A DNA stretch of 64,000 nucleotides from NCBI RefSeq assembly GCF_900107765.1, contig NZ_FNQY01000004.1, positions 1 through 64,000 on the forward strand, in the 5' to 3' direction. Of this stretch, positions 1 through 64,000 are shown piece after piece (position 1 is the first letter of the stretch; each line of letters starts with the position of its first letter). The notes below the pieces were generated by a model, which saw only the letters and a program-made list of their open reading frames with translations, was not told the origin of the DNA and searched no databases. The stretch is from Arachidicoccus rhizosphaerae. Its GTDB lineage: Bacteria > Bacteroidota > Bacteroidia > Chitinophagales > Chitinophagaceae. A program made the translations under genes and the position numbers.

Positions 1-15
1 TTCTGATCAACGTAA

Positions 16-276
16 ATCTATAAATCAATTTTTGAAAAGAAAAATCTATCTTTGACTTAGCAAAAACTACTGTCCGGATTTTTCAACACACCTCAGACAG
101 AGAAAAATAAGTTGAATGCTGAAAGATTATTGGCCTTGCTTAATCCTGAAACAGAAGATGGTAAGTAGGTAGATTTATACCAATTTGGCGATTTATAGTT
201 AGATATTCTAATTCCGGAATTAGGTAAATTAATAGCTGAGAAGCATAAGATCAATTATGGTGGACAAGAAGTATAA
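16..276 (+). pseudogene. Decayed gene remnant with three in-frame TAG codons
   Basis: One frame reads protein-like sequence from about position 16 to a TAA at 274-276. It is broken by TAG codons at 58-60, 166-168 and 196-198. Between the stops it encodes segments such as LNAERLLALLNPETEDGK and ELGKLIAEKHK, which look like real helical protein rather than random translation. No start codon or family is recognisable. Other genes in the window end in TAG, so recoding is unlikely; each TAG is one C-to-T change from CAG, which fits decay of an abandoned gene. From 277 to 391 I see nothing further. Confidence 0.4.
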
Positions 277-391
277 ATATGAACATATTGTGGCTAAAAT
301 CATTACGAAACTACCAAGCCAAACTTAAGAATTTATCAAATATTTTACTATAAATTGACCAACATGATGATAATATTGGTTATATTTGATA

Positions 392-832
392 ATGCAAACG
401 GATAGTCTAAGCAAAAAAAGAATAGTGCTTGTGCACTGGAAAAAGCAACAGCATACCGAAGTCTTTTCTAACCTGAGAAATTTTTGTCTCAGTTACCCGG
501 AGTATAGTTACAATACATTAAATAACTACTTGGGTAAAGAGAAAACTGCCTACGATAATGAAACAGTACGGGTGGAACGCAAAGAGATTATTACAAAGCC
601 TAAAGTTGATGTAGCCGCCTCAAGAGCTATTGCTCCTGTTTTAAGAAGGGTAAAGATGAAACAGGCTGAAGACCAAATGCATGATTGGCATTATTGGATA
701 TCCCAGCCGGTGATAAAACGTGCGGAAGCGGTTACATTTCTGGTCAACCAAATGCTAAAAAAAGGCCAGAGAATGGACAAAACAATAGTTAACAAAATAA
801 AAACGGATTATGATACTAGGAAAGGACTTTGA
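392..832 (+). CDS. Putative antitoxin-like partner of the downstream nucleotidyltransferase
   Basis: A 146-residue basic protein starting at ATG 392; a TTG six bases upstream is a possible alternative. It appears to have two parts. Residues about 8-62 (KKRIVLVHWKKQQ onward, with YPEYSYNTLNNYLGK) resemble a small domain I associate with Bacteroidota regulatory or antitoxin proteins. Residues about 95-140 (HDWHYWISQPVIKRAEAV) resemble the short D-x-x-YW-x-S-x-P-x-x-R-x-x-A partner that often precedes AbiEii/DUF6036-type nucleotidyltransferase genes. The stop lies 23 bp inside the next gene, so the two are translationally coupled. Family links are from memory. A role in regulating or neutralising the enzyme is inferred from this arrangement. 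Confidence 0.6.
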   Translation: MQTDSLSKKRIVLVHWKKQQHTEVFSNLRNFCLSYPEYSYNTLNNYLGKEKTAYDNETVRVERKEIITKPKVDVAASRAIAPVLRRVKMKQAEDQMHDWHYWISQPVIKRAEAVTFLVNQMLKKGQRMDKTIVNKIKTDYDTRKGL

Positions 833-1304
833 GGATTTTGTTGTGCTGCTCAACAAATATAAAGTAGAGTATATGGTTGTTGGTGGCTATGCGATGGCGT
901 TTCACGGCAAACCACGTTACACAGGAGACTTCGATGTATGGGTTAATATATCTGAAGAGAACGCCGAAAAATTATTGAAGGTCATGGAAGCTTTTGGTAT
1001 GTCTTCTTTAGGCTTTGAAAAGGACGATTTTTTGCAACAGGGGTATATTTCCCAGATTGGTTATCCTCCTTTACGGATAGATATTCTGAATAATATAGAT
1101 GGTGTTGAATTTAAAGAGGCCTATATAAACAGACAAGAACTAATTGAAGGTGATCTAGCAATAGTTTACATTGGACTTCAGGATTTGATGGCAAATAAAA
1201 TAGCCTCGGGAAGAAAAATGGACCTAGCCGATGTCCAGGAAATTAAAAAGATAGTACCGAAAAAGAAAACTGAGCCGAAAAAGTCCCGTGAGAGAAGACT
1301 TTAA
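810..1304 (+). CDS. DUF6036/AbiEii-like nucleotidyltransferase
   Basis: A 164-residue protein with a minimal nucleotidyltransferase fold. The nucleotide-binding motif is GGYAMAFHG at residues 25-33 and the metal-binding pair D40/D42 lies in TGDFDVWV. An R-I-D-I segment near residue 92 and a D-L-x-x-N-K helix near residue 130 complete the usual core. The tail is Lys/Glu-rich. Such enzymes transfer NMP groups to RNA or protein targets, and several are toxins (AbiEii, MenT). The overlap with the upstream small gene supports a toxin-antitoxin or phage-defence pair, but no target is visible. Isolated in AT-rich, remnant-filled DNA, which suggests horizontal acquisition. Confidence 0.75.
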   Translation: MILGKDFEDFVVLLNKYKVEYMVVGGYAMAFHGKPRYTGDFDVWVNISEENAEKLLKVMEAFGMSSLGFEKDDFLQQGYISQIGYPPLRIDILNNIDGVEFKEAYINRQELIEGDLAIVYIGLQDLMANKIASGRKMDLADVQEIKKIVPKKKTEPKKSRERRL

Positions 1305-1550
1305 TACTGGAAACAAAAACTATAAGCTAGAAGTAAATTAATATTAAACTCAGAGAAAAAGATTCTGGCAAATATGGTCTAAAAGGAGCTCTGGCCAATT
1401 TCTTATTTGGGATAACTTATAATTGAATAGTAATTGCCATATCACCAATAAAAGATGCCTCCCAAACTAATAACACACTGCCCAAAATAACTATCTCAAA
1501 CATCCACCATTTATCATGAGATTAACCAAATAATATTAATACAAAATTAA

Positions 1551-2044
1551 ATATTTCAGTTACGTTTAATTATAAACTACAAAAAAAACAATGATATTCA
1601 AATAATTATTATTAAAATACGACTGGGATACAGTCAGGAACGAATCAGAGTCAACTATACAAAAGAAATTAGAAACTTAAAAAGATATAGATATGTCTAT
1701 CATAAGCTGATAAGTATACAACCTTGTCCAACAGACCCACAGCTACAAATTAAAAATGTAGTTGAGATTCCTGGAGAGAAAGACCCTGATATATTTATGC
1801 TTGAAATAGATCAGCAAACGGGAGAGTATACCGACTACGCTCTACCTTTAGTACGGTAGCAACCACTCATCAGCTTGGAACTTCATCAAAATATAGACAA
1901 ATCCGTTTTCCAGAACTAGATGCAATCGTCTATGCATTGTTTAAAGTCACCTATATGGAATTTACAGAACACAAAATTAAACATTATTTCTAGCAGCTCA
2001 TTGATTTTAGCAAAATGAAAACAACAGGCGCAAGAAAAATTTAA
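1551..2044 (+). pseudogene. Frameshifted remnant of an unidentified gene
   Basis: Two neighbouring frames carry convincing protein-like sequence. The first is open from 1551 to a TAG at 1857-1859 and ends GEYTDYALPLVR. The second overlaps it and runs through FPELDAIVYALFKV to an in-frame TAG at 1991-1993, then continues in the same frame to a TAA at 2042-2044. No start codon is apparent for the first part. The simplest reading is one gene broken by a frameshift near 1850 and a nonsense codon. I recognise no family. The rest of 1305-2619 is AT-rich and holds nothing I can support. Confidence 0.35.
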
Positions 2045-2646
2045 ATTTTCAGATTAATAAAGATACACTTATTATAAGAAGATGGCTGCGTAATCCAACA
2101 ATATAATACAGTCTAAACTGCATCTAAAATCAGGGGCCTTTCACTCAATTCAAAAGAGATAAATTCAGCAAGTATATTAATAGTTCAAAACTGCTAGAAG
2201 ATCATTATTTAGACTAAGAAGGAAATTATTTAATTAAAGAAAGCATATTTATATCCCAATATTTTTGATCCCAAAACAACCAGGAACGTAAAAGTCCTTC
2301 CTTTGCCAAGCCACATTTCAGTAATAGATACTTACAACAAACATTCACAGGCATAACGTCTGCTTCAATTCTATTTATAAATAAACGCACAAAACAAAAT
2401 TTTGTAACACTTCTAAGTACTCCAGAAATAATTCTTTTATTCCAATGATCAGGATTCATGTCATAACAAATATTAGTACGATGATATTATGTAAAATAAT
2501 GAAATCCAACTTGTAACAAATAAAATACAACACTTCTTTTCAGATTCTCCAACAGAGCAATTTTAAATCAAAAAAAGAAAAAGCTTAAATCCAATCATTG
2601 AATAACTAAATAAAAACAAATGTTTACCTTTATAAGAAAGGGCCTT

Positions 2647-3900
2647 ATGTACCACGTCAAATTATTCAATAAAAGAACAGTTTATTCTTCAATTATAATT
2701 TTATTAATGTTCAAAGCGGTTTCGCTCCATGCCCAAAATAAGCAAATAAATAAAATTCAGAGAATATCCCAAGCACACAACACAGCCAATTATTCAATAA
2801 CCCCATCTATTGAATGGACTCAACTATTTAATAAACAGACAGGCTGGACAGGAGGTGATGGCATTTACTCAATATCTCTTCCATCAGATTTTAAAAACAA
2901 TTTCATACGTAAGAAATCAAACAATATATTATTTCTCTTCAGTGATTCCATAATAGATACTTTAATAGATGGAAAACAAACTGACAATGGATTTACCATG
3001 ATCCATAATGCAGTAGCCATTCTAAACAGCAAAAATCCTAAAAGAGATAATATTCAATTTTATTGGCCGCAAAAGAATAACAAAACACCAGCATCCGTTT
3101 TCATTCCATCTGACATCAAAGATAGACAAGGTAATCCGGTTGAAGACTCAATCTATTATTGGCTGGGTGATGGAATTGCTATAAAAAACAAAAATAAGCC
3201 TCTTAACAAGGACACGGCCTTAGCGATTTTCGCCTATAAAATGACCAATGTTAGTAATGAGGCATTTGGATTTAAAGAAATCGGGAACGATCTCTTATTA
3301 ACCGATGCAAACTTTTCAATTTTAAAACAAATTCCATTACCTAAAGTATCGGAAGGAAGTTTAGGTGCAGGAATTTACCAGGAAAATGTAAGACATAACA
3401 AAGGAAAGGAAGAAAATGACAATTATGTCTATATATACGGTGTGCGTGGTATACACAAAGGATTAATCGTTGCACGCTCAACAATTGCTGACATTACAAA
3501 CCCCAAAAACTGGAAATACTTTAATGGCCAAACATGGGTCAGCGACATAAACCAAAGCCAGGAAGTTACCAGCCATGTATCAAATGAACTTAGCGTTACA
3601 AAAATAAAAGAAGGTAAGTATGCACTAATCTATCAATTAGATGGAATACAACCTTATATCGGTCTAAAATTGGCGCCCACTCCATATGGACCTTTTGGGT
3701 CAATGGACACATTATGGCATTGCACGGAGCCAACTGACAAAAATAAAATAATAGTTTATAATGCCAAAGCCCATCCCAGCTTATCTTCCAAAGGAAAACT
3801 GCTAATTAGTTATAATGTCAATTCACTAGATTTTCTAAATCAGCTACATTCAGAACCCACATTTTATCGACCACGCTTTTTAATGATTACCTGGAAATAG
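2647..3900 (+). CDS. Secreted DUF5005/DUF4185-like beta-propeller protein
   Basis: A 417-residue exported protein. The ATG at 2647 is preferred: it gives a compact signal peptide ending VSLHAQ and follows a GAAAGGG; an ATG at 2620 would add nine residues. The mature protein has the features I associate with DUF5005-like five-bladed propellers related to GH43/GH68 folds: WTGGDGIYSI near the N-terminus, LFLFSDS, later YVYIYGVRG and NELSV, and YNAKAHPSLS near the C-terminus. Such proteins are thought to act on or bind polysaccharide in the periplasm or outside the cell, but no reaction is established. No T9SS C-terminal domain is visible. It stands alone with no convincing promoter. Confidence 0.6.
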   Translation: MYHVKLFNKRTVYSSIIILLMFKAVSLHAQNKQINKIQRISQAHNTANYSITPSIEWTQLFNKQTGWTGGDGIYSISLPSDFKNNFIRKKSNNILFLFSDSIIDTLIDGKQTDNGFTMIHNAVAILNSKNPKRDNIQFYWPQKNNKTPASVFIPSDIKDRQGNPVEDSIYYWLGDGIAIKNKNKPLNKDTALAIFAYKMTNVSNEAFGFKEIGNDLLLTDANFSILKQIPLPKVSEGSLGAGIYQENVRHNKGKEENDNYVYIYGVRGIHKGLIVARSTIADITNPKNWKYFNGQTWVSDINQSQEVTSHVSNELSVTKIKEGKYALIYQLDGIQPYIGLKLAPTPYGPFGSMDTLWHCTEPTDKNKIIVYNAKAHPSLSSKGKLLISYNVNSLDFLNQLHSEPTFYRPRFLMITWK

Positions 3901-4099
3901 ACAACTAATTCATAATCAAATTCATCCTCAATTCTCAAGGAAAAAGAATCGATTGCATAATATTTTCGTCAAAGAAAAAGTAAAATAATTCATAATGACA
4001 CATTACATTTGCTCCGCATTTCCAGCATAGACTCATGCTGCTATTTTTAATTCTAAATCTCATTACCGGATCACAGGATGGCAAATGCAATTATCAATT

Positions 4100-5959
4100 A
4101 TGAAAAAACTATTACTCGTTATAGGCACACTTGCCTCTTTACAAGCTGTTGCACAACAACAAGACACACACATCAATCAATTAGATGACGTAATTATCCA
4201 GGGAAACCGTATTCAAACTCCTTTTAGTCAGGCAACACGGGATATACAAATCGTTACGCAACAGGATATTGAGAAAATGCCGGTACATTCCTTGAATGAA
4301 GTATTGTCATACATAAGCGGGGTTGATATTCGTCAAAGAGGCCCATTTGGCGCACAAGCAGATATCGCTATAGATGGAGGGACATCAGAACAAACACTCG
4401 TTCTTATAAATGGGGTAAAATTAATCGATGCACAGTCAGCACATAATATGATGAATATCCCAGTGCCTTTAAGTGCTATTGATCATATAGAAATCCTTAG
4501 AGGAGCAGCTGCCAGAATTTATGGCATCAATGCACTGACAGGGGCTATCAATATAGTCACCAAAACCGCAGACCACCCGACCCTTACCATCGATGCCCAT
4601 ACTGGAAGTTCATTTAAAGACAAGGACCCCGGAGATGGCAACGGCATTTACTGGGGAGGAGGTGCAGAACTAAGTGCCACTCTAGGCAATAAAAAGATCA
4701 ATCATCTAATTTCCGCATCTCAGAATAATTATAACGGTCAGCGTTATAATTCAGATTCAAAGGCCTCCAAAGTCTTCTATAACGGCAGTTATAATCTAAA
4801 CGAAAACAATAGTATTCAAGCCATGGCTGGATATGCCAGGAGTCATTATGGTGCCAATGGATTTTATGCAGCTCCTGGTGATATCAATTCAGCAGAAGTT
4901 GTACAATCCTCCGTATTTAGCCTATCTTCCAGGCATAAATTTGGCAAATTCCTGCTTTCTCCAAGAATTAGTGACAGATATGGTGATGATGATTACAGAT
5001 ACTTAAAGGATGACTTAAGCAAATACAGATCCAGGCATTATACCAATGCATTGATGTTAGAACTGAACGGTAGTCTGGAAACAAAAATTGGGACATTGGG
5101 ACTTGGATGGGAATCTCGCTTTGAAAAAATTAATAGTTCAAACATTGGAAAACACCAAAGAGAAAATCATGGAGCATATGCTGAGCTCCAATCTTCAATT
5201 GGAAAGAAATTGGAAGGCACTTTAGGCGTTTATGCAAACTACAATACGGATTATGATTGGCAGCTATACCCAGGCATTGATTTGGCATACTTAATTGATC
5301 AACATTGGAAAATTTCGGGAAGTATCGGATCTGGTGAAAGAGTACCTTCATTTACCGACCTTTATCTGGATCAAAGACCAGGCAATATAGGCAACCCTGA
5401 GATTCAGCCTGAGAGCGCCTGGAATTATGAAGGGAATATTCAGTATAGTAAAATGTACTTCAGATTTCAGGCTGGATATTTCTATAGAACAATTAGCGAT
5501 TTCATTGATTGGGTAAGAGAAAGTGCCGACGTCCCCTACTCCCCTATCAATTTCGGTAAAAACAAAATACAAGGTCTCTATGCCAGAATTCAACAAAATA
5601 TAGATTTAGGGAACAAACAATCCTTTGAATACCATTTAAGCTACAATTATCTAAACCCTATTATTGACGGGTCCAGCGATCTGCAATCAAAATATAGCTT
5701 AGAATCATTAAAACATCAGTTCATTGCAGGTGTCAGCTATGGTATCGGAAATCTAAATCTACAATTAGAAAACAGGTTTCTTAAAAGAGAATTGGCCAAT
5801 AGCTATGATGTCGCTGATTTCAGAGCCAATTACCAAATCAAAAAAGTCACGGTTTACGCGGAAGTCAATAACATTTTTGATGCCAAGTACATGGAGGCAG
5901 GAGCCGTTCCAATGCCTACAAGATGGTGCACGGTAGGTGCTAAACTGAGAATCAACTAA
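4100..5959 (+). CDS. TonB-dependent outer-membrane receptor, BtuB-like
   Basis: A 619-residue receptor. The second ATG, 4100, is chosen because it directly begins a signal peptide (MKKLLLVIGTL to AVAQ). Residues about 30-150 form the TonB plug, with LNEVLSYISGVDIRQRG, LVLINGVKL and EILRGAAARIYG-N-A-TGAINIVT. The rest is a 22-strand barrel ending near NIFDAKYMEAG and MPTRW, typical of the BtuB/colicin I receptor branch. It lacks the CarboxypepD-like domain of SusC proteins. The last residue is Asn rather than the usual Phe. No cobalamin riboswitch, SusD partner or transport ATPase is adjacent, so the substrate cannot be named. A bidirectional terminator follows. Confidence 0.9.
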   Translation: MKKLLLVIGTLASLQAVAQQQDTHINQLDDVIIQGNRIQTPFSQATRDIQIVTQQDIEKMPVHSLNEVLSYISGVDIRQRGPFGAQADIAIDGGTSEQTLVLINGVKLIDAQSAHNMMNIPVPLSAIDHIEILRGAAARIYGINALTGAINIVTKTADHPTLTIDAHTGSSFKDKDPGDGNGIYWGGGAELSATLGNKKINHLISASQNNYNGQRYNSDSKASKVFYNGSYNLNENNSIQAMAGYARSHYGANGFYAAPGDINSAEVVQSSVFSLSSRHKFGKFLLSPRISDRYGDDDYRYLKDDLSKYRSRHYTNALMLELNGSLETKIGTLGLGWESRFEKINSSNIGKHQRENHGAYAELQSSIGKKLEGTLGVYANYNTDYDWQLYPGIDLAYLIDQHWKISGSIGSGERVPSFTDLYLDQRPGNIGNPEIQPESAWNYEGNIQYSKMYFRFQAGYFYRTISDFIDWVRESADVPYSPINFGKNKIQGLYARIQQNIDLGNKQSFEYHLSYNYLNPIIDGSSDLQSKYSLESLKHQFIAGVSYGIGNLNLQLENRFLKRELANSYDVADFRANYQIKKVTVYAEVNNIFDAKYMEAGAVPMPTRWCTVGAKLRIN

Positions 5960-5991
5960 CACCTTAAGGATGTAATTAAACTAATTCAAAT

Positions 5992-6041
5992 AATACGCTC
6001 TGCCTTTTCTGATTGACAACCCAGTAAAAGCAGAGCGTATT
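5992..6041. terminator. Bidirectional intrinsic terminator
   Basis: Arms 5992-6008 and 6026-6041 pair as AATACGCTCTGC plus TTTT against AAAA plus GCAGAGCGTATT, with one bulged C. It lies between the convergent TonB receptor gene (plus) and sufE-like gene (minus) and has T- and A-rich flanks, so it can end both transcripts. Confidence 0.8.
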
Positions 6042-6236
6042 TATTTAAATTGCTTTCTTATTTTCATGACTGGAAAATAGACTCTCCCTACCCATTTACA
6101 ATCAAAAGGCACAAAGCACCTTTTGTGTAGAAAAGGTAATTTTCAAAATAAATAATCGAAAATAAAGCTTATAAAATCAGCTTTAAAACAGGCAATCAAA
6201 CTAAAATACTAATCAATAATCTGAATTAGTACCCAT

Positions 6237-6695
6237 TCATACTGCATCGGCCATATCGCTTCTGGTTATTTCCAGAACCTGTAATTTAGTGGACAACAAT
6301 TTTATTTTTTGAATAATTGCCAACAAATCATCTACCCAATCTTGATTCAACCTTTCATACATATTGATTTCATTTAAGAAATACAAATGGGTATTAATGA
6401 TGTCCCTTGGAGAATTTCCTGAGAAAACCCGGAGTAACAGACCGACTAAACCTTTGCTGATTGAATTGTCACTTTCTGCTGTAAAAAATACCCGGTTGTT
6501 CATTAATCTGGCCTTAATCCAGATATTGCTTTTTGAAGTTTTAACTTCATGTTCTTTATCCAATTCTTCTTTTGGAATAGGCTCTAAATCATTGCCAATC
6601 TGAATCAGTTTTCTAAAATAGGGAATCCGGTGTACCTTATCAGAAAACTGAGCAAACTCCTCAATGATTTTATCCTGAATGTTATCAATTTTCAT
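6237..6695 (-). CDS. SufE-family protein lacking the catalytic cysteine
   Basis: A 152-residue protein with the SufE fold. It shows IEEFAQFSDK, IPYFRKLIQIG, then VKTSKSNIWI, then FFTAESDNSISKGLVGLLL and RVFSGNSPRDI. SufE accepts persulfide sulfur from the desulfurase SufS on a Cys in the motif V-x-GCQS-x-V-W. Here that segment reads V-K-T-S-K-S-N-I-W, with Ser54 at the Cys position, and the whole protein contains no cysteine. The C-terminal LS-x-x-R-x-NGL motif is also changed (LNQDWVDDLL). It therefore cannot work as a normal sulfur carrier. It could be a SufS/CsdA-binding regulator or a decaying paralogue. No suf genes are nearby. Confidence 0.85.
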   Translation of the reverse strand: MKIDNIQDKIIEEFAQFSDKVHRIPYFRKLIQIGNDLEPIPKEELDKEHEVKTSKSNIWIKARLMNNRVFFTAESDNSISKGLVGLLLRVFSGNSPRDIINTHLYFLNEINMYERLNQDWVDDLLAIIQKIKLLSTKLQVLEITRSDMADAV

Positions 6696-6735
6696 ATTGC
6701 TTTCGTTAATTAGTGTAAAAATTAAGTGAGGTATA

Positions 6736-6743
6736 CAAATTTA
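6736..6743 (-). promoter_or_regulatory. -7 element of the sufE-like gene
   Basis: The minus strand reads TAAATTTG, matching the Bacteroidota -7 consensus TAnnTTTG. It leaves a leader of about 35 nt before the ATG at 6695. Confidence 0.55.
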
Positions 6744-7614
6744 ATCTTTTCAAATTAAAAAATAGCCGGATAGTTTTCCCCATAATTACCCACCATCAAA
6801 TTAATTGACACCATATTTGCTACGGTCCAGACACTAAAAGAATTTACAACATCATAAAAATAGCCAAACATAAATATTAAAACTGTACAAATATGAGCCT
6901 TACAATAAATCAAAATTGATATTAATTTATTGCAAGGGGCTGATAGATGTACTATTATTTTTAACAGTTCTGCAAGTATGCCATCTCATTTTTTATACTT
7001 ATTTCAGATACCAAATTCATTTAGCAATACATCAAGTAATAATCAATTTACTGAAAGTTCAGCGTTTACTTTTTGCCTGCTTCTGCGGCTGTTTAATTGT
7101 TTAACTGACCACCTACTCCTTCTCATAAGGCACATTTTTCCATAGTTTTTGTATCCGGTTAATGGATAAAAATTTACACCCAAAATAAATTCTCTGTGTT
7201 AAGACCCATTAGAACCCACCCATATAAAACCAGAGCATTATTGCGGGATCGCAAAAAGTAAAAACTGAATACAACACTCCAAAAGAAGACGGCCACTTTC
7301 AAATAAATTCCATCTCCACAATTCTCAAATTAAACACGCACAGGTAAAGTATCCTAAGAACTCATTAGCTATACTGGACTTATAAAATTGTTTCCTAATC
7401 CCCAGCCATAAGAAAATCTTTTTAAATTATATATTTTTCTTATATATTATTTTTATATTTAAATATATATTCTACTAACAATTGTAATAAAATACATAGT
7501 GGTTATTTTTGAGAACTTTTTTATAATAACCTTGCTTAAATTATAAAATAAATCAAATTTAAACATACATATATTTTTTTTACTATTCAACCAATCCACT
7601 TCCAATCATTTTTT
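6744..7614. other. AT-rich spacer without a supportable gene
   Basis: About 870 bp separate the divergent sufE-like gene and the second TonB receptor gene. Short frames of 60-70 codons exist near 6916-7145 but have no protein-like character. Sequence around 7420-7500 is almost pure A/T and may form the upstream promoter region of the receptor gene. I see no repeat, RNA gene or Fur-type operator that I can defend. Confidence 0.5.
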
Positions 7615-9642
7615 ATGCTCCGAAAAACATTAAAAATTGCCATTTGCATGACTCTCCTTTCTCATGCCGTTAAACTTAAAGCGCAACTCACCGATAGTTC
7701 AGAAACCCAACAAGACACCACAGGGACTTTCAAACTAGGAGAAGTAACTGTCAGTACAAGCCTTACTCCTCCAATTTTCAATTCAGTTAATGCAAGGCAA
7801 ATGGAAATGTTTGGCCGAAATGATGCGGCCCAGGCATTAAACCTTTTACCAGGCATTACGCTTTCAAAAGTAGGCCAACGCAATGAAGCCATGTTATACG
7901 TCAGAGGTTTTGATTTAAGACGTGTTCCGCTGCTTATAGACGGCATTCCTGTATATGTCCCTTATGACGGCTACGTGGATTTAGCAAGGTTTACAACTTT
8001 TGACCTCGCCAGTATACAGATTTCAAAGGATTACACCTCTGTAAACTATGGGCCCAATGCCATGGGAGGAGCTATCAACCTCATCACTCGCAAACCAACT
8101 AAATCACTAGAAATAAATGGTGCCACAGGATGGCTGAGCGGAGGCTTTAGAAGTAATTTCAATGTGGGCAGCAATCTGGGCAAATTCTATATTCAGGCTG
8201 GCATCTCAAAATACAAAAGAGATTATTTTCCCATGTCCAAGGACTTTAAACCGACGGCCTATGAAGAGGGTGGCCACAGGGAAAACTCCTATAGCGACGA
8301 CGAGAAAGTAAGTCTTAAAGTGGCTTTCACACCAAATGAAGGTAGCGAATATGCGCTCAGTTATAATTATCAGCATGGAAATAAAGGCACTCCGGTATAT
8401 GCAGGCAGCGACACATTGAATAGCTTACTTAAAAAGCCGCGCTACTGGAGATGGCCTAAATGGGATAAACAAAGTATTGCATTTTTATCAAACACACAAA
8501 TCGATTCAAGTCAATCCATAAAAACCAGGTTGTATTATGACAAATTCATCAACACTCTGAACTCATATGATGATGACACCTATTCCAGTATGGAAAAAGG
8601 TTACGCGTTTTCTAGCCTATATAATGATTACACCTTAGGCGCCATAATCGAATACAGCAAACAATTCGGACAAATTGACCACCTGATCGGAAGCCTTCAA
8701 TATAAACAAGATGTCCATAGAGAACACGACCTTGGAGAACCTATAGCCAAAATGGCGGATGCCACTTCAACCGCAGCACTGGAATATCAGTTAAATTTAT
8801 CAAAAGGGCTAAAACTGCTTACTGGCCTCAGTTTTAATAACAGATCTAGTTTAAAAGCGCAGCATTACAACAGCGATACTAAACAACTGGAAACTTACAC
8901 ATCAAACCATAATAATGCAATAAATGTACAGGGAGCGTTGCAATATTCTATTGATAAAAGCAACGAATTAAGCATTAGTATTGCCAGAAAAACAAGATTT
9001 GCCACTACTAAGGACAGATATTCATTCAGTATGGGAACGGCACTTCCCAACCCAGACTTAAAAGCAGAATACGCGATAAACTATGATTTATCTTATAACG
9101 GCAGTTATTTAAACAACACGTTAAAATCAAACGCCGCATTGTTTTATAGCAAAATAAATAACACAATCCTTTCAGTGGACAACGTAAGCTTCGATTCAAC
9201 TTCCGGAACCTCGCTTAGACAGTTGCAAAACGTCGGGCAGTCAGAATACATGGGATTTGAGCTAGGAATCGATTACAATCCAATTACAGCTATTGCAACT
9301 GGAATCAACTATACTTACATTAAACTTAATAATATAAGTAGCCCGAATTTATTTTTTACTGATGTTCCCAGAAGTAAGTTATTTGGTTTTGTACAGTATT
9401 CTCTAAAATCCATTCTATCTTTACAAATAAACGGAGAATATGATTCAAAACGATTCAGCACTTCTTACGGAACAACAGCAGGTGCATTCACTTTATTTAA
9501 TGCAAGTGCAAAAGTACATGTCTGGAAATACTTTAGCCTGGAGGGGGGTATCAATAACATATTTGACAAAAACTACCAGTTGACTGAAGGATTTCCAGAG
9601 CCTGGCAGGAACTATTTTGTAAACCTTCGATATAATCTCTGA
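7615..9642 (+). CDS. TonB-dependent receptor coupled to a di-haem peroxidase
   Basis: A 675-residue outer-membrane receptor. The signal peptide ends near residue 24 (KLKAQ). Residues about 40-165 form the plug: LGEVTVSTSL, AQALNLLPGITLSKVG, LYVRGFDLRRVPLLIDGIPVYV and YGPNAMGGAINLITRKP. The remainder is a barrel closing with NIFDKNYQLTEGFPEPGRNYF. The family imports metal chelates or other large ligands using TonB energy. Its TGA overlaps the ATG of the downstream cytochrome c peroxidase gene (TGATG at 9640-9644), so the two are translationally coupled. In methanobactin-type systems, TonB receptors sit beside MbnH di-haem proteins. That and the copper operon next door suggest a copper or metallophore role, which is inference. 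Confidence 0.9.
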   Translation: MLRKTLKIAICMTLLSHAVKLKAQLTDSSETQQDTTGTFKLGEVTVSTSLTPPIFNSVNARQMEMFGRNDAAQALNLLPGITLSKVGQRNEAMLYVRGFDLRRVPLLIDGIPVYVPYDGYVDLARFTTFDLASIQISKDYTSVNYGPNAMGGAINLITRKPTKSLEINGATGWLSGGFRSNFNVGSNLGKFYIQAGISKYKRDYFPMSKDFKPTAYEEGGHRENSYSDDEKVSLKVAFTPNEGSEYALSYNYQHGNKGTPVYAGSDTLNSLLKKPRYWRWPKWDKQSIAFLSNTQIDSSQSIKTRLYYDKFINTLNSYDDDTYSSMEKGYAFSSLYNDYTLGAIIEYSKQFGQIDHLIGSLQYKQDVHREHDLGEPIAKMADATSTAALEYQLNLSKGLKLLTGLSFNNRSSLKAQHYNSDTKQLETYTSNHNNAINVQGALQYSIDKSNELSISIARKTRFATTKDRYSFSMGTALPNPDLKAEYAINYDLSYNGSYLNNTLKSNAALFYSKINNTILSVDNVSFDSTSGTSLRQLQNVGQSEYMGFELGIDYNPITAIATGINYTYIKLNNISSPNLFFTDVPRSKLFGFVQYSLKSILSLQINGEYDSKRFSTSYGTTAGAFTLFNASAKVHVWKYFSLEGGINNIFDKNYQLTEGFPEPGRNYFVNLRYNL

Positions 9643-10772
9643 TGGGCAATAGTCTAAAAACGATCACGTCCATTACTTTGTTGGGGTGTATCTGGATTGG
9701 CTCGCTATCAGTCAGTTCATTTACGAACAGTCGGGATACTATTGTAAATAATATCCCGACTCCCCATATAATCACCCTGCGATTCCCGGCCTATTTCGGG
9801 CACCATTATCAAATCCCGGAGGATAACCCGACTACTGAAGAAGGCATAGCGCTCGGCAGAATGCTCTTTTATGAAAAACAGCTATCCAAAAACAATCAAA
9901 TATCCTGCGCATCCTGTCACCAGCAGGAACATGCCTTTAGTGACACCGCGGCATTTAGTCTGGGGGCAGACGGCTCTGCCCAACCGCGTAATACAATGGC
10001 ACTTGTCAATTTACTATGGGTCAACCAGTTTTTCTGGGACGGCAGAGCAAAAGGGCTTGAAGCACAAGCGGACACCCCACTTGTCAACCTGCATGAGATG
10101 AATCAATCTTTTGACCAGTCCATTGCTAAACTGGAACACAGGCAATTATATAAAAATGCATTCAAGGTCGCCTTTGGAGACGAAAAGATTACTAAAAGCA
10201 GAATTGAAAAGGCGCTGGCGCAATTTGAGAGAACACTTATTTCCTGTAATTCCAGGTATGATCAATATCTTGAGGGGATTTACCAACCAACGGCTGCGGA
10301 ACTGGAAGGCATCGCCTTATTTTACGGCACCCCCACCAGCAAAACTTATCTGAGAAGGCCCAGCTGCAGTCATTGTCATGGCGGCCCCAACACCTATGAA
10401 GAATTATTTATGAATAACGGGTTAGACAGTCTTCCAAAGGATTTAGGCAGGGCTATTATCACAGGCCAGGACTATGACAAAGGCAGATTCAGGGTAGTAA
10501 CCTTACGCAACATAGCCCTTACTGCACCCTATATGCATGACGGACGGTTTAAAAGCCTGGCCGAGGTTATTGACCATTATAGTGATCACATTCTTTCAAG
10601 TTCTTCCTTAAGCCCCTTTCTGAACAGCAAAGAAATAGTGAGTAACCCTAAAGATCACCTGAGTTTCACCAAGGGTGAAAGAACTTCCCTTATCGCTTTT
10701 TTAAACATGCTAACGGATTCAAGTTTTATTCAGGATAAAAGATTTTCCGACCCATTTACATCTAATAAATAA
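9642..10772 (+). CDS. Di-haem cytochrome c peroxidase, MauG/MbnH-like
   Basis: A 376-residue exported protein with a signal sequence at about residues 1-28. It has two covalent haem sites, CASCH at residues 89-93 and CSHCH at 242-246. Between them are hallmark family segments: LGRMLFYE, AFSD, WDGRAKGLEAQ and NLHEMNQS. Near the C-terminus are RVVTLRNIALTAPYMHDGRF and EVIDHY. Classical members reduce H2O2 in the periplasm; MauG and MbnH relatives instead oxidise residues in partner proteins. The WDGRA...LE.QA...EM pattern favours the latter branch, but I see no MbnP partner. The start codon overlaps the stop of the upstream TonB receptor gene. Confidence 0.9.
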   Translation: MGNSLKTITSITLLGCIWIGSLSVSSFTNSRDTIVNNIPTPHIITLRFPAYFGHHYQIPEDNPTTEEGIALGRMLFYEKQLSKNNQISCASCHQQEHAFSDTAAFSLGADGSAQPRNTMALVNLLWVNQFFWDGRAKGLEAQADTPLVNLHEMNQSFDQSIAKLEHRQLYKNAFKVAFGDEKITKSRIEKALAQFERTLISCNSRYDQYLEGIYQPTAAELEGIALFYGTPTSKTYLRRPSCSHCHGGPNTYEELFMNNGLDSLPKDLGRAIITGQDYDKGRFRVVTLRNIALTAPYMHDGRFKSLAEVIDHYSDHILSSSSLSPFLNSKEIVSNPKDHLSFTKGERTSLIAFLNMLTDSSFIQDKRFSDPFTSNK

Positions 10773-10812
10773 ATTGTAGTTTAGTTGGTTCAACAATCAA
10801 AAACAAAAAACA

Positions 10813-11349
10813 ATGAAAATCCAAAAAATACTTTTAGTCAAAGCCCTTGTACTTTTTTTATTTTTCCCCTTCCAGTCGGCTAAGACTCAGGTACACACGG
10901 TTTTAAACAGTGACTCATCCCAATCTGCAGTATTACGAATATCCGGAGAAGTGACCTCCCCGCTAACGCTAACACTCTCATCATTAAAATCCTTGCCAGA
11001 ACATACCGTTACGGTGAAGGATAAAACAGGGTCTCCCCATCAGTATACTGGAATATACGTTACAGATGTACTAGCCAAAGCAGGTGTTACAACAGGTCAT
11101 GAACTTCGTGGGGAAAACCTAAGCAAATATGTACTGGCCAGTTGTGCAGATGGTTATCAGGTAGTCTATTCTCTGGCTGAGCTTGACAGCAGTTTTGTCA
11201 AAAATCTGCCCATTATTGCTTATGAAATTGACGGACAACCCTTAATGTAAAATAAGGGACCATTGCGTATGGTGATGCCTGAAGATAAAAAGCCGGCCAG
11301 AAGCTGCTTTCAACTTCAATCGCTGAGTGTTCATTTTGCCCAGAACTAA
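10813..11349 (+). pseudogene. Exported molybdopterin-fold protein with in-frame stop
   Basis: The start at 10813 gives a signal peptide followed by a sulfite-oxidase-like molybdopterin-binding domain: LRISGEVTSPLTLTLSSLKSLP, QYTGIYVTDVLAKAGV, ADGYQVVYSLAEL and IAYEIDGQPLM. A TAA at 11248-11250 stops translation at residue 145. The same frame continues with NKGPLRMVMPEDKKPARS and ends at a natural TAA at 11347-11349. That G-P-L-R-x-V-x-P segment is the conserved end of the domain, so the full gene would encode 178 residues. One base change explains the break. It follows the peroxidase gene by 40 bp. It is either a recent pseudogene, a readthrough case or a sequencing error. Confidence 0.8.
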
Positions 11350-11428
11350 GCTAAAATTTATGCTGATTAATCCGCCATAGCGACAATGGCAAATCCAATG
11401 AATGCTATTTAGAAATTCAACAGCATAA

Positions 11429-11457
11429 GCAAGGCGGCAATGAATATGCCGCCTTGC
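11429..11457. terminator. Bidirectional terminator between convergent genes
   Basis: The 11-bp arms GCAAGGCGGCA (11429-11439) and TGCCGCCTTGC (11447-11457) pair perfectly around a 7-nt loop. The hairpin lies between the plus-strand molybdopterin-fold gene and the minus-strand multicopper oxidase operon. Confidence 0.75.
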
Positions 11458-11507
11458 AATATATAAAAAGAAAAAAATCAATACTAAGTAACCGGATTGC
11501 CATCCAG

Positions 11508-14093
11508 CTAATAGGTTAACGTAATGCCTGCACCCCAGCCCATATCACTATCATAGTGCGTTGATAAAGAGAATAATTTAGTCAATATATATTTACCCCC
11601 AAAAGAATATTCCCTATCAGAATTCACCATAAAATTAGCCCGCAGCCTGGGCGTAAGCGGGATATCCTCCCTACTTAACTGCATTCTGACATAACCGTTA
11701 TGATCAACACTTGCATCAGCCACAACTAACCAGGGCAAAGTATATTGGATCCCAACATGAAAGACCTTACGATCATCCTTGGTGTTTGTCTGACCAAACA
11801 GACTCTTCTCTTCATACTTATGCCGCCTATGCCGCCAATCGATGCCTACATAAGGAAAGAGCCACTGCATGGATCCTAAATACCTGCCAAAGTGGGTTTC
11901 CACCTCGTATCCATCCTTATTATTATATCCTAACCGCCATTCCCCCTGAAACGCCCAGCGCGTATTGGCATATACCAGGCTTCCGTCATTACCGTTTGTC
12001 GCAAAATCATTTTCAGCCTTTAAATGAAACATGCGGTCATCCATTTTAAGCATTTTATATCCCATATCCGGATGTGGCATTTCAGGATTATGCGGACTAT
12101 CCTGATAGGTAAAGATCCGTCCCATCCCACTCATCATGTGATAAAGTATATGGCAATGAAAAAACCAATCTCCGCTTTCAGATGCGTTAAATTCAAGCGT
12201 ATCGGTCTCCATAGGCATAATATCAACCACATTTTTCATGGGAGAACTATCTGCATACTGATTAACCAATCTAAAATCATGTCCATGCAAATGCATGGGA
12301 TGACGCATCATAGAATTATTATAAAGAACAATCCTCAGGTTTTCGCCTTTTTTAATCAAGATCTTATCTGTTTCAGAAACCGTCTTATTATTAATCGTCC
12401 AGACATACCGGTTCATGTTGCCTGTCAGCTCAAAATTCAGTGTCCGCCAGAGTCCGTCAGGCAGCGTTGTCTTGTGGGTAGCCTCCAGCATATTATAATT
12501 TAAGGTTACAGGAGCATGGCTTTCCATATTCGCGACTTCAGCTACCCTGTCCTTTTCTGCTGTCTTATGCCCTGACAGGTGACTCATTGAAGCATCTTTG
12601 CCCTCAGATTTCACCAGCTCTAATTCCATTCCGCATTTAGGGCATTTACCGGGCTTATCTTGTCTGATATCTGGATGCATCGGGCAAGTATACCACTTGC
12701 CATGATTCATATTTTGTTCCATAGAGGTAGAATCTGGCATAGCCATATCTCTATCCTGTTCGGAGGCGCCATCTAACTCCGGATACATCACGCTATTCAT
12801 ATCCATAGTCTGTAAGGACATTGCCATCCCCATATCATCCATCTTGCCACTGGTTTTCATCATGTCATTCATCATGGCCATGCCAGCAAAATACTTTAAC
12901 TTGCCAGGAGGTCTTGCGGCAAGCTGCGGTCCATCTCCCAACCACAAGGAGGCGCTTCCTGTCCTGTCTTCCGCAGTGGCTAGAAATTCAAAGGAATTAT
13001 TACCCGATATGGAGACCACCAGATCGTAGGTTTCGGAAGGCCCTATAATCATATTATCTACCATCACCGGTTTAACATCATTTCCATCACTGGCCACAAC
13101 CATTAATTGGCTACCACTATATTTTAGCCAAAAATAAGTAGACGCGGAACCATTCACTACCCTTAAGCGGACCTTATCTCCAGGCTTTAGCCCTTTCACT
13201 TTACTGGAGTCATGTCCATTCAATAAAAACCTCTCATAATAGACATCGCTCACATCCATCGCCTTCATTCGCTTCCATTCATTGAGTAATTTTACGCCAA
13301 CCTTACCTGCTGCAATTGCCTCACTATAACTCTGTACTGCTTTCTTTTTAATGGAAAACCAATCCGAGGCCGTGTGCAGTCTTCTGTCAATCTCCTCCGG
13401 CTTCATATTACTCCAGTCACTAAGTACTACAGGAATGGTCGGAATTTCCGGTTCCGTTCTCTTATTAAAAATCAAAGCTCCATACAATCCAACCTGTTCC
13501 TGCAATGCATAATGGCTATGATACCAATAAGTACCTGCCTGCACCACCGGAAATTTATAAATATAAGTTGTATGTGGCGCAATCGGATGCTGGGTAAGAT
13601 AAGCAACGCCATCCATTCTGTTGGCCAGTTGTACGCCATGCCAATGTACGGCTGTTGGCTCATCTGAATTATTATGCACATAAATCAGAGCCGTGTCGCC
13701 AATAGTAAAAACCAGTGTCGGGGCAGGTAACTGTCCATTGACGGCAATTGCTCTTTTGCTTTTACCATCAAAACCCACCGTTGAATCCGTTATAAACAAG
13801 TCATAACGCACAGTTTTCGCCTTTATTTCCCCCGGAGCGAAGTGAATACCCGCTCCTGCAGCTTCGACAGGTTTTGTGGCAATATCCTTTTCCATATTCG
13901 AAAGCACGCCCAAAGGAGGTTCCTGTCCAGGCAGTGTAGGATGCGCTACCGGCACTGCAAAGGAGGCAAATGGCGTAAACCGGTCATTATTTCCATGATC
14001 AAATTTTGGTTTTTCCTGAGCCGCGGCGGGCTGCAAATAAAATAACAACAGCCCCAGCAAAAGACCAGGTAAATACCTACTAAATATATTCAT
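11508..14093 (-). CDS. Multicopper oxidase with metal-binding insert and C-terminal beta-barrel
   Basis: An 861-residue exported protein with signal peptide at 1-25. Cupredoxin domains carry the copper ligands HWHG (150-153), WYHSH (190-194), HPMHLHGHDF (598-607) and HCHILYHMMSGM (646-657), matching CopA/PcoA-type Cu(I) oxidases. A Met-rich stretch at about 405-455 precedes a heavy-metal-binding domain, YTCPMHPDIRQDKPGKCPKC at about 468-487. After the last cupredoxin, residues about 690-861 form repeated amphipathic beta-strands resembling a CopB-type outer-membrane barrel. Periplasmic Cu(I) oxidation and copper sequestration are the expected roles. The barrel would tether the enzyme to the outer membrane. 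It is the last gene of the copper operon. Confidence 0.92.
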   Translation of the reverse strand: MNIFSRYLPGLLLGLLLFYLQPAAAQEKPKFDHGNNDRFTPFASFAVPVAHPTLPGQEPPLGVLSNMEKDIATKPVEAAGAGIHFAPGEIKAKTVRYDLFITDSTVGFDGKSKRAIAVNGQLPAPTLVFTIGDTALIYVHNNSDEPTAVHWHGVQLANRMDGVAYLTQHPIAPHTTYIYKFPVVQAGTYWYHSHYALQEQVGLYGALIFNKRTEPEIPTIPVVLSDWSNMKPEEIDRRLHTASDWFSIKKKAVQSYSEAIAAGKVGVKLLNEWKRMKAMDVSDVYYERFLLNGHDSSKVKGLKPGDKVRLRVVNGSASTYFWLKYSGSQLMVVASDGNDVKPVMVDNMIIGPSETYDLVVSISGNNSFEFLATAEDRTGSASLWLGDGPQLAARPPGKLKYFAGMAMMNDMMKTSGKMDDMGMAMSLQTMDMNSVMYPELDGASEQDRDMAMPDSTSMEQNMNHGKWYTCPMHPDIRQDKPGKCPKCGMELELVKSEGKDASMSHLSGHKTAEKDRVAEVANMESHAPVTLNYNMLEATHKTTLPDGLWRTLNFELTGNMNRYVWTINNKTVSETDKILIKKGENLRIVLYNNSMMRHPMHLHGHDFRLVNQYADSSPMKNVVDIMPMETDTLEFNASESGDWFFHCHILYHMMSGMGRIFTYQDSPHNPEMPHPDMGYKMLKMDDRMFHLKAENDFATNGNDGSLVYANTRWAFQGEWRLGYNNKDGYEVETHFGRYLGSMQWLFPYVGIDWRHRRHKYEEKSLFGQTNTKDDRKVFHVGIQYTLPWLVVADASVDHNGYVRMQLSREDIPLTPRLRANFMVNSDREYSFGGKYILTKLFSLSTHYDSDMGWGAGITLTY

Positions 14094-14425
14094 CAGATTT
14101 TTTTAATATACTTTCAATGCATATCCTGAAAGATTGACTGTCACGCTGATAATATGCCCTAACGATCAAACTTCAAAAGTCCTCCGAAATGGCATAAAAC
14201 TACATCAGGAAAGTTTCCATCCCAATAGTGGCGTTGGTCAGCAGCATTACCCACTTAGCTCCTGATTGCATTGAATGACCTTTGCATAGAAAAGCTAATA
14301 AGTAAGTGCCTACTACAAATTATTCCACTTAGCTCCACGTGTCGCTTCCATCAGGACATGCTTTGTCCTTTAATAATTGAAATTAATTATTTTACCTTTT
14401 ATTCGTAAAATTTATGGTATAAGTA
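14094..14425. other. Spacer inside the copper operon
   Basis: About 330 bp separate the DUF3347 gene from the multicopper oxidase gene, long for an operon. It contains a direct repeat CACTTAGCTCC at 14252-14262 and 14326-14336, 74 bp apart, which could be regulator sites for an internal promoter. I see no gene and no clear -7 element. Confidence 0.4.
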
Positions 14426-14950
14426 TTAAGGCTCAAGTGTTTCTTTTACAGAACCACAATTCAGCATGGTTTTACCATAATAAGGATTTTCAATCTCCTT
14501 TTTATCACTTAACCAATTGGCTTTTGCCATGGGACAATAATCCCAGTATAGCGTGGTAGTGGTACCGGAGGTTTTCAGCAAAGCATACAAATGCGTGCTT
14601 AAATCCTTAAAACTTGTTCGCTGTGCTGTAATATCCGTCGCATTGCCGATAGCTACAGCTTTATTCAGTGCTTCTTTGCCATCCTTTGCAAATACTTTTT
14701 TGTCTAACTGCTTTTCCCAGGAAGTGAGCGCTGTTGCCAGCCGCTTTCCAGCCTCAGCGGCCTGACTTTTCTGTCCTGCGACTAAAGCATCCTTAAGGGA
14801 TAAATAGGCCTTAACAACCGAATTAGCATCCAAAGTTGCATTTGTGTAAGTATAATGAGTAGAGAAATAGGAATTAGCGGCTCCGGGAGGGGTCGCCATT
14901 GCGAGAGAGGTTATGGAGATGAATCCAAACGCTAATAATATCTTTTTCAT
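14426..14950 (-). CDS. DUF3347 exported protein, probable copper binder
   Basis: A 174-residue protein with signal peptide at 1-19. The body is helical (residues about 35-125: VVKAYLSLKDALVAG and similar). It ends with the diagnostic DUF3347 motif: LYWDYCPMA, W-L-S-D, NPYYGKTMLNCG. The Cys and Met residues of this tail are candidate metal ligands. DUF3347 occurs C-terminal to, or beside, CusB-type copper efflux proteins and in copper clusters of Bacteroidota. Here it lies between a Cys/His-rich protein gene and the multicopper oxidase gene, all on one strand. A periplasmic copper-chaperone role is inferred. Confidence 0.85.
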   Translation of the reverse strand: MKKILLAFGFISITSLAMATPPGAANSYFSTHYTYTNATLDANSVVKAYLSLKDALVAGQKSQAAEAGKRLATALTSWEKQLDKKVFAKDGKEALNKAVAIGNATDITAQRTSFKDLSTHLYALLKTSGTTTTLYWDYCPMAKANWLSDKKEIENPYYGKTMLNCGSVKETLEP

Positions 14951-14970
14951 ATTTATTGATTTTATAAAAG

Positions 14971-15450
14971 TTAAAATAGAATTTTCAGTTCTGCCATTGA
15001 GCCTGTGAGGCTCAATGGCAGAACTGAAAATTCTATTTTAGGGGGTCGCCATATAAAATCAAAACCTTTGGGTAATCTTATCGGAATAAAAAAAGATGGC
15101 ACGACTTTCTCCGCCTGGTCCATTTGTAATATGGTGCTCATTGCAGGCAAAAAAACGCTCGTGATACCGTTCCCTGTACAATGACAATTGTGGCCACAGG
15201 CATCACCTGCTGAATGATCACATGGAAGGCTACCCTTTTCAGCTTCCTGGGCCATCTGACAGCCCTGATGTATCGTCGTTGCTGATTTTGTTTTTTGTAG
15301 AGCTGTTCTTCCATTTGAAGCAGGTTTGGCATCATTATGACAACAGCTATGTCCTTGCATGCCAGTGCAGGCCATCAGCTGACCAGGAAGAGCAAAAAGC
15401 CCCAGCAAACAAATGCATAAAATAAATAATATCAATCCCTGTTGCTTCAA
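14971..15450 (-). CDS. Small Cys/His-rich exported protein of the copper operon
   Basis: A 159-residue protein with an N-terminal hydrophobic segment (about residues 6-27) ending LMAC. The region at about 28-95 is rich in Cys and His: CTGMQGHSCCH, HQGCQMAQ, CDHSAGDACGHNCHC. It probably binds Cu or Zn. A second hydrophobic stretch (SVFLPAMSTIL) follows. The C-terminus is encoded by a perfect inverted repeat: one arm gives KIEFSVLPLS and the other GSMAELKILF plus the stop. The last ten residues may thus be a by-product of the palindrome. It is the first gene of the operon, only 20 bp before the DUF3347 gene. No named family recognised. Confidence 0.7.
   Translation of the reverse strand: MKQQGLILFILCICLLGLFALPGQLMACTGMQGHSCCHNDAKPASNGRTALQKTKSATTIHQGCQMAQEAEKGSLPCDHSAGDACGHNCHCTGNGITSVFLPAMSTILQMDQAEKVVPSFFIPIRLPKGFDFIWRPPKIEFSVLPLSLTGSMAELKILF
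14972..15040. repeat. Perfect 32-bp inverted repeat with 5-nt loop
   Basis: Arm 14972-15003 is the exact reverse complement of arm 15009-15040; the loop is TGTGA. All 32 pairs match. It covers the last 23 codons and most of the stop codon of the Cys/His-rich gene. No long T-run follows on the minus strand, so it is not a standard terminator, though its RNA would be very stable. Confidence 0.97.
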
Positions 15451-15471
15451 AACAATTGATTTTTACCTGTC

Positions 15472-15479
15472 AAAGGTAA
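15472..15479 (-). promoter_or_regulatory. -7 element of the copper operon
   Basis: The minus strand reads TACCTTTG, a TAnnTTTG match, 22 bp upstream of the first gene of the copper operon. Confidence 0.55.
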
Positions 15480-15657
15480 AATATTTACATGGTTAGGTTC
15501 TTATAAAATTTCATATAAACCTTACAAAATTGCAGCCGATTTTCAGCAAATCAAACGATTGCATGAATCGCAAACGTTAAAGATTCTTTATCAATTTAAT
15601 CCATTCAAAGACAGTAGTTTTGGAGTTTTACTTATACATAATAACTATTTAATATAC

Positions 15658-18063
15658 ATGTCGCTTTTCATAAGACTAATTTGCACTTTTCTGATAATCG
15701 CCGGATTCAATCAAGTCCTTTCAGCCCAAGTGGTTTTACAGGGTCGAATAACAGATCCGAAACAAGCGGCATTAACAGATGCAACCGTTCAAATAAAACT
15801 AATTGAAGACACCACCGTTAAAGCAGGTCAAAACAGCCAAAATGGAGCGTTTAAATTTAACGGGCTCCAAAAAGGGCTATATATTATTGAAGCCAGCAAA
15901 ACCGGATACAATACTACTAAGATTTATATCAGACTAGACCAGGATTCAAGTATTCAACTACAATTACAACCCTATACTCAGGAACTGGAACAGGTTACGG
16001 TTACCGGAAAAAAGAAGCTGATTGAACAAAAACCAGACAGAATCATCTATAATGTCTCCGGTAGTGTAACCAGCCAGGGTGGTAATGCGCTTACGGCTCT
16101 TTCCAAAATCCCGGGCGTAAAAATCAGTGGTACTACCATAGGTCTGGCCGGGAAGGGAAGCGTTAAGATAATGGTAAACAATAAGTTACTTGAAATAAGT
16201 GATCAGAACCTGGCTAATTATTTAACAACCCTCCCCACCAAGGATATTGATAAAATAGAGGCTATTACCAGCCCCGGAGCCAACTTTGATGCCGCTGGCG
16301 GTGCAGGTATTATCCGCATTGTCACTAAAACTGCCAACCTGGAAGGCTGGAGCGGGTCCGTTCAAGGAACTTATGGTCAACAAAACACTTATGACAATTA
16401 CACACTGAACGGCTCCGTCAATTATAAAAAGGACAGATGGAACGGGTTTGCCAGTGTTAATCTGAACCGCCATAAAGAGCTCATGGGCTGGATCATTGGT
16501 GTTCAATACCCTACATATAACTGGTCCTTGAATGACACTGGCATTTATAGGATAGATGACTACAATGGTACAGTAGGGCTGGGCTACCAAATCGGGAAAC
16601 AAAGTCAGCTTCAAATTAGTTATCATTTTGGCTACAGGGAGGAAGGACACAATCTGGATGGCCATGACGATGTCAAAAACTATATTACAGATAAAGAGGG
16701 GAATATAGATTCAGTCATCAGAAGCTATGCCACCTATAATCCTATTGCCAAAACAAATGCCGTCAATTTGCATTATAATACAGTTTTAGACAGCAAAGGC
16801 ACAACGCTTAGTGCTGATGCAGATTATTTTAACTTCTTTAGAACTGACTATTCCAATTTCAGGGGATATGCCCAACCTGCCTTGCAACAGGATGGCGATC
16901 AAAATGCGCTGTTTTCTAATACGGCCAAACAAAACATACTGATTTACACCGCTAAAGCAGACCTGAGCATTCCTACGCCGTTTGCTACCTGGATGCTTGG
17001 CGCTAAATTCAGTGATATCAGCATATATAGCGACGCGCTTTATTATAATATTGCTACCGGAACACCTGCTTTTGATTCCAGTAAAAGCAATATTTATGAT
17101 TACTCGGAAAAAACACAGGCTGCTTATATCCAGGGATCTAAGAAATGGGCAGATTTCAGCCTCAATGCGGGGCTAAGGGCTGAGTATACGAAAACCACCG
17201 GGCATTCCATTTCACTGTTAAGAACAGATAAAAATAGTTATTTTAAATTTTATCCTTCCGTTTCATTCACTTATCAGGCAAATGAGCCCAATCAATTTTA
17301 TCTGGAATTCAATAAAAGGATCAACCGTCCCACTTTCTGGAACCTGAACCCTTACCGGTCTTTATTAACAGCTTATGCCTATTACGATGGCAATCCGGCG
17401 CTGAAGCCAGAATATACAAGTCAGCTGGAAATTGGACATAGTTATAAACAGCAACTTTATACCTCTTTATATTATCGCCATACCACCAATAGTTTTGACT
17501 ACCTAACAGTTGGATCGCTGGATACATTTTTAGTATACAGAACACCCATGAACTTTATCAATAGCTCCACCTGGGGAATACAGGAGCGTATAAATTTAAC
17601 TCCGGTCAGATGGTGGGACGCCGCTTTACAGTTTAATCTTTATTATACCAAAAGCAAATCAGATCTTGATTATGTAGCTGATCAGAAAGGATGGGGCCAA
17701 TATGTATCTATCGGCAATACATTTTATTTTGATAAACAGAAAAATTTCAGCGGAGCTGTTAATTTCTGGTGCCAGTTTCCGGAAGTTGATCATATAGGAA
17801 CCACAAACACCTATAATTCACTGGACCTGGGGCTTATGTATACCACACTGAATAAAAAATGGACTTTAGGACTCAATGCGACGGATATTTTTAAAAACAG
17901 CTGCCCTACCTATTATACCGAAGTCAATGGCCTGAAACAAAGCTATGAACATTTCCAACTGAACAGATCCGTTGTATTTTCGGTCTCCTACCAGTTTGGA
18001 TCTCGTCCGAAGGCTGGTAATGACAGAGCTACCGGTAATGAGGAAGAAAGGAGCAGACTTTAA
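15658..18063 (+). CDS. Outer-membrane beta-barrel protein with carboxypeptidase-like domain
   Basis: An 801-residue outer-membrane protein. The ATG at 15658 is chosen because it begins a signal peptide (MSLFIRLICTFLIIAG to LSAQ); the open frame extends 33 codons further upstream. Residues about 20-110 form a CarboxypepD_reg-like domain (VLQGRITDPKQAALTDATVQ). A plug-like region follows (QKPDRIIYNVSG, LTALSKIPGVKISG, IDKIEAITSPGANFDAAG-AGIIRIVTK). The rest is a large barrel of the OMP_b-brl_3 type. Such proteins resemble TonB receptors, but their ligands are mostly unknown. It is divergent from the copper operon, so a shared metal role is possible but unproven. Confidence 0.85.
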   Translation: MSLFIRLICTFLIIAGFNQVLSAQVVLQGRITDPKQAALTDATVQIKLIEDTTVKAGQNSQNGAFKFNGLQKGLYIIEASKTGYNTTKIYIRLDQDSSIQLQLQPYTQELEQVTVTGKKKLIEQKPDRIIYNVSGSVTSQGGNALTALSKIPGVKISGTTIGLAGKGSVKIMVNNKLLEISDQNLANYLTTLPTKDIDKIEAITSPGANFDAAGGAGIIRIVTKTANLEGWSGSVQGTYGQQNTYDNYTLNGSVNYKKDRWNGFASVNLNRHKELMGWIIGVQYPTYNWSLNDTGIYRIDDYNGTVGLGYQIGKQSQLQISYHFGYREEGHNLDGHDDVKNYITDKEGNIDSVIRSYATYNPIAKTNAVNLHYNTVLDSKGTTLSADADYFNFFRTDYSNFRGYAQPALQQDGDQNALFSNTAKQNILIYTAKADLSIPTPFATWMLGAKFSDISIYSDALYYNIATGTPAFDSSKSNIYDYSEKTQAAYIQGSKKWADFSLNAGLRAEYTKTTGHSISLLRTDKNSYFKFYPSVSFTYQANEPNQFYLEFNKRINRPTFWNLNPYRSLLTAYAYYDGNPALKPEYTSQLEIGHSYKQQLYTSLYYRHTTNSFDYLTVGSLDTFLVYRTPMNFINSSTWGIQERINLTPVRWWDAALQFNLYYTKSKSDLDYVADQKGWGQYVSIGNTFYFDKQKNFSGAVNFWCQFPEVDHIGTTNTYNSLDLGLMYTTLNKKWTLGLNATDIFKNSCPTYYTEVNGLKQSYEHFQLNRSVVFSVSYQFGSRPKAGNDRATGNEEERSRL

Positions 18064-18284
18064 TAACCTGAGCCAAATCGTTATACCATATTTGATACCT
18101 TTTACATGCAAAGAAGAATTAATCCATAAAAGGATATTGATAAAATGCATTAAATAAGAAAATTCTAACCTGCTTCTCAATTTCCAAATAAGGAGGCATT
18201 TCCCTACGTCCGGCTTCTTTGTATCTGTCCAAGACAGTAATTATGCCCAATAATTAAATTATTGACAATTAGTTATACTAATGC

Positions 18285-18292
18285 TATATTTG
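18285..18292 (+). promoter_or_regulatory. -7 element of the lipoprotein/TPR pair
   Basis: TATATTTG at 18285-18292 matches TAnnTTTG, with TTGACA 17 bp upstream (18262-18267). It places transcription start just before ATG 18328 and argues against the longer frame starting at 18262. Confidence 0.55.
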
Positions 18293-18327
18293 ATACAGGC
18301 AAAACTACATCATCAGATCCAGTCGTA

Positions 18328-19392
18328 ATGAAACAGGCAACCCGATATAGATGGAAGACCTTATTTTTAGCGGTACTGACTTCGCTGCTGCTGCTGCTGC
18401 TGCCTGGCTGCCATAAACATCCATCTCAAAATATCAAAAAAGCTTTTTATTACTGGAAAACCAATTTTCATTTGACCGCTTATGAACAAAGCAGGCTCAG
18501 TAGCCTTAATGCCCAAGGTCTCTATGTACGTTTTTTTGACATCATCTGGGATACACAGACTAACGAACCAAAACCTGTTGCTGTCAGCAACATCAACAAG
18601 GACAGACCCGGAAATTATCACTACACACCTGTCCTCTTTATTACACAAGAGGTATTAAGCAAGATAAATGATGCGGACCTCCGGGATTTCGTAAAGAATT
18701 TCACAAATCTGCTCTATGAAAAATGTATCCAGTCCGATATAAACCCCACAGAAATACAAATTGATTGCGACTGGACGCGAAGCACAAAACAGAAATACTT
18801 TAAGATTTTGGCACTATGCAAAACACAATCCTTTTTCAAAGACAAACAACTCAGTTGTACCATCAGGCTGCATCAAATTCGTTATCCGCAGATCAGCGGG
18901 ATTCCTCCTGTTGACAAAGGATTACTCATGTGTTATAATATGGGGAATTTAAAACTGCCAGGCAATAATAATTCCATCCTGGATTTACAGGTCACCCGAA
19001 AATATCTAATCCATTTAAAGGACTATCCGCTTAATTTAGATATTGCTTTTCCTATTTTTAGCTGGTCACTTTTATACGACGACAAAAATAGGTTCACAGC
19101 AATAGTCCGGGATCTGACACAGACTGATCTCAGAGACAGCAGTATTTTCGAACCCATCGGACAACACCTGTACAGAATCAAAGTGGACACATTGTGGCAC
19201 GGTTATCCTCTTAAAAACACATCTATCATCCGCCATGAATCCTGCAGTCCGGATCAGTTATATCAGTTAGCGCAACTAATACAAGGAAAAACGCACCATA
19301 CAACCACGCTTATTTTTTATCACCTGGATAGTTTAACACTCACTAAATACACCAACAATGAACTGGAGAAAATTTACAATACTGTCCTTTAG
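18328..19392 (+). CDS. Lipoprotein with TIM-barrel-like fold, unknown function
   Basis: A 354-residue protein from ATG 18328. The signal peptide ends in a lipobox LLPGC, so it is a predicted lipoprotein. The hydrophobic core contains six consecutive CTG leucine codons (18385-18402). The body alternates strands and helices in a TIM-barrel manner: GLYVRFFDIIWD, VLFITQEVLS, PTEIQIDCDW, LSCTIRLHQIRYP, IPPVDKGLLMCYNMGNL and LDIAFPIFSWSLLY. The E-I-Q-I-D-x-D-W strand and the CYNMG strand look like glycosidase-type active-site ends, but I cannot name a family with confidence. It overlaps the next gene by 35 bp, and the pair recurs in Bacteroidota as far as I recall. Confidence 0.75.
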   Translation: MKQATRYRWKTLFLAVLTSLLLLLLPGCHKHPSQNIKKAFYYWKTNFHLTAYEQSRLSSLNAQGLYVRFFDIIWDTQTNEPKPVAVSNINKDRPGNYHYTPVLFITQEVLSKINDADLRDFVKNFTNLLYEKCIQSDINPTEIQIDCDWTRSTKQKYFKILALCKTQSFFKDKQLSCTIRLHQIRYPQISGIPPVDKGLLMCYNMGNLKLPGNNNSILDLQVTRKYLIHLKDYPLNLDIAFPIFSWSLLYDDKNRFTAIVRDLTQTDLRDSSIFEPIGQHLYRIKVDTLWHGYPLKNTSIIRHESCSPDQLYQLAQLIQGKTHHTTTLIFYHLDSLTLTKYTNNELEKIYNTVL

Positions 19393-21814
19393 TATTATCG
19401 GGGCTATACTGGTTGCGAAACTTACTTATAGTTGTATTCCCGAAGCCATATACTATAACTACCCCTCATTTTTTGGTAATAAAGCGCCCGAACAGGTAGC
19501 CTACAGGCCTTTCTTTTACGTTTCTGAAGACCCGTATTACAATAATTATGATGATCAACAGCAAAATAATGATGATTTGCTTAATTTGGATAACCTCAAA
19601 GAATGGCAGGATTATACCCATCAGACCTGTTCTCTTATAGATCTGGACAGCCTGATAAATAAATACCCGGTACAAACATTAAGGGATATTTCGACCGGGA
19701 ACTTGAATCACCTGACTGTCCGGCAAAGGCAAAATACATTTTCCCAGTGGCTATTCAATAACAATAAAAGGGATGCACTGCAATATTTAATTTTTGCCAA
19801 GGATTGTGAGCCCTTTGTAACCACCAAGAATTATTGGGATACCCTGACCGTAAATATTGATTCCTCAGAAATCCTTATTAAGGACGGAATAAATAAGTGG
19901 AATAACACAAAGGATTCATTTTTAAAATCAAGATATGCCTTCCAGATTCTCCGACTCGCTTTCTATAATAAAAAATATGACCGTACGCTAAAACTATATG
20001 ACAGCCTGATAGGCAATGCTTCATCCAATTCCAGAACTTTGTCGGATTACCGAAGTCTCGGCCTCAAAGCAGGCGTATACTTCAGAAGGAACAATTACCC
20101 GCAAGCGGCCTATTTATACTCAAAATTATTTACCGGGCCGGACGGAGTTAAACAGACGGCCATGTTGTCCTTTTTATGGAGCATCCGCCATGAGCAGCCT
20201 AAAAACAGCAAAACTGTTCTACAGTCAGCGTACGAATTATGCAGTGATGACCATGAGCGGGCCGTGATGACTATCATGCAAGCGCTCAGAGAAACGGACA
20301 AAGCCCTCCCACTCATAAAAAAAGCATATGCTTTAGATCCAGCGATTAAAGGCCTGGATGTCATTTTCAACAGGGAAATCAATAAAATGGAAGAGCGCTA
20401 CCTGACCTATAATATTGATCAGTCCAATAAAATTGAGTACTTAAGCTATTTTGAATACTTTGAGGGTCAGCCGGCAGCAATGCAGGCGTATTTATCAGAT
20501 TCAGTTAGAAAAACCTATCCAGGATACCTCGGACAATTAAATGCATTTTCACAAAAAATGATTAAAGATCAAAAATCAGGTTCACCGGCATTCTGGCATT
20601 TATCCTCTGCGTATATCAGTTATATGCTGGATGATGTAGAGCAGATGTCCAGGGAAATGTCGCTCGCCAAATCATCTGGTATGAATAATGAAGAAAGTCA
20701 GTTATTTCAGGTATTTGAAATCCTGAAGATTATTAAAAATCAAGACATTATCACCTCGGAAACAGAAACCCTGCTTTTACCGCAATTAAAAAAACTGGAT
20801 ATGCTGGCTGACAGTAACTCAGATAGGAATCAAAACTTCTATTCTGTCATGAATTTGCTTTTGGCACCCAAATATCTGGCACAAAAAGATACGATTAAGG
20901 CTTTATATTGTATGGCCCACAGCCGAAGAGAAAACACCACCAGCCACGGTTATTCTTATATTAATTTCTTTGACTTCAAATCCGTTCCATCAAAATATCG
21001 TGTGGATGTGTCACTGACCGACCGCCCGGGCCAGTTATTGGATAAAATGGATATAATCTCCTTACATAAAATCCAGTCCTATTTAGACAACAGTAATCAT
21101 TCCCCCTTTGATAAATGGCTCGTCAATAACACCTATTACAATGAAAGCACCCTAAAGGAATTAGAAGGCACTAAATATCTGCGCGCATTTGATTTTAAGT
21201 CAGCTGCAGCTATTTTAAAAAACGTTCCTCACCTGGACAGTCTGTCCTATCCCTTTGAGATGCATATTCTTGACATCACGGACACTATTTACCACCAGGA
21301 TACCAGTATCATCACCACTAAATATAGCTTTGCAAAAGAAATGGCAGCCCTGCAGCAGGCCATAGCTTCAGACTCCAACAATACACTAGCACTCTATAAA
21401 TATGCCTTAGGGCTATATGCCATGTCCTATTATGGCAGAGCTCCCCACCTATTCATTTATTATCATAGCACTTCAGACGAATATAAATATTATAAAACTA
21501 CGCAAAGAGACCAGCTGCCAAATGTCTTTCAGGAATATTATGGACTTTATACCGCTGAGAAATATTTCAATCTGGCAGCAAAGGCTGCCAAGACGGCTAC
21601 CTTAAAAGCAAAATGCATCTTCGGCGCCGCTAAATGCTGGCAGAAAAGATGTGCCGATATGGACGAAAAGGATTATGAAGATCTAAATTACTTTGCCTAT
21701 AGTTTAACGAACCCCTATTTTAAAACACTCAGCACTCAATACAGTAGTAGCGAGTTTACCAAAGCGCTCTACAATACCTGCAGTTATTATAGAGACTACC
21801 TTAAAAAAAATTAA
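19358..21814 (+). CDS. Large exported TPR-like protein, unknown function
   Basis: An 818-residue protein whose N-terminus has a hydrophobic segment (LSFSIIGAILVAKL) followed by a Cys in LTYSCIPE, so it is exported or lipid-anchored. Next comes an aromatic stretch (IYYNYPSFF, PFFYVSEDPYYNNYD) that I recall from paired Bacteroidota proteins of unknown function. The remainder is mainly helical and resembles degenerate TPR repeats (YDRTLKLYDSLIG, NYPQAAYLYSKLF, AAKCWQKRCADM). It overlaps the lipoprotein gene by 35 bp in another frame, so the two are translationally coupled and probably act together at the envelope. No catalytic motif seen. Confidence 0.75.
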   Translation: MNWRKFTILSFSIIGAILVAKLTYSCIPEAIYYNYPSFFGNKAPEQVAYRPFFYVSEDPYYNNYDDQQQNNDDLLNLDNLKEWQDYTHQTCSLIDLDSLINKYPVQTLRDISTGNLNHLTVRQRQNTFSQWLFNNNKRDALQYLIFAKDCEPFVTTKNYWDTLTVNIDSSEILIKDGINKWNNTKDSFLKSRYAFQILRLAFYNKKYDRTLKLYDSLIGNASSNSRTLSDYRSLGLKAGVYFRRNNYPQAAYLYSKLFTGPDGVKQTAMLSFLWSIRHEQPKNSKTVLQSAYELCSDDHERAVMTIMQALRETDKALPLIKKAYALDPAIKGLDVIFNREINKMEERYLTYNIDQSNKIEYLSYFEYFEGQPAAMQAYLSDSVRKTYPGYLGQLNAFSQKMIKDQKSGSPAFWHLSSAYISYMLDDVEQMSREMSLAKSSGMNNEESQLFQVFEILKIIKNQDIITSETETLLLPQLKKLDMLADSNSDRNQNFYSVMNLLLAPKYLAQKDTIKALYCMAHSRRENTTSHGYSYINFFDFKSVPSKYRVDVSLTDRPGQLLDKMDIISLHKIQSYLDNSNHSPFDKWLVNNTYYNESTLKELEGTKYLRAFDFKSAAAILKNVPHLDSLSYPFEMHILDITDTIYHQDTSIITTKYSFAKEMAALQQAIASDSNNTLALYKYALGLYAMSYYGRAPHLFIYYHSTSDEYKYYKTTQRDQLPNVFQEYYGLYTAEKYFNLAAKAAKTATLKAKCIFGAAKCWQKRCADMDEKDYEDLNYFAYSLTNPYFKTLSTQYSSSEFTKALYNTCSYYRDYLKKN

Positions 21815-21896
21815 ATAGCATTACACAGCGACCTTTCAATAATATCAGGAGGCAATTTGATGCGTATTACCGGAGAATAAACCTTTACAAGCGGGT

Positions 21897-24038
21897 TTAA
21901 ATCTCAGATAAAAGCTTTTCAAAACGGGCGACTACAATATACGCCTCTCCGGTCTCTTTTTTGAGCTTCATGGTCACAAACCTGGAAAGAGATAAGTTTT
22001 TCGGCAGCCAGGATCTTTTTTCATATTTAACCTGCTGCTCTGCTGCATACCAGATACCTTGCGGCAATGTCTCATCTATTGTCGGATCCGAGGCAGTTTT
22101 TTGAACGGGCTCCTGTTCCTCATGAACAATACGAAATAATGCCAATGACGGATCATTATCCCATTCAGCGGTTTTATTGATCTGACAGGCTATAACACGT
22201 TCTGTTCCATTTATAATATCACTTACATCAACCTCAATAGCGGCTTTTGACACTTCAATTAGCTGCTTTTGTTCGATTTCTAAATGAATCAACGGGATTT
22301 TCCTTTTGTGTCCCACAGCGTTAACGGAGCTAAACAGTTCCATATATCTGGCAAAATAGGCCTTCAATGCCGAATCTGATACGTAAATAAATGCACCCTT
22401 AATTCCCCGCAAAATCAAGGTACTGTAAATATTCAGAATATACTCATGCAGTTCTCTCTGATCCCGGATGCTACTTTTTCCAGTGCGGTCCTTATAATTC
22501 TCCTTATTTACTTCAATCAGGCCAGTTGTTTCATTAAAAGTAATTTCCGGTCCGAATATAACACCTACGTAGTTTAGATCATATCCTTGAACCGTATGAA
22601 TACATCCAACTTCTGATGCAGCAGTTACACTATTAATCCAGTCCTCACTAGTGGTATTCCATCTGAGCTGAACCCCATCCAGTTCAATATCAAAAAGTGA
22701 TTTATCTTTTTTAGAAGTCCATGGCCACGCATAGCCTGCTACCAGTCTACATAACCCCAGGCTTTTTTCTCTCTTCTCCAGTTCTTCCCTTAATTGCCAA
22801 AGAGAATCGAAAAGAAAAAGTTCATAACCGCGCACGTCAATTTTCCTTAAAGTATCTTTTGCCGGTTGGTCAATTTGTAACAAGGCTTTAATAAAGTCTA
22901 CCAGCTCATTTCCTCCTTTTGAACGTAATTGGGTTTTTAATTTAAGTACACTTGTATTTTCTGCCGCACAGACAAGGTCAAATTCGACCTTTTGAACATC
23001 TGAAGGCCGGATGCTCTGTCCCGCATCATAAAACAAGATATCCTTGGAGGACTGATGAAGCACCCACTGTAATTCAGAAGTCGTATGTGGATCTAGTCCA
23101 AGACGCTGGCTGTTTTTATCAAAACTTCCAAATAATGTCCCCAGATTCACTCTCCTTCTGAGCCTGTGCGATTCATCAACAAGCAAAATATCATAGGTCT
23201 GCTTGGCAACATCCCCGGGGCCCAGTACCCAGGACCTCTCTAAGCCTTTTACACTTGCGAAAATTTTTGCGACTGTTTTCCTGAAAGAACTCATGGGGAT
23301 GACAAGTCCCATCTTTAAATTAGGATACCGAAATTTCACGGCTTTAACTAAATCAATGATCTCCTGTTCTTCAGGGCCTAATTCTGAAAATTTAAAGGTG
23401 TCCAGATCCGTATTAAGCAGTTTAAAAAGAAAGATAGCCAGCACGCTCTTTCCGGTACCAGCCCCGCCGTGCACCATTATATTTTTAATCTTGTCGGAGG
23501 CGAGGGCACGCAAAATTTCTTTTAACGAAAGGATCTGATCAACACTTAAGGCCTTATAAGGAGAATATTTAAAAAGGTCAGAATTATCAATCTCTTTTAA
23601 AGTTTTCCGAACCACCTTTAGGGCCAGCAGTTCTTCCCAAATCCCTTCAAATATACTTTCATACAACTCTCTTTGCTGAAAATAATGATGGTTGGCAATA
23701 CCAATATTTCCATTAATCAACTGCATCTCTCCTTCAGCAGAGATGTATTTAATCAGATTGGATTCAATATCCAGCGTGGCAGACTTATTAAATCTGTTAC
23801 TGGATATCAAAAATGCTTCTGACAGATTCTGTTTTTTTTCGTTTTTAAGATGCGCTTTCATACGCTCTATGGTATCCGTAGTCTCTCCTACATAAGCCAG
23901 TTTTTTTTGTTCATCCTTTAAAATATAGACCAATGGCCAGAGATTTTTCTCAAAATATTCATTTGAGCTCTTTATCAGCTCAATGGTTCTTACATTAAAA
24001 TCGTATCGATTGATTTTAAACGGCTGTTCCACGCTCAT
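21897..24038 (-). CDS. GIY-YIG domain fused to DUF2075 P-loop ATPase/helicase-like protein
   Basis: A 713-residue protein. Residues about 36-100 form a GIY-YIG nuclease-like domain (PLVYIL, then AYVGETTDTIERMKAHL, with a Glu at IES near 92). From about 160 it is a DUF2075 ATPase: Walker A GGAGTGKS at 191-198, Walker B DILLVDESHR near 285-294, then LKTQLRS, and VQGYDLNYVGVIFG as a helicase-like motif. Superfamily 1-like remodelling plus a nuclease head suggests action on nucleic acid. It is the second gene of an operon with the MazG-like gene (ATGA overlap). I recall this pairing in many genomes. A role in stress response or phage defence is inferred. Confidence 0.85.
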   Translation of the reverse strand: MSVEQPFKINRYDFNVRTIELIKSSNEYFEKNLWPLVYILKDEQKKLAYVGETTDTIERMKAHLKNEKKQNLSEAFLISSNRFNKSATLDIESNLIKYISAEGEMQLINGNIGIANHHYFQQRELYESIFEGIWEELLALKVVRKTLKEIDNSDLFKYSPYKALSVDQILSLKEILRALASDKIKNIMVHGGAGTGKSVLAIFLFKLLNTDLDTFKFSELGPEEQEIIDLVKAVKFRYPNLKMGLVIPMSSFRKTVAKIFASVKGLERSWVLGPGDVAKQTYDILLVDESHRLRRRVNLGTLFGSFDKNSQRLGLDPHTTSELQWVLHQSSKDILFYDAGQSIRPSDVQKVEFDLVCAAENTSVLKLKTQLRSKGGNELVDFIKALLQIDQPAKDTLRKIDVRGYELFLFDSLWQLREELEKREKSLGLCRLVAGYAWPWTSKKDKSLFDIELDGVQLRWNTTSEDWINSVTAASEVGCIHTVQGYDLNYVGVIFGPEITFNETTGLIEVNKENYKDRTGKSSIRDQRELHEYILNIYSTLILRGIKGAFIYVSDSALKAYFARYMELFSSVNAVGHKRKIPLIHLEIEQKQLIEVSKAAIEVDVSDIINGTERVIACQINKTAEWDNDPSLALFRIVHEEQEPVQKTASDPTIDETLPQGIWYAAEQQVKYEKRSWLPKNLSLSRFVTMKLKKETGEAYIVVARFEKLLSEI

Positions 24039-24364
24039 AATTCATTATATTTTTTAGCAGACCCTTTTGCCTTTTCCACAGGATACTTTTGTTCGTTTTG
24101 CCTGAGTTTAGACTCAATAATTTCAGTCAAATCAAGCCCCTGATTATCCATTAACAAAAATGCATATATCAAAACATCCGCCAGTTCCTCCTTTATTTTA
24201 TTGGGATCCGCACTTTGCGCATCCTTCCATAAGAATAGCTCCAACAATTCCGAGGCCTCTATGGACAGCGCCATAGAAAGATCCTTCGCATTATGAAATT
24301 GCTTCCAGTCCCTTGCATCCCTAAACTGTTTAATCTTTGCGATTAACGCTTCTGTCTGTTTCAT
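24035..24364 (-). CDS. MazG-like nucleotide pyrophosphohydrolase
   Basis: A 109-residue all-alpha pyrophosphohydrolase of the MazG/RS21-C6 type. Metal-binding acidic residues lie in the pair of helices LSIEASELLELFLW and IKEELADVLIYAFLL, the E-x-x-E...E-x-x-D signature. Such enzymes hydrolyse non-canonical or deoxy NTPs to NMP and PPi, using Mg2+ in the cytoplasm. It is the first gene of a two-gene operon; its stop overlaps the start of the DUF2075 gene by 4 bp. The short length matches single-domain family members. Divergent from sbcD across a 269-bp gap in which I see no clear -7 element. Confidence 0.88.
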   Translation of the reverse strand: MKQTEALIAKIKQFRDARDWKQFHNAKDLSMALSIEASELLELFLWKDAQSADPNKIKEELADVLIYAFLLMDNQGLDLTEIIESKLRQNEQKYPVEKAKGSAKKYNEL

Positions 24365-24633
24365 GATAATTTTTCGTTTGCAGCCTGTTTAAACGGATAA
24401 CCCATTGCAATTTAGGCAATTTCCTCAGAAATTTTCCTAACGCAGCCCCAAAATAGCGGATAATGGCCACATCTCATGTAACAGCCTGGCACCGCTGTAA
24501 AAACAGCAATGATTGTGCGTAAATACTGCTTTGGCATCCGCTTAAATTCACTGAATATTTCTAAATTTACAGGGCTGATTTTTCTATTCTGATAAGAGCC
24601 ATTCTTTTACATTATAAAGGATTTAAACACATT

Positions 24634-25902
24634 ATGAAGGTTTTACATACAGCTGATTGGCATATAGGGCAACTTTTTTATGAATATGACAGAACGTATG
24701 AGCATGAACAGTTTCTGCAATGGTTAATACAAACTTTACAGACGGAACAAATAGAACTTCTGCTTATCTCGGGGGATGTTTTTGATATTTCAAACCCTTC
24801 AGCTGCGTCCACCAGGCTCTTCTACCATTTCTTAAATCAGGCCACCAGGTTAATTCCGGATCTTCAGATCATCATTACAGCCGGCAATCATGATTCTCCT
24901 ACAAGGCTTGAAGCGCCCAGACCCTTACTGGAATCCTCCAATATTCACATTGTAGGAACCATCGAAAAAGACCAATCGGGACAAATCAATTTTGATAAGA
25001 TCAGCATTCCGATTTTCGACAAAAGGAGGCAGATAGTTGCCTGGTGTCTGGCCGTGCCTTATTTAAGGGCCGGAGATTATCCCGTTTCAGAAAGAGATGA
25101 AAATGGCCATTCAACTGCGCAGACCTATACCCAAGGCGTCGTGCAATTTTATAAACAGGCTTTGAATTATATTCTCTCTAGAAAAACCAAAGATCAATCA
25201 ATCATTGCCTTAGGACATTTACACGCAGCCCAGGCAGAGATTACAGATATGGATAACAGTGAAAGAGCCATTATGGGCGGCATTGAATGTATTCCCTTAA
25301 ATGCGTTCAGTGCCGATCTCTGTTACGTTGCCCTGGGACATATTCACAAAGCCCAGAAATTAGGAGGCAAAGAACATATCCGGTATTCAGGCAGTCCCAT
25401 TCCGTTATCCTTTTCCGAGCAGCATTATAAACATCAATTAATAACATTTGAATTGGACAAAACGGGCATAGCAGACGTTCATTCCATTGAAATCCCTATC
25501 AGTGTCCCCTTACTAAGCGTTCCGAAAAAACACCAGCCATTACCAATCGTACTCAAAGAGCTGGAATTACTCCCGGAAAAACAAAAAGAAAACCCTACAG
25601 AATATCCGCCATATCTGGAAGTCAGAATTTTGTTGGATGAGCCTCGGCCAGGATTACGCCACCAAATAGATAATGCACTGGTAACCAAAGATATAAGACT
25701 GGCTAAAATTGATGTAAGATACCCGGCTAAAACAGCTGAAGCAGGAGCACAGACACTCTTGGAAGAAAACCTCTCTGTATTAGGCCCCCAAGAGATATTC
25801 GAGCGGGCCTATCAACACCTATACCAAAACACGCCCCCGGCTTCGCTGGTCCAATTATTTCAACAAACAGTGCGTGAGGTCAACCAAAAAAAGGAAGCCT
25901 AA
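24634..25902 (+). CDS. sbcD: Exonuclease subunit SbcD
   Basis: A 422-residue calcineurin-like phosphoesterase, the nuclease subunit of the SbcCD (Mre11-Rad50) complex. Metal-ligand motifs appear in order: HTADWHIG, LLISGDVFD, AGNHDSPTRL, LGHLHAAQ and LGHIHKAQ. A C-terminal capping region follows from about residue 290. SbcCD opens DNA hairpins and processes blocked double-strand ends using Mn2+ and ATP. Its stop overlaps the sbcC ATG (25902), so the subunits are translationally coupled. Length is normal for the family. Confidence 0.97.
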   Translation: MKVLHTADWHIGQLFYEYDRTYEHEQFLQWLIQTLQTEQIELLLISGDVFDISNPSAASTRLFYHFLNQATRLIPDLQIIITAGNHDSPTRLEAPRPLLESSNIHIVGTIEKDQSGQINFDKISIPIFDKRRQIVAWCLAVPYLRAGDYPVSERDENGHSTAQTYTQGVVQFYKQALNYILSRKTKDQSIIALGHLHAAQAEITDMDNSERAIMGGIECIPLNAFSADLCYVALGHIHKAQKLGGKEHIRYSGSPIPLSFSEQHYKHQLITFELDKTGIADVHSIEIPISVPLLSVPKKHQPLPIVLKELELLPEKQKENPTEYPPYLEVRILLDEPRPGLRHQIDNALVTKDIRLAKIDVRYPAKTAEAGAQTLLEENLSVLGPQEIFERAYQHLYQNTPPASLVQLFQQTVREVNQKKEA

Positions 25903-28900
25903 TGAAAATATTACAAATCAAGATCAGTAACCTGGCTTCACTGGAAGGAGAAAATACGATAGATTTCACCAGTGAGCCGCTTAACGGAGCAGGTATTTAT
26001 GCGATCACAGGCCCAACAGGAGCCGGTAAGTCTACTATTTTAGATGCCCTTTGCCTGGCTTTATATGCCAGAACGCCCCGGTATGTACAGGCCAAAAGTA
26101 TTGGAATTTCACTTCAGGACAGCTCCGGAGAAAATATAGCTCAAGGTGATCCCAGATCAATATTAAGAGACGGAACCGCTAATGGCAGTGCGACTGTTCG
26201 TTTTGTAGGCATAGACGCAGACCATTATGAAGCCACCTGGAGCGTCAGAAGAGCCCACCAGAAAGCCACCGGCAAACTCCTGGCCTATACCCATACGCTT
26301 ATCAATCTTACAAAAGACAGAGAAGTTCCCGGAACCAAATCTGTCATCCAAAAAGAAATTGAACGCCTGGTCGGGCTGAATTTTGATCAGTTTACCCGAA
26401 GCGTTTTACTCGCCCAAGGTGATTTCACCGCCTTTATGAAAGCCGATAAAGAAGAGAAATCTGCCTTGCTGGAGAAGCTCACGGGCTCACAGATTTATTC
26501 TGAAATTTCCCAAAAAATATATGAACACTATAAGTTAGAAGAGGACGCACTTAAATCCCTGCAAAATAAAGCCGCTGGCATTGAACTACTCACTGAAGAC
26601 CAAATCAGTGAAATAAAAGTATTGATTGCAGATCAGCTAACAAAAAAGGAGCAGTTTCAAAATCAGATAGCCGCACTGGAAAAAGACATCACCTGGCAAC
26701 AGCAAAAAGAGCTGTTACTGGAAAGAAAGACAAAAGCTTCCGAACAGGTAAATAAGGCTCAAAGCGCAACTGATCAATTAGCAGATACCGTCAAACAACT
26801 TGAAAGGGTTAAAGCGGTGCTTCCTATAAAAAATGATCAGAGGCGCCTGTTAGAAGAGACAGGGGCCTTTTTAACGCTACATCAAAGCAAGCAGACGCTG
26901 GATCAAAAACTGTCCGTAATGACCACTGACAGGCAAATAGCCGCAGAGAATTTACAAAAACTCCAGCATCAAAAAGTCAGCCAGGAGCAGGCACTGAAAG
27001 AGGCCCGTCCCAGACTCCTTGAAGCCAGTACGCTGGATACAAAAATAGAAACAGCGGGCACCCATCTCAAAGGAATACAAAATAACCAGGACGATTTATT
27101 CAATAATAAAAAAGAAAAGGAGTTCAATAAAAATAAAGTGGCAGAAGCGTTAAGTGCTGCATCGGCCACTTTGGAAAGCCTGCAAAACTGGTCGAATCAA
27201 AATCAGGACCGCCAAAAAATAGCGGAAGAAACTTCACTGATTATTAACCGGCTGGATCAGGCCAGAGAACTTCTGGACAAAAGCCAGGCAGACCAGCAGA
27301 CAATTAAGGAGCTCCATCTGAGCTTAGCATCCATTAGAAGCGCCATTGCAGATTTGCAACAGCAAATTGAAGCGACAAATAAGGAACTGAAAAATCTACA
27401 AACAGCACAACAACACCTACAATCGCAATTAAGTCAAACTGACACCGAGGATCTGGAAAACAAACTAGACACGCTTTCTGAGACGCAAAGAAGTCTGGAA
27501 AGGGCGCAGTTGTTATTTGAAGTTCTATTAAAAACGCAAACAGAAAAAGACGCAACCGAAAAGCAATTATCAGAAAATCAACATTTAATACTTTCATTAG
27601 AAAATGAGCTTACAGCCTTACAACCAACGCTTGATCATTTAACCATCCAGGTGCAAACTACTCAGGAACTCATAGAAAAAGCGACCCTTCGCCATGCGGA
27701 AAATACAGAGCGACTTCGATTAACCTTAACCGAGGGAGATCCGTGTCCTGTTTGCGGAAGCACGAGTCATCCATATGCTGACCAGTCGCACCTAGCATTA
27801 GGGGATCAGGTAATCCATACCCTCAAAGAGGAGTTTTCCGCGGCCAGTGCAGCGCTTTCCATGACGCAGCAGAAAGTCACTTCTTTACATACGGCCATCA
27901 GCATTCAGCAGGATCAACAAAGCAGACTAAAATCTCAACTTGAGCAAAAGCATATAGAATATCAAAATGCGCTCAAAAACTGGCAGACGACTAGCCAGGC
28001 CCTGACTGTATCCCGGCAAAACATCGGGAACAATTCCATTCCCGATTTTCTGCAACAACAATTAAAGGAAACCAAAGAAAAACTCAATCAGTTTCAGCTG
28101 CAGAAGTCCACAGTCCTGTCTCTAAAAGGAAAGCAGGAAAGTACTCTGCAAAAAATAGATGCCCAAAAAGAGCAATCAGCCTCACTTCAGACACAGCTAA
28201 ATAATTTACATACAAAGTCTGAATTACAATCACAACAACTCAGCCATCATACGGAAAGTTTGCAGGCAGCATCTGCCAGATTAAAGGAACTTCAAAATCA
28301 GCTTAATCCTTATTTTCCAACTGCGGATTGGTTTGACAACTGGCAAAAATCTCCTGAAAATTTTGTCAGTGCTATTCAAAAATTCTCAGCTGACTGGAAA
28401 TCCAGACAAAATCAGACGGTAGAAATCCTTGGAAAAAGTGAAACGCTTAAAACAGAAATTAAGGGTTATGAAAGAGAATTAGCGGGACTGGATATCCAAT
28501 TAGAACAGTTGCAGCAAAAGGTGCATCAGCAAAAGGCAGATATGGAGGAGCTGACCCGTCAAAGAAACCTCCTTTTTGATGGCAGGTCCGTGCAAAGTGT
28601 GGAAAAATCACTGCAGGCGGCTATTGACCAGACAGAACAGAATTTGCAGGCAGATAAAGCACATGCTGATACACTGGAGTTTCAGTGGAATGAATGCGCT
28701 AAAGAATTATCCATTGTAAAGCATAACCTGACAAAAGCAGAGGAACAAAAGCTCAATCTGGAACAAAAAATTCAAAACTGGATACAAACTTTCAACGAGA
28801 CCGGTCAAACGAAAGAAGGATTTATCAAGCTGGAAGAAACCGAACTGAACGAACTTTTACAATTTACAGATAATTGGATTACCTTAAACGAAACGACCAT

Positions 28901-29666
28901 TCATTCGGCAATGCAGGAGTTACTCTCCGCAAAAGTCAGTTTGTCGGAACGTGAAAAGGACCTGCAAAATCATCTGGCTTCTGCAACAGTGGTTCGAACA
29001 GTCCCGGAAATTAATGAGCTGTTGACCCAGCAAAATGCGCTCCTGGAAGTGACACGAAAAAATATGCTGGAGCAGCAATTCAAACTGGATACAGACTTAC
29101 AAAATAAACAAAAACAGGGAACGCTTCAAAAGGCGATTGATAAACAGCAAAAGATCTTTAATGACTGGGCAGCACTTAATAACCTGATCGGATCAAGTGA
29201 TGGTAAGAAATTCAGGGAAATTGCCCAGCAATATACCCTGGATTTACTACTCGGGTATGCCAATCAACATTTACAGGTACTCAGCAAACGCTATCTGCTG
29301 TCCAGAGTCAGGGACTCTCTGGCTATTCAGGTCATAGACCAGGATATGGCAGACGAAGTCCGTTCCGTTTATTCCCTTTCTGGCGGCGAGTCCTTTTTGG
29401 TATCCCTGGCCCTGGCCCTTGGCCTTGCCTCGCTTTCATCGCACCGGTTAAAAGTGGAATCTTTGTTTATTGATGAAGGGTTCGGCTCCTTAGATCCTAC
29501 TACCTTATCCATAGCCATGGACGCACTGGAAAGGCTGCACAATCAGGGCAGAAAAGTAGGGGTCATCTCCCACGTTCAAGAAATGACCGAAAGAATCTAC
29601 GTACAGATTCAGGTACATAAAAAAGCAAGTGGAAAAAGTAATATTTCCATTGTATCCTTAACATAA
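25902..29666 (+). CDS. sbcC: Exonuclease subunit SbcC
   Basis: A 1254-residue SMC/Rad50-type ATPase. Walker A is at about residue 35-45 (GPTGAGKSTILDALCLALY). Two long coiled-coil arms rich in Gln, Lys and Leu flank a zinc hook with C615 and C618 in CPVCGSTSHPY. The C-terminus holds the ABC signature LSGGESFLVSLALALGLAS and Walker B LFIDEGFGSLD. It partners SbcD to cleave hairpins and palindromes and to process DNA ends. It is somewhat longer than E. coli SbcC, consistent with long arms. No terminator is obvious after it. Confidence 0.97.
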   Translation: MKILQIKISNLASLEGENTIDFTSEPLNGAGIYAITGPTGAGKSTILDALCLALYARTPRYVQAKSIGISLQDSSGENIAQGDPRSILRDGTANGSATVRFVGIDADHYEATWSVRRAHQKATGKLLAYTHTLINLTKDREVPGTKSVIQKEIERLVGLNFDQFTRSVLLAQGDFTAFMKADKEEKSALLEKLTGSQIYSEISQKIYEHYKLEEDALKSLQNKAAGIELLTEDQISEIKVLIADQLTKKEQFQNQIAALEKDITWQQQKELLLERKTKASEQVNKAQSATDQLADTVKQLERVKAVLPIKNDQRRLLEETGAFLTLHQSKQTLDQKLSVMTTDRQIAAENLQKLQHQKVSQEQALKEARPRLLEASTLDTKIETAGTHLKGIQNNQDDLFNNKKEKEFNKNKVAEALSAASATLESLQNWSNQNQDRQKIAEETSLIINRLDQARELLDKSQADQQTIKELHLSLASIRSAIADLQQQIEATNKELKNLQTAQQHLQSQLSQTDTEDLENKLDTLSETQRSLERAQLLFEVLLKTQTEKDATEKQLSENQHLILSLENELTALQPTLDHLTIQVQTTQELIEKATLRHAENTERLRLTLTEGDPCPVCGSTSHPYADQSHLALGDQVIHTLKEEFSAASAALSMTQQKVTSLHTAISIQQDQQSRLKSQLEQKHIEYQNALKNWQTTSQALTVSRQNIGNNSIPDFLQQQLKETKEKLNQFQLQKSTVLSLKGKQESTLQKIDAQKEQSASLQTQLNNLHTKSELQSQQLSHHTESLQAASARLKELQNQLNPYFPTADWFDNWQKSPENFVSAIQKFSADWKSRQNQTVEILGKSETLKTEIKGYERELAGLDIQLEQLQQKVHQQKADMEELTRQRNLLFDGRSVQSVEKSLQAAIDQTEQNLQADKAHADTLEFQWNECAKELSIVKHNLTKAEEQKLNLEQKIQNWIQTFNETGQTKEGFIKLEETELNELLQFTDNWITLNETTIHSAMQELLSAKVSLSEREKDLQNHLASATVVRTVPEINELLTQQNALLEVTRKNMLEQQFKLDTDLQNKQKQGTLQKAIDKQQKIFNDWAALNNLIGSSDGKKFREIAQQYTLDLLLGYANQHLQVLSKRYLLSRVRDSLAIQVIDQDMADEVRSVYSLSGGESFLVSLALALGLASLSSHRLKVESLFIDEGFGSLDPTTLSIAMDALERLHNQGRKVGVISHVQEMTERIYVQIQVHKKASGKSNISIVSLT

Positions 29667-29775
29667 CAAATCAGCATAAATAATTATAATAAATTAATAA
29701 TCAATATACTGTAACAAATTTACAGACTTAATCATTCATACGCATTCTTTATTTTTTTTATTATGTCATACATAT

Positions 29776-29784
29776 TATATTTGC
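29776..29784 (+). promoter_or_regulatory. -7 element of the SGNH-GH20 gene
   Basis: TATATTTGC matches TAnnTTTG and lies after an unbroken T-tract near 29751-29760. It leaves a leader of about 65 nt before ATG 29855 and supports that start. Confidence 0.5.
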
Positions 29785-29854
29785 AAATAGTAAACCAGTG
29801 TACTGTTTCTTCTTAATAAAAGGCAGATCCAATCTGCAAAATGAAATCTCCAGT

Positions 29855-32599
29855 ATGATACACACGCTATTGAATGTAACTTTCAGGCCATCCGTTAAGC
29901 AAAAGGCAGTTATTTACTTTTTGTTTGTTTTTTGTATCCTGACCTTACCTAGTGGCACTCAGGCACAGCAAGTCCCGGCAGGACTATCTGACACGATGTT
30001 TTCTACGTATTATCAGCAAAGAGTCAGTTTATTCAGGTTGCTACCCAATAAACCAGGTGCAATAATTTTTTTAGGCAATAGCATCACCGACGGTGGTGAA
30101 TGGAGTGAATTATTTGAAGATGAGCCCAATATACTAAACAGAGGTATTAGCGGTGATATGACCGCAGGGGTGCTTAACCGGCTGGATGAGGTCACCGAAA
30201 GAAAACCCCGCAAAATATTCTTACTCATTGGCACCAATGATCTCTCCAGAGGCGTAACTGCGGACAGCGTCCTTTATAATATCTTTCTGATCGCTAAACT
30301 GATTCATAAAAACAGTCCTGCTACTCAGCTCTATATCCAAAGCATCTTTCCCGTAAACGACTATTATCATATGTTTACTGGCCACACGTCCAACACGCAG
30401 AAGATTAAATATATCAACCAGCGGTTACAGTCTAACGCTCAGGAGCTGGATTATACTTTTATCAATGTTTTTGACCAGTTAAAAGATCAAAATGACCATA
30501 TGAATATCCGGCTCTCCAACGACGGTCTCCATTTAAAGGGTCCCGGATATATGCGCTGGAAACACATTATCTACCCTTACCTCACCGGTGGAACGCAAAA
30601 GGCGGCCTTAATTCCTATGCCAAAATCCATCCACTATCAGCCAGGTGCATTCCCTTTATATAAACTGCGCGTCATTCAATATCAACAGGACTCAATAAAA
30701 GACCTGGCCCTGGATTTCCTACAAAATAGCCCGGACTTACCTCGTAATATTGCTGTATCCCCCGTGAATAACCTGGAAGATCCGGTCCTTCTGATCAGCT
30801 GTGTTCATCAGCTGGATTTCCCTCATAGTGCGCTTGCATCCAAGCAGGATCCCCGTCTGACAGAGGCTTACCGCCTTAATATATCCTCCAATAAAATTAC
30901 GCTGGAAGCCACCTCAAAACACGGAATCTTCAACGGACTTCAGACCCTAAAACAACTGGCCAGGGACGCAAGTTTTATAGATAACTGTCAGATTAGTGAT
31001 TACCCCAGTTTTGCCTGGCGTGGCTACATGATTGATGTGGGGCGTAACTATCAGCCCATGGATTTGATTAAAAAACAAATTGATTTAATGGCCGATTTAA
31101 AACTGAATATCTTTCATTTTCATCTGACCGAAGATGTTGCCTGGCGGCTGGCCACGCCCAAATATCCCCAACTGACAGCTGCCGGCACCATGACCAGAGA
31201 CCAGGGGCTATTTTATACCCAGAAAGATCTAAAGGAGCTCATTGAATATTGTAATCAACGCTTTATTACCTTGATTCCGGAAATAGATATGCCTGGCCAT
31301 AGCGCGGCCTTTAAACGCGCCATGGGATTTGACATGCAAAGTGATTCCGGATTGCTAGTTATAAAAAATATATTGGCAGCTTTCACAAAAACCTACAATC
31401 TCCCCTATATCCATATCGGGGCCGATGAAGTACATATTCATAAGGAGGATTTTCTGCCCAGTGTAATAGCGCAATTGCAGGCTGAAGGTAAAAAGGTAAT
31501 CGGGTGGGAACCGGGCGGTAAATATCCTGCCGGCGTATATCGGCAACTCTGGCGTGGCTCCGCCGCACCTTTGCCTGCGGCTACTTATAAAAGAATCGAC
31601 TCCCGTAATTTATATATCAATCATATGGATCCGGAGGAAAGTGTTGTTTCCATTTATAACCATGCGATCGATGACCGGCAAACCGGCGACTCCTTAAATA
31701 TCGGAGGCACGTTATGTCTGTGGAACGACAGAAAGCTGTCCGCGCCACTGGATAATCTTATCCAAAACCCAACCCTTCCCGCCATGATGGCCTTTGCCGA
31801 AAGATCCTGGTGCGGAGGGGGCCAAACAGAAAACCTGGTCGGCCTCAACCATTTAGATCAAAATCAACTGGAGGCATTTAAAGAATTTGAAGACCGTTTA
31901 CTCTCCGTCCAAAAATCATTTTATAAGAATATTCCCTTTCCTTATATCCGTCAGTCTGATATAGAATTTCAGCTAATCGGCCCCTATAATAATCAGGGAG
32001 ATCCGGATAAGAAATTTCAGGTGGAATCAGACCCGGATGATGTCCAATACGGATCCGGCGACAGTTCCACTCCAACAACAGTCACGCTGCGAGGCGGCAC
32101 AATTATTTTAAGGCATTTTTGGGATCCTTTTACAAAAGGCTACTTAGACCACCCAACTGAAAATACCACCTATTACGCGAAGGCACGCTACTGGAGCCCG
32201 GTAGATACGACCGCTCTGCTCTGGCTGGGTTTTTATGATTATTCCAGATCCACAGCCAGCGCTCCGCCAAAAGCCGGCAGCTGGAATGCAATGCATGCCA
32301 GAGCCTGGATCAATGGCCATGCTATTGCGCCTCCGTTATGGGCCAGAGCGGGTCAAAACGGGGATCTGGAAATCCCTTACCAGGACGAGAACTACTCCTT
32401 TAGACCACCTGCATCCGTTCAATTAAAAAAAGGCTGGAATACACTACTACTTAAAATACCTGTGGGTAAATTTGACGGTCCCTGGTATCAACCCGTCAAA
32501 TGGATGTTCAGTGCACTGTTTGTACAGCCGCAGTCAGGCAGTAGTGTAAACAATATGGAGCAGAATGCAAGCCTGTATCAAAATGCAAGCGTCAAGTAA
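29855..32599 (+). CDS. SGNH hydrolase fused to GH20 beta-N-acetylhexosaminidase
   Basis: A 914-residue exported enzyme from ATG 29855; an ATG 19 codons upstream is less likely because the signal peptide (ending SGTQAQ) fits the later start. Residues about 60-250 form an SGNH/GDSL esterase: GNSITDGGEW with the nucleophile Ser, GISGDMTAGVLNRLDE, LIGTNDLSRG and SNDGLHLKGPGY. A GH20 N-terminal domain follows, then the GH20 barrel (WRGYMIDVGRNY, FHFHLTEDVAWRL, IPEIDMPGHSAA) with catalytic pair D524-E525 in GADEVH. A C-terminal beta-sandwich of about 170 residues ends the protein. Likely roles are deacetylation and release of GlcNAc from chitin- or glycan-like substrates in the periplasm or outside. 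Confidence 0.92.
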   Translation: MIHTLLNVTFRPSVKQKAVIYFLFVFCILTLPSGTQAQQVPAGLSDTMFSTYYQQRVSLFRLLPNKPGAIIFLGNSITDGGEWSELFEDEPNILNRGISGDMTAGVLNRLDEVTERKPRKIFLLIGTNDLSRGVTADSVLYNIFLIAKLIHKNSPATQLYIQSIFPVNDYYHMFTGHTSNTQKIKYINQRLQSNAQELDYTFINVFDQLKDQNDHMNIRLSNDGLHLKGPGYMRWKHIIYPYLTGGTQKAALIPMPKSIHYQPGAFPLYKLRVIQYQQDSIKDLALDFLQNSPDLPRNIAVSPVNNLEDPVLLISCVHQLDFPHSALASKQDPRLTEAYRLNISSNKITLEATSKHGIFNGLQTLKQLARDASFIDNCQISDYPSFAWRGYMIDVGRNYQPMDLIKKQIDLMADLKLNIFHFHLTEDVAWRLATPKYPQLTAAGTMTRDQGLFYTQKDLKELIEYCNQRFITLIPEIDMPGHSAAFKRAMGFDMQSDSGLLVIKNILAAFTKTYNLPYIHIGADEVHIHKEDFLPSVIAQLQAEGKKVIGWEPGGKYPAGVYRQLWRGSAAPLPAATYKRIDSRNLYINHMDPEESVVSIYNHAIDDRQTGDSLNIGGTLCLWNDRKLSAPLDNLIQNPTLPAMMAFAERSWCGGGQTENLVGLNHLDQNQLEAFKEFEDRLLSVQKSFYKNIPFPYIRQSDIEFQLIGPYNNQGDPDKKFQVESDPDDVQYGSGDSSTPTTVTLRGGTIILRHFWDPFTKGYLDHPTENTTYYAKARYWSPVDTTALLWLGFYDYSRSTASAPPKAGSWNAMHARAWINGHAIAPPLWARAGQNGDLEIPYQDENYSFRPPASVQLKKGWNTLLLKIPVGKFDGPWYQPVKWMFSALFVQPQSGSSVNNMEQNASLYQNASVK

Positions 32600-32663
32600 T
32601 GCTTTTGTATTTGTTTGAATACTCAAGCAATAGATTTGCTGATTTTATATAGCCAAAGACCCA

Positions 32664-33494
32664 TCAATAGACTTTTTCCTGAAGAAAATCGCCGGTACGG
32701 CCATCGTATTTTAAAGAACGATGGCCGCCGTTGAATACGACCCGGATATCTAGCATCACTTCATTGTGCACCAAACCGTCCGGTCCTTTTAAACCCCATC
32801 TGCGGTTTTTATCGATGCCTATATATAATACCTGTCTTAAGTTATAATGCTTTTTCAGGTGTTGCAGGACTTTGTCCAGCGCCGCTTCAGAAACCTCCCC
32901 TGCTTTAAAAAGCACCTTTTCATTATCGGGGCTTTGATCGAAACCGTAGGAAAAACGGCTGTTCCCGTGCATATAAATAGAAGGATATCTGCCTTTTTTA
33001 TTTTTATCTTCTGCACTGAAATAACTATAGTCTCTGTAAAAAAATAAGAATACGGTTGGTTGGTCACCCACTGCAGCCACAGCCCGTTTAAAGGCCTTAT
33101 GAAATTCCTGCGCTTCAAAATTTCCGATATAACGCCACGTGATCTTGGCCGGTATTTGTCTTATTTTGGTGGTTAAGCCATCCACATTGCCCGTCCACAG
33201 GTAGGGTAATAAAAAACCAAACCAGAATAAACCAATAGCCAGCAGTGTTCCTGTTATCATTCTGATCTTACCTGCGAACTGCCAATGCTCCGCAAACTGG
33301 TCCAGTTTTTTTGACCAGATTTTCATAAAATAAGAAAGATAAAGATATCCTAGCGCAATGCATGTAATGATAAAAACCGGTATAAACCAATAAGAAAAAT
33401 AGCCACTGAGCATGGCAAAAAAGCACCCGGGCATCCAACCCAGATAAATATAGGCAGATGCTTTTATCAGGTTATGTAGTAAAGTACGTGTCAA
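32664..33494 (-). CDS. Membrane-anchored protein of unknown function
   Basis: A 276-residue protein with a TTG start at 33494; ATG at residue 21 is the alternative. It has three or four hydrophobic segments (about residues 10-30, 33-55 and 78-100) and a soluble C-terminal domain from about 105. That domain contains IGNFEAQEFHKAFKRAV, TVFLFFYRDYSYFS, VLQHLKKHYNLRQVLYIGIDKNR and ends with a strand-rich DIRVVFNGG motif. I recognise no family. It is convergent with the GH20 gene and apparently a single-gene transcript. Confidence 0.65.
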   Translation of the reverse strand: MTRTLLHNLIKASAYIYLGWMPGCFFAMLSGYFSYWFIPVFIITCIALGYLYLSYFMKIWSKKLDQFAEHWQFAGKIRMITGTLLAIGLFWFGFLLPYLWTGNVDGLTTKIRQIPAKITWRYIGNFEAQEFHKAFKRAVAAVGDQPTVFLFFYRDYSYFSAEDKNKKGRYPSIYMHGNSRFSYGFDQSPDNEKVLFKAGEVSEAALDKVLQHLKKHYNLRQVLYIGIDKNRRWGLKGPDGLVHNEVMLDIRVVFNGGHRSLKYDGRTGDFLQEKVY

Positions 33495-33670
33495 AATACT
33501 GTAAATAGCTGTTTTTCAATACTAATTTACAGAATTTACACCAATAAACCTAAACCAGGACCTGCTATTTTATTATTTAAGCCTGATACAACATTTCCCT
33601 GTCAGCCTCAAAATCGGGGCAGCGTAAATATCAAGGGATTAATCAGGATTTATAAAAAACAGGGTACAAA

Positions 33671-33698
33671 AAAAGAGACTTAAAATTTAAGCCTCTTT
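33671..33698 (-). terminator. Terminator downstream of tRNA-Gln
   Basis: On the minus strand the stem pairs AAGAGGCTTAAA with TTTAAGTCTCTT (one mismatch) and runs into seven or more T residues (33667-33674). It lies just 3' of the tRNA. Confidence 0.7.
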
Positions 33699-33711
33699 CC
33701 CTTAATTGGTT

Positions 33712-33784
33712 GTTGCCCGACCAGGATTCGAACCTAGACAAACGGCACCAAAAACCGTCGTACTACCATTATACTATCGGGCAA
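33712..33784 (-). tRNA. tRNA-Gln (UUG)
   Basis: The minus strand folds into a cloverleaf. The acceptor arms TTGCCCG and CGGGCAA lie at 33778-33784 and 33713-33719. The T-arm contains GGTTCGAATCC. The anticodon stem ACGGT/GCCGT encloses loop TTTTGGT, giving anticodon TTG. CCA is not encoded. The spacer from 33495 to 33967 otherwise holds only the two terminators noted on either side. Confidence 0.95.
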
Positions 33785-33894
33785 TTGCCCCTTTTGGGAG
33801 TGCAAATATAAAAGGCATTTTTTGTAACGCCAAATTACTGACTATAAATATTTTTCTTCGTTTATGCCTTACAAATCATACCATTGCCGTAATA

Positions 33895-33935
33895 AAAAAG
33901 CCCTGTTATGCATCGTGAAGCATACAGGGCTTTTT
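33895..33935. terminator. Bidirectional terminator after pnp
   Basis: Arms AAAAAGCCCTGT-T-ATGC (33895-33911) and GCATACAGGGCTTTTT (33920-33935) pair with one bulged T around an 8-nt loop. It follows pnp on the minus strand by about 30 bp. Confidence 0.9.
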
Positions 33936-33967
33936 GTATTGTAAGACAAATAAATCACCGATTTATC

Positions 33968-36220
33968 TTATCCGTTGTGGCGATTGTTTCTGTCACCATT
34001 ATTTCTCGGACCATGACCGCCGTCTCTTCTTTCAGGACGATCTCTTCTGTCCGGACGATCACCTCTTTCGGGGCGATCACCACGTTCAGAACGTTCAGGC
34101 ATTCCTTCAGGTCTGGGCTCCAATGCCTTATGGCTTAATTTATATTTGCCGGTTTTAGGATCAACGGCAATCAGTTTCACCTGCACCTTGTCACCGTCAT
34201 TAAAGACACCTTCCATGGTTTCCAGACGTTTCCAACTGATTTCGCTGATGTGTAGTAAACCTTCTTTTTTAGGTAAGAACTCTACAAAAGCACCAAATTC
34301 CTTGATACCTTTTACGGTTCCTTCATAAACGGTTCCAACTTCAGGAACAGCCACGATGCCTTTAATCGTTTCCAGGGCTTTGTTGACCCCTTCTTTATCA
34401 TTAGAGAAGATACTGACTTCACCTTTCTCATTTACTTCCTCGATATTGATGGTCGTGCCGGTTTCTTTTTGCAATTCCTGAATCACTTTACCACCGGGTC
34501 CGATTACCGCACCGATAAATTCTTTATCGATAATAATCTTCACCATTCTAGGAGCGTGTGGTTTCACATCATCATGTGCCTGTCCGATACACTCATACAT
34601 GGCGTCCAGGATATGTAGTCTGCCTGCTTTAGCCTGCATCAATGCTTCACGCATTACATCCATGCTTAAACCGTCCACTTTAATATCCATCTGAACACCA
34701 CAGATACCGTCTCTGGTACCGGTTACCTTAAAGTCCATATCCCCCAGATGGTCTTCATCACCCAGGATATCAGATAAAATGGCGTATTTACCATCTTCTC
34801 TGGTGATCAGCCCCATGGCAATACCACCAACATGTTTAGGAACAGGAACCCCTGCATCCATCAGTGCCAGTGAACCGGCGCAGACAGTAGCCATGGAAGA
34901 GGAACCGTTAGATTCCAGGATATCGCTGATAATACGGATGGTATAAGGATAGTCTCCCGTAGGAATCATCTGTTTTAAGCTACGCATAGCCAGATTGCCA
35001 TGTCCTACTTCTCTTCTGCCTGGTCCACGCATTGGCCTGGTTTCACCTGTAGAGAATGGAGGGAAATTATAGTGTAAGTAAAATTTGGAATAGTTGGAAG
35101 TAGCAGCTGTTTCAATTAACAATTCATCCAAAGGCGTACCCAGGGTAACTGTTGAAAGGGACTGGGTTTCACCTCTGGTAAAGAGTGCTGAACCGTGTGG
35201 TGTTGGTAATGGATCAATTTCCATAGCCAGCGGACGTACCTGATCCAACTGACGGCCATCCAGGCGGATGCGCTCATCCAGCATCATGTTACGTACCAGT
35301 TCCCATTGCAGATCTTCGTAATATTTTTTAGCCAGCTTAACGGTCAGATCTTCAGGCGCTTCACCCAGGCTCTCCACCAGCGCATCTTTCAATGCTTTAA
35401 AGGCTTCACTTCTGTCATGCTTAGCGGTTTTACCACGGGCGATCTCATTGATTTTATCAGTGGCAAAAGCAGCTACTTTAGTTTTCAATTCTTCGTCCTG
35501 TTCAGGTTTGGTATAATCTCTTTTACCGGTTATACCTTTTAGGGCGCGCAGCTGTTCCTGTGCTTTAATCTGAACGCGGATAGCTTCATGCGCAATACCT
35601 AATGCTTCAATCAGGTCCTCTTCGCTACACTCTTTGCTCTCCCCTTCCACCATCATCAGGTTTTTCTCCGTAGCGGCTACGATCAGATTTACATCAGCGC
35701 TTTCTACGGCTGAACGGCTCGGGTTGATGACAAATTTACCATCGATACGTGCAACACGTACTTCTGAGATAATTTCTTTGACAGGTATATCAGAAACGGC
35801 AAGGGCTGCAGAAGCGGCTAAACAAGCCAGGGCATCCGGCATAATCTGCTCATCGCTGGAAACCAGGGTAATTAAAACCTGTACATCACAGAAGTAATCT
35901 TCCGGGAATAAAGGTCTTAAGGCACGGTCTACCAGACGACTAATTAAGATTTCATAGTCGTTCAAACGGCCTTCTCTTTTGAAAAAAGAGCCCGGGATAC
36001 GACCAGCGGATGCAAATTTCTCTTGATAATCAACGCTTAAAGGAAAAAAGGATTGCCCTTCTCTTGGCTCCTGGCTGGCCACAACGGTAGCCAGAATGAT
36101 ATTGTTTCCCTGACGGATTGTAACAGCGCCATCAGCCTGTCTGGCCAGCTTGCCTGTTTCAATGAATACCTCACGGCCTTCTCCCAGGTCAAAGGAAACA
36201 CTTAGTGGTTGTGTTAACAT
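33968..36220 (-). CDS. pnp: Polyribonucleotide nucleotidyltransferase (PNPase)
   Basis: A 750-residue 3'-5' phosphorolytic exoribonuclease, a trimer in the cytoplasm. It has the first RNase PH domain (GRIPGSFFKREGR, SRLVDRALRPLFP), an alpha-helical linker, the second RNase PH domain (FPPFSTGETRPMRGPGRREVGHGNLA, SGSSMATVC-like segment), a KH domain (GAVIGPGGKVIQELQKETG) and an S1 domain (GTVKGIKEFGAFVEFLPKKEGLLHISE). The last about 45 residues are a basic-acidic tail with repeated R-G-D-R-P-E/D units. It lies downstream of rpsO, as in many bacteria, but separated by a terminator and a leader hairpin. Confidence 0.98.
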   Translation of the reverse strand: MLTQPLSVSFDLGEGREVFIETGKLARQADGAVTIRQGNNIILATVVASQEPREGQSFFPLSVDYQEKFASAGRIPGSFFKREGRLNDYEILISRLVDRALRPLFPEDYFCDVQVLITLVSSDEQIMPDALACLAASAALAVSDIPVKEIISEVRVARIDGKFVINPSRSAVESADVNLIVAATEKNLMMVEGESKECSEEDLIEALGIAHEAIRVQIKAQEQLRALKGITGKRDYTKPEQDEELKTKVAAFATDKINEIARGKTAKHDRSEAFKALKDALVESLGEAPEDLTVKLAKKYYEDLQWELVRNMMLDERIRLDGRQLDQVRPLAMEIDPLPTPHGSALFTRGETQSLSTVTLGTPLDELLIETAATSNYSKFYLHYNFPPFSTGETRPMRGPGRREVGHGNLAMRSLKQMIPTGDYPYTIRIISDILESNGSSSMATVCAGSLALMDAGVPVPKHVGGIAMGLITREDGKYAILSDILGDEDHLGDMDFKVTGTRDGICGVQMDIKVDGLSMDVMREALMQAKAGRLHILDAMYECIGQAHDDVKPHAPRMVKIIIDKEFIGAVIGPGGKVIQELQKETGTTINIEEVNEKGEVSIFSNDKEGVNKALETIKGIVAVPEVGTVYEGTVKGIKEFGAFVEFLPKKEGLLHISEISWKRLETMEGVFNDGDKVQVKLIAVDPKTGKYKLSHKALEPRPEGMPERSERGDRPERGDRPDRRDRPERRDGGHGPRNNGDRNNRHNG

Positions 36221-36238
36221 AAATATTTTTTTGAATTT

Positions 36239-36303
36239 GTAAGGAAGCGGTGCATGGTATAAAAAGGCGGGAACTAAAAAAATGCACGTAATGCCTTCCT
36301 TAC
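36239..36303 (-). promoter_or_regulatory. Long hairpin in the pnp 5' leader
   Basis: Outer arms GTAAGGAAG (36239-36247) and CTTCCTTAC (36295-36303) pair perfectly. Inside them GTGCAT (36250-36255) pairs with ATGCAC (36282-36287). The hairpin ends 18 nt before the pnp ATG on the minus strand. E. coli pnp is autoregulated through a leader hairpin cut by RNase III; an analogous role here is inferred from position only. Confidence 0.6.
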
Positions 36304-36328
36304 GGTTGACTGAATAACAGTTCGCTAC

Positions 36329-36372
36329 AAAAAACTATTCCCAACTAACAATAAACTGTACGTTGGGAATAG
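36329..36372 (-). terminator. Terminator between rpsO and pnp
   Basis: The 11-bp arms CTATTCCCAAC (36335-36345) and GTTGGGAATAG (36362-36372) pair perfectly. On the minus strand the stem runs into TTTTTT (36329-36334). It probably attenuates rpsO transcription before pnp. Confidence 0.85.
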
Positions 36373-36394
36373 CTAGTGTAGATCACTATATAAA

Positions 36395-36667
36395 TTATTT
36401 TCTCAATCCTAACTGCTCAATGAGCGTACGGTAACCCTGTAAGTTATGCTTCTGCATGTAAGCAAGCAGGCGTTTACGCTGGCCAACCATTTTCATCAAA
36501 CCACGCTGAGAGGAGAAATCTTTTTTATTTTCTTTCAGATGAGCGGAAATGCCCAAAATACGCTCTGTTAAAAGAGCTACCTGGCCTTCGATAGAGCCGG
36601 AATTAGCGGCGTTTCCACCGTATTTAGCAAAGATTGCTGCTGTTTTTTCTTTTGTTAAATAAGACAT
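36395..36667 (-). CDS. rpsO: 30S ribosomal protein S15
   Basis: A 90-residue protein of standard S15 length. It has the four-helix pattern and signature [20 protein letters not shown], then [23 protein letters not shown] and ending IEQLGLRK. S15 binds the central domain of 16S rRNA early in 30S assembly. It is followed by a terminator and then pnp. A clear -7 element lies 53 bp upstream, leaving a leader of about 45 nt that could carry the usual S15 autoregulatory site, although I cannot define one. Confidence 0.98.
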
Positions 36668-36719
36668 TAAAATCTGTTTTTAAACCTCTTTTAAAATTTT
36701 CTTCTTTTATTATTCGCTG

Positions 36720-36728
36720 GCAAAAGTA
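36720..36728 (-). promoter_or_regulatory. -7 element of rpsO
   Basis: The minus strand reads TACTTTTGC, an exact TAnnTTTG match, upstream of rpsO. Confidence 0.65.
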
Positions 36729-36868
36729 CAGCTTATTATTTATATAGTAAAATATTTTTAGGGAGCTTTTAGGCTCCCGCTGTCAATTTTGCGGTCCGAA
36801 GGGTAAAATTAAGCGATTTACTAACAAAATAGGCGGAATCCGGGGTCTTGTTTTGAAAAATCATCCAC

Positions 36869-36877
36869 TATCTTTGC
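36869..36877 (+). promoter_or_regulatory. -7 element abutting the rlmD start codon
   Basis: TATCTTTGC is an exact TAnnTTTG match and ends three bases before the GTG start at 36881. The transcript would begin at or next to the start codon, so the mRNA may be leaderless. Confidence 0.6.
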
Positions 36878-36880
36878 AAA

Positions 36881-38323
36881 GTGAGAAAAAAACGTCCAAA
36901 AATAGTTCTGGAAGACATACTCGTTGAAGATTATGCCGCTGGCGGCAAGGCGATCGGCAAAAACGAAGGTAAAGTCATTTTCATTGAAAACTGCATCCCG
37001 GGAGACCGACTGGATGTCCAGCTGACCAAAAATAAAAAAGACTGGGCGGAAGGATTCCCGGTACAATTCAAAAGTTATTCCAAGGACCGCATTGAGCCAT
37101 TTTGTGAGCATTTTGGTATTTGCGGTGGATGTTCCTGGCAATCACTACCTTACGAAAAACAACTTTTTTATAAGCAAAAGCAGGTACAGGATAATTTTGA
37201 ACGGATAGGCAAGCTTCAGTTTCCTGATATCCAACCCATTATAGGCTGCGCCCAAACCGTCGGCTACCGCAATAAAATGGAATATACCTATTCCACAAAA
37301 AAATACATTTCTCAACAGGAAATGCTGGCCATCAAGGCAACCGGGGAACGTTTTGACCCGGCAGCTGATAAAGGAGTAGCGGGATTTCATGCCAAGGGAT
37401 TTTTTGACCGGGTCGTTGAAATCGACACCTGCCACTTACAGGAAGAGCCAACCAATAAAATCCGTAAATTTATTGCCCAGTTCTGCAGACTTAGAAATCT
37501 GCCCTTTTATGACATTTCTGAACATGCCGGCTGGATCAGAACCGTGCAGGTCAGAAATACCAAAGGAGGTGACTGGATGGTAAATGTCGTCTTAGGCTAT
37601 GACGCTGCTGAACACAGGGCGCAACTCATGCAGCTCCTGCAGGAGAAGTTTCCCGAGATTACCTGTCTGCTATACACCATTAATGACAAGAAAAATGATA
37701 GTCTCTATGATTTAGAGCCTGTTATCGTCAAAGGAGACGGCTACATACTGGAAACCCTGGAAGGCTTCCGCTATAAAATCAGTCCTAAATCCTTTTTCCA
37801 GACCAATTCCAGACAGGCCGAGACTTTATACAGGGTCACCCGGGAATTCGCACAGCTCGATACCAGAAAAGATCAGGTTCTGTATGATTTATATTGCGGC
37901 ACAGGCAGCATCGGTATTTTTTGCAGTGCAGGCGCCCGCTCCATTATCGGGGTGGAAGTGGTGGAAGAAGCGATCACAGATGCCAAAGCCAATGCGGCCT
38001 TAAACCATCTGGACAACTGTCATTTTTATGCAGGAGACGTGATAAAGATCTGTGATGACCACTTTTTCAACCAACACGGCCACCCGGATGTCATTATTAC
38101 CGATCCGCCGAGAGCCGGCATGCATGAAAAACTCGTCCAGAAGCTCCTGGAAATCGCGGCACCGCTGATCGTTTATGTCAGTTGCAATCCGGCTACCCAG
38201 GCCAGAGATCTGGCCTTATTATCAGAAAAATATGAGATTACCCGCGTACAGCCCGTGGACATGTTTCCGCATACACTACACATTGAAAACGTAGTACAAT
38301 TAAAATTAAAGACAAACGCATAA
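36881..38323 (+). CDS. rlmD: 23S rRNA (uracil-C5)-methyltransferase RlmD/RumA type
   Basis: A 480-residue SAM-dependent RNA methyltransferase starting at GTG 36881; no upstream in-frame start exists. Residues about 8-65 form a TRAM domain (VEDYAAGGKAIGKNEGKVIF). An iron-sulfur cluster site follows with C75, C81 and C84 in CEHFGICGGC and a fourth Cys in EIDTCHL near 185. The catalytic domain has LYCGTGSIGIF, VEVVEEAI, DPPRAGMHEKL and the nucleophile Cys in YVSCNPATQARDL. It methylates a conserved uridine, probably U1939 of 23S rRNA; related RlmC/TrmA enzymes cannot be fully excluded. Confidence 0.93.
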   Translation: MRKKRPKIVLEDILVEDYAAGGKAIGKNEGKVIFIENCIPGDRLDVQLTKNKKDWAEGFPVQFKSYSKDRIEPFCEHFGICGGCSWQSLPYEKQLFYKQKQVQDNFERIGKLQFPDIQPIIGCAQTVGYRNKMEYTYSTKKYISQQEMLAIKATGERFDPAADKGVAGFHAKGFFDRVVEIDTCHLQEEPTNKIRKFIAQFCRLRNLPFYDISEHAGWIRTVQVRNTKGGDWMVNVVLGYDAAEHRAQLMQLLQEKFPEITCLLYTINDKKNDSLYDLEPVIVKGDGYILETLEGFRYKISPKSFFQTNSRQAETLYRVTREFAQLDTRKDQVLYDLYCGTGSIGIFCSAGARSIIGVEVVEEAITDAKANAALNHLDNCHFYAGDVIKICDDHFFNQHGHPDVIITDPPRAGMHEKLVQKLLEIAAPLIVYVSCNPATQARDLALLSEKYEITRVQPVDMFPHTLHIENVVQLKLKTNA

Positions 38324-38350
38324 TAAAAAATTATAAAACGATATTAGCAT

Positions 38351-39070
38351 ATGCAAAACGGCAGGCAACTCGGACTCCCCCCCTTTCCACCCGTCATCAA
38401 AAATCTGATTATCATCAATTTTATCGTATGGATGATCCAAAGTTTTTTGGGGCAGCACGTAACCGAGTTCATGGAGAATACTTTTGCCCTGCATTCCTTT
38501 TACAGCCCCCTGTTTAAGCCCTGGCAGATACTGACCCATATGTTCCTTCACAGTCCTTTTGGCGGCAGTATGGGTATCATGCACATCCTGCTTAATATGT
38601 TCGGGTTATGGATGTTCGGTTCGGCACTGGAAATCAACTTTGGCGCTAAACGCTTTTTAACCTTTTATCTTTTATCAGGTATCGGAGCGGCTTTGTTCTA
38701 TCTTGGATACTTACAATATGAGATGTCCCCTATTGTCCATCAATACCATGCGCTAATGGCCGCCGGGGCACCGGATGTTTACCTGCAGCAGTACATGGCC
38801 AAAATCAACGAGGGGATGCTGGGCGCATCAGGAGCGGTATTCGGCGTACTGGCCGGTTTCGGTTACCTGTTTCCCAATACCCAGTTATACTTATACTTTT
38901 TCCTGCCCATTCCCACCAAATGGGCCATTCTTGGCATTATAGGTTATGAGATTTTTATGGCCATTAAAGATACGGATGACGTGGCCCATGCGGCTCATAT
39001 CGGCGGCGCCTTAACGGGCTTTTTAATTATCTTTATCTGGAACCGGTTCAATAAAAAGCATTTTTATTAG
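38351..39070 (+). CDS. Rhomboid intramembrane serine protease
   Basis: A 239-residue polytopic protein with about six membrane helices. The catalytic Ser160 lies in LGASGAVFGVLAG and His216 in HAAHIGGALTGF. Loop-1 and helix-2 features are present (MGIMHILLNMFGLWMFG, EINFGAKRFLTFY). Rhomboids cleave transmembrane helices of client proteins within the bilayer. It begins 27 bp after rlmD and is followed 80 bp later by a second, altered rhomboid-like gene, suggesting one operon. Confidence 0.93.
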   Translation: MQNGRQLGLPPFPPVIKNLIIINFIVWMIQSFLGQHVTEFMENTFALHSFYSPLFKPWQILTHMFLHSPFGGSMGIMHILLNMFGLWMFGSALEINFGAKRFLTFYLLSGIGAALFYLGYLQYEMSPIVHQYHALMAAGAPDVYLQQYMAKINEGMLGASGAVFGVLAGFGYLFPNTQLYLYFFLPIPTKWAILGIIGYEIFMAIKDTDDVAHAAHIGGALTGFLIIFIWNRFNKKHFY

Positions 39071-39150
39071 ACAGCTTAAAGGCCCGGCGCTGATTACCCG
39101 GTCATTTAATCTGTCTGAACATTCGCATTAAAACGTTTTAATTTACAACC

Positions 39151-40077
39151 ATGAACAGTACGCTCACCCCTAAAAACAGAATTTCGCTGGGAAGCACCGG
39201 CAACGCACTGGTTCTGCTTTTGATGACCAATGCCATATTTTTTGTTCTGCTGGTCTTTTTTAAGATTTTCTATTTTATGACGGCTACCAGTAATGTGGCC
39301 GCAGATAATGTGGCGCTGTTTCATAAGGAGATATTTGATTATTTCGCGCTGCCTGCCTCAGGTGCCGCTTTTGTGCACCGTCCCTGGACCATTATCAGCT
39401 ATATGTTCTCTCATGAGTCCTTACTGGCCCTTTTGTCCAATCTGCTTTGGCTGGCCGCCTTTGGATTCATATTACAGAGCCTGGCTGCCAACCGTAAAAT
39501 GATTCCGCTGTACCTGTATGGCGGTATTTTCGGCGGACTTGTATTTTTAATAACCAGTATTGCACTGCCCCAGGGAACACATATGGCGCAACTGGCAGGC
39601 GCCACCACAGCGCTGATCTGTGTAGCAGCCGGGACCACTGCCTATGGGCCTAAATACAAAATCTTCCCTATGCTAAGCGGCGGGATACCGCTATGGGTAT
39701 TATTTGTGCTTTTTATGGCCATCACACTTAGTTCCAGTGTGGAAGCCGGTATGCCGCTTGTGCTGGCATATATAGGCTCCGCCTTGCTGGGCTTTTTTAT
39801 CATGTGGAGCTATGATAAAAAAGGCAGGGATTATTGCGAATGGATGTATCATCTGGTATACCGCATCGATGATATTTTCAATCCCGAAAAAAAAGCGCGT
39901 CATAAAAGAGAAAAAGGACCTCAGTTATTTTATAAGGCAAAAGGACAACCCTTTAAAAAGACGGAACTGATTACCCAGGAACGAATCGACGAATTACTGG
40001 ATAAGATCAAGCTGAAGGGATATAAATCGCTTTCAAAGGAAGAGAAAGAATATCTGGAACGGGCCAGTCAAAAATAA
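39151..40077 (+). CDS. Rhomboid-like membrane protein without catalytic residues
   Basis: A 308-residue protein with about six membrane helices and the rhomboid layout: WTIISYMFSHESLLALLSNLLWLAAFG, then YLYGGIFGGLVFL, then QLAGATTALI and YIGSALLGF. Against its neighbour, the catalytic GASG is GATT (Thr152 at the Ser position) and the catalytic His is Tyr207. It is therefore probably a pseudoprotease. A soluble C-terminal tail of about 70 residues ends LDKIKLKGYKSLSKEEKEYL, a short helical motif found at the end of several Bacteroidota rhomboid-like proteins. It may bind and regulate membrane clients or the active rhomboid. Confidence 0.82.
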   Translation: MNSTLTPKNRISLGSTGNALVLLLMTNAIFFVLLVFFKIFYFMTATSNVAADNVALFHKEIFDYFALPASGAAFVHRPWTIISYMFSHESLLALLSNLLWLAAFGFILQSLAANRKMIPLYLYGGIFGGLVFLITSIALPQGTHMAQLAGATTALICVAAGTTAYGPKYKIFPMLSGGIPLWVLFVLFMAITLSSSVEAGMPLVLAYIGSALLGFFIMWSYDKKGRDYCEWMYHLVYRIDDIFNPEKKARHKREKGPQLFYKAKGQPFKKTELITQERIDELLDKIKLKGYKSLSKEEKEYLERASQK

Positions 40078-40182
40078 AATTCCCGGCCGCGTGCTATTAC
40101 TTCCGGTCTACGGGATAAGGTTGCCCCCTGCCTTCTATCAGGTTCGGTTCATTCGTCACTCATTATTATAATTTCAGATACC

Positions 40183-40851
40183 ATGGCTCAGTCAACGGAT
40201 CATTCCTCTGCCCTGCACAGTCATATTGCAGATATCCGTACAGAATATAAACAGCTGACACTCAGTAAGTCAGATGTAGAACAGGATCCCTTTAACCAGT
40301 TTGACAAATGGTGGAAACAGGCCATCAATGCCGAAGCAGGCGAAGTAAATGCCATGACGCTTGCTACGGCCACTCAGGACGGTTTGGTGGATGCCCGCAT
40401 TGTGCTGCTTAAAAATATTGCAGAAAACGGCTTTGTATTTTTCACTAATTATGACAGCAGTAAGGGCCGACAACTTGAACAAAACCCCAATGCGGCGCTG
40501 GTGTTTTTCTGGAAGGAACTGGAAAGACAGGTCCGGGTAAAGGGAAAAGTGCATAAGGTAAGCACGGCGCTCAGTGATCAGTATTTTGCCTCCAGACCCC
40601 ATGGCAGCCAGATTGGCGCCTGGAGCTCCCCTCAGAGTCAGCCAATTGCTTCCAGATCCGTTCTGCAGGACAATGAAAAAAAATATGGAGAAAAATTCCC
40701 TGATCAGATTCCCAGACCCGAGCACTGGGGCGGTTATGTGTTAATACCCGACAGCATTGAATTCTGGCAGGGACGCCCCAGCAGACTTCACGACAGAATC
40801 TTATATACCCTCACTCAAAATAGCTGGCAAATCAGCCGGCTGGCTCCTTAA
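40183..40851 (+). CDS. pdxH: Pyridoxamine 5'-phosphate oxidase
   Basis: A 222-residue FMN enzyme that oxidises PNP or PMP to pyridoxal 5'-phosphate in the cytoplasm. Diagnostic segments are AMTLATATQDG, ARIVLLKNI, FFTNYDSSKGRQLEQNP, ALVFFWKELERQVRVKG, SRPHGSQIGAWSS and the C-terminal EFWQGRPSRLHDRILY. Length is normal. It may be the last gene of the rlmD-rhomboid group, 105 bp after the previous stop; a separate promoter is not evident. Convergent with rpe. Confidence 0.97.
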   Translation: MAQSTDHSSALHSHIADIRTEYKQLTLSKSDVEQDPFNQFDKWWKQAINAEAGEVNAMTLATATQDGLVDARIVLLKNIAENGFVFFTNYDSSKGRQLEQNPNAALVFFWKELERQVRVKGKVHKVSTALSDQYFASRPHGSQIGAWSSPQSQPIASRSVLQDNEKKYGEKFPDQIPRPEHWGGYVLIPDSIEFWQGRPSRLHDRILYTLTQNSWQISRLAP

Positions 40852-40887
40852 CGGACAAGGGGTTTATCGCCCGCTACCACCCTTGCT

Positions 40888-41538
40888 TTATGCGCCCAGC
40901 AAGTCGGCGATGGCTTTTTCAGGATCCGGCGCTTTAAATACAGAGCTGCCGGCCACCAGAACATTGGCTCCCGTATCAAACAACGTACGGGCATTTCCCT
41001 GTATGACCCCGCCATCAATCTGAATAAGGGTATTTAACCCTTTTTGGTCAATCACCTCTCTGAGTTCTTTTATTTTAATATAGGTATGTTCAATAAATTT
41101 CTGACCGCCAAATCCCGGATTGACGCTCATCAGATTGACGACATCTGCATGCTGAATGATATCGCGTAAAAAATCAATAGGGGTATGCGGATTAACCGCT
41201 ATCCCGGCTTTCATACCCAGATCATGAATCTGCTCCAGCACCCGGTGCAGATGCGGACAGGCTTCGATGTGCACGCTGATCTGATCGGCACCCGCTTTTT
41301 TAAAGTCTGCCAAATATTTTTCAGGTTCCACGATCATTAAATGTACATCGCAGAACTTATCCGTAGCGCTGGCTATCTGCTCTACGACCGGCAGCCCGAA
41401 ACTAATATTAGGAACAAACCGGCCATCCATGATATCCAGATGCAGCCACTCTGCCTCGCTTTTATTGACCATGGCAACTTCCTCGGCCAGTTTTAAAAAA
41501 TTGGAAGCCAGAAAAGAGGGGGCGATTATACGCTTCAT
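40888..41538 (-). CDS. rpe: Ribulose-phosphate 3-epimerase
   Basis: A 216-residue TIM-barrel metalloenzyme of the pentose phosphate pathway, converting ribulose 5-phosphate and xylulose 5-phosphate. Motifs are IAPSFLASNF, WLHLDIMDGRFVPNISFG, CDVHLMI, SVHIEACPHLHR, VNLMSVNPGFGGQKFIE, IQIDGGV and GANVLVAGSSVF. The catalytic Asp pair is in DIMDG and QIDGG. It follows the TPR lipoprotein gene by 33 bp and shares its promoter. Confidence 0.97.
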   Translation of the reverse strand: MKRIIAPSFLASNFLKLAEEVAMVNKSEAEWLHLDIMDGRFVPNISFGLPVVEQIASATDKFCDVHLMIVEPEKYLADFKKAGADQISVHIEACPHLHRVLEQIHDLGMKAGIAVNPHTPIDFLRDIIQHADVVNLMSVNPGFGGQKFIEHTYIKIKELREVIDQKGLNTLIQIDGGVIQGNARTLFDTGANVLVAGSSVFKAPDPEKAIADLLGA

Positions 41539-41571
41539 ATAATTATTTTTTTTGACAACAGCGGCCCTGAA

Positions 41572-42369
41572 CTATTGGGTCTGCTTTGTTATTTTTTGTT
41601 CAATTACAGGTTGATACGGCTTAATCCTTAAACTGCTTTCATAATATCTGTCGGCGCTGTCCTTTTGCAGCAGGGCCTCAAAGACCGCTCCGGCCGTATT
41701 GAGCAGCTCAATGGAATGTGCATTATGGCGGATACCTTCCAGCACGGCTATTTTAGCACTGTCCGGCTTGCTTAATGCTAAATAAAGTTTTGCTTTTGTT
41801 GCGTAGCCAGCCGCAAATGCCGGATCCAGTTCAATGGCTTTGTCCAGCATAGGCAATGCCTCGTCCCTTTGGAGCTGATGGGCCGCATACAGCCCTTTAA
41901 TATAATGGCTATAGACAGGGTTGCGGCTTAACTGCTCTGCTATCTTAAGACAGGTGTCCTGATTTTTGAGTGCAAAAATAACGCCCTCAGCCAGCAGCGC
42001 CTCCTCGCCCTGATAACGCGTCAGTGCCCGGCCATAAGCGGCGACAGCACCGCTGGTATCCGTGCTATCCAGTAAAATATTGGCCCGAACCACCCAGAGA
42101 CCATACTTGGTACTATCCTCTTTTAACAGCGTATCCATCTGCAATAAAGCATCCTTATAACGCCCGACACTGTCCAGCTTCTGAGCAGTCAGTAGCCTGA
42201 GCCCTGAACTATCGGGATGTGCACTCAAAAATTCCAGATAAGCATCTGCCTGTTTTTGCTTAAACACCAGAGAAGTCGGATCTTCCATGCCCTGTTTACA
42301 GCCCCAGAGGGACACAAGGGCCACTGCGGCGCCAAATAGGCCTTTGATCAGGCCAGCTGTTTTACTCAT
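41572..42369 (-). CDS. TPR-repeat lipoprotein
   Basis: A 265-residue protein with signal peptide and lipobox (LVSLWGCKQG), so it is probably anchored in the outer or inner membrane. The body consists of about five TPR-like helical hairpins: QADAYLEFLSAHPDSSGLRL, GRYKDALLQMDTLLKEDSTK, DTSGAVAAYGRALTRYQG, RDEALPMLDKAIELDPAF and LALSKPDSAKIAVLEGI. TPR lipoproteins are protein-protein scaffolds; no partner is evident. It heads an operon with rpe. Its -7 element lies so close to the ATG that the mRNA may be leaderless. Confidence 0.85.
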   Translation of the reverse strand: MSKTAGLIKGLFGAAVALVSLWGCKQGMEDPTSLVFKQKQADAYLEFLSAHPDSSGLRLLTAQKLDSVGRYKDALLQMDTLLKEDSTKYGLWVVRANILLDSTDTSGAVAAYGRALTRYQGEEALLAEGVIFALKNQDTCLKIAEQLSRNPVYSHYIKGLYAAHQLQRDEALPMLDKAIELDPAFAAGYATKAKLYLALSKPDSAKIAVLEGIRHNAHSIELLNTAGAVFEALLQKDSADRYYESSLRIKPYQPVIEQKITKQTQ

Positions 42370-42373
42370 AGGG

Positions 42374-42381
42374 CAAATTTA
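42374..42381 (-). promoter_or_regulatory. -7 element abutting the TPR lipoprotein start codon
   Basis: The minus strand reads TAAATTTG, an exact TAnnTTTG match, four bases before the ATG at 42369. Transcription would start at about the ATG. Confidence 0.6.
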
Positions 42382-42444
42382 GCAATGTTCACTCCATGGG
42401 CAAAGCATTTTGTGCTCTATTATCAAAAAACTACCAATTATTCG

Positions 42445-42453
42445 TAATTTTGC
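42445..42453 (+). promoter_or_regulatory. -7 element of marC
   Basis: TAATTTTGC matches TAnnTTTG and leaves a leader of roughly 10 nt before ATG 42470. It supports this start over the longer frame from 42410. Confidence 0.6.
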
Positions 42454-42469
42454 GTCAAAGTATACGCCT

Positions 42470-43051
42470 ATGCGCTTTCAGTTTGATCACCTGCTTACCG
42501 TTACCTTTACCTTATTTGCGGTCATTGATGCGCTGGGGTCGATCCCTTTGTTTATTTCCATAAAAGAGAAAAGCAAAGGACAATTCAGCGCCAGAAAGAT
42601 TACCATTATCTCCGGTATTATCATGATTGGCTTTTTATTTGTCGGGCAACAGTTCCTAAACCTGATGGGGCTGGATATTAAATCCTTTGCCCTGGCCGGC
42701 TCTATCGTACTTTTTTTATTGGGCCTGGAAATGATCCTGGGTCATGAAATCTTTAAAGGAGATGGCAATCAGGAATTAGGCATTATCGTGCCGGTGGCTT
42801 TCCCATTGATCGCAGGCAGTGCGACACTTACCACTATTATCTCTTTGAAAGCTATTTACAGCCAGCTGGAAATCATAGGCGGCATCCTGTTGAATCTCTT
42901 TTTTGTATACCTGGTCATTACTTCACTCAGATGGTTTGAGAAAATGCTGGGACCGGGGGGCATTCTCGCGGTGAGAAAAATCTTTGGCGTCATTTTGTTA
43001 GCCATCGCCGTAAAAATCTTTTCGTCCAATATGGGATCTTTCGGCGCCTGA
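42470..43051 (+). CDS. MarC-family integral membrane protein
   Basis: A 193-residue inner-membrane protein with six hydrophobic segments. The start at 42470 is set by the promoter just upstream. Family features are TLFAVIDALGSIPLFISI near the N-terminus, GSIVLFLLGLEMILG, VPVAFPLIAGSATLTTIISL and the C-terminal GVILLAIAVKIFSSNM. MarC proteins were once linked to multiple antibiotic resistance, but their substrate is not established. It is monocistronic, with a terminator 35 bp after the stop, and divergent from the TPR lipoprotein-rpe operon. Confidence 0.9.
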   Translation: MRFQFDHLLTVTFTLFAVIDALGSIPLFISIKEKSKGQFSARKITIISGIIMIGFLFVGQQFLNLMGLDIKSFALAGSIVLFLLGLEMILGHEIFKGDGNQELGIIVPVAFPLIAGSATLTTIISLKAIYSQLEIIGGILLNLFFVYLVITSLRWFEKMLGPGGILAVRKIFGVILLAIAVKIFSSNMGSFGA

Positions 43052-43086
43052 GCAGGACGGCCTTTTGCCTGTTGCTGACGGGATCA

Positions 43087-43116
43087 AAAAAGGAAGTTTA
43101 TTAAAACGTCCTTTTT
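43087..43116 (+). terminator. Terminator after marC
   Basis: AAAAAGGA (43087-43094) pairs with TCCTTTTT (43109-43116), extended inward by GTTT/AAAC. The 3' arm supplies the U-tract. From here to 43324 I see no supportable gene. Confidence 0.75.
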
Positions 43117-43324
43117 ATAATACGCCTGGGTCTGGTGAAAAAGCATGCTATTTCGATGCATACTGAAACAGCCAACTCTAAGCCAGATTCGCAAACCCCG
43201 CGAAAAGGGGACTATATTACACCTTCAAAAAGATCCCTGCACAAAAAGTCTCACCAAAGCTTTGACGGCTTGATTGTATACTTTTTAAAAGAGATAGCCA
43301 TCTTTCCGGATAATCGGATGCAGC

Positions 43325-44938
43325 TTAAGCATCCAGCAATGCATAACTGTTCTTATTTTTCAGGTAATGGATATCCAGTTTTTTTATCAAAAGGATGATC
43401 AGCATAACCAGGATGGCCGTTACTCCCAGCCATAAATAAATATCTCGGGCCGAGAGCATCGTGGCTTCTTTTAAAATTTTATGATGCAGCAGCAGGCTTC
43501 CCACCTGGCGAGCATGGTCAGCGTCATAGCCGAACTGCATAAATTTACGGCTTACTCCTTCTATATATTCAGGTCCTGCCAGACGATCAGCAGTAACGGA
43601 CGCCGTCATCGCCGTAAAATGTTTGGTCGTATGAACCAAAACCAGACGGCTGAACCAGCTGGCAGAAACGGGCGCCGCAAAGACGTACCGGACCGCTACA
43701 CTTAAAAAAGCACGATCTCCGTTATAGTTTTTTTCTACATTGGTGGATGCATAATAGGAAAGTGTGGTGATGGCCATTCCGTAGGCAGCCGCCTTCAGTA
43801 TTTGTGGGATAATAAAATAATGAATGGCGCCCTCAGGATAAAAAAGAAAATAGGTCATCCAGTAATAACCGGCAAAAAGCAGAAATGCCATGGCCAGTAC
43901 GACCCTTGAACGGTAATGATGATGCAACAGATAGCCGGCCATCGGTATGGCTATTAGAAAACCGGGCAGCATCCATAAATTCAGGGCCGCCACGTTTCTG
44001 TAATCATACCCCATTACGGATTGAACAAAGCCGGAGAAAACGGAGGAACTGTTGTATACAAAATACAATAAAAACATCAGCACAAACCCGGTAATCGTAT
44101 GCGGAAACTTACTAAGCGTAGAAAGGTTTAAATAAGGCCTTCTGGTGGACAGCATTTTCAGAATAAACATAATCAGCGAACCGCCGGCAATCAGGCTCGC
44201 TGTCCGGATTTCCTTTGCGTCCCACCAGTCCAGGCGCTGACCGAAAATAGCAATAAAACATACGCAGAAGGCAAGCATTAAAAACAAGATCATCCCCAGC
44301 CAGTCAAACTGGTAAATAGGTACCTTTCTGTGCGCTCTGTAATGATGCATTAAAAATCCCACAATGACCATGCTGATGATAATCCCCGGAATCGCTATAT
44401 AATACGTATAAGACCAATCGTAATCCAGCACGGAAATAGCCGCAAAATAACCGGCCACCTGACTGCCTGTATAAGAAATTGAATAATACAGCCCGTAAAA
44501 AAGCCCCCTGCTGTTACCCGGATTAAATCTTGCCATTAAGATGCCGATCCCGTCTATCAGACAAATGCATTTAGCGGCGCCCAGTAAAAAACTCACTGCC
44601 ACTAACTCGCCTGCGGAACTCAGGTGAGCTGCCGCCAGACACAAAATAAGCTCCAGCATCAAACCACACAACCACATTCTTTTACGCCGCATATATTTTC
44701 TGATGCGGTAAAAAAGCGGCAAAACTGCCGCCAGGCCTATACTGCTGGCATAAAATGCCATATGTATCAGTTCACTGGAGCTTCCTAAAAAAGAGGTCAC
44801 CTCAGATATCGAATAGGCCGACACGCCGCTGACGAAAGACTGACTGAGCAGTAATATAAAAATAGACAGATCACTCAGCCATCCCGGCACTTCCTTGTAA
44901 AAACTACTGCTACCTGCAGGTTTGCTGCCCACTAACAT
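43325..44938 (-). CDS. MFS transporter, DHA2-like (14 TM)
   Basis: A 537-residue membrane protein with about 14 hydrophobic segments, as in EmrB/QacA-type drug:H+ antiporters. Recognisable parts are FVSGVSAYSISEVTSFLGSS in helix 1-2, the basic cytoplasmic loop RIRKYMRRKRMW, and GILMARFNPGNSRGLFYGLY around the motif C region. The C-terminal extension (residues about 430-500) is an extracytoplasmic loop before the last helix. It is the second gene of an operon under a MarR regulator, and a palindrome identical in core to the one upstream of marR sits just before its start. Substrate unknown; efflux of toxic compounds is expected. Confidence 0.85.
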   Translation of the reverse strand: MLVGSKPAGSSSFYKEVPGWLSDLSIFILLLSQSFVSGVSAYSISEVTSFLGSSSELIHMAFYASSIGLAAVLPLFYRIRKYMRRKRMWLCGLMLELILCLAAAHLSSAGELVAVSFLLGAAKCICLIDGIGILMARFNPGNSRGLFYGLYYSISYTGSQVAGYFAAISVLDYDWSYTYYIAIPGIIISMVIVGFLMHHYRAHRKVPIYQFDWLGMILFLMLAFCVCFIAIFGQRLDWWDAKEIRTASLIAGGSLIMFILKMLSTRRPYLNLSTLSKFPHTITGFVLMFLLYFVYNSSSVFSGFVQSVMGYDYRNVAALNLWMLPGFLIAIPMAGYLLHHHYRSRVVLAMAFLLFAGYYWMTYFLFYPEGAIHYFIIPQILKAAAYGMAITTLSYYASTNVEKNYNGDRAFLSVAVRYVFAAPVSASWFSRLVLVHTTKHFTAMTASVTADRLAGPEYIEGVSRKFMQFGYDADHARQVGSLLLHHKILKEATMLSARDIYLWLGVTAILVMLIILLIKKLDIHYLKNKNSYALLDA

Positions 44939-44955
44939 ACTTCATCCTCTTTAAT

Positions 44956-44975
44956 ATAGTTAAACATTTAACTAT
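44956..44975 (-). promoter_or_regulatory. MarR-type operator between marR and the MFS gene
   Basis: The palindrome ATAGTTAAACATTTAACTAT has perfect 9-bp arms around CA. Its core TAGTTAAACATTTAACTA is identical to the operator upstream of marR. It lies 18 bp before the MFS start. Confidence 0.8.
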
Positions 44976-44987
44976 TTATGCAAAAAA

Positions 44988-45536
44988 TTATCTTTTTAAA
45001 CGCGCATACATTTTTTCCAGCATCTGCTGCATCATGGCTAATTGCCCGGTTGAAAATCCCGTTTCCAGTGTTTCAATCAGGTCCAGCACAATTGGATAAA
45101 CGCGGTGCCTTAACGCGCGGCCTTCAGCCGTGAGGGCCACAATTTTACTCCGCCTGTCCAGCTCGCCTTCCGTTCTGTATATCAGTCCTCTTTTTTCCAG
45201 ATTCACCACCAGTTTTGTCAGACTGGCCTTGTCTTTAAATACATCGTCAGCCAGCTCCTGCTGACTACGCTGATCTTTTTCCCAGAGGGCGCGCAGGATT
45301 AAATACATATCGGGGGTGATATCAATACCAGCCCTGCTCAGGGACTGATTCAGCTGAAGGCGGGTAGCGGTATGTACTTTACTGATGGAACGTGTAATGG
45401 CTTTTTTAAGCAGGCGTGCAGTCTGCCCGTTGTCTTCATTTGAAAGAACAGATTTCGGGAGAGCCTGCCTTCCACCTGCTGCAGTCTTTAGCGCAGGAGG
45501 CGTCTTATTACCCGTATTATTATTTTTCTTCTCCAT
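44988..45536 (-). CDS. MarR-family transcriptional regulator
   Basis: A 182-residue winged-helix repressor. The first 45 residues are a polar extension (MEKKNNNTGNKTP onward). The MarR core follows: LNQSLSRAGIDITPDMYLIL, then RSQQELADDVFKDKASLTKL as the recognition helix-turn-helix, VVNLEKRGLIYRTEGELDRRSK as the wing, and a C-terminal dimer helix. MarR proteins bind palindromic operators as dimers and release on ligand binding. Two matching palindromes flank this gene, which indicates autorepression and control of the downstream MFS pump gene. Confidence 0.92.
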   Translation of the reverse strand: MEKKNNNTGNKTPPALKTAAGGRQALPKSVLSNEDNGQTARLLKKAITRSISKVHTATRLQLNQSLSRAGIDITPDMYLILRALWEKDQRSQQELADDVFKDKASLTKLVVNLEKRGLIYRTEGELDRRSKIVALTAEGRALRHRVYPIVLDLIETLETGFSTGQLAMMQQMLEKMYARLKR

Positions 45537-45601
45537 TTTCGTCCTTATTTCCTTCCCCGTTTTATGCGCTATTTTCTGCTTCTCTTTTTTGTCTGCGGGT
45601 A

Positions 45602-45609
45602 CAAAGATA
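45602..45609 (-). promoter_or_regulatory. -7 element of marR
   Basis: The minus strand reads TATCTTTG, matching TAnnTTTG. The palindromic operator begins two bases upstream, so a bound repressor would block polymerase directly. Confidence 0.65.
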
Positions 45610-45611
45610 CG

Positions 45612-45635
45612 AATTAGTTAAACATTTAACTAATT
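45612..45635. promoter_or_regulatory. MarR-type operator upstream of marR
   Basis: Perfect 11-bp arms around CA; the inner 20 bases read TTAGTTAAACATTTAACTAA. It lies immediately upstream of the marR -7 element and repeats the core of the palindrome before the MFS gene. Confidence 0.85.
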
Positions 45636-45706
45636 TAATTTATTGCGCTCCCTGGTCAGCACGCCTGCTCAACAAAGCCGCCGCGGCACCACTTAACTTA
45701 AATAAA

Positions 45707-45744
45707 TCGCCCCTTGTCCTAAGTAACCTGGGGACAAGGGGCGA
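45707..45744 (-). terminator. Terminator after the OmpA-family gene
   Basis: Arms TCGCCCCTTGTCC (45707-45719) and GGACAAGGGGCGA (45732-45744) pair perfectly over 13 bp. On the minus strand they are followed by a T-rich stretch. It ends the ompA-like transcript before the marR promoter region. Confidence 0.8.
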
Positions 45745-45782
45745 TCTGCTTAATGATGCTGAAAATATTTTTGATGCGCTGT

Positions 45783-46589
45783 TTATTGATTAATCAGATT
45801 ATACAGCTCATCCAGTTTAGGGCTCAGAATAATTTCCGTACGACGGTTCTGCGCTCTTCCTTCCGGTGTACTGTTGGATGCGACCGGATCGTACTGGCTA
45901 TGTCCTGAGGCCACCAGATTTAACGGGCTAACCCGGTAACGGTCTACCAGAATACGGACAATGGAATTGGCTCTTGCCGTACTCAATTCCCAGTTGTCCT
46001 GGAATCGACCCCTGATGGGAATAGAATCCGTGTGTCCTTCAATATCAATCTGAATATCAGGATTGGTGTTCAGCACTGCCGCTAGTTTAGCCAGGGCGTC
46101 TACCCCTTTTTGGCTGACCACAGCGCTTCCGGAAGGAAACAGCAGGCTTTCCTGCATGCTCACATATACTTTACCGTTTTTCTGCGTCACCGTCAGCTCA
46201 CTAGAGCTAAATCCGGACAGGGCGTCTGCCATTTTCTTTCTTAATTCATCGGATTTTGCTTTCTGCGCTGCCAGCAGATCCTGTAATTGTTTGAGTTTCT
46301 GTTGCTGACTGAGTAAGGCCTGTTTACTTTGTGCCAGCTGGTTCTCTTTTGTATTGTTATTGTGTGACAAAGAGGCTACCTGATCATTCAGATTAGCGAT
46401 ATCATTTTTCAGGCCGGTAATCCGGTCCTGTAAATCACTGATATTACTAGCCATTCTCGCACTATCGCTCTGCAATTGTCTGGTGCGCAGCTGTGAGGCT
46501 ACAAGATCCCTTTTAGGAACACAACTGCTAAAGATAAATACAAAACAAACGAGCGCTAACCCGCATAGTTTCAATGTATTGCTTTTCAT
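45783..46589 (-). CDS. OmpA-family lipoprotein with coiled coil
   Basis: A 268-residue protein. The signal peptide ends in a lipobox (FIFSSCVPKR). A long coiled coil fills residues about 30-125 (ISDLQDRITGLKNDIANLND). The C-terminal OmpA/MotB peptidoglycan-binding domain has LLFPSGSAVVSQKG, IDIEGHTDSIPI, NWELSTARANSIVRILV and AQNRRTEIIL. It is expected to link the outer membrane or a complex to peptidoglycan. Monocistronic, with its own -7 element and a strong terminator. Confidence 0.93.
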   Translation of the reverse strand: MKSNTLKLCGLALVCFVFIFSSCVPKRDLVASQLRTRQLQSDSARMASNISDLQDRITGLKNDIANLNDQVASLSHNNNTKENQLAQSKQALLSQQQKLKQLQDLLAAQKAKSDELRKKMADALSGFSSSELTVTQKNGKVYVSMQESLLFPSGSAVVSQKGVDALAKLAAVLNTNPDIQIDIEGHTDSIPIRGRFQDNWELSTARANSIVRILVDRYRVSPLNLVASGHSQYDPVASNSTPEGRAQNRRTEIILSPKLDELYNLINQ

Positions 46590-46643
46590 TATATTTGATT
46601 TTTGATTTTTCGATTTTCAATTTATGTTTCAAAACCTGGTTTT

Positions 46644-46651
46644 CAAATGTA
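46644..46651 (-). promoter_or_regulatory. -7 element of the OmpA-family gene
   Basis: The minus strand reads TACATTTG, matching TAnnTTTG, about 55 bp upstream of the ATG. The leader contains repeated GATTTT-type units. Confidence 0.55.
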
Positions 46652-46792
46652 AATAATTATGAATCACATAGTTAGATAAATAAACAATTACTTACATATA
46701 TGGTTATACCAACACCATGCCTAAAATCCTTTACAATTTGTTAGCTCGGTTTTAAGCCATTCAAAGCCAGCTGTTTAAAAAAATCGGGGCGC

Positions 46793-48055
46793 TTATTCAG
46801 CGCTGTCCTCCTCCTGCTCAGCATTAAGCTCCACAAACATTTGCCCCTGTGTAGCCTTCAGCGTCACATTTTTGCCACCCTTCTCAAATTCTCCCTGACT
46901 AATTACCTGGCCAGTCTCGATTAAAGATTTAATGCGCCAGATGATATAATACTCCGGCAATCCCAGTTTAGCCTTGGTCGCGAGCAGCCCTAACAGCCTG
47001 GACAATTTCATGGCAGCAGCGCCTAATTGATCTAAAATGATTTTATCATAATAATCATTTTCTTTTACAGCTAATTTTTTACCGCCTTCCAGTAACCGAA
47101 CCGATCCCGGTAACTGGGATAACTTTTCCCATTCTTCCGGATCCAGTTCAAATTCACTTAAGGTAACTATGCGGGCAAGTCTTGCCGCCTTCACATATTC
47201 CTTGGGCAGGATTTCCGATAACTGTCTTGGATAAAAAATATGTCCCTTCTCATCTATAAAAGGTAAATTATTTAAATAAACGACATAAATCCGCCCCTGA
47301 AAATCCATTAAATGACTAATGATGTAATAATATCCGGCTACATCTCTTTCGTTCTGCCCCATCCAGATCCATAAAACAGTATCCTGCTGTTCTTCCAGCC
47401 GCTGGAGCAACTGATGCAGCTTCATCTTATCCGCGCTCATTACTTCGGGCTGCGTTTCAGGATCCAGGCCAAGCACCGCCTGCCACCAGCCTTTTCTGAG
47501 CTGCCAGCCTTCCGGAGTTTCCAGTTCTCCCACCGGCCCCAGGCTGTAATTATCCTCTATATAAATAATCTCTCCGGTATTGGCGGGATCCAGTTCAAAA
47601 CTTTGTCTGATCTGCTCGCCTCCCGGCTCATCAAATACCATATGTAAAATAGTCACCGGTTTTTCCGGTTCTGCTTCTTTTGACTGCTTACGTTTTCGCT
47701 TTGCCTTAGGTTTTAGCTCACCCTGTACTGCAGGGGTTTCACCTTCTTCTGCATCGGCATCTGCATCCATTTCCAACGCATCTTCGCTTGCCGCGTCCGC
47801 CTCAATTATCTTTTCATCACCCGTACCCTGTTCGCTTAATAGCGCCTCTGAAATTTCTGTGTCTGCTGACAGTGCTTCCTCCGGCTCCTTTGCCTGCTGA
47901 GGATCCGGCGCTGAAATTTCAGCCTCCTGCAGTTCATCCGTGTCATCAGCCTCTGTGCGGCTTTGTTCATTTTCTCCCGAATCCTTTGCCAAGTGATCCT
48001 GCGTATTTAGGTTATTTTCTTCTTGTTCGTTTAAATTATGCGCGTCAATACTCAT
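46793..48055 (-). CDS. DUF1835 domain protein with acidic N-terminal extension
   Basis: A 420-residue protein. Residues 1 to about 120 are low-complexity and strongly acidic (many Glu, Asp, Ala), ending in a basic patch (KPKAKRKRKQSKE). A DUF1835 domain follows (TILHMVFDEPGGEQIRQSF, then IIYIEDNYSLGPVG, and the W-rich EGWQLRKGWWQAVLG). A C-terminal DUF3658-like segment includes LSRLLGLLATKAKLGLPEYY and IIWRIKSLIETGQV. DUF1835 proteins have no established activity. The gene starts 27 bp after porX and is probably co-transcribed, suggesting a link to T9SS regulation, which is inference. Confidence 0.8.
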   Translation of the reverse strand: MSIDAHNLNEQEENNLNTQDHLAKDSGENEQSRTEADDTDELQEAEISAPDPQQAKEPEEALSADTEISEALLSEQGTGDEKIIEADAASEDALEMDADADAEEGETPAVQGELKPKAKRKRKQSKEAEPEKPVTILHMVFDEPGGEQIRQSFELDPANTGEIIYIEDNYSLGPVGELETPEGWQLRKGWWQAVLGLDPETQPEVMSADKMKLHQLLQRLEEQQDTVLWIWMGQNERDVAGYYYIISHLMDFQGRIYVVYLNNLPFIDEKGHIFYPRQLSEILPKEYVKAARLARIVTLSEFELDPEEWEKLSQLPGSVRLLEGGKKLAVKENDYYDKIILDQLGAAAMKLSRLLGLLATKAKLGLPEYYIIWRIKSLIETGQVISQGEFEKGGKNVTLKATQGQMFVELNAEQEEDSAE

Positions 48056-48082
48056 ATAAATATTTTTCTATATACCTGTTTC

Positions 48083-49639
48083 TTATTTACTTTCCAATTG
48101 GATGACCGGAATAATCATTTCTTCCATACTTACCCCACCATGCTGAAAGGTGTTTTTATAATAATTGACATAATAATTATAATTATTAGGGTAGCAAAGA
48201 AATCCATCCTCCTTGGCAAAAATAAAAGAACTATTAACATGAGGCAAGGGAAGCCCCCCTTCTTTTGGATTTTTAAAAGCAAGTACGTCTTTTGAATTGT
48301 AATTCAGGTTTTTACCATGCTTATACCGTAAATTACTGGTGGTCTGTTTATCTCCGATAACCTTGTAGGGTGTTTTCACCTGAACACTCCCATGATCGGT
48401 GGAGATAACGATGCGTATTTTTCGGTCCGCAATTTTTTTCAGGGCCTGGCGGAGCGGACTATGCTCAAACCAGCTTTTGGTAATGCTGCGATACCCCTGC
48501 TCATCCCCGGCCAGTTCTTTTAAGACCTCCATTTCCGTTCGGGCGTGGCTTAGCATATCGACAAAATTGTAGACAATCACATTTAAATCATTATGCAGCA
48601 GATTATGAATGCCGCTGACGAGTTGCTGCGCATCCTGATTACCGACCACTTTGGTATAACTGTATTTAATATCTTTTTTCTGCAGTTTCTTAATAAAAGC
48701 GGTTAAAAACTCCTCTTCCTGTAGATTTTTACCCCCTTCTTCCTCATCATTTTTCCATTGACCCGGGAACTTCTCAGCAATCTCCAGCGGCATCATGCCT
48801 GCAAAGACGGCATTACGACAATACTGGGTTGCGGTAGGTAAAATACTGTAATAGGTTTCTTCCTTCGTGAGCCGGAAATCCTCTTCCAGCAAAGGCTGAA
48901 TCATTTTCCACTGATCAAATCTTAAATTATCTATCAGTATAAAAAATGTCGGCACACCCGCTTCCAGTAAAGGCACCACTTTTTCTTTCATCAGATCAGG
49001 GCTCATTACGGGCCTGTTGCCGCTGCCTGCCTGAATCCAGTCCAGATAATTTTTGCTGATAAATTTAAAGAACGCGCTATTCGCTTCCTGTTTCTGGGAC
49101 TGCAGGATTTCCATCATCTCCGGACTGCCGGTCTTTTCCATTTCCAGTTCCCAGTGGGTGAGCTTTTTATAAATCTCCGGCCAGCCTTCCGCATCCGGAT
49201 TGTCACTGAGCGCCATAAACAGATTCCTGAATTCCATCTGGTAGGCAGTAGTGGTTTTTTCTGCTACCAGCCTTTTATTATCCAGTATTTTTTTAAGGCT
49301 CAGCAGTACCTGATTGGGGTTAACCGGCTTGATCAGGTAATCGGCAATCTGGCTGCCGATGGCTTCTTCCATCAGGTTTTCCGTCTCGTTTTTGGTCACC
49401 ATGACGGCAGGCAGACTTCTGTATATTTCCTTAATGGCCGCCAGCGTTTCCAATCCGCTGATACCGGGCATGGATTCGTCCAGTAGCACCACATCAGGCC
49501 TGTTTTCTTTTATATATTCAATTGCATCATAGCCGTTGGCGAAGGTAATCACCTCATACCCTTTTTGTTCCAAAAACATTTTCTGGCTTTTGAGGCTTTC
49601 AATCTCATCATCCACCCATACAATACGCGCATTTGCCAT
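48083..49639 (-). CDS. porX: Response regulator with PglZ domain, PorX
   Basis: A 518-residue protein. The N-terminal receiver domain has acidic pocket D10-D11, phospho-acceptor D54 in VVLLDESMPG, and the conserved K in YLIKPVNP. A helical linker follows, then a PglZ/alkaline-phosphatase-like domain (FFILIDNLRFDQW, STDHGSVQV, FVDMLSHARTEM) with metal-binding Asp and His residues. PorX controls type IX secretion genes in Bacteroidota together with the sensor PorY and sigma factor SigP, and the PglZ domain cleaves phosphodiesters. No PorY gene is in this window. Followed by the DUF1835 gene. Confidence 0.93.
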   Translation of the reverse strand: MANARIVWVDDEIESLKSQKMFLEQKGYEVITFANGYDAIEYIKENRPDVVLLDESMPGISGLETLAAIKEIYRSLPAVMVTKNETENLMEEAIGSQIADYLIKPVNPNQVLLSLKKILDNKRLVAEKTTTAYQMEFRNLFMALSDNPDAEGWPEIYKKLTHWELEMEKTGSPEMMEILQSQKQEANSAFFKFISKNYLDWIQAGSGNRPVMSPDLMKEKVVPLLEAGVPTFFILIDNLRFDQWKMIQPLLEEDFRLTKEETYYSILPTATQYCRNAVFAGMMPLEIAEKFPGQWKNDEEEGGKNLQEEEFLTAFIKKLQKKDIKYSYTKVVGNQDAQQLVSGIHNLLHNDLNVIVYNFVDMLSHARTEMEVLKELAGDEQGYRSITKSWFEHSPLRQALKKIADRKIRIVISTDHGSVQVKTPYKVIGDKQTTSNLRYKHGKNLNYNSKDVLAFKNPKEGGLPLPHVNSSFIFAKEDGFLCYPNNYNYYVNYYKNTFQHGGVSMEEMIIPVIQLESK

Positions 49640-49818
49640 TTATTCTCTCGCTTGGTTTATTTAAATTTCGGTTTAAAAACTTCAAAAAAAGTCTTTAAGC
49701 ATTTAAAGATACAATTTTACAAGAAAAATAAACTTAAATTAAATATAAATTTCGGTAAATCAATGATTTATAAATTATTAATATCCACAAAACCAACTCA
49801 ATAGCCCGCCACCAAAGC

Positions 49819-51219
49819 CTATTGCCAGCCGCCGCCCATGGCAGCATATAAGTTCACAATCGCCTCATTGCGCTGCAAAAAATCAGTGACCTGATTAATC
49901 TGCGCAGATAGCAGACTTTGCATGGCAATCAGCACTTCACTGTAGTCAGCAAAATCATTGCGTACCAACTCCTGCGTATAATCAACGGCTTTATGTAAGC
50001 TGCTCAGCTGCAGGGTCCTGGGCGCTATTTTGTCCGTGGCAGAGCGGTAACTATACAGCGCATTGGACACTTCCTGACCCGCGCCCAGTAATTTCTGCTT
50101 AAAATTATACAAGGCCTGCAACTGATCCTGTTTGGCAATTTCCAACCTGGTTTTATTGGCTCTTTTATTAAAGATAGGCTGGGTCAGTCCGCCGATAATG
50201 CCCCCGACCAAGGAGCCGGTACTGAAAAAACGGGATAAATCATTACTGCTTAAACCTCCGTTAGCGGTAATATTCAGTGAGGGATAAAAATACGTTCTGG
50301 CTACATTGGTCAATTCAAAAGCTTGCCTGAAATCCAGCTCAGCTTCCCTGACATCCGGTCTGCCGGCCAGAATCTCGGCAGGGACGCCTGTTTTAAACAG
50401 CGGGATAAATTCCTTCACAGAAAGGCTGTCCCGGGCAATTTTTCCGGGGTCTCTGCCCAACAGATAACACAGCGCATTTTCTGTTTCCCGGATATTTCTT
50501 TTCAGATCCGGCACAGACACCTGCGTTGCATATAATTCAGCTTCACTTTGCACAACTGCGGCTTCGGTTACCTTTGCTCCGGTTTTCAGGTCTTTCATCA
50601 CTTTAACCGTTTGTTTCCAGGTATCTACTGTGGTCAGCGTAACACTTAACTCCTTATCATAGGCCATTAAAGAATAATAGTTTCTGGCAATGGAAGCTAC
50701 CAGGTTTGTCTTTATAGCCTGCGCGGCGGCTTCGGAAGACAAGACAGCAGCCATCTGGGCTTTTTTTGCGCTCTTCAGTTTTCCCCAGATATCCGCTTCC
50801 CAGCTGGCGTCCACACCTAAAGAATACTGATGCACATGACTGACAGCCCCTGAAGTGCTTATTTTCTTTGAATATTCAATACTCGCATCTGCATCCAGGC
50901 TGGGATAGTTACTCAATTCACTTTGTTTTAAATAGGCCGCCGCCTGGAAAATCCTGGAATAGGCCACCTTTAAATCCAGGTTATTATCAATGCCCTCCTG
51001 AATGAGTGCCTGCAACAGAGAATCCCTGAACAGTTCTTTCCAATGCAGTGACCCGATATTGGCACTGTCATTTGTTATTAAATGATTACCCCTGAAAAGG
51101 CTGTCAATTTCTACGTTTGGTGATTGATAGGTTTTCACGACAGATTTACAGCCGCCCCAAAAGATCATGAGGCAGCCGGTAAAAATCAGTATCTTGAAAT
51201 AAGATTGTTTGTTATGCAT
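49819..51219 (-). CDS. TolC/OprM-family outer-membrane efflux lipoprotein
   Basis: A 466-residue protein with signal peptide and lipobox (FWGGCKSV). It carries two outer-membrane efflux protein repeats: the first with LHWKELFRDSLLQALIQEGI, NLDLKVAYSRI and YPSLDADASIEYS, the second with AGRPDVREAELDFRQAFE, YPSLNITANGG and long helices. It forms a trimeric channel from outer membrane into periplasm. It is the last gene of the RND operon, 72 bp after the permease gene. Confidence 0.95.
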   Translation of the reverse strand: MHNKQSYFKILIFTGCLMIFWGGCKSVVKTYQSPNVEIDSLFRGNHLITNDSANIGSLHWKELFRDSLLQALIQEGIDNNLDLKVAYSRIFQAAAYLKQSELSNYPSLDADASIEYSKKISTSGAVSHVHQYSLGVDASWEADIWGKLKSAKKAQMAAVLSSEAAAQAIKTNLVASIARNYYSLMAYDKELSVTLTTVDTWKQTVKVMKDLKTGAKVTEAAVVQSEAELYATQVSVPDLKRNIRETENALCYLLGRDPGKIARDSLSVKEFIPLFKTGVPAEILAGRPDVREAELDFRQAFELTNVARTYFYPSLNITANGGLSSNDLSRFFSTGSLVGGIIGGLTQPIFNKRANKTRLEIAKQDQLQALYNFKQKLLGAGQEVSNALYSYRSATDKIAPRTLQLSSLHKAVDYTQELVRNDFADYSEVLIAMQSLLSAQINQVTDFLQRNEAIVNLYAAMGGGWQ

Positions 51220-51291
51220 CAGTGTTCTTATCCTTTTTGTAATCTTTAATAATGCCGGTTAATAGCCCGGAGGTCATCCAACTGCTTGAAT

Positions 51292-54200
51292 CTACCCCGG
51301 CTGCAAACCCTTTTGCGTACCCGAGGGACCTGCGTAAGTATCTGAACGGGGCTGATCTTTTAAAAGCAAGGCTTTAGAAGAGGCCGCTGCCGCGTCATCT
51401 TCCTCATCCTCGTCCCCATCTTTATTTTTACGTAATTTTTCCTGAATGCCCTGGAAAATAACAAACAGGACCGGCGTAATAAACACACCGAAGACAGTTC
51501 CGATTAACATACCGCCTACCGCACTGGTGCCGATGGAATGATTCCCGTTTGCGCCGGCACCGGTGGTGAGCATCAGCGGTAAAAGTCCGAATATAAAGGC
51601 GAAGGAAGTCATCAGAATCGGCCTTAAACGCATTTTAGCTCCCGATACCGCTGCCTCACGTATGGACATGCCTGCCTTGCGGCGCTTCACGGCATACTCC
51701 ACAATTAAGATGGAGTTTTTTGCAAGCAGTCCGATCAGCATTATCAGGGTGATCTGAACATAAATATTATTACTGACGCCTAACAGCTTAATAAAAAGAA
51801 AGGCGCCAAACATGCCGATTGGAATGGTCAGTATAATGGACAGCGGCAATATATAACTCTCATACTGCGCACTCAATAACAGGTAAACAAAAATCAGACA
51901 AAGCATAAATACATAAATGGTCTGACTGCCGGAATGCTGCTCTTCACGGGAAAGACCGGAATATTCATAACTAAATCCAGGAGGCAGTGTTTCTTTAGCT
52001 ACCTGCTCAATAGCCGCAATGGCCTGGCCGGAGCTGTAACCTGTTGCCGGGGAGCCATTCACACTAATTGAGTTAAACAGATTAAAACGGGTAATGGTCT
52101 GCGCACTATAAATAGTGGACAATGAAACAAATTCTGTAATAGGCACCATCTGCCCGGATTTAGTCCGGACAAAAATAGCATTCAGGCTCTCAGGAGTCAT
52201 CCGGTATTTTGGATCCGCCTGTACGACTACACGAAACTGTTGCCCGAATTTATTAAAATTAGAAGCATAAATCCCCCCGAAATAACCCTGCATGGCGCCT
52301 GTTATATCTGTTAGTGAGAGTCCGGCATCCTTGACCTTCGGCACATTGACATTCATCAGATATTCCGGAAAGTTCGGATTAAAGGAAGTATTGGCATACT
52401 GGATTTCGGGGCGCTGATTCAGATCACTTAAAAAATCCTTGCTTACTTTATAAAAACGGGCGATATCTCCGCCGGTCTTATCCTGTAACTGGAAAGAAAA
52501 ACCGCTGGTGGTACCAAACCCCTGGATCGTGGCAGGGGTATAGAATTTCACTTCCGCATCTTTTATATCGGCGGTCTTGGCAAAAAGTTCTTCTATAATT
52601 TCATCTACATCCCGGTGTCTTTTATTCCAGGGAACCAGCGACATGACCAGCATACCGTAGTTATTGCCCGACCCCGCCAGTCGTCCGCGGCCGGTCTCAG
52701 CCATCACGTTGCTGATTTCAGGTATGGTAGCGGCAATGGCGGCCACCTTACGGGTCACCATGCCCGTACGCTCCAAAGAAGCCGCCGGCGGCAGGGAAAT
52801 TTCGCAGTTAAGTGACCCTAGATCCTCTTTGGGAACAAATCCGGTGGGAGTCGTACGGCTGATTAAATATAAGGCTGCCGTAAAGACAACTAATATGCCA
52901 ACGGGTATCCATTTTTTACGGTTAAAAAAAGAAATCGCCTGCACATAGCGTCCGGTAACCCTTTCAAAGGAAGCATTAAAAGCCGTATAGAATCTTTGCA
53001 CAAAGCCCTTATGCGCTTTTTTCTTATGGTGTCCCTTTAAAAATAGGGCGCAAAGGGCAGGGCTCAAGGTCAGCGCATTAATGGCCGAAAGCGTAATGGC
53101 TATGGCCAGCGTCAGACCGAACTGCTTATAGAACAGTCCGGCAGAACCACCGATAAAACTAACCGGAATAAACACAGCCGCCATGATCAGCGTAATGGAG
53201 ATAATCGCTCCGGAAATTTCTCCCAGGGCATCAATGCTGGCTTTTCTGCCCGATTTATACCCCTCATCCAGCTTGGCATGGACGGCCTCCACCACCACAA
53301 TGGCATCATCCACCACAATACCGATGGCCAGGATCAGGGCAAATAAGGTTAACAAATTAATGGTAAAGCCAAAAAGCTTTAAAAAGAAAAAGGTACCGAT
53401 AATGGCCACCGGTACGGAAATCGCAGGAATCAGCGTAGACCTGAAATCCTGTAAAAAAATAAAGACGACGATGAAAACCAATATAAACGCTTCGATAAAA
53501 GTATGGACCACCTTATCAATGGAAGCCGTTAAGAACTCATCCACATTCTTAAGCACGGCAAAGTGTACACCTTTGGGAAAAGATTTTTCTGCATCCTGCA
53601 TCACCTGTAAGGTTTGGCGGATCACATCCCGGGCATTGGAACCTGCCACCTGACTTACGTATATGGAAACACTCGGATGGCCGTTGGTAGAGGAAGTCTG
53701 CAGGTAACTATAGGCACCCAGCTCTATTCTGGCAACATCCCTTAATCTGAGCAGCCTGCCTCTTAAATCACTACGAATGACGATATCGCCAAACTGGCTG
53801 GTGTCCGTCAGCGTTCCGGGGTATTTAATCACGTACTGAAAGGACTGATTACTGCTTTCCCCGAACTGGCCAGGGGCGGCCTGAATATTCTGTTCTTTAA
53901 GGGCAGCCGTAATATCGGCTGGCACCAGTCCGTAAGAGGCCATTTTGGGGGCATTCAGCCAGATACGCATGGAATAATCCATGGAACCGGACGCAGACGC
54001 ATCCCCTACTCCCTGGATACGTTTAATGATAGGAACGATATTAATATCCGCATAGTTCTGAAGAAAGGTCTGGTCAAAAGCAGGATTATCACTGTATACG
54101 GAAAAGGCCAGTAAGGTACTGGTCTGTCTTTTTTTAACCGTGACCCCGGCGATGGTTACCTCCTGAGGCAGTTGCGGTGTAGCCCTGGCAACGGCGTTTT

Positions 54201-54522
54201 GTACGTTGACCGCCGCAATATTCGGATCACTGCCGATTTTAAAATTCACGGTAATGCTGGCAGAGCCGTCATTACCGGCCGTGGAAGTAATATAGTCCAT
54301 ATTCTCCACTCCGTTAATCTGCTGCTCCAGAGGTACGACCACACTTTTAAGAACGACATCCGCATTGGCCCCTGAATACTTGGCCTGGACAGAAATAGTC
54401 GGCGGCGCAATATCCGGGTATTGAGAGATAGGAAGCGTAATGATACCGATAATCCCCAGTATTACAATTAATACAGAAATGACGGTTGCCAGTACCGGCC
54501 TTTTTACAAATATCTTTAGCAT
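51292..54522 (-). CDS. RND efflux pump permease, HAE1 (AcrB-like)
   Basis: A 1076-residue inner-membrane proton antiporter. Features in order are FVKRPVLATVISVLIVILGI (TM1), QYPDIAPPTISVQAKYSGAN, proton-relay Asp residues in AIGIVVDDAIVVVEAVHAKL (TM4), SFIGGSAGLFYKQFGLTLAIA, and in the second half IGLLAKNSILIVEYA and SIGTSAVGGMLIGT. Residues about 1035-1060 form an acidic tail. It exports hydrophobic drugs from the inner leaflet or periplasm through the TolC-like partner. It sits in an adaptor-permease-channel operon. Confidence 0.97.
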   Translation of the reverse strand: MLKIFVKRPVLATVISVLIVILGIIGIITLPISQYPDIAPPTISVQAKYSGANADVVLKSVVVPLEQQINGVENMDYITSTAGNDGSASITVNFKIGSDPNIAAVNVQNAVARATPQLPQEVTIAGVTVKKRQTSTLLAFSVYSDNPAFDQTFLQNYADINIVPIIKRIQGVGDASASGSMDYSMRIWLNAPKMASYGLVPADITAALKEQNIQAAPGQFGESSNQSFQYVIKYPGTLTDTSQFGDIVIRSDLRGRLLRLRDVARIELGAYSYLQTSSTNGHPSVSIYVSQVAGSNARDVIRQTLQVMQDAEKSFPKGVHFAVLKNVDEFLTASIDKVVHTFIEAFILVFIVVFIFLQDFRSTLIPAISVPVAIIGTFFFLKLFGFTINLLTLFALILAIGIVVDDAIVVVEAVHAKLDEGYKSGRKASIDALGEISGAIISITLIMAAVFIPVSFIGGSAGLFYKQFGLTLAIAITLSAINALTLSPALCALFLKGHHKKKAHKGFVQRFYTAFNASFERVTGRYVQAISFFNRKKWIPVGILVVFTAALYLISRTTPTGFVPKEDLGSLNCEISLPPAASLERTGMVTRKVAAIAATIPEISNVMAETGRGRLAGSGNNYGMLVMSLVPWNKRHRDVDEIIEELFAKTADIKDAEVKFYTPATIQGFGTTSGFSFQLQDKTGGDIARFYKVSKDFLSDLNQRPEIQYANTSFNPNFPEYLMNVNVPKVKDAGLSLTDITGAMQGYFGGIYASNFNKFGQQFRVVVQADPKYRMTPESLNAIFVRTKSGQMVPITEFVSLSTIYSAQTITRFNLFNSISVNGSPATGYSSGQAIAAIEQVAKETLPPGFSYEYSGLSREEQHSGSQTIYVFMLCLIFVYLLLSAQYESYILPLSIILTIPIGMFGAFLFIKLLGVSNNIYVQITLIMLIGLLAKNSILIVEYAVKRRKAGMSIREAAVSGAKMRLRPILMTSFAFIFGLLPLMLTTGAGANGNHSIGTSAVGGMLIGTVFGVFITPVLFVIFQGIQEKLRKNKDGDEDEEDDAAAASSKALLLKDQPRSDTYAGPSGTQKGLQPG

Positions 54523-54643
54523 AATATGAAGAATCTCTGGCGCCTCCCATCCACATAAAAGAACACCAGATTTTTTTGCTTTACATTTTTAAAATCCTCG
54601 CCTGCCTTAGAAAAATCTTGCGATTATCCGCACGGATTATTTA

Positions 54644-55786
54644 TCAATCATTGACCGCCTGATCCAGGGTCACGACCTTGGGTTCAATCACCAGGTTTTC
54701 TCTCAGGTTATCAATACCCCCTGCCACAATCCTGTCACCAGGCTTGAGGCCGCTTTTCACCACATAGAACTTACCATTATTAGCGCTGTTCACACTGACG
54801 CTAACGGAGCTTACTTTATTGTCCGCATCCACTTTATAAACAAATAAAGCCCCCTGGATCTGATAGGTGGCTTTCTGAGGAATTAAGATAGCATCAGCAA
54901 TCGTTGTCGGAACACGAACGACCGCGCTGCTGCCGTTGCGGATAATACCGTTGGGGTTTGCAAAAACGGCTCTCAGGTTCACGGCCCCGGTCTGCGCATT
55001 GATAAAGCCGCTGGCCGATTCAATTTTACCGCGGTGAGAAAAAATACTCCCGTTGGCGAGCACCAGCATCGCCGGCGGCAGCGTGGAGAGTTTCTCCTGG
55101 ATGGTATTTCCTTTGGCCGAGGCAAAAAAGTCCAGCTCCTGCTTTTCGTTGATAGAGAAATAACAATAGATCTGCGAGATATTGGAGACCGTGGTAAGCG
55201 CGGTGGCAGTGGAGCTGCCTACCAGGCTACCCACTTTAAAAGGCAGCATGCCGATAACCCCGGTAACCGGACTGTAAATAGAGGTATAACTCAGGTTTAT
55301 TCTGGCATTTTCCAAGGCAGCTTCTGCCTGGGAGAGCGCCGCTCTTTTTGCTTCCAGGGTATATTTGGCAGACTTAAGTTCATAGTCACTGATAATGCCC
55401 TTTTCCACCAGTGGCTGCACTTTATTGACATTCATCACCGCCGCATCGACGTCTGCTTTGGCAATATTGATATTGGCTTTGGCCGTCCTTACATCCTGTT
55501 CATATTGCGGGGCATCAATTTTAAAAAGCAGCTGCCCTTTGGTGACACTGGCTCCTTCGTCCACATAAATCCCGGATATGAATCCATCTATCTTAGGCCG
55601 GATTTCTACGTTTTCTATTCCCTGAATAGTGCCTGGATAATCTGCATATAAAGTCGCCGTATCTGATTTTACCATTATCACCGGATAACTATTATTGGTG
55701 ACCTGATGGCTTTTTTTGGCCTTGCTTTTACAGGAAACACCCAGTAATAAAAAACAGGCACCTAAAAGCATAGAGAGTGAACGCAT
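54644..55786 (-). CDS. RND efflux periplasmic adaptor (AcrA-like)
   Basis: A 380-residue lipoprotein (lipobox LLLGVSC). It has the membrane-fusion-protein order: barrel-sandwich strand (EIRPKIDGFISGIYVDEGAS, then GQLLFKIDAPQYEQ), alpha-hairpin at about 95-165 (KANINIAKADVDAAV), lipoyl return strand (INLSYTSIYSPVTGVIG), beta-barrel and C-terminal domain (LIPQKATYQIQGALFVY, GDRIVAGGIDNLREN). It connects the permease to the outer-membrane channel. It is the first gene of the operon, 121 bp before the permease gene. Confidence 0.96.
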   Translation of the reverse strand: MRSLSMLLGACFLLLGVSCKSKAKKSHQVTNNSYPVIMVKSDTATLYADYPGTIQGIENVEIRPKIDGFISGIYVDEGASVTKGQLLFKIDAPQYEQDVRTAKANINIAKADVDAAVMNVNKVQPLVEKGIISDYELKSAKYTLEAKRAALSQAEAALENARINLSYTSIYSPVTGVIGMLPFKVGSLVGSSTATALTTVSNISQIYCYFSINEKQELDFFASAKGNTIQEKLSTLPPAMLVLANGSIFSHRGKIESASGFINAQTGAVNLRAVFANPNGIIRNGSSAVVRVPTTIADAILIPQKATYQIQGALFVYKVDADNKVSSVSVSVNSANNGKFYVVKSGLKPGDRIVAGGIDNLRENLVIEPKVVTLDQAVND

Positions 55787-55812
55787 AATAAATTAAATAT
55801 ATTATTTTTATT

Positions 55813-55820
55813 CAAATATA
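55813..55820 (-). promoter_or_regulatory. -7 element of the RND efflux operon
   Basis: The minus strand reads TATATTTG, matching TAnnTTTG, about 27 bp upstream of the adaptor start. No operator-like palindrome is seen beside it. Confidence 0.55.
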
Positions 55821-55961
55821 AATATTCGGGCAGGACTACTTGTCGTCAGAACGGCAGTTGGATAGCCAGCGCCCCGACAGGTTTAATAATGACGGCGGAA
55901 TTATATAAATTTCCCAAAATAGTATCAATTTTATGTAAACCCCTGCTTCAGTCTCGGGTGG

Positions 55962-56020
55962 ACCGCAGCTGTCCCCGCTACAGCAGAAGCGGTTCTGCAA
56001 CCTGATTGTTACTCAGGCAG
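55962..56020. ncRNA. Candidate structured RNA, two stacked hairpins
   Basis: Hairpin one nests GCTGT/ACAGC (55968-55972 with 55980-55984) inside ACCGC/GCGGT (55962-55966 with 55989-55993). Hairpin two has CTG/CAG and CCTGA/TCAGG (55995-56005 with 56013-56020). The segment GCTGTCCCCGC resembles a conserved part of cobalamin riboswitches, but the AGGGAA box and final box are missing. Strand and function are unknown. It lies in the spacer 55787-56400 between divergent RND and clpB transcripts. Confidence 0.35.
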
Positions 56021-56206
56021 TCCCCTTTACTCCGCCCGTTTAAAATTACGGCAAAAGCCAAACATCTGCTACAAAAATATGCACATGGTTTTCAGGACAT
56101 AATTACACTTCGGGGGCAAGTTTTATGACGATAAGGCAGTAAAGGTCAATAAATTATGCCAATATAACAGTAATGCTCATCATTTTTCCGGTTTGTATAT
56201 TTCTTG

Positions 56207-56300
56207 CTATGAGTGCAGGGTGGGATTTCTTTTGAAGTGGGCCTGATCGCACCAGGGCACCACAGGGAAATCCCGAAGGGAAACTGCCGGCAGCTGCAAC
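56207..56300 (+). ncRNA. Candidate rod-like structured RNA upstream of clpB
   Basis: GGGATTTC (56222-56229) pairs perfectly with GAAATCCC (56267-56274). Inside, GTGGGCCTG (56237-56245) pairs with CAGG-C-CCAC (56253-56263) with single bulged G and A. Outside, CTGCCGGCAG (56284-56293) is a palindrome. The nested rod suggests a small RNA or riboswitch-like leader. SRP RNA motifs are not intact, and I cannot assign a family. A TATATTTC sequence lies just upstream as a possible -7 element. Confidence 0.4.
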
Positions 56301-56329
56301 CTTTAAAATAGGTTTAGCATTAGAAGCTA

Positions 56330-56337
56330 TAACTTTG
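56330..56337 (+). promoter_or_regulatory. -7 element of clpB
   Basis: TAACTTTG matches TAnnTTTG and leaves a leader of about 60 nt before ATG 56401. Confidence 0.5.
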
Positions 56338-56400
56338 AATCAGTGGTTGACCAAGTTTTCTTTGAACAAGTCTTATCATAAAAAAAGAAACTTATAATAT

Positions 56401-59013
56401 ATGAATCCAAATAATTATACCATTAAAGCACAGGAATTGATTCAGGCTGCTCAACAAATCGCCTATAATAACGGCGATTTAAATATTGAGACCAATCACC
56501 TCCTGCTGGCCCTGCTGGGCGAAAAGGAAAGTGCCATTGAATTTCTGCTGAAGAAAAACGATGTCAATATTGCCTATACCGAGCAAAAGATCAGAGATTC
56601 ACTCAGCAGGCTGCCCAAGGCTGCCAGCGGAGAGCCTGCCCAGCAGGTCGGCCGCGAAATGAATAACACGTTACTCAGAGCCGCAAAAGATATCAGTCAG
56701 TTCGGCGATGAGTTTATCAATCCGGAACATTTACTGCTGGCCCTGGTGCAGGGCAGTGATGATACCGCTAAAATCCTAAAAGACGCGGGGCTTACACAAA
56801 AGGGACTGGTGGCCGCCATCAAGGATTTACGCCAGGGCGCCGGATCCGTCAATTCCCAGACGGCCAACCAGGAAGTCGGCTCCCTGAAAAAATACGCAAA
56901 GAATCTCAATGAGCTGGCGCAGGCCGGCAAACTGGATCCGGTTATCGGCCGGGATGAAGAAATTCGCCGGACCCTGCATATATTATCCAGAAGATCCAAG
57001 AACAATCCAATTTTAGTGGGAGAACCCGGGGTAGGTAAAACCGCCATCGTGGAGGGTCTTGCACACCGGATCATCAATGGCGACGTGCCTGAAAATCTTA
57101 AATCCAAGATTATCTACAGTCTGGATATGGGACTGTTGATTGCCGGCGCTAAATATAAGGGCGAGTTTGAGGAAAGGCTTAAAGGCGTTATCAAGGACGT
57201 CGCCACCAGTGACGGGGAGATCATCTTGTTTATTGATGAAATCCATACGCTGGTCGGCGCCGGAGGCGGAGAAGGCGCCATGGATGCCGCTAATATTTTA
57301 AAGCCGGCCCTGGCCAGAGGTGATCTCAGAGCCATTGGCGCCACTACGTTAAATGAGTACCAGAAATTCTTTGAAAAAGACAAAGCGCTGGAGCGCCGGT
57401 TCCAGAAAGTAATGGTGGATGAACCAACCATTGAAGATGCGGTGTCCATTTTAAGGGGACTGAAGGAACGTTATGAAACACACCATCATGTCCTGATCAG
57501 GGATGAAGCCATCATTGCCGCCGTCGAGCTCTCTAATCGTTATATAACCGACCGTTTTTTACCTGACAAGGCCATCGATCTGATTGACGAGAGTGCCGCC
57601 AAACTGCGGCTGGAGATGAACTCCATGCCGGAGGAGCTCGATGAGCTGGAACGAAAAATCCGCCAGCTGGAAATCGAAAGAGAAGCCATTAAAAGAGAAA
57701 ACGACCAGGCCAAGCTCAAGGAACTCAATACCAATATCGGCAATCTGATGGTGGAAAGAGATACCTATAAAGCTAAATGGCAGCAGGAAAAAGAGGTCGT
57801 TGAAAAAATGCAGAATGCCAAGGCGGCTATTGATTCGCTGAAGCTGGAAGCAGAAAAGGCAGAAAGAGAGGGGGATTATGGTAAAGTAGCTGAAATCCGC
57901 TATGGAAAAATAAAAGAACAGCAGGAAATCATTGACCAGACCAACCATGAACTTCAGGATATCTCTGAGAAACGTTTACTGAAAGAAGAAGTAGACGCTG
58001 AGGATATTGCCGAAAACGTAGCCAAGGCGACAGGCATTCCCGTTAGCCGTATGCTGCAAAGCGAAAAGGATAAACTATTACATCTGGAAGATCATCTTCA
58101 CCAAAGAGTGGTCGGACAACAGGAGGCCATCACCGCGGTGTCTGATGCGATCCGCAGAAGCCGGGCCGGCCTGGGTGACCCTAAAAGACCCATCGGATCT
58201 TTTATCTTCCTGGGAACAACCGGTGTCGGTAAAACAGAACTGGCCAAGGCCCTGGCGGAGTTCTTATTTGACGACGAATCCATGATGACCCGCATTGATA
58301 TGAGTGAATACCAGGAAAAACACAGCGTCTCCAGACTGGTAGGTGCTCCTCCCGGTTATGTAGGTTATGAAGAAGGCGGACAATTAACGGAGGCCGTACG
58401 TCGTAAACCTTACAGCGTCGTCTTATTTGATGAAATCGAAAAGGCACATCCGGATGTGTTTAATATCCTGCTGCAGGTACTGGATGATGGTCATTTAACA
58501 GATAATAAAGGCCGCACGGTGAATTTTAAAAACACCATCATTATCATGACCAGCAATATCGGCAGTCATTTAATCATGGATGCATTTGAAAATCATCAGG
58601 ACGACATTGATAAAGCAGAGCAGGTCGCCAAGGATGAGGTCATGAATCTCTTAAAGGAAACCATCCGGCCGGAGTTCTTAAACCGTATTGATGAAATTGT
58701 CATGTTCCATCCTTTACTGAAAAAGGAAATCAAAAACATCATCAATATCCAGCTCAGACAATTAAAACGCCAGATTGCCCAGGGTGGCATTCATATAGAT
58801 TTCAGCGATTACGTCATGGATTACCTGAGTGAAAACGGCTATGACATACAGTTCGGCGCCCGGCCTTTAAAAAGGTTCATCCAGAAAGCCATTGTCAATC
58901 CGCTCAGTAAGAAAATACTGGCCGGAGAAATCGACAGGGATCATCCCGTACTGGTGGATGTATTTGACGGTATCGTCGTCTTCAGAAATGAGGAACAGGT
59001 GGCCAGCAAATAA
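56401..59013 (+). CDS. clpB: ATP-dependent disaggregase ClpB
   Basis: An 870-residue AAA+ chaperone. An N-terminal Clp_N double repeat fills residues 1 to about 145. The first AAA+ module has Walker [14 protein letters not shown] and Walker [18 protein letters not shown]. The ClpB-specific middle coiled coil lies at about 410-525 ([20 protein letters not shown] and following). The second module has [29 protein letters not shown] and sensor residues in [10 protein letters not shown]. It lacks the ClpA/ClpX-type I-G-F/L loop for ClpP. It rescues aggregated proteins with DnaK. It is monocistronic, with a strong terminator after it. Confidence 0.98.
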
Positions 59014-59052
59014 GCAGACCCGGCTCCTCAGCTGAAAACGGATAAGGAAACA

Positions 59053-59096
59053 GCGTTGGAAAGTACCGAGTGAGGATACTTTTCAACGCTTTTTTA
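59053..59096 (+). terminator. Terminator after clpB
   Basis: GCGTTGGAAAGTA (59053-59065) pairs with TACTTTTCAACGC (59077-59089), with one G-T pair, followed by TTTTTT. A second inverted repeat, ATTGACGGG (59096-59104) with CCCGTCAAT (59140-59148), follows directly and adds a larger stem. Confidence 0.9.
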
Positions 59097-59187
59097 TTGA
59101 CGGGCAGCCCCGGATCCCTAAATAGGCCGGCAGTGGCCACCCGTCAATAAAATTCCAAATTATTTGGCAATTTAAAAACAGGTTTCT

Positions 59188-59195
59188 TAAATTTG
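59188..59195 (+). promoter_or_regulatory. Promoter of the Tet-like MFS gene
   Basis: TAAATTTG at 59188-59195 matches TAnnTTTG, and TTGG at 59164-59167 lies 20 bp upstream as the -33 element. The leader is about 12-15 nt. Confidence 0.65.
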
Positions 59196-59213
59196 TAGAC
59201 TCAATACATCTTT

Positions 59214-60464
59214 ATGCCCCTGTCGAAAAAATCCGCCATTGGTTTTATCTTCGTTACCCTGCTCATTGACTGTATGGGCTGGGGACTCATTATTCCGGTT
59301 ATAGCAGACCTTGTTGCAGAGCTGAAACACATCGCCGTTAACGAGGCCAGCACCTATGGCGCCTATTTACTGAGCGCTTTTGCCGTGGTCCAGTTCCTGT
59401 GCGCCCCCATTATCGGTAACCTGAGCGATAAATATGGCAGAAGGCCCATATTGTTACTCTCCCTGCTGGGCTTTGGAATAGATTATATCGTGCAGGCCGT
59501 ATCGCCCTCCTATGCCTTGCTGTTTTTCGGACGCGTCGTAGCAGGCGTTACCGGAGCCAGCTTTACCACCGCCTCCGCTTATATCGCCGACGTGAGTCCG
59601 GATAGTACCACCCGGGCCAAAAACTTCGGCCTGATCGGCGCCGCCTTCGGGCTGGGGTTTGTACTGGGTCCGGCATTAGGCGCGCTGCTTTCCCATTTTG
59701 GTATCAGAGCGCCCTTTTATGCCTCTGCCGTTTTATGCCTTCTAAACTGCATTTATGGATATTTTTTCCTGCCGGAATCCCTGCCCAAAGAGAACAGACG
59801 GGAATTTGACTGGAAAAGAGCCAATCCGTTCGGTTCTTTAAGATTTTTAACCCGCCATCCGGAAATCGGAGAGCTGGCGATCTGTTTTTTCCTGATTTAT
59901 CTGGGAGCCCAGGCCGTGCAGAGTAACTGGAACTTTTTTACCATTTACCGCTTTAACTGGTCTGAGAAAATGGTCGGGATTTCCCTGGCCGTTGTAGGCA
60001 TCCTGGTGGGTGCGGTTCAGGGCGGACTGACCCGGATCATCGTTCCTAAACTAGGCAACAATAAAAGCATCTATCTGGGACTGAGCCTGTACGTGCTGGG
60101 ACTTATTTTATTTTCTTTTGCCAGTAAGGGCTGGATGATGTTCGCATTTTTAATCCCTTATTGCCTGGGCGGCATCTGCGGTCCTTCCCTGCAAGCCGTT
60201 ATTTCGGGGGAAGTCCCCGCTAACCAGCAAGGTGAGCTGCAGGGATCGCTGACCAGTCTGATGAGCCTGACCTCTATTATCGGGCCTATCATCATGAATG
60301 GCAGCTTCGCTTATTTCACCTCGCAAAAAGCTCCTTTTATCTTCCCGGGCATTCATTTTATGATTGGCGCTTTGTGTATGCTGGCAGGTGTTATTATCGC
60401 ATATATCGTCCTCTCTAAAAAGAAAAAACGCGCTTTAGAGCCGAAGAATCCTCCGCTTGCCTAG
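59214..60464 (+). CDS. MFS transporter, TCR/Tet-like (12 TM)
   Basis: A 416-residue inner-membrane transporter with 12 hydrophobic segments. Motif A lies in loop 2-3 (GNLSDKYGRRPILLLSLLG) and antiporter motif C in helix 5 (GAAFGLGFVLGPALGALLS). The remote family is the TetA group of drug:H+ antiporters, where a Bacteroidota subgroup of unknown substrate is common. Residues at the C-terminus are basic (SKKKKRALEPK). Tetracycline resistance cannot be claimed from sequence. Single gene with its own promoter, convergent with the 187-residue protein gene. Confidence 0.9.
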   Translation: MPLSKKSAIGFIFVTLLIDCMGWGLIIPVIADLVAELKHIAVNEASTYGAYLLSAFAVVQFLCAPIIGNLSDKYGRRPILLLSLLGFGIDYIVQAVSPSYALLFFGRVVAGVTGASFTTASAYIADVSPDSTTRAKNFGLIGAAFGLGFVLGPALGALLSHFGIRAPFYASAVLCLLNCIYGYFFLPESLPKENRREFDWKRANPFGSLRFLTRHPEIGELAICFFLIYLGAQAVQSNWNFFTIYRFNWSEKMVGISLAVVGILVGAVQGGLTRIIVPKLGNNKSIYLGLSLYVLGLILFSFASKGWMMFAFLIPYCLGGICGPSLQAVISGEVPANQQGELQGSLTSLMSLTSIIGPIIMNGSFAYFTSQKAPFIFPGIHFMIGALCMLAGVIIAYIVLSKKKKRALEPKNPPLA

Positions 60465-60511
60465 TGGCGGAAAATCACCCGAGTGAACGGCCTGGTGTAT
60501 ACAGGACACGC

Positions 60512-61075
60512 CTATTGCAATCTGGCGGTAATTATTCTGTCAATTTTCTGGAACAGATGATGCGGTTTATATACCCGCCAGTCTTCCAGCTGCATCAGTT
60601 CCACATAATACTGTAGCTTGTATTTTTTGAATTCTGCCTGGGACTGCTCCGGCATATTCAGGATCACCACCCAGCCTTCGGCCTCACTGATTTCTTCATA
60701 CCACTGTTCATAATACTCCTGATCACTGCCGTGAAAATTCAGGATATTCTCGCCAATCAGAATAAAATGGGTAATGCCCTGATCAAATAAAAAATCAGTC
60801 AGATTATAGCGAAGGGTCATTACATCATTTTCAATGGCGTCATTCCATTCTCCAATCAGTTCAATCACCGCAAACTGCATGTCATAATCGGCATAGATGA
60901 TTTTGCAAAATAAGGTCGAACTCCCGAAATTATCCCATTGCGGATGAATATAATAATTGTATATAGCGTCTGTAAATTCAAACTCACTATAAGTCCTGCC
61001 GTAAAACGGAGAGCGTTCGTCATTTTCTGATTCATACAGATACCGCCAGTTAAAGAATGGTTCAATGGTATGCAC
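60512..61075 (-). CDS. Conserved protein of unknown function
   Basis: A 187-residue acidic, soluble protein without signal peptide or membrane segments. It is rich in aromatic residues: IEPFFNWRYLYESENDERSP, FTDAIYNYYIHPQWDNFGS, then STLFCKIIYADYDMQFAVIELIGEWNDAIEN, and EQWYEEISEAEGWVVILNMP. The order of strands and helices suggests an alpha/beta fold, but I recognise no family. I recall near relatives only among Chitinophagaceae-like genomes. It is 143 bp after the GAF-like gene on the same strand and may be its operon partner. Confidence 0.7.
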   Translation of the reverse strand: MHTIEPFFNWRYLYESENDERSPFYGRTYSEFEFTDAIYNYYIHPQWDNFGSSTLFCKIIYADYDMQFAVIELIGEWNDAIENDVMTLRYNLTDFLFDQGITHFILIGENILNFHGSDQEYYEQWYEEISEAEGWVVILNMPEQSQAEFKKYKLQYYVELMQLEDWRVYKPHHLFQKIDRIITARLQ

Positions 61076-61218
61076 GGAGTCCTTAGGTTTACGGTTTAAA
61101 AAGGAAAAATTGCTGACCTAAAGGTAAGCCGAATTTAATCCGCAACCCGTCATCAGCCTGTTAATCTTTATGGCGTCCGTAACAGATTTCATCCAGGGTG
61201 TGCTGACAACAACATCAG

Positions 61219-63588
61219 CTAGGCTTCCATATCCTCGGTCTCCATATTAACGCCAATTCTAAGCGCCTTGAGTCCGGCCACCCCTTGCAGTTCTTCCAGC
61301 TCCAGATACTCTAAATCATCCAGCAGCACATTTTGCTGCTGCAGATAACGGATATACCCTAAATACTCCTCAATATCACGTGGCTGAAAATAGACAAGCG
61401 CTATTTTACCGGGTTGCGTCAGCCTTTCCTCCGAATCTTTTAAATGCACTTTATCGATCCGCTTTTTAATAATTTCATAGCGGATATTATAAGCACCTTC
61501 CACGTCAAAACGGTGCTCGTCATTTCTGAATTCTATATCAATGGTCCCTGCATGAATAAAAATCAACTGGGTCGTTTCCAGTCTTTTTTTCATCTGCGGA
61601 ATCAGCGCCCTGGTCAGCCTGGCCACGAGCGCCATGGAGGTCAGCTGCCAGAGCCTCAGGTTTCTCAGATACATGGGATCAAAGGAGCGTTCGGGGGTAA
61701 TGGACTGCCCGATATAGATATCATATTCCACCCCATCGGAGCGGAACTTCTCAAAATAGCAGGGATACTCCATCTGGATCTCATCATTCATCCTGTCCAG
61801 CAGACTGCCGATCGTGGCATTGAGCAGCCCCAAAGACTGTTCCAGATCGTCTCTGTTCTGATAGGCAAATCCTCCGGGGCCCGCATCCATATAATACTGG
61901 TTGATCAGCGGCTCCGCGGCCTTATAATTTTCATGATAATGCAGTAAAAAAGCCACGATTTCAGATTCCAGGAACTGGGAGATTTCATACTGCTCATCGG
62001 TTCCGAACTGCTGGTCGATCTGTTGAATCAGCCCCCTGGATTTAAAAATCATCTCATCAATAATGGTCAGAAAATGAACTTTTTTAAGCTGTTGAAGCAG
62101 CTCTACCAGTAAATTGAGTTGTTTATGCAGATCCTGCTTGAGTGCCAGGTTTCTTTGAATCGTAGAATTTCGGACATCTATCGCGCCATATAAAGGATAC
62201 ACTTCTTCAAAACGGATCCGGCCGATCTGCGCCTTTTTATCGAGTTTTCTTTTTTGTAAAAACTGCCAGGCGGCCTCCGTAAAGGCCCATTGAACGGAAG
62301 GCTGCAGAGAAGTAAACCGGTCTTTGACCACTTTATCCAGTGACGCGTCAAAGTCATCGATATGGGCCTGAAACAGCTGCTCCAGTAGTGGGATCACCGG
62401 ATCAACCGTCGTCATTAAATCAGGGACTACAATACCTTTTTGCTGTGCGAAGACTTCAAAAATCCCAACCAGCTGTTTATTAAAATAAACCGGCTGAATC
62501 ATCAGTCCTTTCACCCCCATATTTTCCATCATCCGGTACATCTCCCTGGCTTCGGCAGGCGCCGTTGCTTCCCGGACGTCCGTATCCAGCACCATTTCCG
62601 GGTGTTTGAAAAAGCGTTCCACCGCCTCCAGATATACCTTTTCCCTTACATTATTTTTGGTACAGATTTCACGTAGCTGTTTACCCATATTGCCCACATC
62701 ATCCAGTACCATCCGGTTATTAACCCTGAGCATGGGTATCAGCCGGATGATTACATGAGAGCTGCCTATTAAAGACTTAATGGCCTCTGCTACTTCGTCA
62801 TACACCATAACGCCGGGCTTCAGGTTTACGATGCTGTTCTTAATATTTTCAATAGCCCTTTTTGCAGTCACGTCACTGACCTGGACCACACTAAAACCTT
62901 CAAACCGAATAAGTTCCAGGGGAAGCGCTTCCTGAAGCAGCTGCAACCCCTCCTGGGTGATCAGGTTGTCATGGACTTCAATCAGCTCCAGATTCAGATC
63001 GGGTAACGTAGCGCCTGAAAAACGGACCTCCACAAAACTGGAATCAAACTGCACCTTATAAGCCCTTTGCAGATTATCCACACCGGCTGACAGATACTGA
63101 TAGACTTCAAGTTTCACGGGCAGCTTTTTCTGATATAACCGGTCCAGCGCCAGCGTATAACAAATAGACTGCAGATGCCGGACCTTTTCCTCCTGCGTCA
63201 TGGAATGAATAATACTGCCCCTTAAAAAGCCCTCTTTATCTGTCAGAAAATGATAGATAGCCCTCGTGCCGTAAAAAATTACCGGGGAGAAAGGCAGACT
63301 GAGGGCCCAGTACTTGTCATTTTCATCCGTGACAGGCGGCAACAGGGCCAGCTGAATAAATTCAAGAATGTCTTTATACTCCACGATCTTTTCCAGTGGA
63401 ATTTCTTTTTCCAGTTCAGGATATAAAGCCATCTGCTCCAGCATATATTCGAAAAAGCGAACTTTTGCCCCTTTTTCCTGCTGCACCCTTTCTCTGATAA
63501 AAGCGGCAAACCGCCCCAGAGACAGTACGGTCTCCGGGGAAGCGCCGGCGCTTCTCTGATCACTTAAATATATTATTTCGGCTTTCAT
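61219..63588 (-). CDS. Large cytosolic GAF-domain-like protein, unknown function
   Basis: A 789-residue protein with no signal peptide. The region at about 235-410 resembles a GAF domain (VVQVSDVTAKRAIENIKNSI, SSHVIIRLIPML, MIQPVYFNKQLVGIFEVFAQ). Residues about 455-475 (YPLYGAIDVRNSTIQRNLAL) resemble the first strand of a nucleotide-cyclase or GGDEF-type domain, but the metal-binding pair is not clear. The C-terminal half is helical with a final strand-rich part. Such proteins may sense small molecules. It ends 143 bp before the 187-residue gene, and its start is 72 bp downstream of the BamA-like stop. Confidence 0.65.
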   Translation of the reverse strand: MKAEIIYLSDQRSAGASPETVLSLGRFAAFIRERVQQEKGAKVRFFEYMLEQMALYPELEKEIPLEKIVEYKDILEFIQLALLPPVTDENDKYWALSLPFSPVIFYGTRAIYHFLTDKEGFLRGSIIHSMTQEEKVRHLQSICYTLALDRLYQKKLPVKLEVYQYLSAGVDNLQRAYKVQFDSSFVEVRFSGATLPDLNLELIEVHDNLITQEGLQLLQEALPLELIRFEGFSVVQVSDVTAKRAIENIKNSIVNLKPGVMVYDEVAEAIKSLIGSSHVIIRLIPMLRVNNRMVLDDVGNMGKQLREICTKNNVREKVYLEAVERFFKHPEMVLDTDVREATAPAEAREMYRMMENMGVKGLMIQPVYFNKQLVGIFEVFAQQKGIVVPDLMTTVDPVIPLLEQLFQAHIDDFDASLDKVVKDRFTSLQPSVQWAFTEAAWQFLQKRKLDKKAQIGRIRFEEVYPLYGAIDVRNSTIQRNLALKQDLHKQLNLLVELLQQLKKVHFLTIIDEMIFKSRGLIQQIDQQFGTDEQYEISQFLESEIVAFLLHYHENYKAAEPLINQYYMDAGPGGFAYQNRDDLEQSLGLLNATIGSLLDRMNDEIQMEYPCYFEKFRSDGVEYDIYIGQSITPERSFDPMYLRNLRLWQLTSMALVARLTRALIPQMKKRLETTQLIFIHAGTIDIEFRNDEHRFDVEGAYNIRYEIIKKRIDKVHLKDSEERLTQPGKIALVYFQPRDIEEYLGYIRYLQQQNVLLDDLEYLELEELQGVAGLKALRIGVNMETEDMEA

Positions 63589-63660
63589 CCGAATCGTTTT
63601 AATGTATAATTACGGGTAAAGCATGCAGCTGTGGCCCGTCTGTCTATAGACCCTGTTTTT

Positions 63661-64000
63661 TTAAAATCTGAGTCCCATGGTAAAATAAGGATACCACCCT
63701 TCGGCTGAGTGTCCCATGACGAACTTAAACACCGTAAGGCCGGCCGGCGCAAAATAAATCCCGCCGCCCGTGCCGTTATGCCATTTGGACGAACGCTGAG
63801 CGCTTTGCCAGACCCTGCCGACATCAAAGAATCCTGTAAGCCCGAACTCCCCTTTAATAATGTAGTTCCCAAAATCCATCAGCGACCAGCGCAGCTCCAG
63901 GTTATTATAAAGTGCCTGCTGCCCGGCAAACCTGTATTTACGATATCCCAGTAAACTACCCTCCCCTCCTATAAAGACGGATTGATAAAACGCTGTCTGC
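63661..64000 (-). CDS. BamA/TamA-family outer-membrane protein (C-terminal part)
   Basis: The last 112 residues of a larger gene that enters from beyond 64000 on the minus strand. The sequence reads YQSVFIGGEGSLLGYRKYRF, then AGQQALYNNLELRWSL, GLTGFFDVGRVW, TGGGIYFAPAGLTVFKFVMG and ends YFTMGLRF. The GG-x-x-S-L-x-G-Y-R-x-x-R-F loop and terminal aromatic residue are the signature of the Omp85 bacterial surface antigen barrel. Members insert barrels into, or secrete across, the outer membrane. Whether it is BamA, TamA or a phosphoesterase-fused variant cannot be told from this piece. Confidence 0.92.
   Translation of the reverse strand, partial: QTAFYQSVFIGGEGSLLGYRKYRFAGQQALYNNLELRWSLMDFGNYIIKGEFGLTGFFDVGRVWQSAQRSSKWHNGTGGGIYFAPAGLTVFKFVMGHSAEGWYPYFTMGLRF

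Follow-up and report, generated by a model that had tools for sequence, protein, structure and literature searches.

What is a perfect palindrome doing inside the end of the first gene of a presumed copper operon, and is it new there or old? The question is raised by a locus of Arachidicoccus rhizosphaerae lying within a 64,000-nt stretch of contig NZ_FNQY01000004.1 (the window), where a small Cys/His-rich protein, here called the leader, is encoded on the minus strand (15450-14971) ahead of genes for a DUF3347 protein (14950-14426) and a multicopper oxidase (14093-11508). At a probability that we put near one half, sequence comparison points to an older regulatory stem-loop, set between the gene for a CutF-like copper-sensing leader and the DUF3347 copper gene that follows it, of which the palindrome would be a perfected version. 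The genes concerned and the repeat itself are as follows.

14971-15450, minus strand: Cys/His-rich leader protein of 159 aa, TTG start as listed, related to HYC_CC_PP/CutF-like leaders
14951-14970, minus strand: 20-nt spacer between the leader's stop and the DUF3347 start at 14950, the presumed initiation region of the DUF3347 gene
14426-14950, minus strand: DUF3347 protein of 174 aa (PF11827, E 7.7e-17)
11508-14093, minus strand: multicopper oxidase with an HMBD domain (PF07732, PF07731, PF00394, PF19335)
14972-15040: perfect inverted repeat, arms 14972-15004 and 15008-15040, loop 15005-15007

The arms of the inverted repeat are identical at all 33 positions and enclose a loop of 3 nt; a sequence-only reading had described the same object as a 32-bp palindrome with a 5-nt loop. 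A 111-nt stretch containing it folds at -57.8 kcal/mol on the minus strand and -58.0 kcal/mol on the plus strand, with z-scores against 200 shuffles of -14.4 and -13.3, respectively. It is the longest perfect inverted repeat in the contig (254,200 bases, loops of 0 to 20 nt), the next longest at the same loop sizes measuring 22, 19, 18, 17, and 16 bp, and five first-order Markov sequences of the contig's size contained none longer than 12 bp. The 22-, 19-, and 18-bp repeats lie at G000:C5:100859-100915, 97276-97331, and 128443-128490, and the 22-bp repeat at least has AT-rich ends and resembles a bidirectional terminator. The palindrome is single copy, since a 105-nt query found no second match in the genome at an E value of ≤0.001, and a 20-nt core of the arm had no other genomic match with up to three mismatches allowed. 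No match to Rfam 15 reached its gathering score in 20 relative loci. In the window at 14000 to 16000, Rfam 15 gave ten matches at an E value of ≤1, none of which reached its gathering score; these comprised VR-RNA and nine microRNA or TAR models, the kind of match that any long hairpin gives.

The leader contains a cysteine cluster and a C-terminal proline motif, the latter adjoining the stem, and ends in residues that the palindrome itself encodes.

15178-15198, minus strand: codons C85-C91 (CGHNCHC), presumed metal site with putative metal binding
15040-15048, minus strand: codons R135-P136-P137, conserved in orthologues, a candidate site of ribosome pausing by analogy with CruR and CutF
14974-15033, minus strand: new C-terminal tail E140-F159, palindrome encoded and absent from both orthologues

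The open reading frame from 15450 to 14971 passes through both arms and stops at 14973-14971, which bears out the earlier suggestion that the arms encode the last codons and stop of this protein. Its translation has a visibly hydrophobic N terminus. The cysteine cluster reads C85-xxx-C89-x-C91, and 43 residues separate C91 from the residue preceding PP. The corresponding distance in five leaders of the genus is 43, 43, 43, 42, and 41 residues; it is held at 41 to 43 although two orthologues share only 45 and 32% identity with the window protein. A TTG start is listed for the leader open reading frame in all three orthologues (15448-15450 in the window, L004, and L005); the start is taken as given in the open reading frame calls, and a weak TTG start would suit a leader gene.

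A search of the genus's other five genomes showed an orthologous leader with a DUF3347 gene behind it in two of them (G004 and G002), with similarity to the oxidase following. Comparison of the C termini showed that the window's tail is not shared: the G004 protein ends ...FDFIWRPPKIG and the G002 protein ...FDFIWRPPKIGNKLIG. The sequence-only reading had proposed that the final ten codons arose de novo; the tail is indeed new relative to the orthologues but comprises 20 residues after K-I, not ten. The stop codon has come to lie at the distal end of the 3' arm in the window; in G004 it overlaps the basal 5' strand where that strand ends. The same reading had also taken the hairpin as such to be new, and this is not supported, as its base is common to both orthologues and has been kept through compensatory changes.

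15030-15040, minus strand: 5' strand (in the mRNA) of the conserved 11-bp hairpin base, beginning at the third base of the last proline codon
14972-14982, minus strand: 3' strand of the conserved 11-bp hairpin base

The 11 basal pairs form directly after the R-P-P codons in the window and in both orthologous loci (L004 and L005). Three of them are changed on both sides (C-G/U-A, G-C/A-U, and U-A/A-U), the first being a silent change of CCC to CCT in the last proline codon that is matched on the far arm. At the same place as the window palindrome, the G004 and G002 spacers carry inverted repeats of their own, CAAAATAGGAT...ATCCTATTTTG and CAAAATAGGAAA...TTTCCTATTTTG. On the DUF3347 side, DNA similarity to G002 begins at the start of that gene and takes in the outermost 8 nt of the 3' arm; on the leader side it likewise reaches the outermost 8 nt of the 5' arm. 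For G004, a hit was obtained on the 5' side only, reaching into 11 nt of the arm. As read from these alignments, the hairpin base is old and only the interior is new in the window.

The distance from the last proline codon through the ATG is 95 nt in the window and 91 and 112 nt in the orthologues, so that nothing was added to the window spacer. This agrees with an imperfect palindrome having been corrected by template switching, which the sequence-only reading had put forward alongside inverted duplication and which best explains why a perfect interior lies between older ends. Template switching is known to create or maintain RNA hairpins (PMC8794818) and has likewise been reported for proteins (PMC8604942); in the available sections of both sources, as is proposed here, perfect stems arise from imperfect inverted repeats. 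The window hairpin differs in lying within the coding frame of a presumed regulatory leader and in extending the protein, and the locus looks like one in which a single template switch altered a regulatory hairpin and a protein end together.

The kept spacer length argues against two other origins. A fold-back assembly error, raised in the sequence-only reading as an alternative, would be conceivable in a draft genome in 54 contigs, but we consider it quite improbable: the palindrome has unique flanks on both sides and sits 15 kb inside its contig, its spacer length lies between those of the two orthologues, and its basal helix is present in two other genomes. Insertion of a palindromic mobile element of the MITE or REP type would account for a fully palindromic sequence with TA ends; it is the least probable of the explanations, as the sequence is single copy in the genome, its best match in the genus's five other genomes has an E value of 0.13, viral contigs contain no exact match to 19 nt of the arm, plasmids contain no match, the spacer is not lengthened, and the base is common to the orthologues. 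A repeated element of the genus was separately considered and rejected: the pattern CAAAATAGGA N30-60 TCCTATTTTG occurs at one place only, the G004 junction (one of six genomes), the interior of the G002 copy being longer than the pattern allows.

To place the junction among its relatives, 294 genomes of the family were searched; the leader alignment matched 12 and the DUF3347 alignment 243. Thirty DUF3347 loci and L012 were read. Another 60 stretches were then retrieved, of which 59 lay upstream of DUF3347 matches in the list, the exception, L151, being from the wrong side. The leaders were sorted by C terminus into type A (W-R/L-PPKI, which includes the window), type B (PP..DIRIAIQSFQI), and type C (PP...CIFRI and the like); the groups were partly hand-picked, and the types and arm windows were defined after the spacers had been inspected. 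Loci with no clear DUF3347 start at a usable distance (e.g., L006, L026, L029, L030, L033, and L035, and likewise L037, L116, L136, L145, and L147) and near-duplicates (L011, L069, L070, L079, L080, and L081) were left out of the arm tests.

Type B spacers are mostly 70 to 80 nt long and fold as an outer stem with an apical hairpin. All 16 type B junctions at which the leader stop codon could be placed have it within or beyond the first pair of the 5' strand of the stem; the 17th, L060, has no such stem. In 15 of the 17, the outermost predicted pair ends 2 to 7 nt before the next AUG, and in L129, where the helix is weak, it reaches into the AUG. Almost all paired positions that lie at or inward of the seventh nucleotide after the start of the stop codon show several pair types. 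In the window group the stem ends 20 to 21 nt before the AUG, so that the start may not be covered there.

Pairing between the two arms was assessed by an arm-swap test, in which each 5' arm was paired with its own 3' arm and with those of other junctions. At type B junctions (n = 17), own arms paired at -16.0 kcal/mol and swapped arms at -12.2 kcal/mol, and none of 10,000 permutations was as low (P < 0.0001). The same-genus type A junctions gave a P value of 0.007 with the window included (n = 6) and ranked 5th of 120 without it (n = 5); the orthologous trio ranked only 2nd of 6 because G004 and G002 share arms. All type A junctions without the window (n = 11) gave a P value of 0.0002, those outside the genus (n = 6) a P value of 0.099, and type C junctions (n = 13) P values of 0.0013 and 0.0008. 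At the order level, where 30 loci with HYC_CC_PP leaders were reduced to 27 by the loss of L158, L169, and L172, which have no usable spacer, none of 20,000 permutations was as low. The pooled 68 junctions are not fully independent, since some order-level loci repeat type C places (L171 is L123).

Stems with z-scores below -2 were found at 13 of 17 type B junctions, compared with 7 of 87 control spacers, which were other same-strand spacers in the loci retrieved; an initial control of 96 spacers had contained 15 such stems, with type B junctions among them, and a stricter filter reduced it to the 87. Without the window, the same-genus type A junctions all passed this threshold (5/5), as did 6 of the 11 type A junctions overall. 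The proportion was 3 of 13 for type C (Fisher 0.12 versus controls, not significant) and 8 of 27 for order-level HYC_CC_PP junctions (Fisher 0.0075). None of 19 control spacers in the window's own contig fell below -1.68. Taken together, the swap and z-score tests indicate that the stop-to-start stem is a strong feature of type B and of this genus, and that it is weaker or missing at the other junctions. With MAFFT alignments as input, RNAalifold gave no consensus pairs for type B and ten for type A, none of them changed on both sides.

Such a junction resembles those of two known copper-sensing leaders, which are cited here from the available sections of their sources; the sequence-only reading had not noticed this CutF-like context. 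CutF of Rhodobacter capsulatus is a small cysteine-containing protein encoded upstream of copper genes that include a multicopper oxidase; it is exported while being translated, and copper at its CxxxC motif together with a C-terminal proline motif is held to slow the ribosome, which thereby opens a stem-loop covering the start of the next gene and controls that gene (PMC9973294). CruR of Bordetella pertussis, the product of the first gene of a copper operon, arrests with two proline codons in the P and A sites (PMC12992588) and acts through Rho-dependent termination (PMC9426467). In both, 45 residues separate the cysteine site from the proline motif (PMC9973294, PMC9426467). The window leader shares with CutF the position upstream of copper genes, the proline motif near the C terminus at a similar distance (43 residues) from the putative metal site, and a stem-loop in the spacer, as at cutF-cutO; with CruR it shares the place at the head of the operon, a cysteine motif, and a C-terminal motif like R-x-P-P. 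It differs from CutF, a DUF2946 protein with CxxxC whose stem-loop hides a Shine-Dalgarno sequence, in having no DUF2946 match and in its CxxxCxC and R-P-P motifs. Its next gene encodes DUF3347, with the oxidase only after that, and its stem is perfect and translated throughout; type B junctions differ from CutF in having their stop codon in the stem. CruR differs in having CXXC and RAPP motifs, a 162-nt spacer, Rho-dependent termination, and expression that copper lowers (PMC9426467, PMC12992588).

The filters given for CutF-like proteins in the available part of PMC9973294 are a length of ≤150 aa, a PP within the last 15 residues, a next same-strand gene within ≤1,000 nt, and a Sec signal peptide. 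At 159 aa and 157 aa, the window and G002 leaders exceed the length limit, and the G004 leader (147 aa) does not. The window leader has 22 residues after PP, beyond the limit because the palindrome's tail follows PP, compared with 3 in G004 and 8 in G002. Its DUF3347 gene is on the same strand 20 nt away, and its CxxxC lies 43 residues from the proline motif, near the ~45 residues looked for; the G004 leader is within the limits for length, PP, and cysteines. RAPP is not found near the C terminus of the window leader, which has R-P-P without the alanine. Among seven leaders including the window's, Pfam gave no significant match and none to PF11162 (DUF2946/CruR) at an E value of ≤1, and NF047658 (HYC_CC_PP, cut-off 28 bits) gave none at an E value of ≤1 for the window, L004, L005, L008, or L010. 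Given the length, the PP position, and the lack of a DUF2946 or NF047658 match, the window leader is proposed to work like CutF and is not assigned to these families.

Relatives match the NCBIfam models to varying degrees: L113 scores 45.5 bits with NF047658, L041 scores 26.1 bits, just below the cut-off, and L004 comes near CopL_fam (NF033807) but under its cut-off. The window protein matches neither HYC_CC_PP nor CopL_fam, and nothing else in NCBIfam, at an E value of ≤1. In L041, a type B leader, the last cysteine and the last PP are 56 residues apart, not 43.

We propose that the ribosome making the leader probably controls the making of the next copper protein through the hairpin, as judged from the arrangement of motifs and stems. 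The leader would be exported while being made, and copper at the cysteine cluster, ~43 residues before PP, would alter the length of the ribosome's pause at R-P-P, during which P136 and P137 would occupy the P and A sites. A ribosome covers roughly ten nucleotides downstream of its P- and A-site codons. The paused ribosome would thus cover approximately the ten nucleotides with which the 5' arm begins, open the base, and expose the DUF3347 start. That the conserved 11-bp base is approximately the part a paused ribosome would open is our main reason for preferring a CutF-like switch. The old imperfect stem would have helped the template switch that made the interior perfect. In the window, pausing would still lead to opening of the base, with 22 further pairs left in place, and a ribosome reading on would have to melt all of the pairs and would end 20 nt before the DUF3347 start; a frame through the whole hairpin may mean either tighter coupling or a damaged switch. 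Control of expression between the leader and DUF3347 by an mRNA hairpin, as the sequence-only reading had suggested, is likely. Among the relatives, hairpins recur at junctions of this kind.

Another possibility is an ordinary intercistronic stem-loop that shields the mRNA or guides its trimming, with a perfect interior that is a neutral accident and no copper-dependent control. The structures described here are static, and 7 of the 87 other spacers also have z-scores below -2; however, such a stem-loop would leave aside the placing of the stop codon in the stem at 16 of 16 type B junctions, the start of the stem directly at RPP in the window trio, and the Cys-PP spacing held at 41 to 43, and we regard it as unlikely.

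The main rival to the proposed switch is a transcription attenuator, that is, an intrinsic and possibly bidirectional terminator after the leader, whose formation would be decided by whether the ribosome pauses at RPP or reads on. Six of the 20 terminator-like sites in 10000 to 20000 are this hairpin, the region's strongest, perfect AT-flanked hairpins occur elsewhere in the contig, many type B spacers have a U-rich, TGTAATTATTTT-like stretch after the apical hairpin, and CruR offers a precedent in its Rho-dependent termination (PMC9426467, available sections). On the other hand, the run of T residues behind the window stem is interrupted (AAAATTCTATTTTAAC), and an intrinsic terminator would have no use for the outer 3' arm with which the type B stem closes near the next AUG, which leaves attenuation a doubtful alternative, with perhaps more to recommend it than the ordinary stem-loop.

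More tentatively, the kin of HYC_CC_PP might form a broad class of copper-sensing leaders, each with its own stop codon in a stem folding over the copper gene behind it, and such a ribosome-operated switch would have been rewired in this genome when a template switch made the hairpin perfect and carried the leader's frame through it. HYC_CC_PP was found in 97 of 149 order-sample genomes, with 87 over the cut-off, and in 11 of the 27 HYC_CC_PP junctions read the next protein starts like what we take to be an RND efflux pump. If the proposed control operates, the sensing of copper by nascent chains, as in Rhodobacter CutF and Bordetella CruR, would probably extend to copper operons of the Bacteroidota, and the stem-loop geometry of these junctions is directly testable. 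CutF-like proteins with their spacer lengths are already listed for Bacteroidota in the available part of PMC9973294, and that of a 2025 paper reports finding no RAPP/RGPP leaders of copper genes in this phylum (PMC12992588). A ribosome-operated geometry with the stop codon in the stem is not described in the literature searched, nor, in main texts, is a stem-loop at the leader-DUF3347 junction; the search returned nothing on HYC_CC_PP and, judged by title, nothing related on DUF3347.

Several spacers contain recurring hairpins of their own. A near-identical 18-nt hairpin motif, GACAGCCATAGGTNTGTC, has 14 sites in the 294 genomes (in 6 genomes), 7 of which lie 11 nt after a leader stop (L068, L069, L070, L072, L079, L080, and L081, at locus position 1501 on the matching strand); the other 7 are elsewhere, and a reversed control pattern had 3 sites. 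It is possibly an RNA motif in its own right. A GCCGACACT...AGTGTATCGGC hairpin follows the leader stop in four order-sample loci (L173, L177, L178, and L179), and a GAGCC...GGGCT hairpin, then TTGGCATTT...ATGCC, is present in L168, L181, and several type C spacers.

Downstream in the window, a further resemblance of the DUF3347 protein is to the NCBIfam LIC13259/LIC11441 family, with which it scores 50.2 bits where the cut-off is 100. The 332-nt gap between the DUF3347 and oxidase genes (14094-14425) contains no minus-strand open reading frame of ≥60 aa and has the 12-mer GGAGCTAAGTGG twice, near 14336-14325 and 14262-14251. A second copper segment of this genome with a leader and DUF3347 (L010, G000:C13:21125-24331) is 99.1% identical over 3.2 kb to L011 (G002:C1:1546307-1549513) in another species of the genus, a degree of identity that suggests recent transfer.
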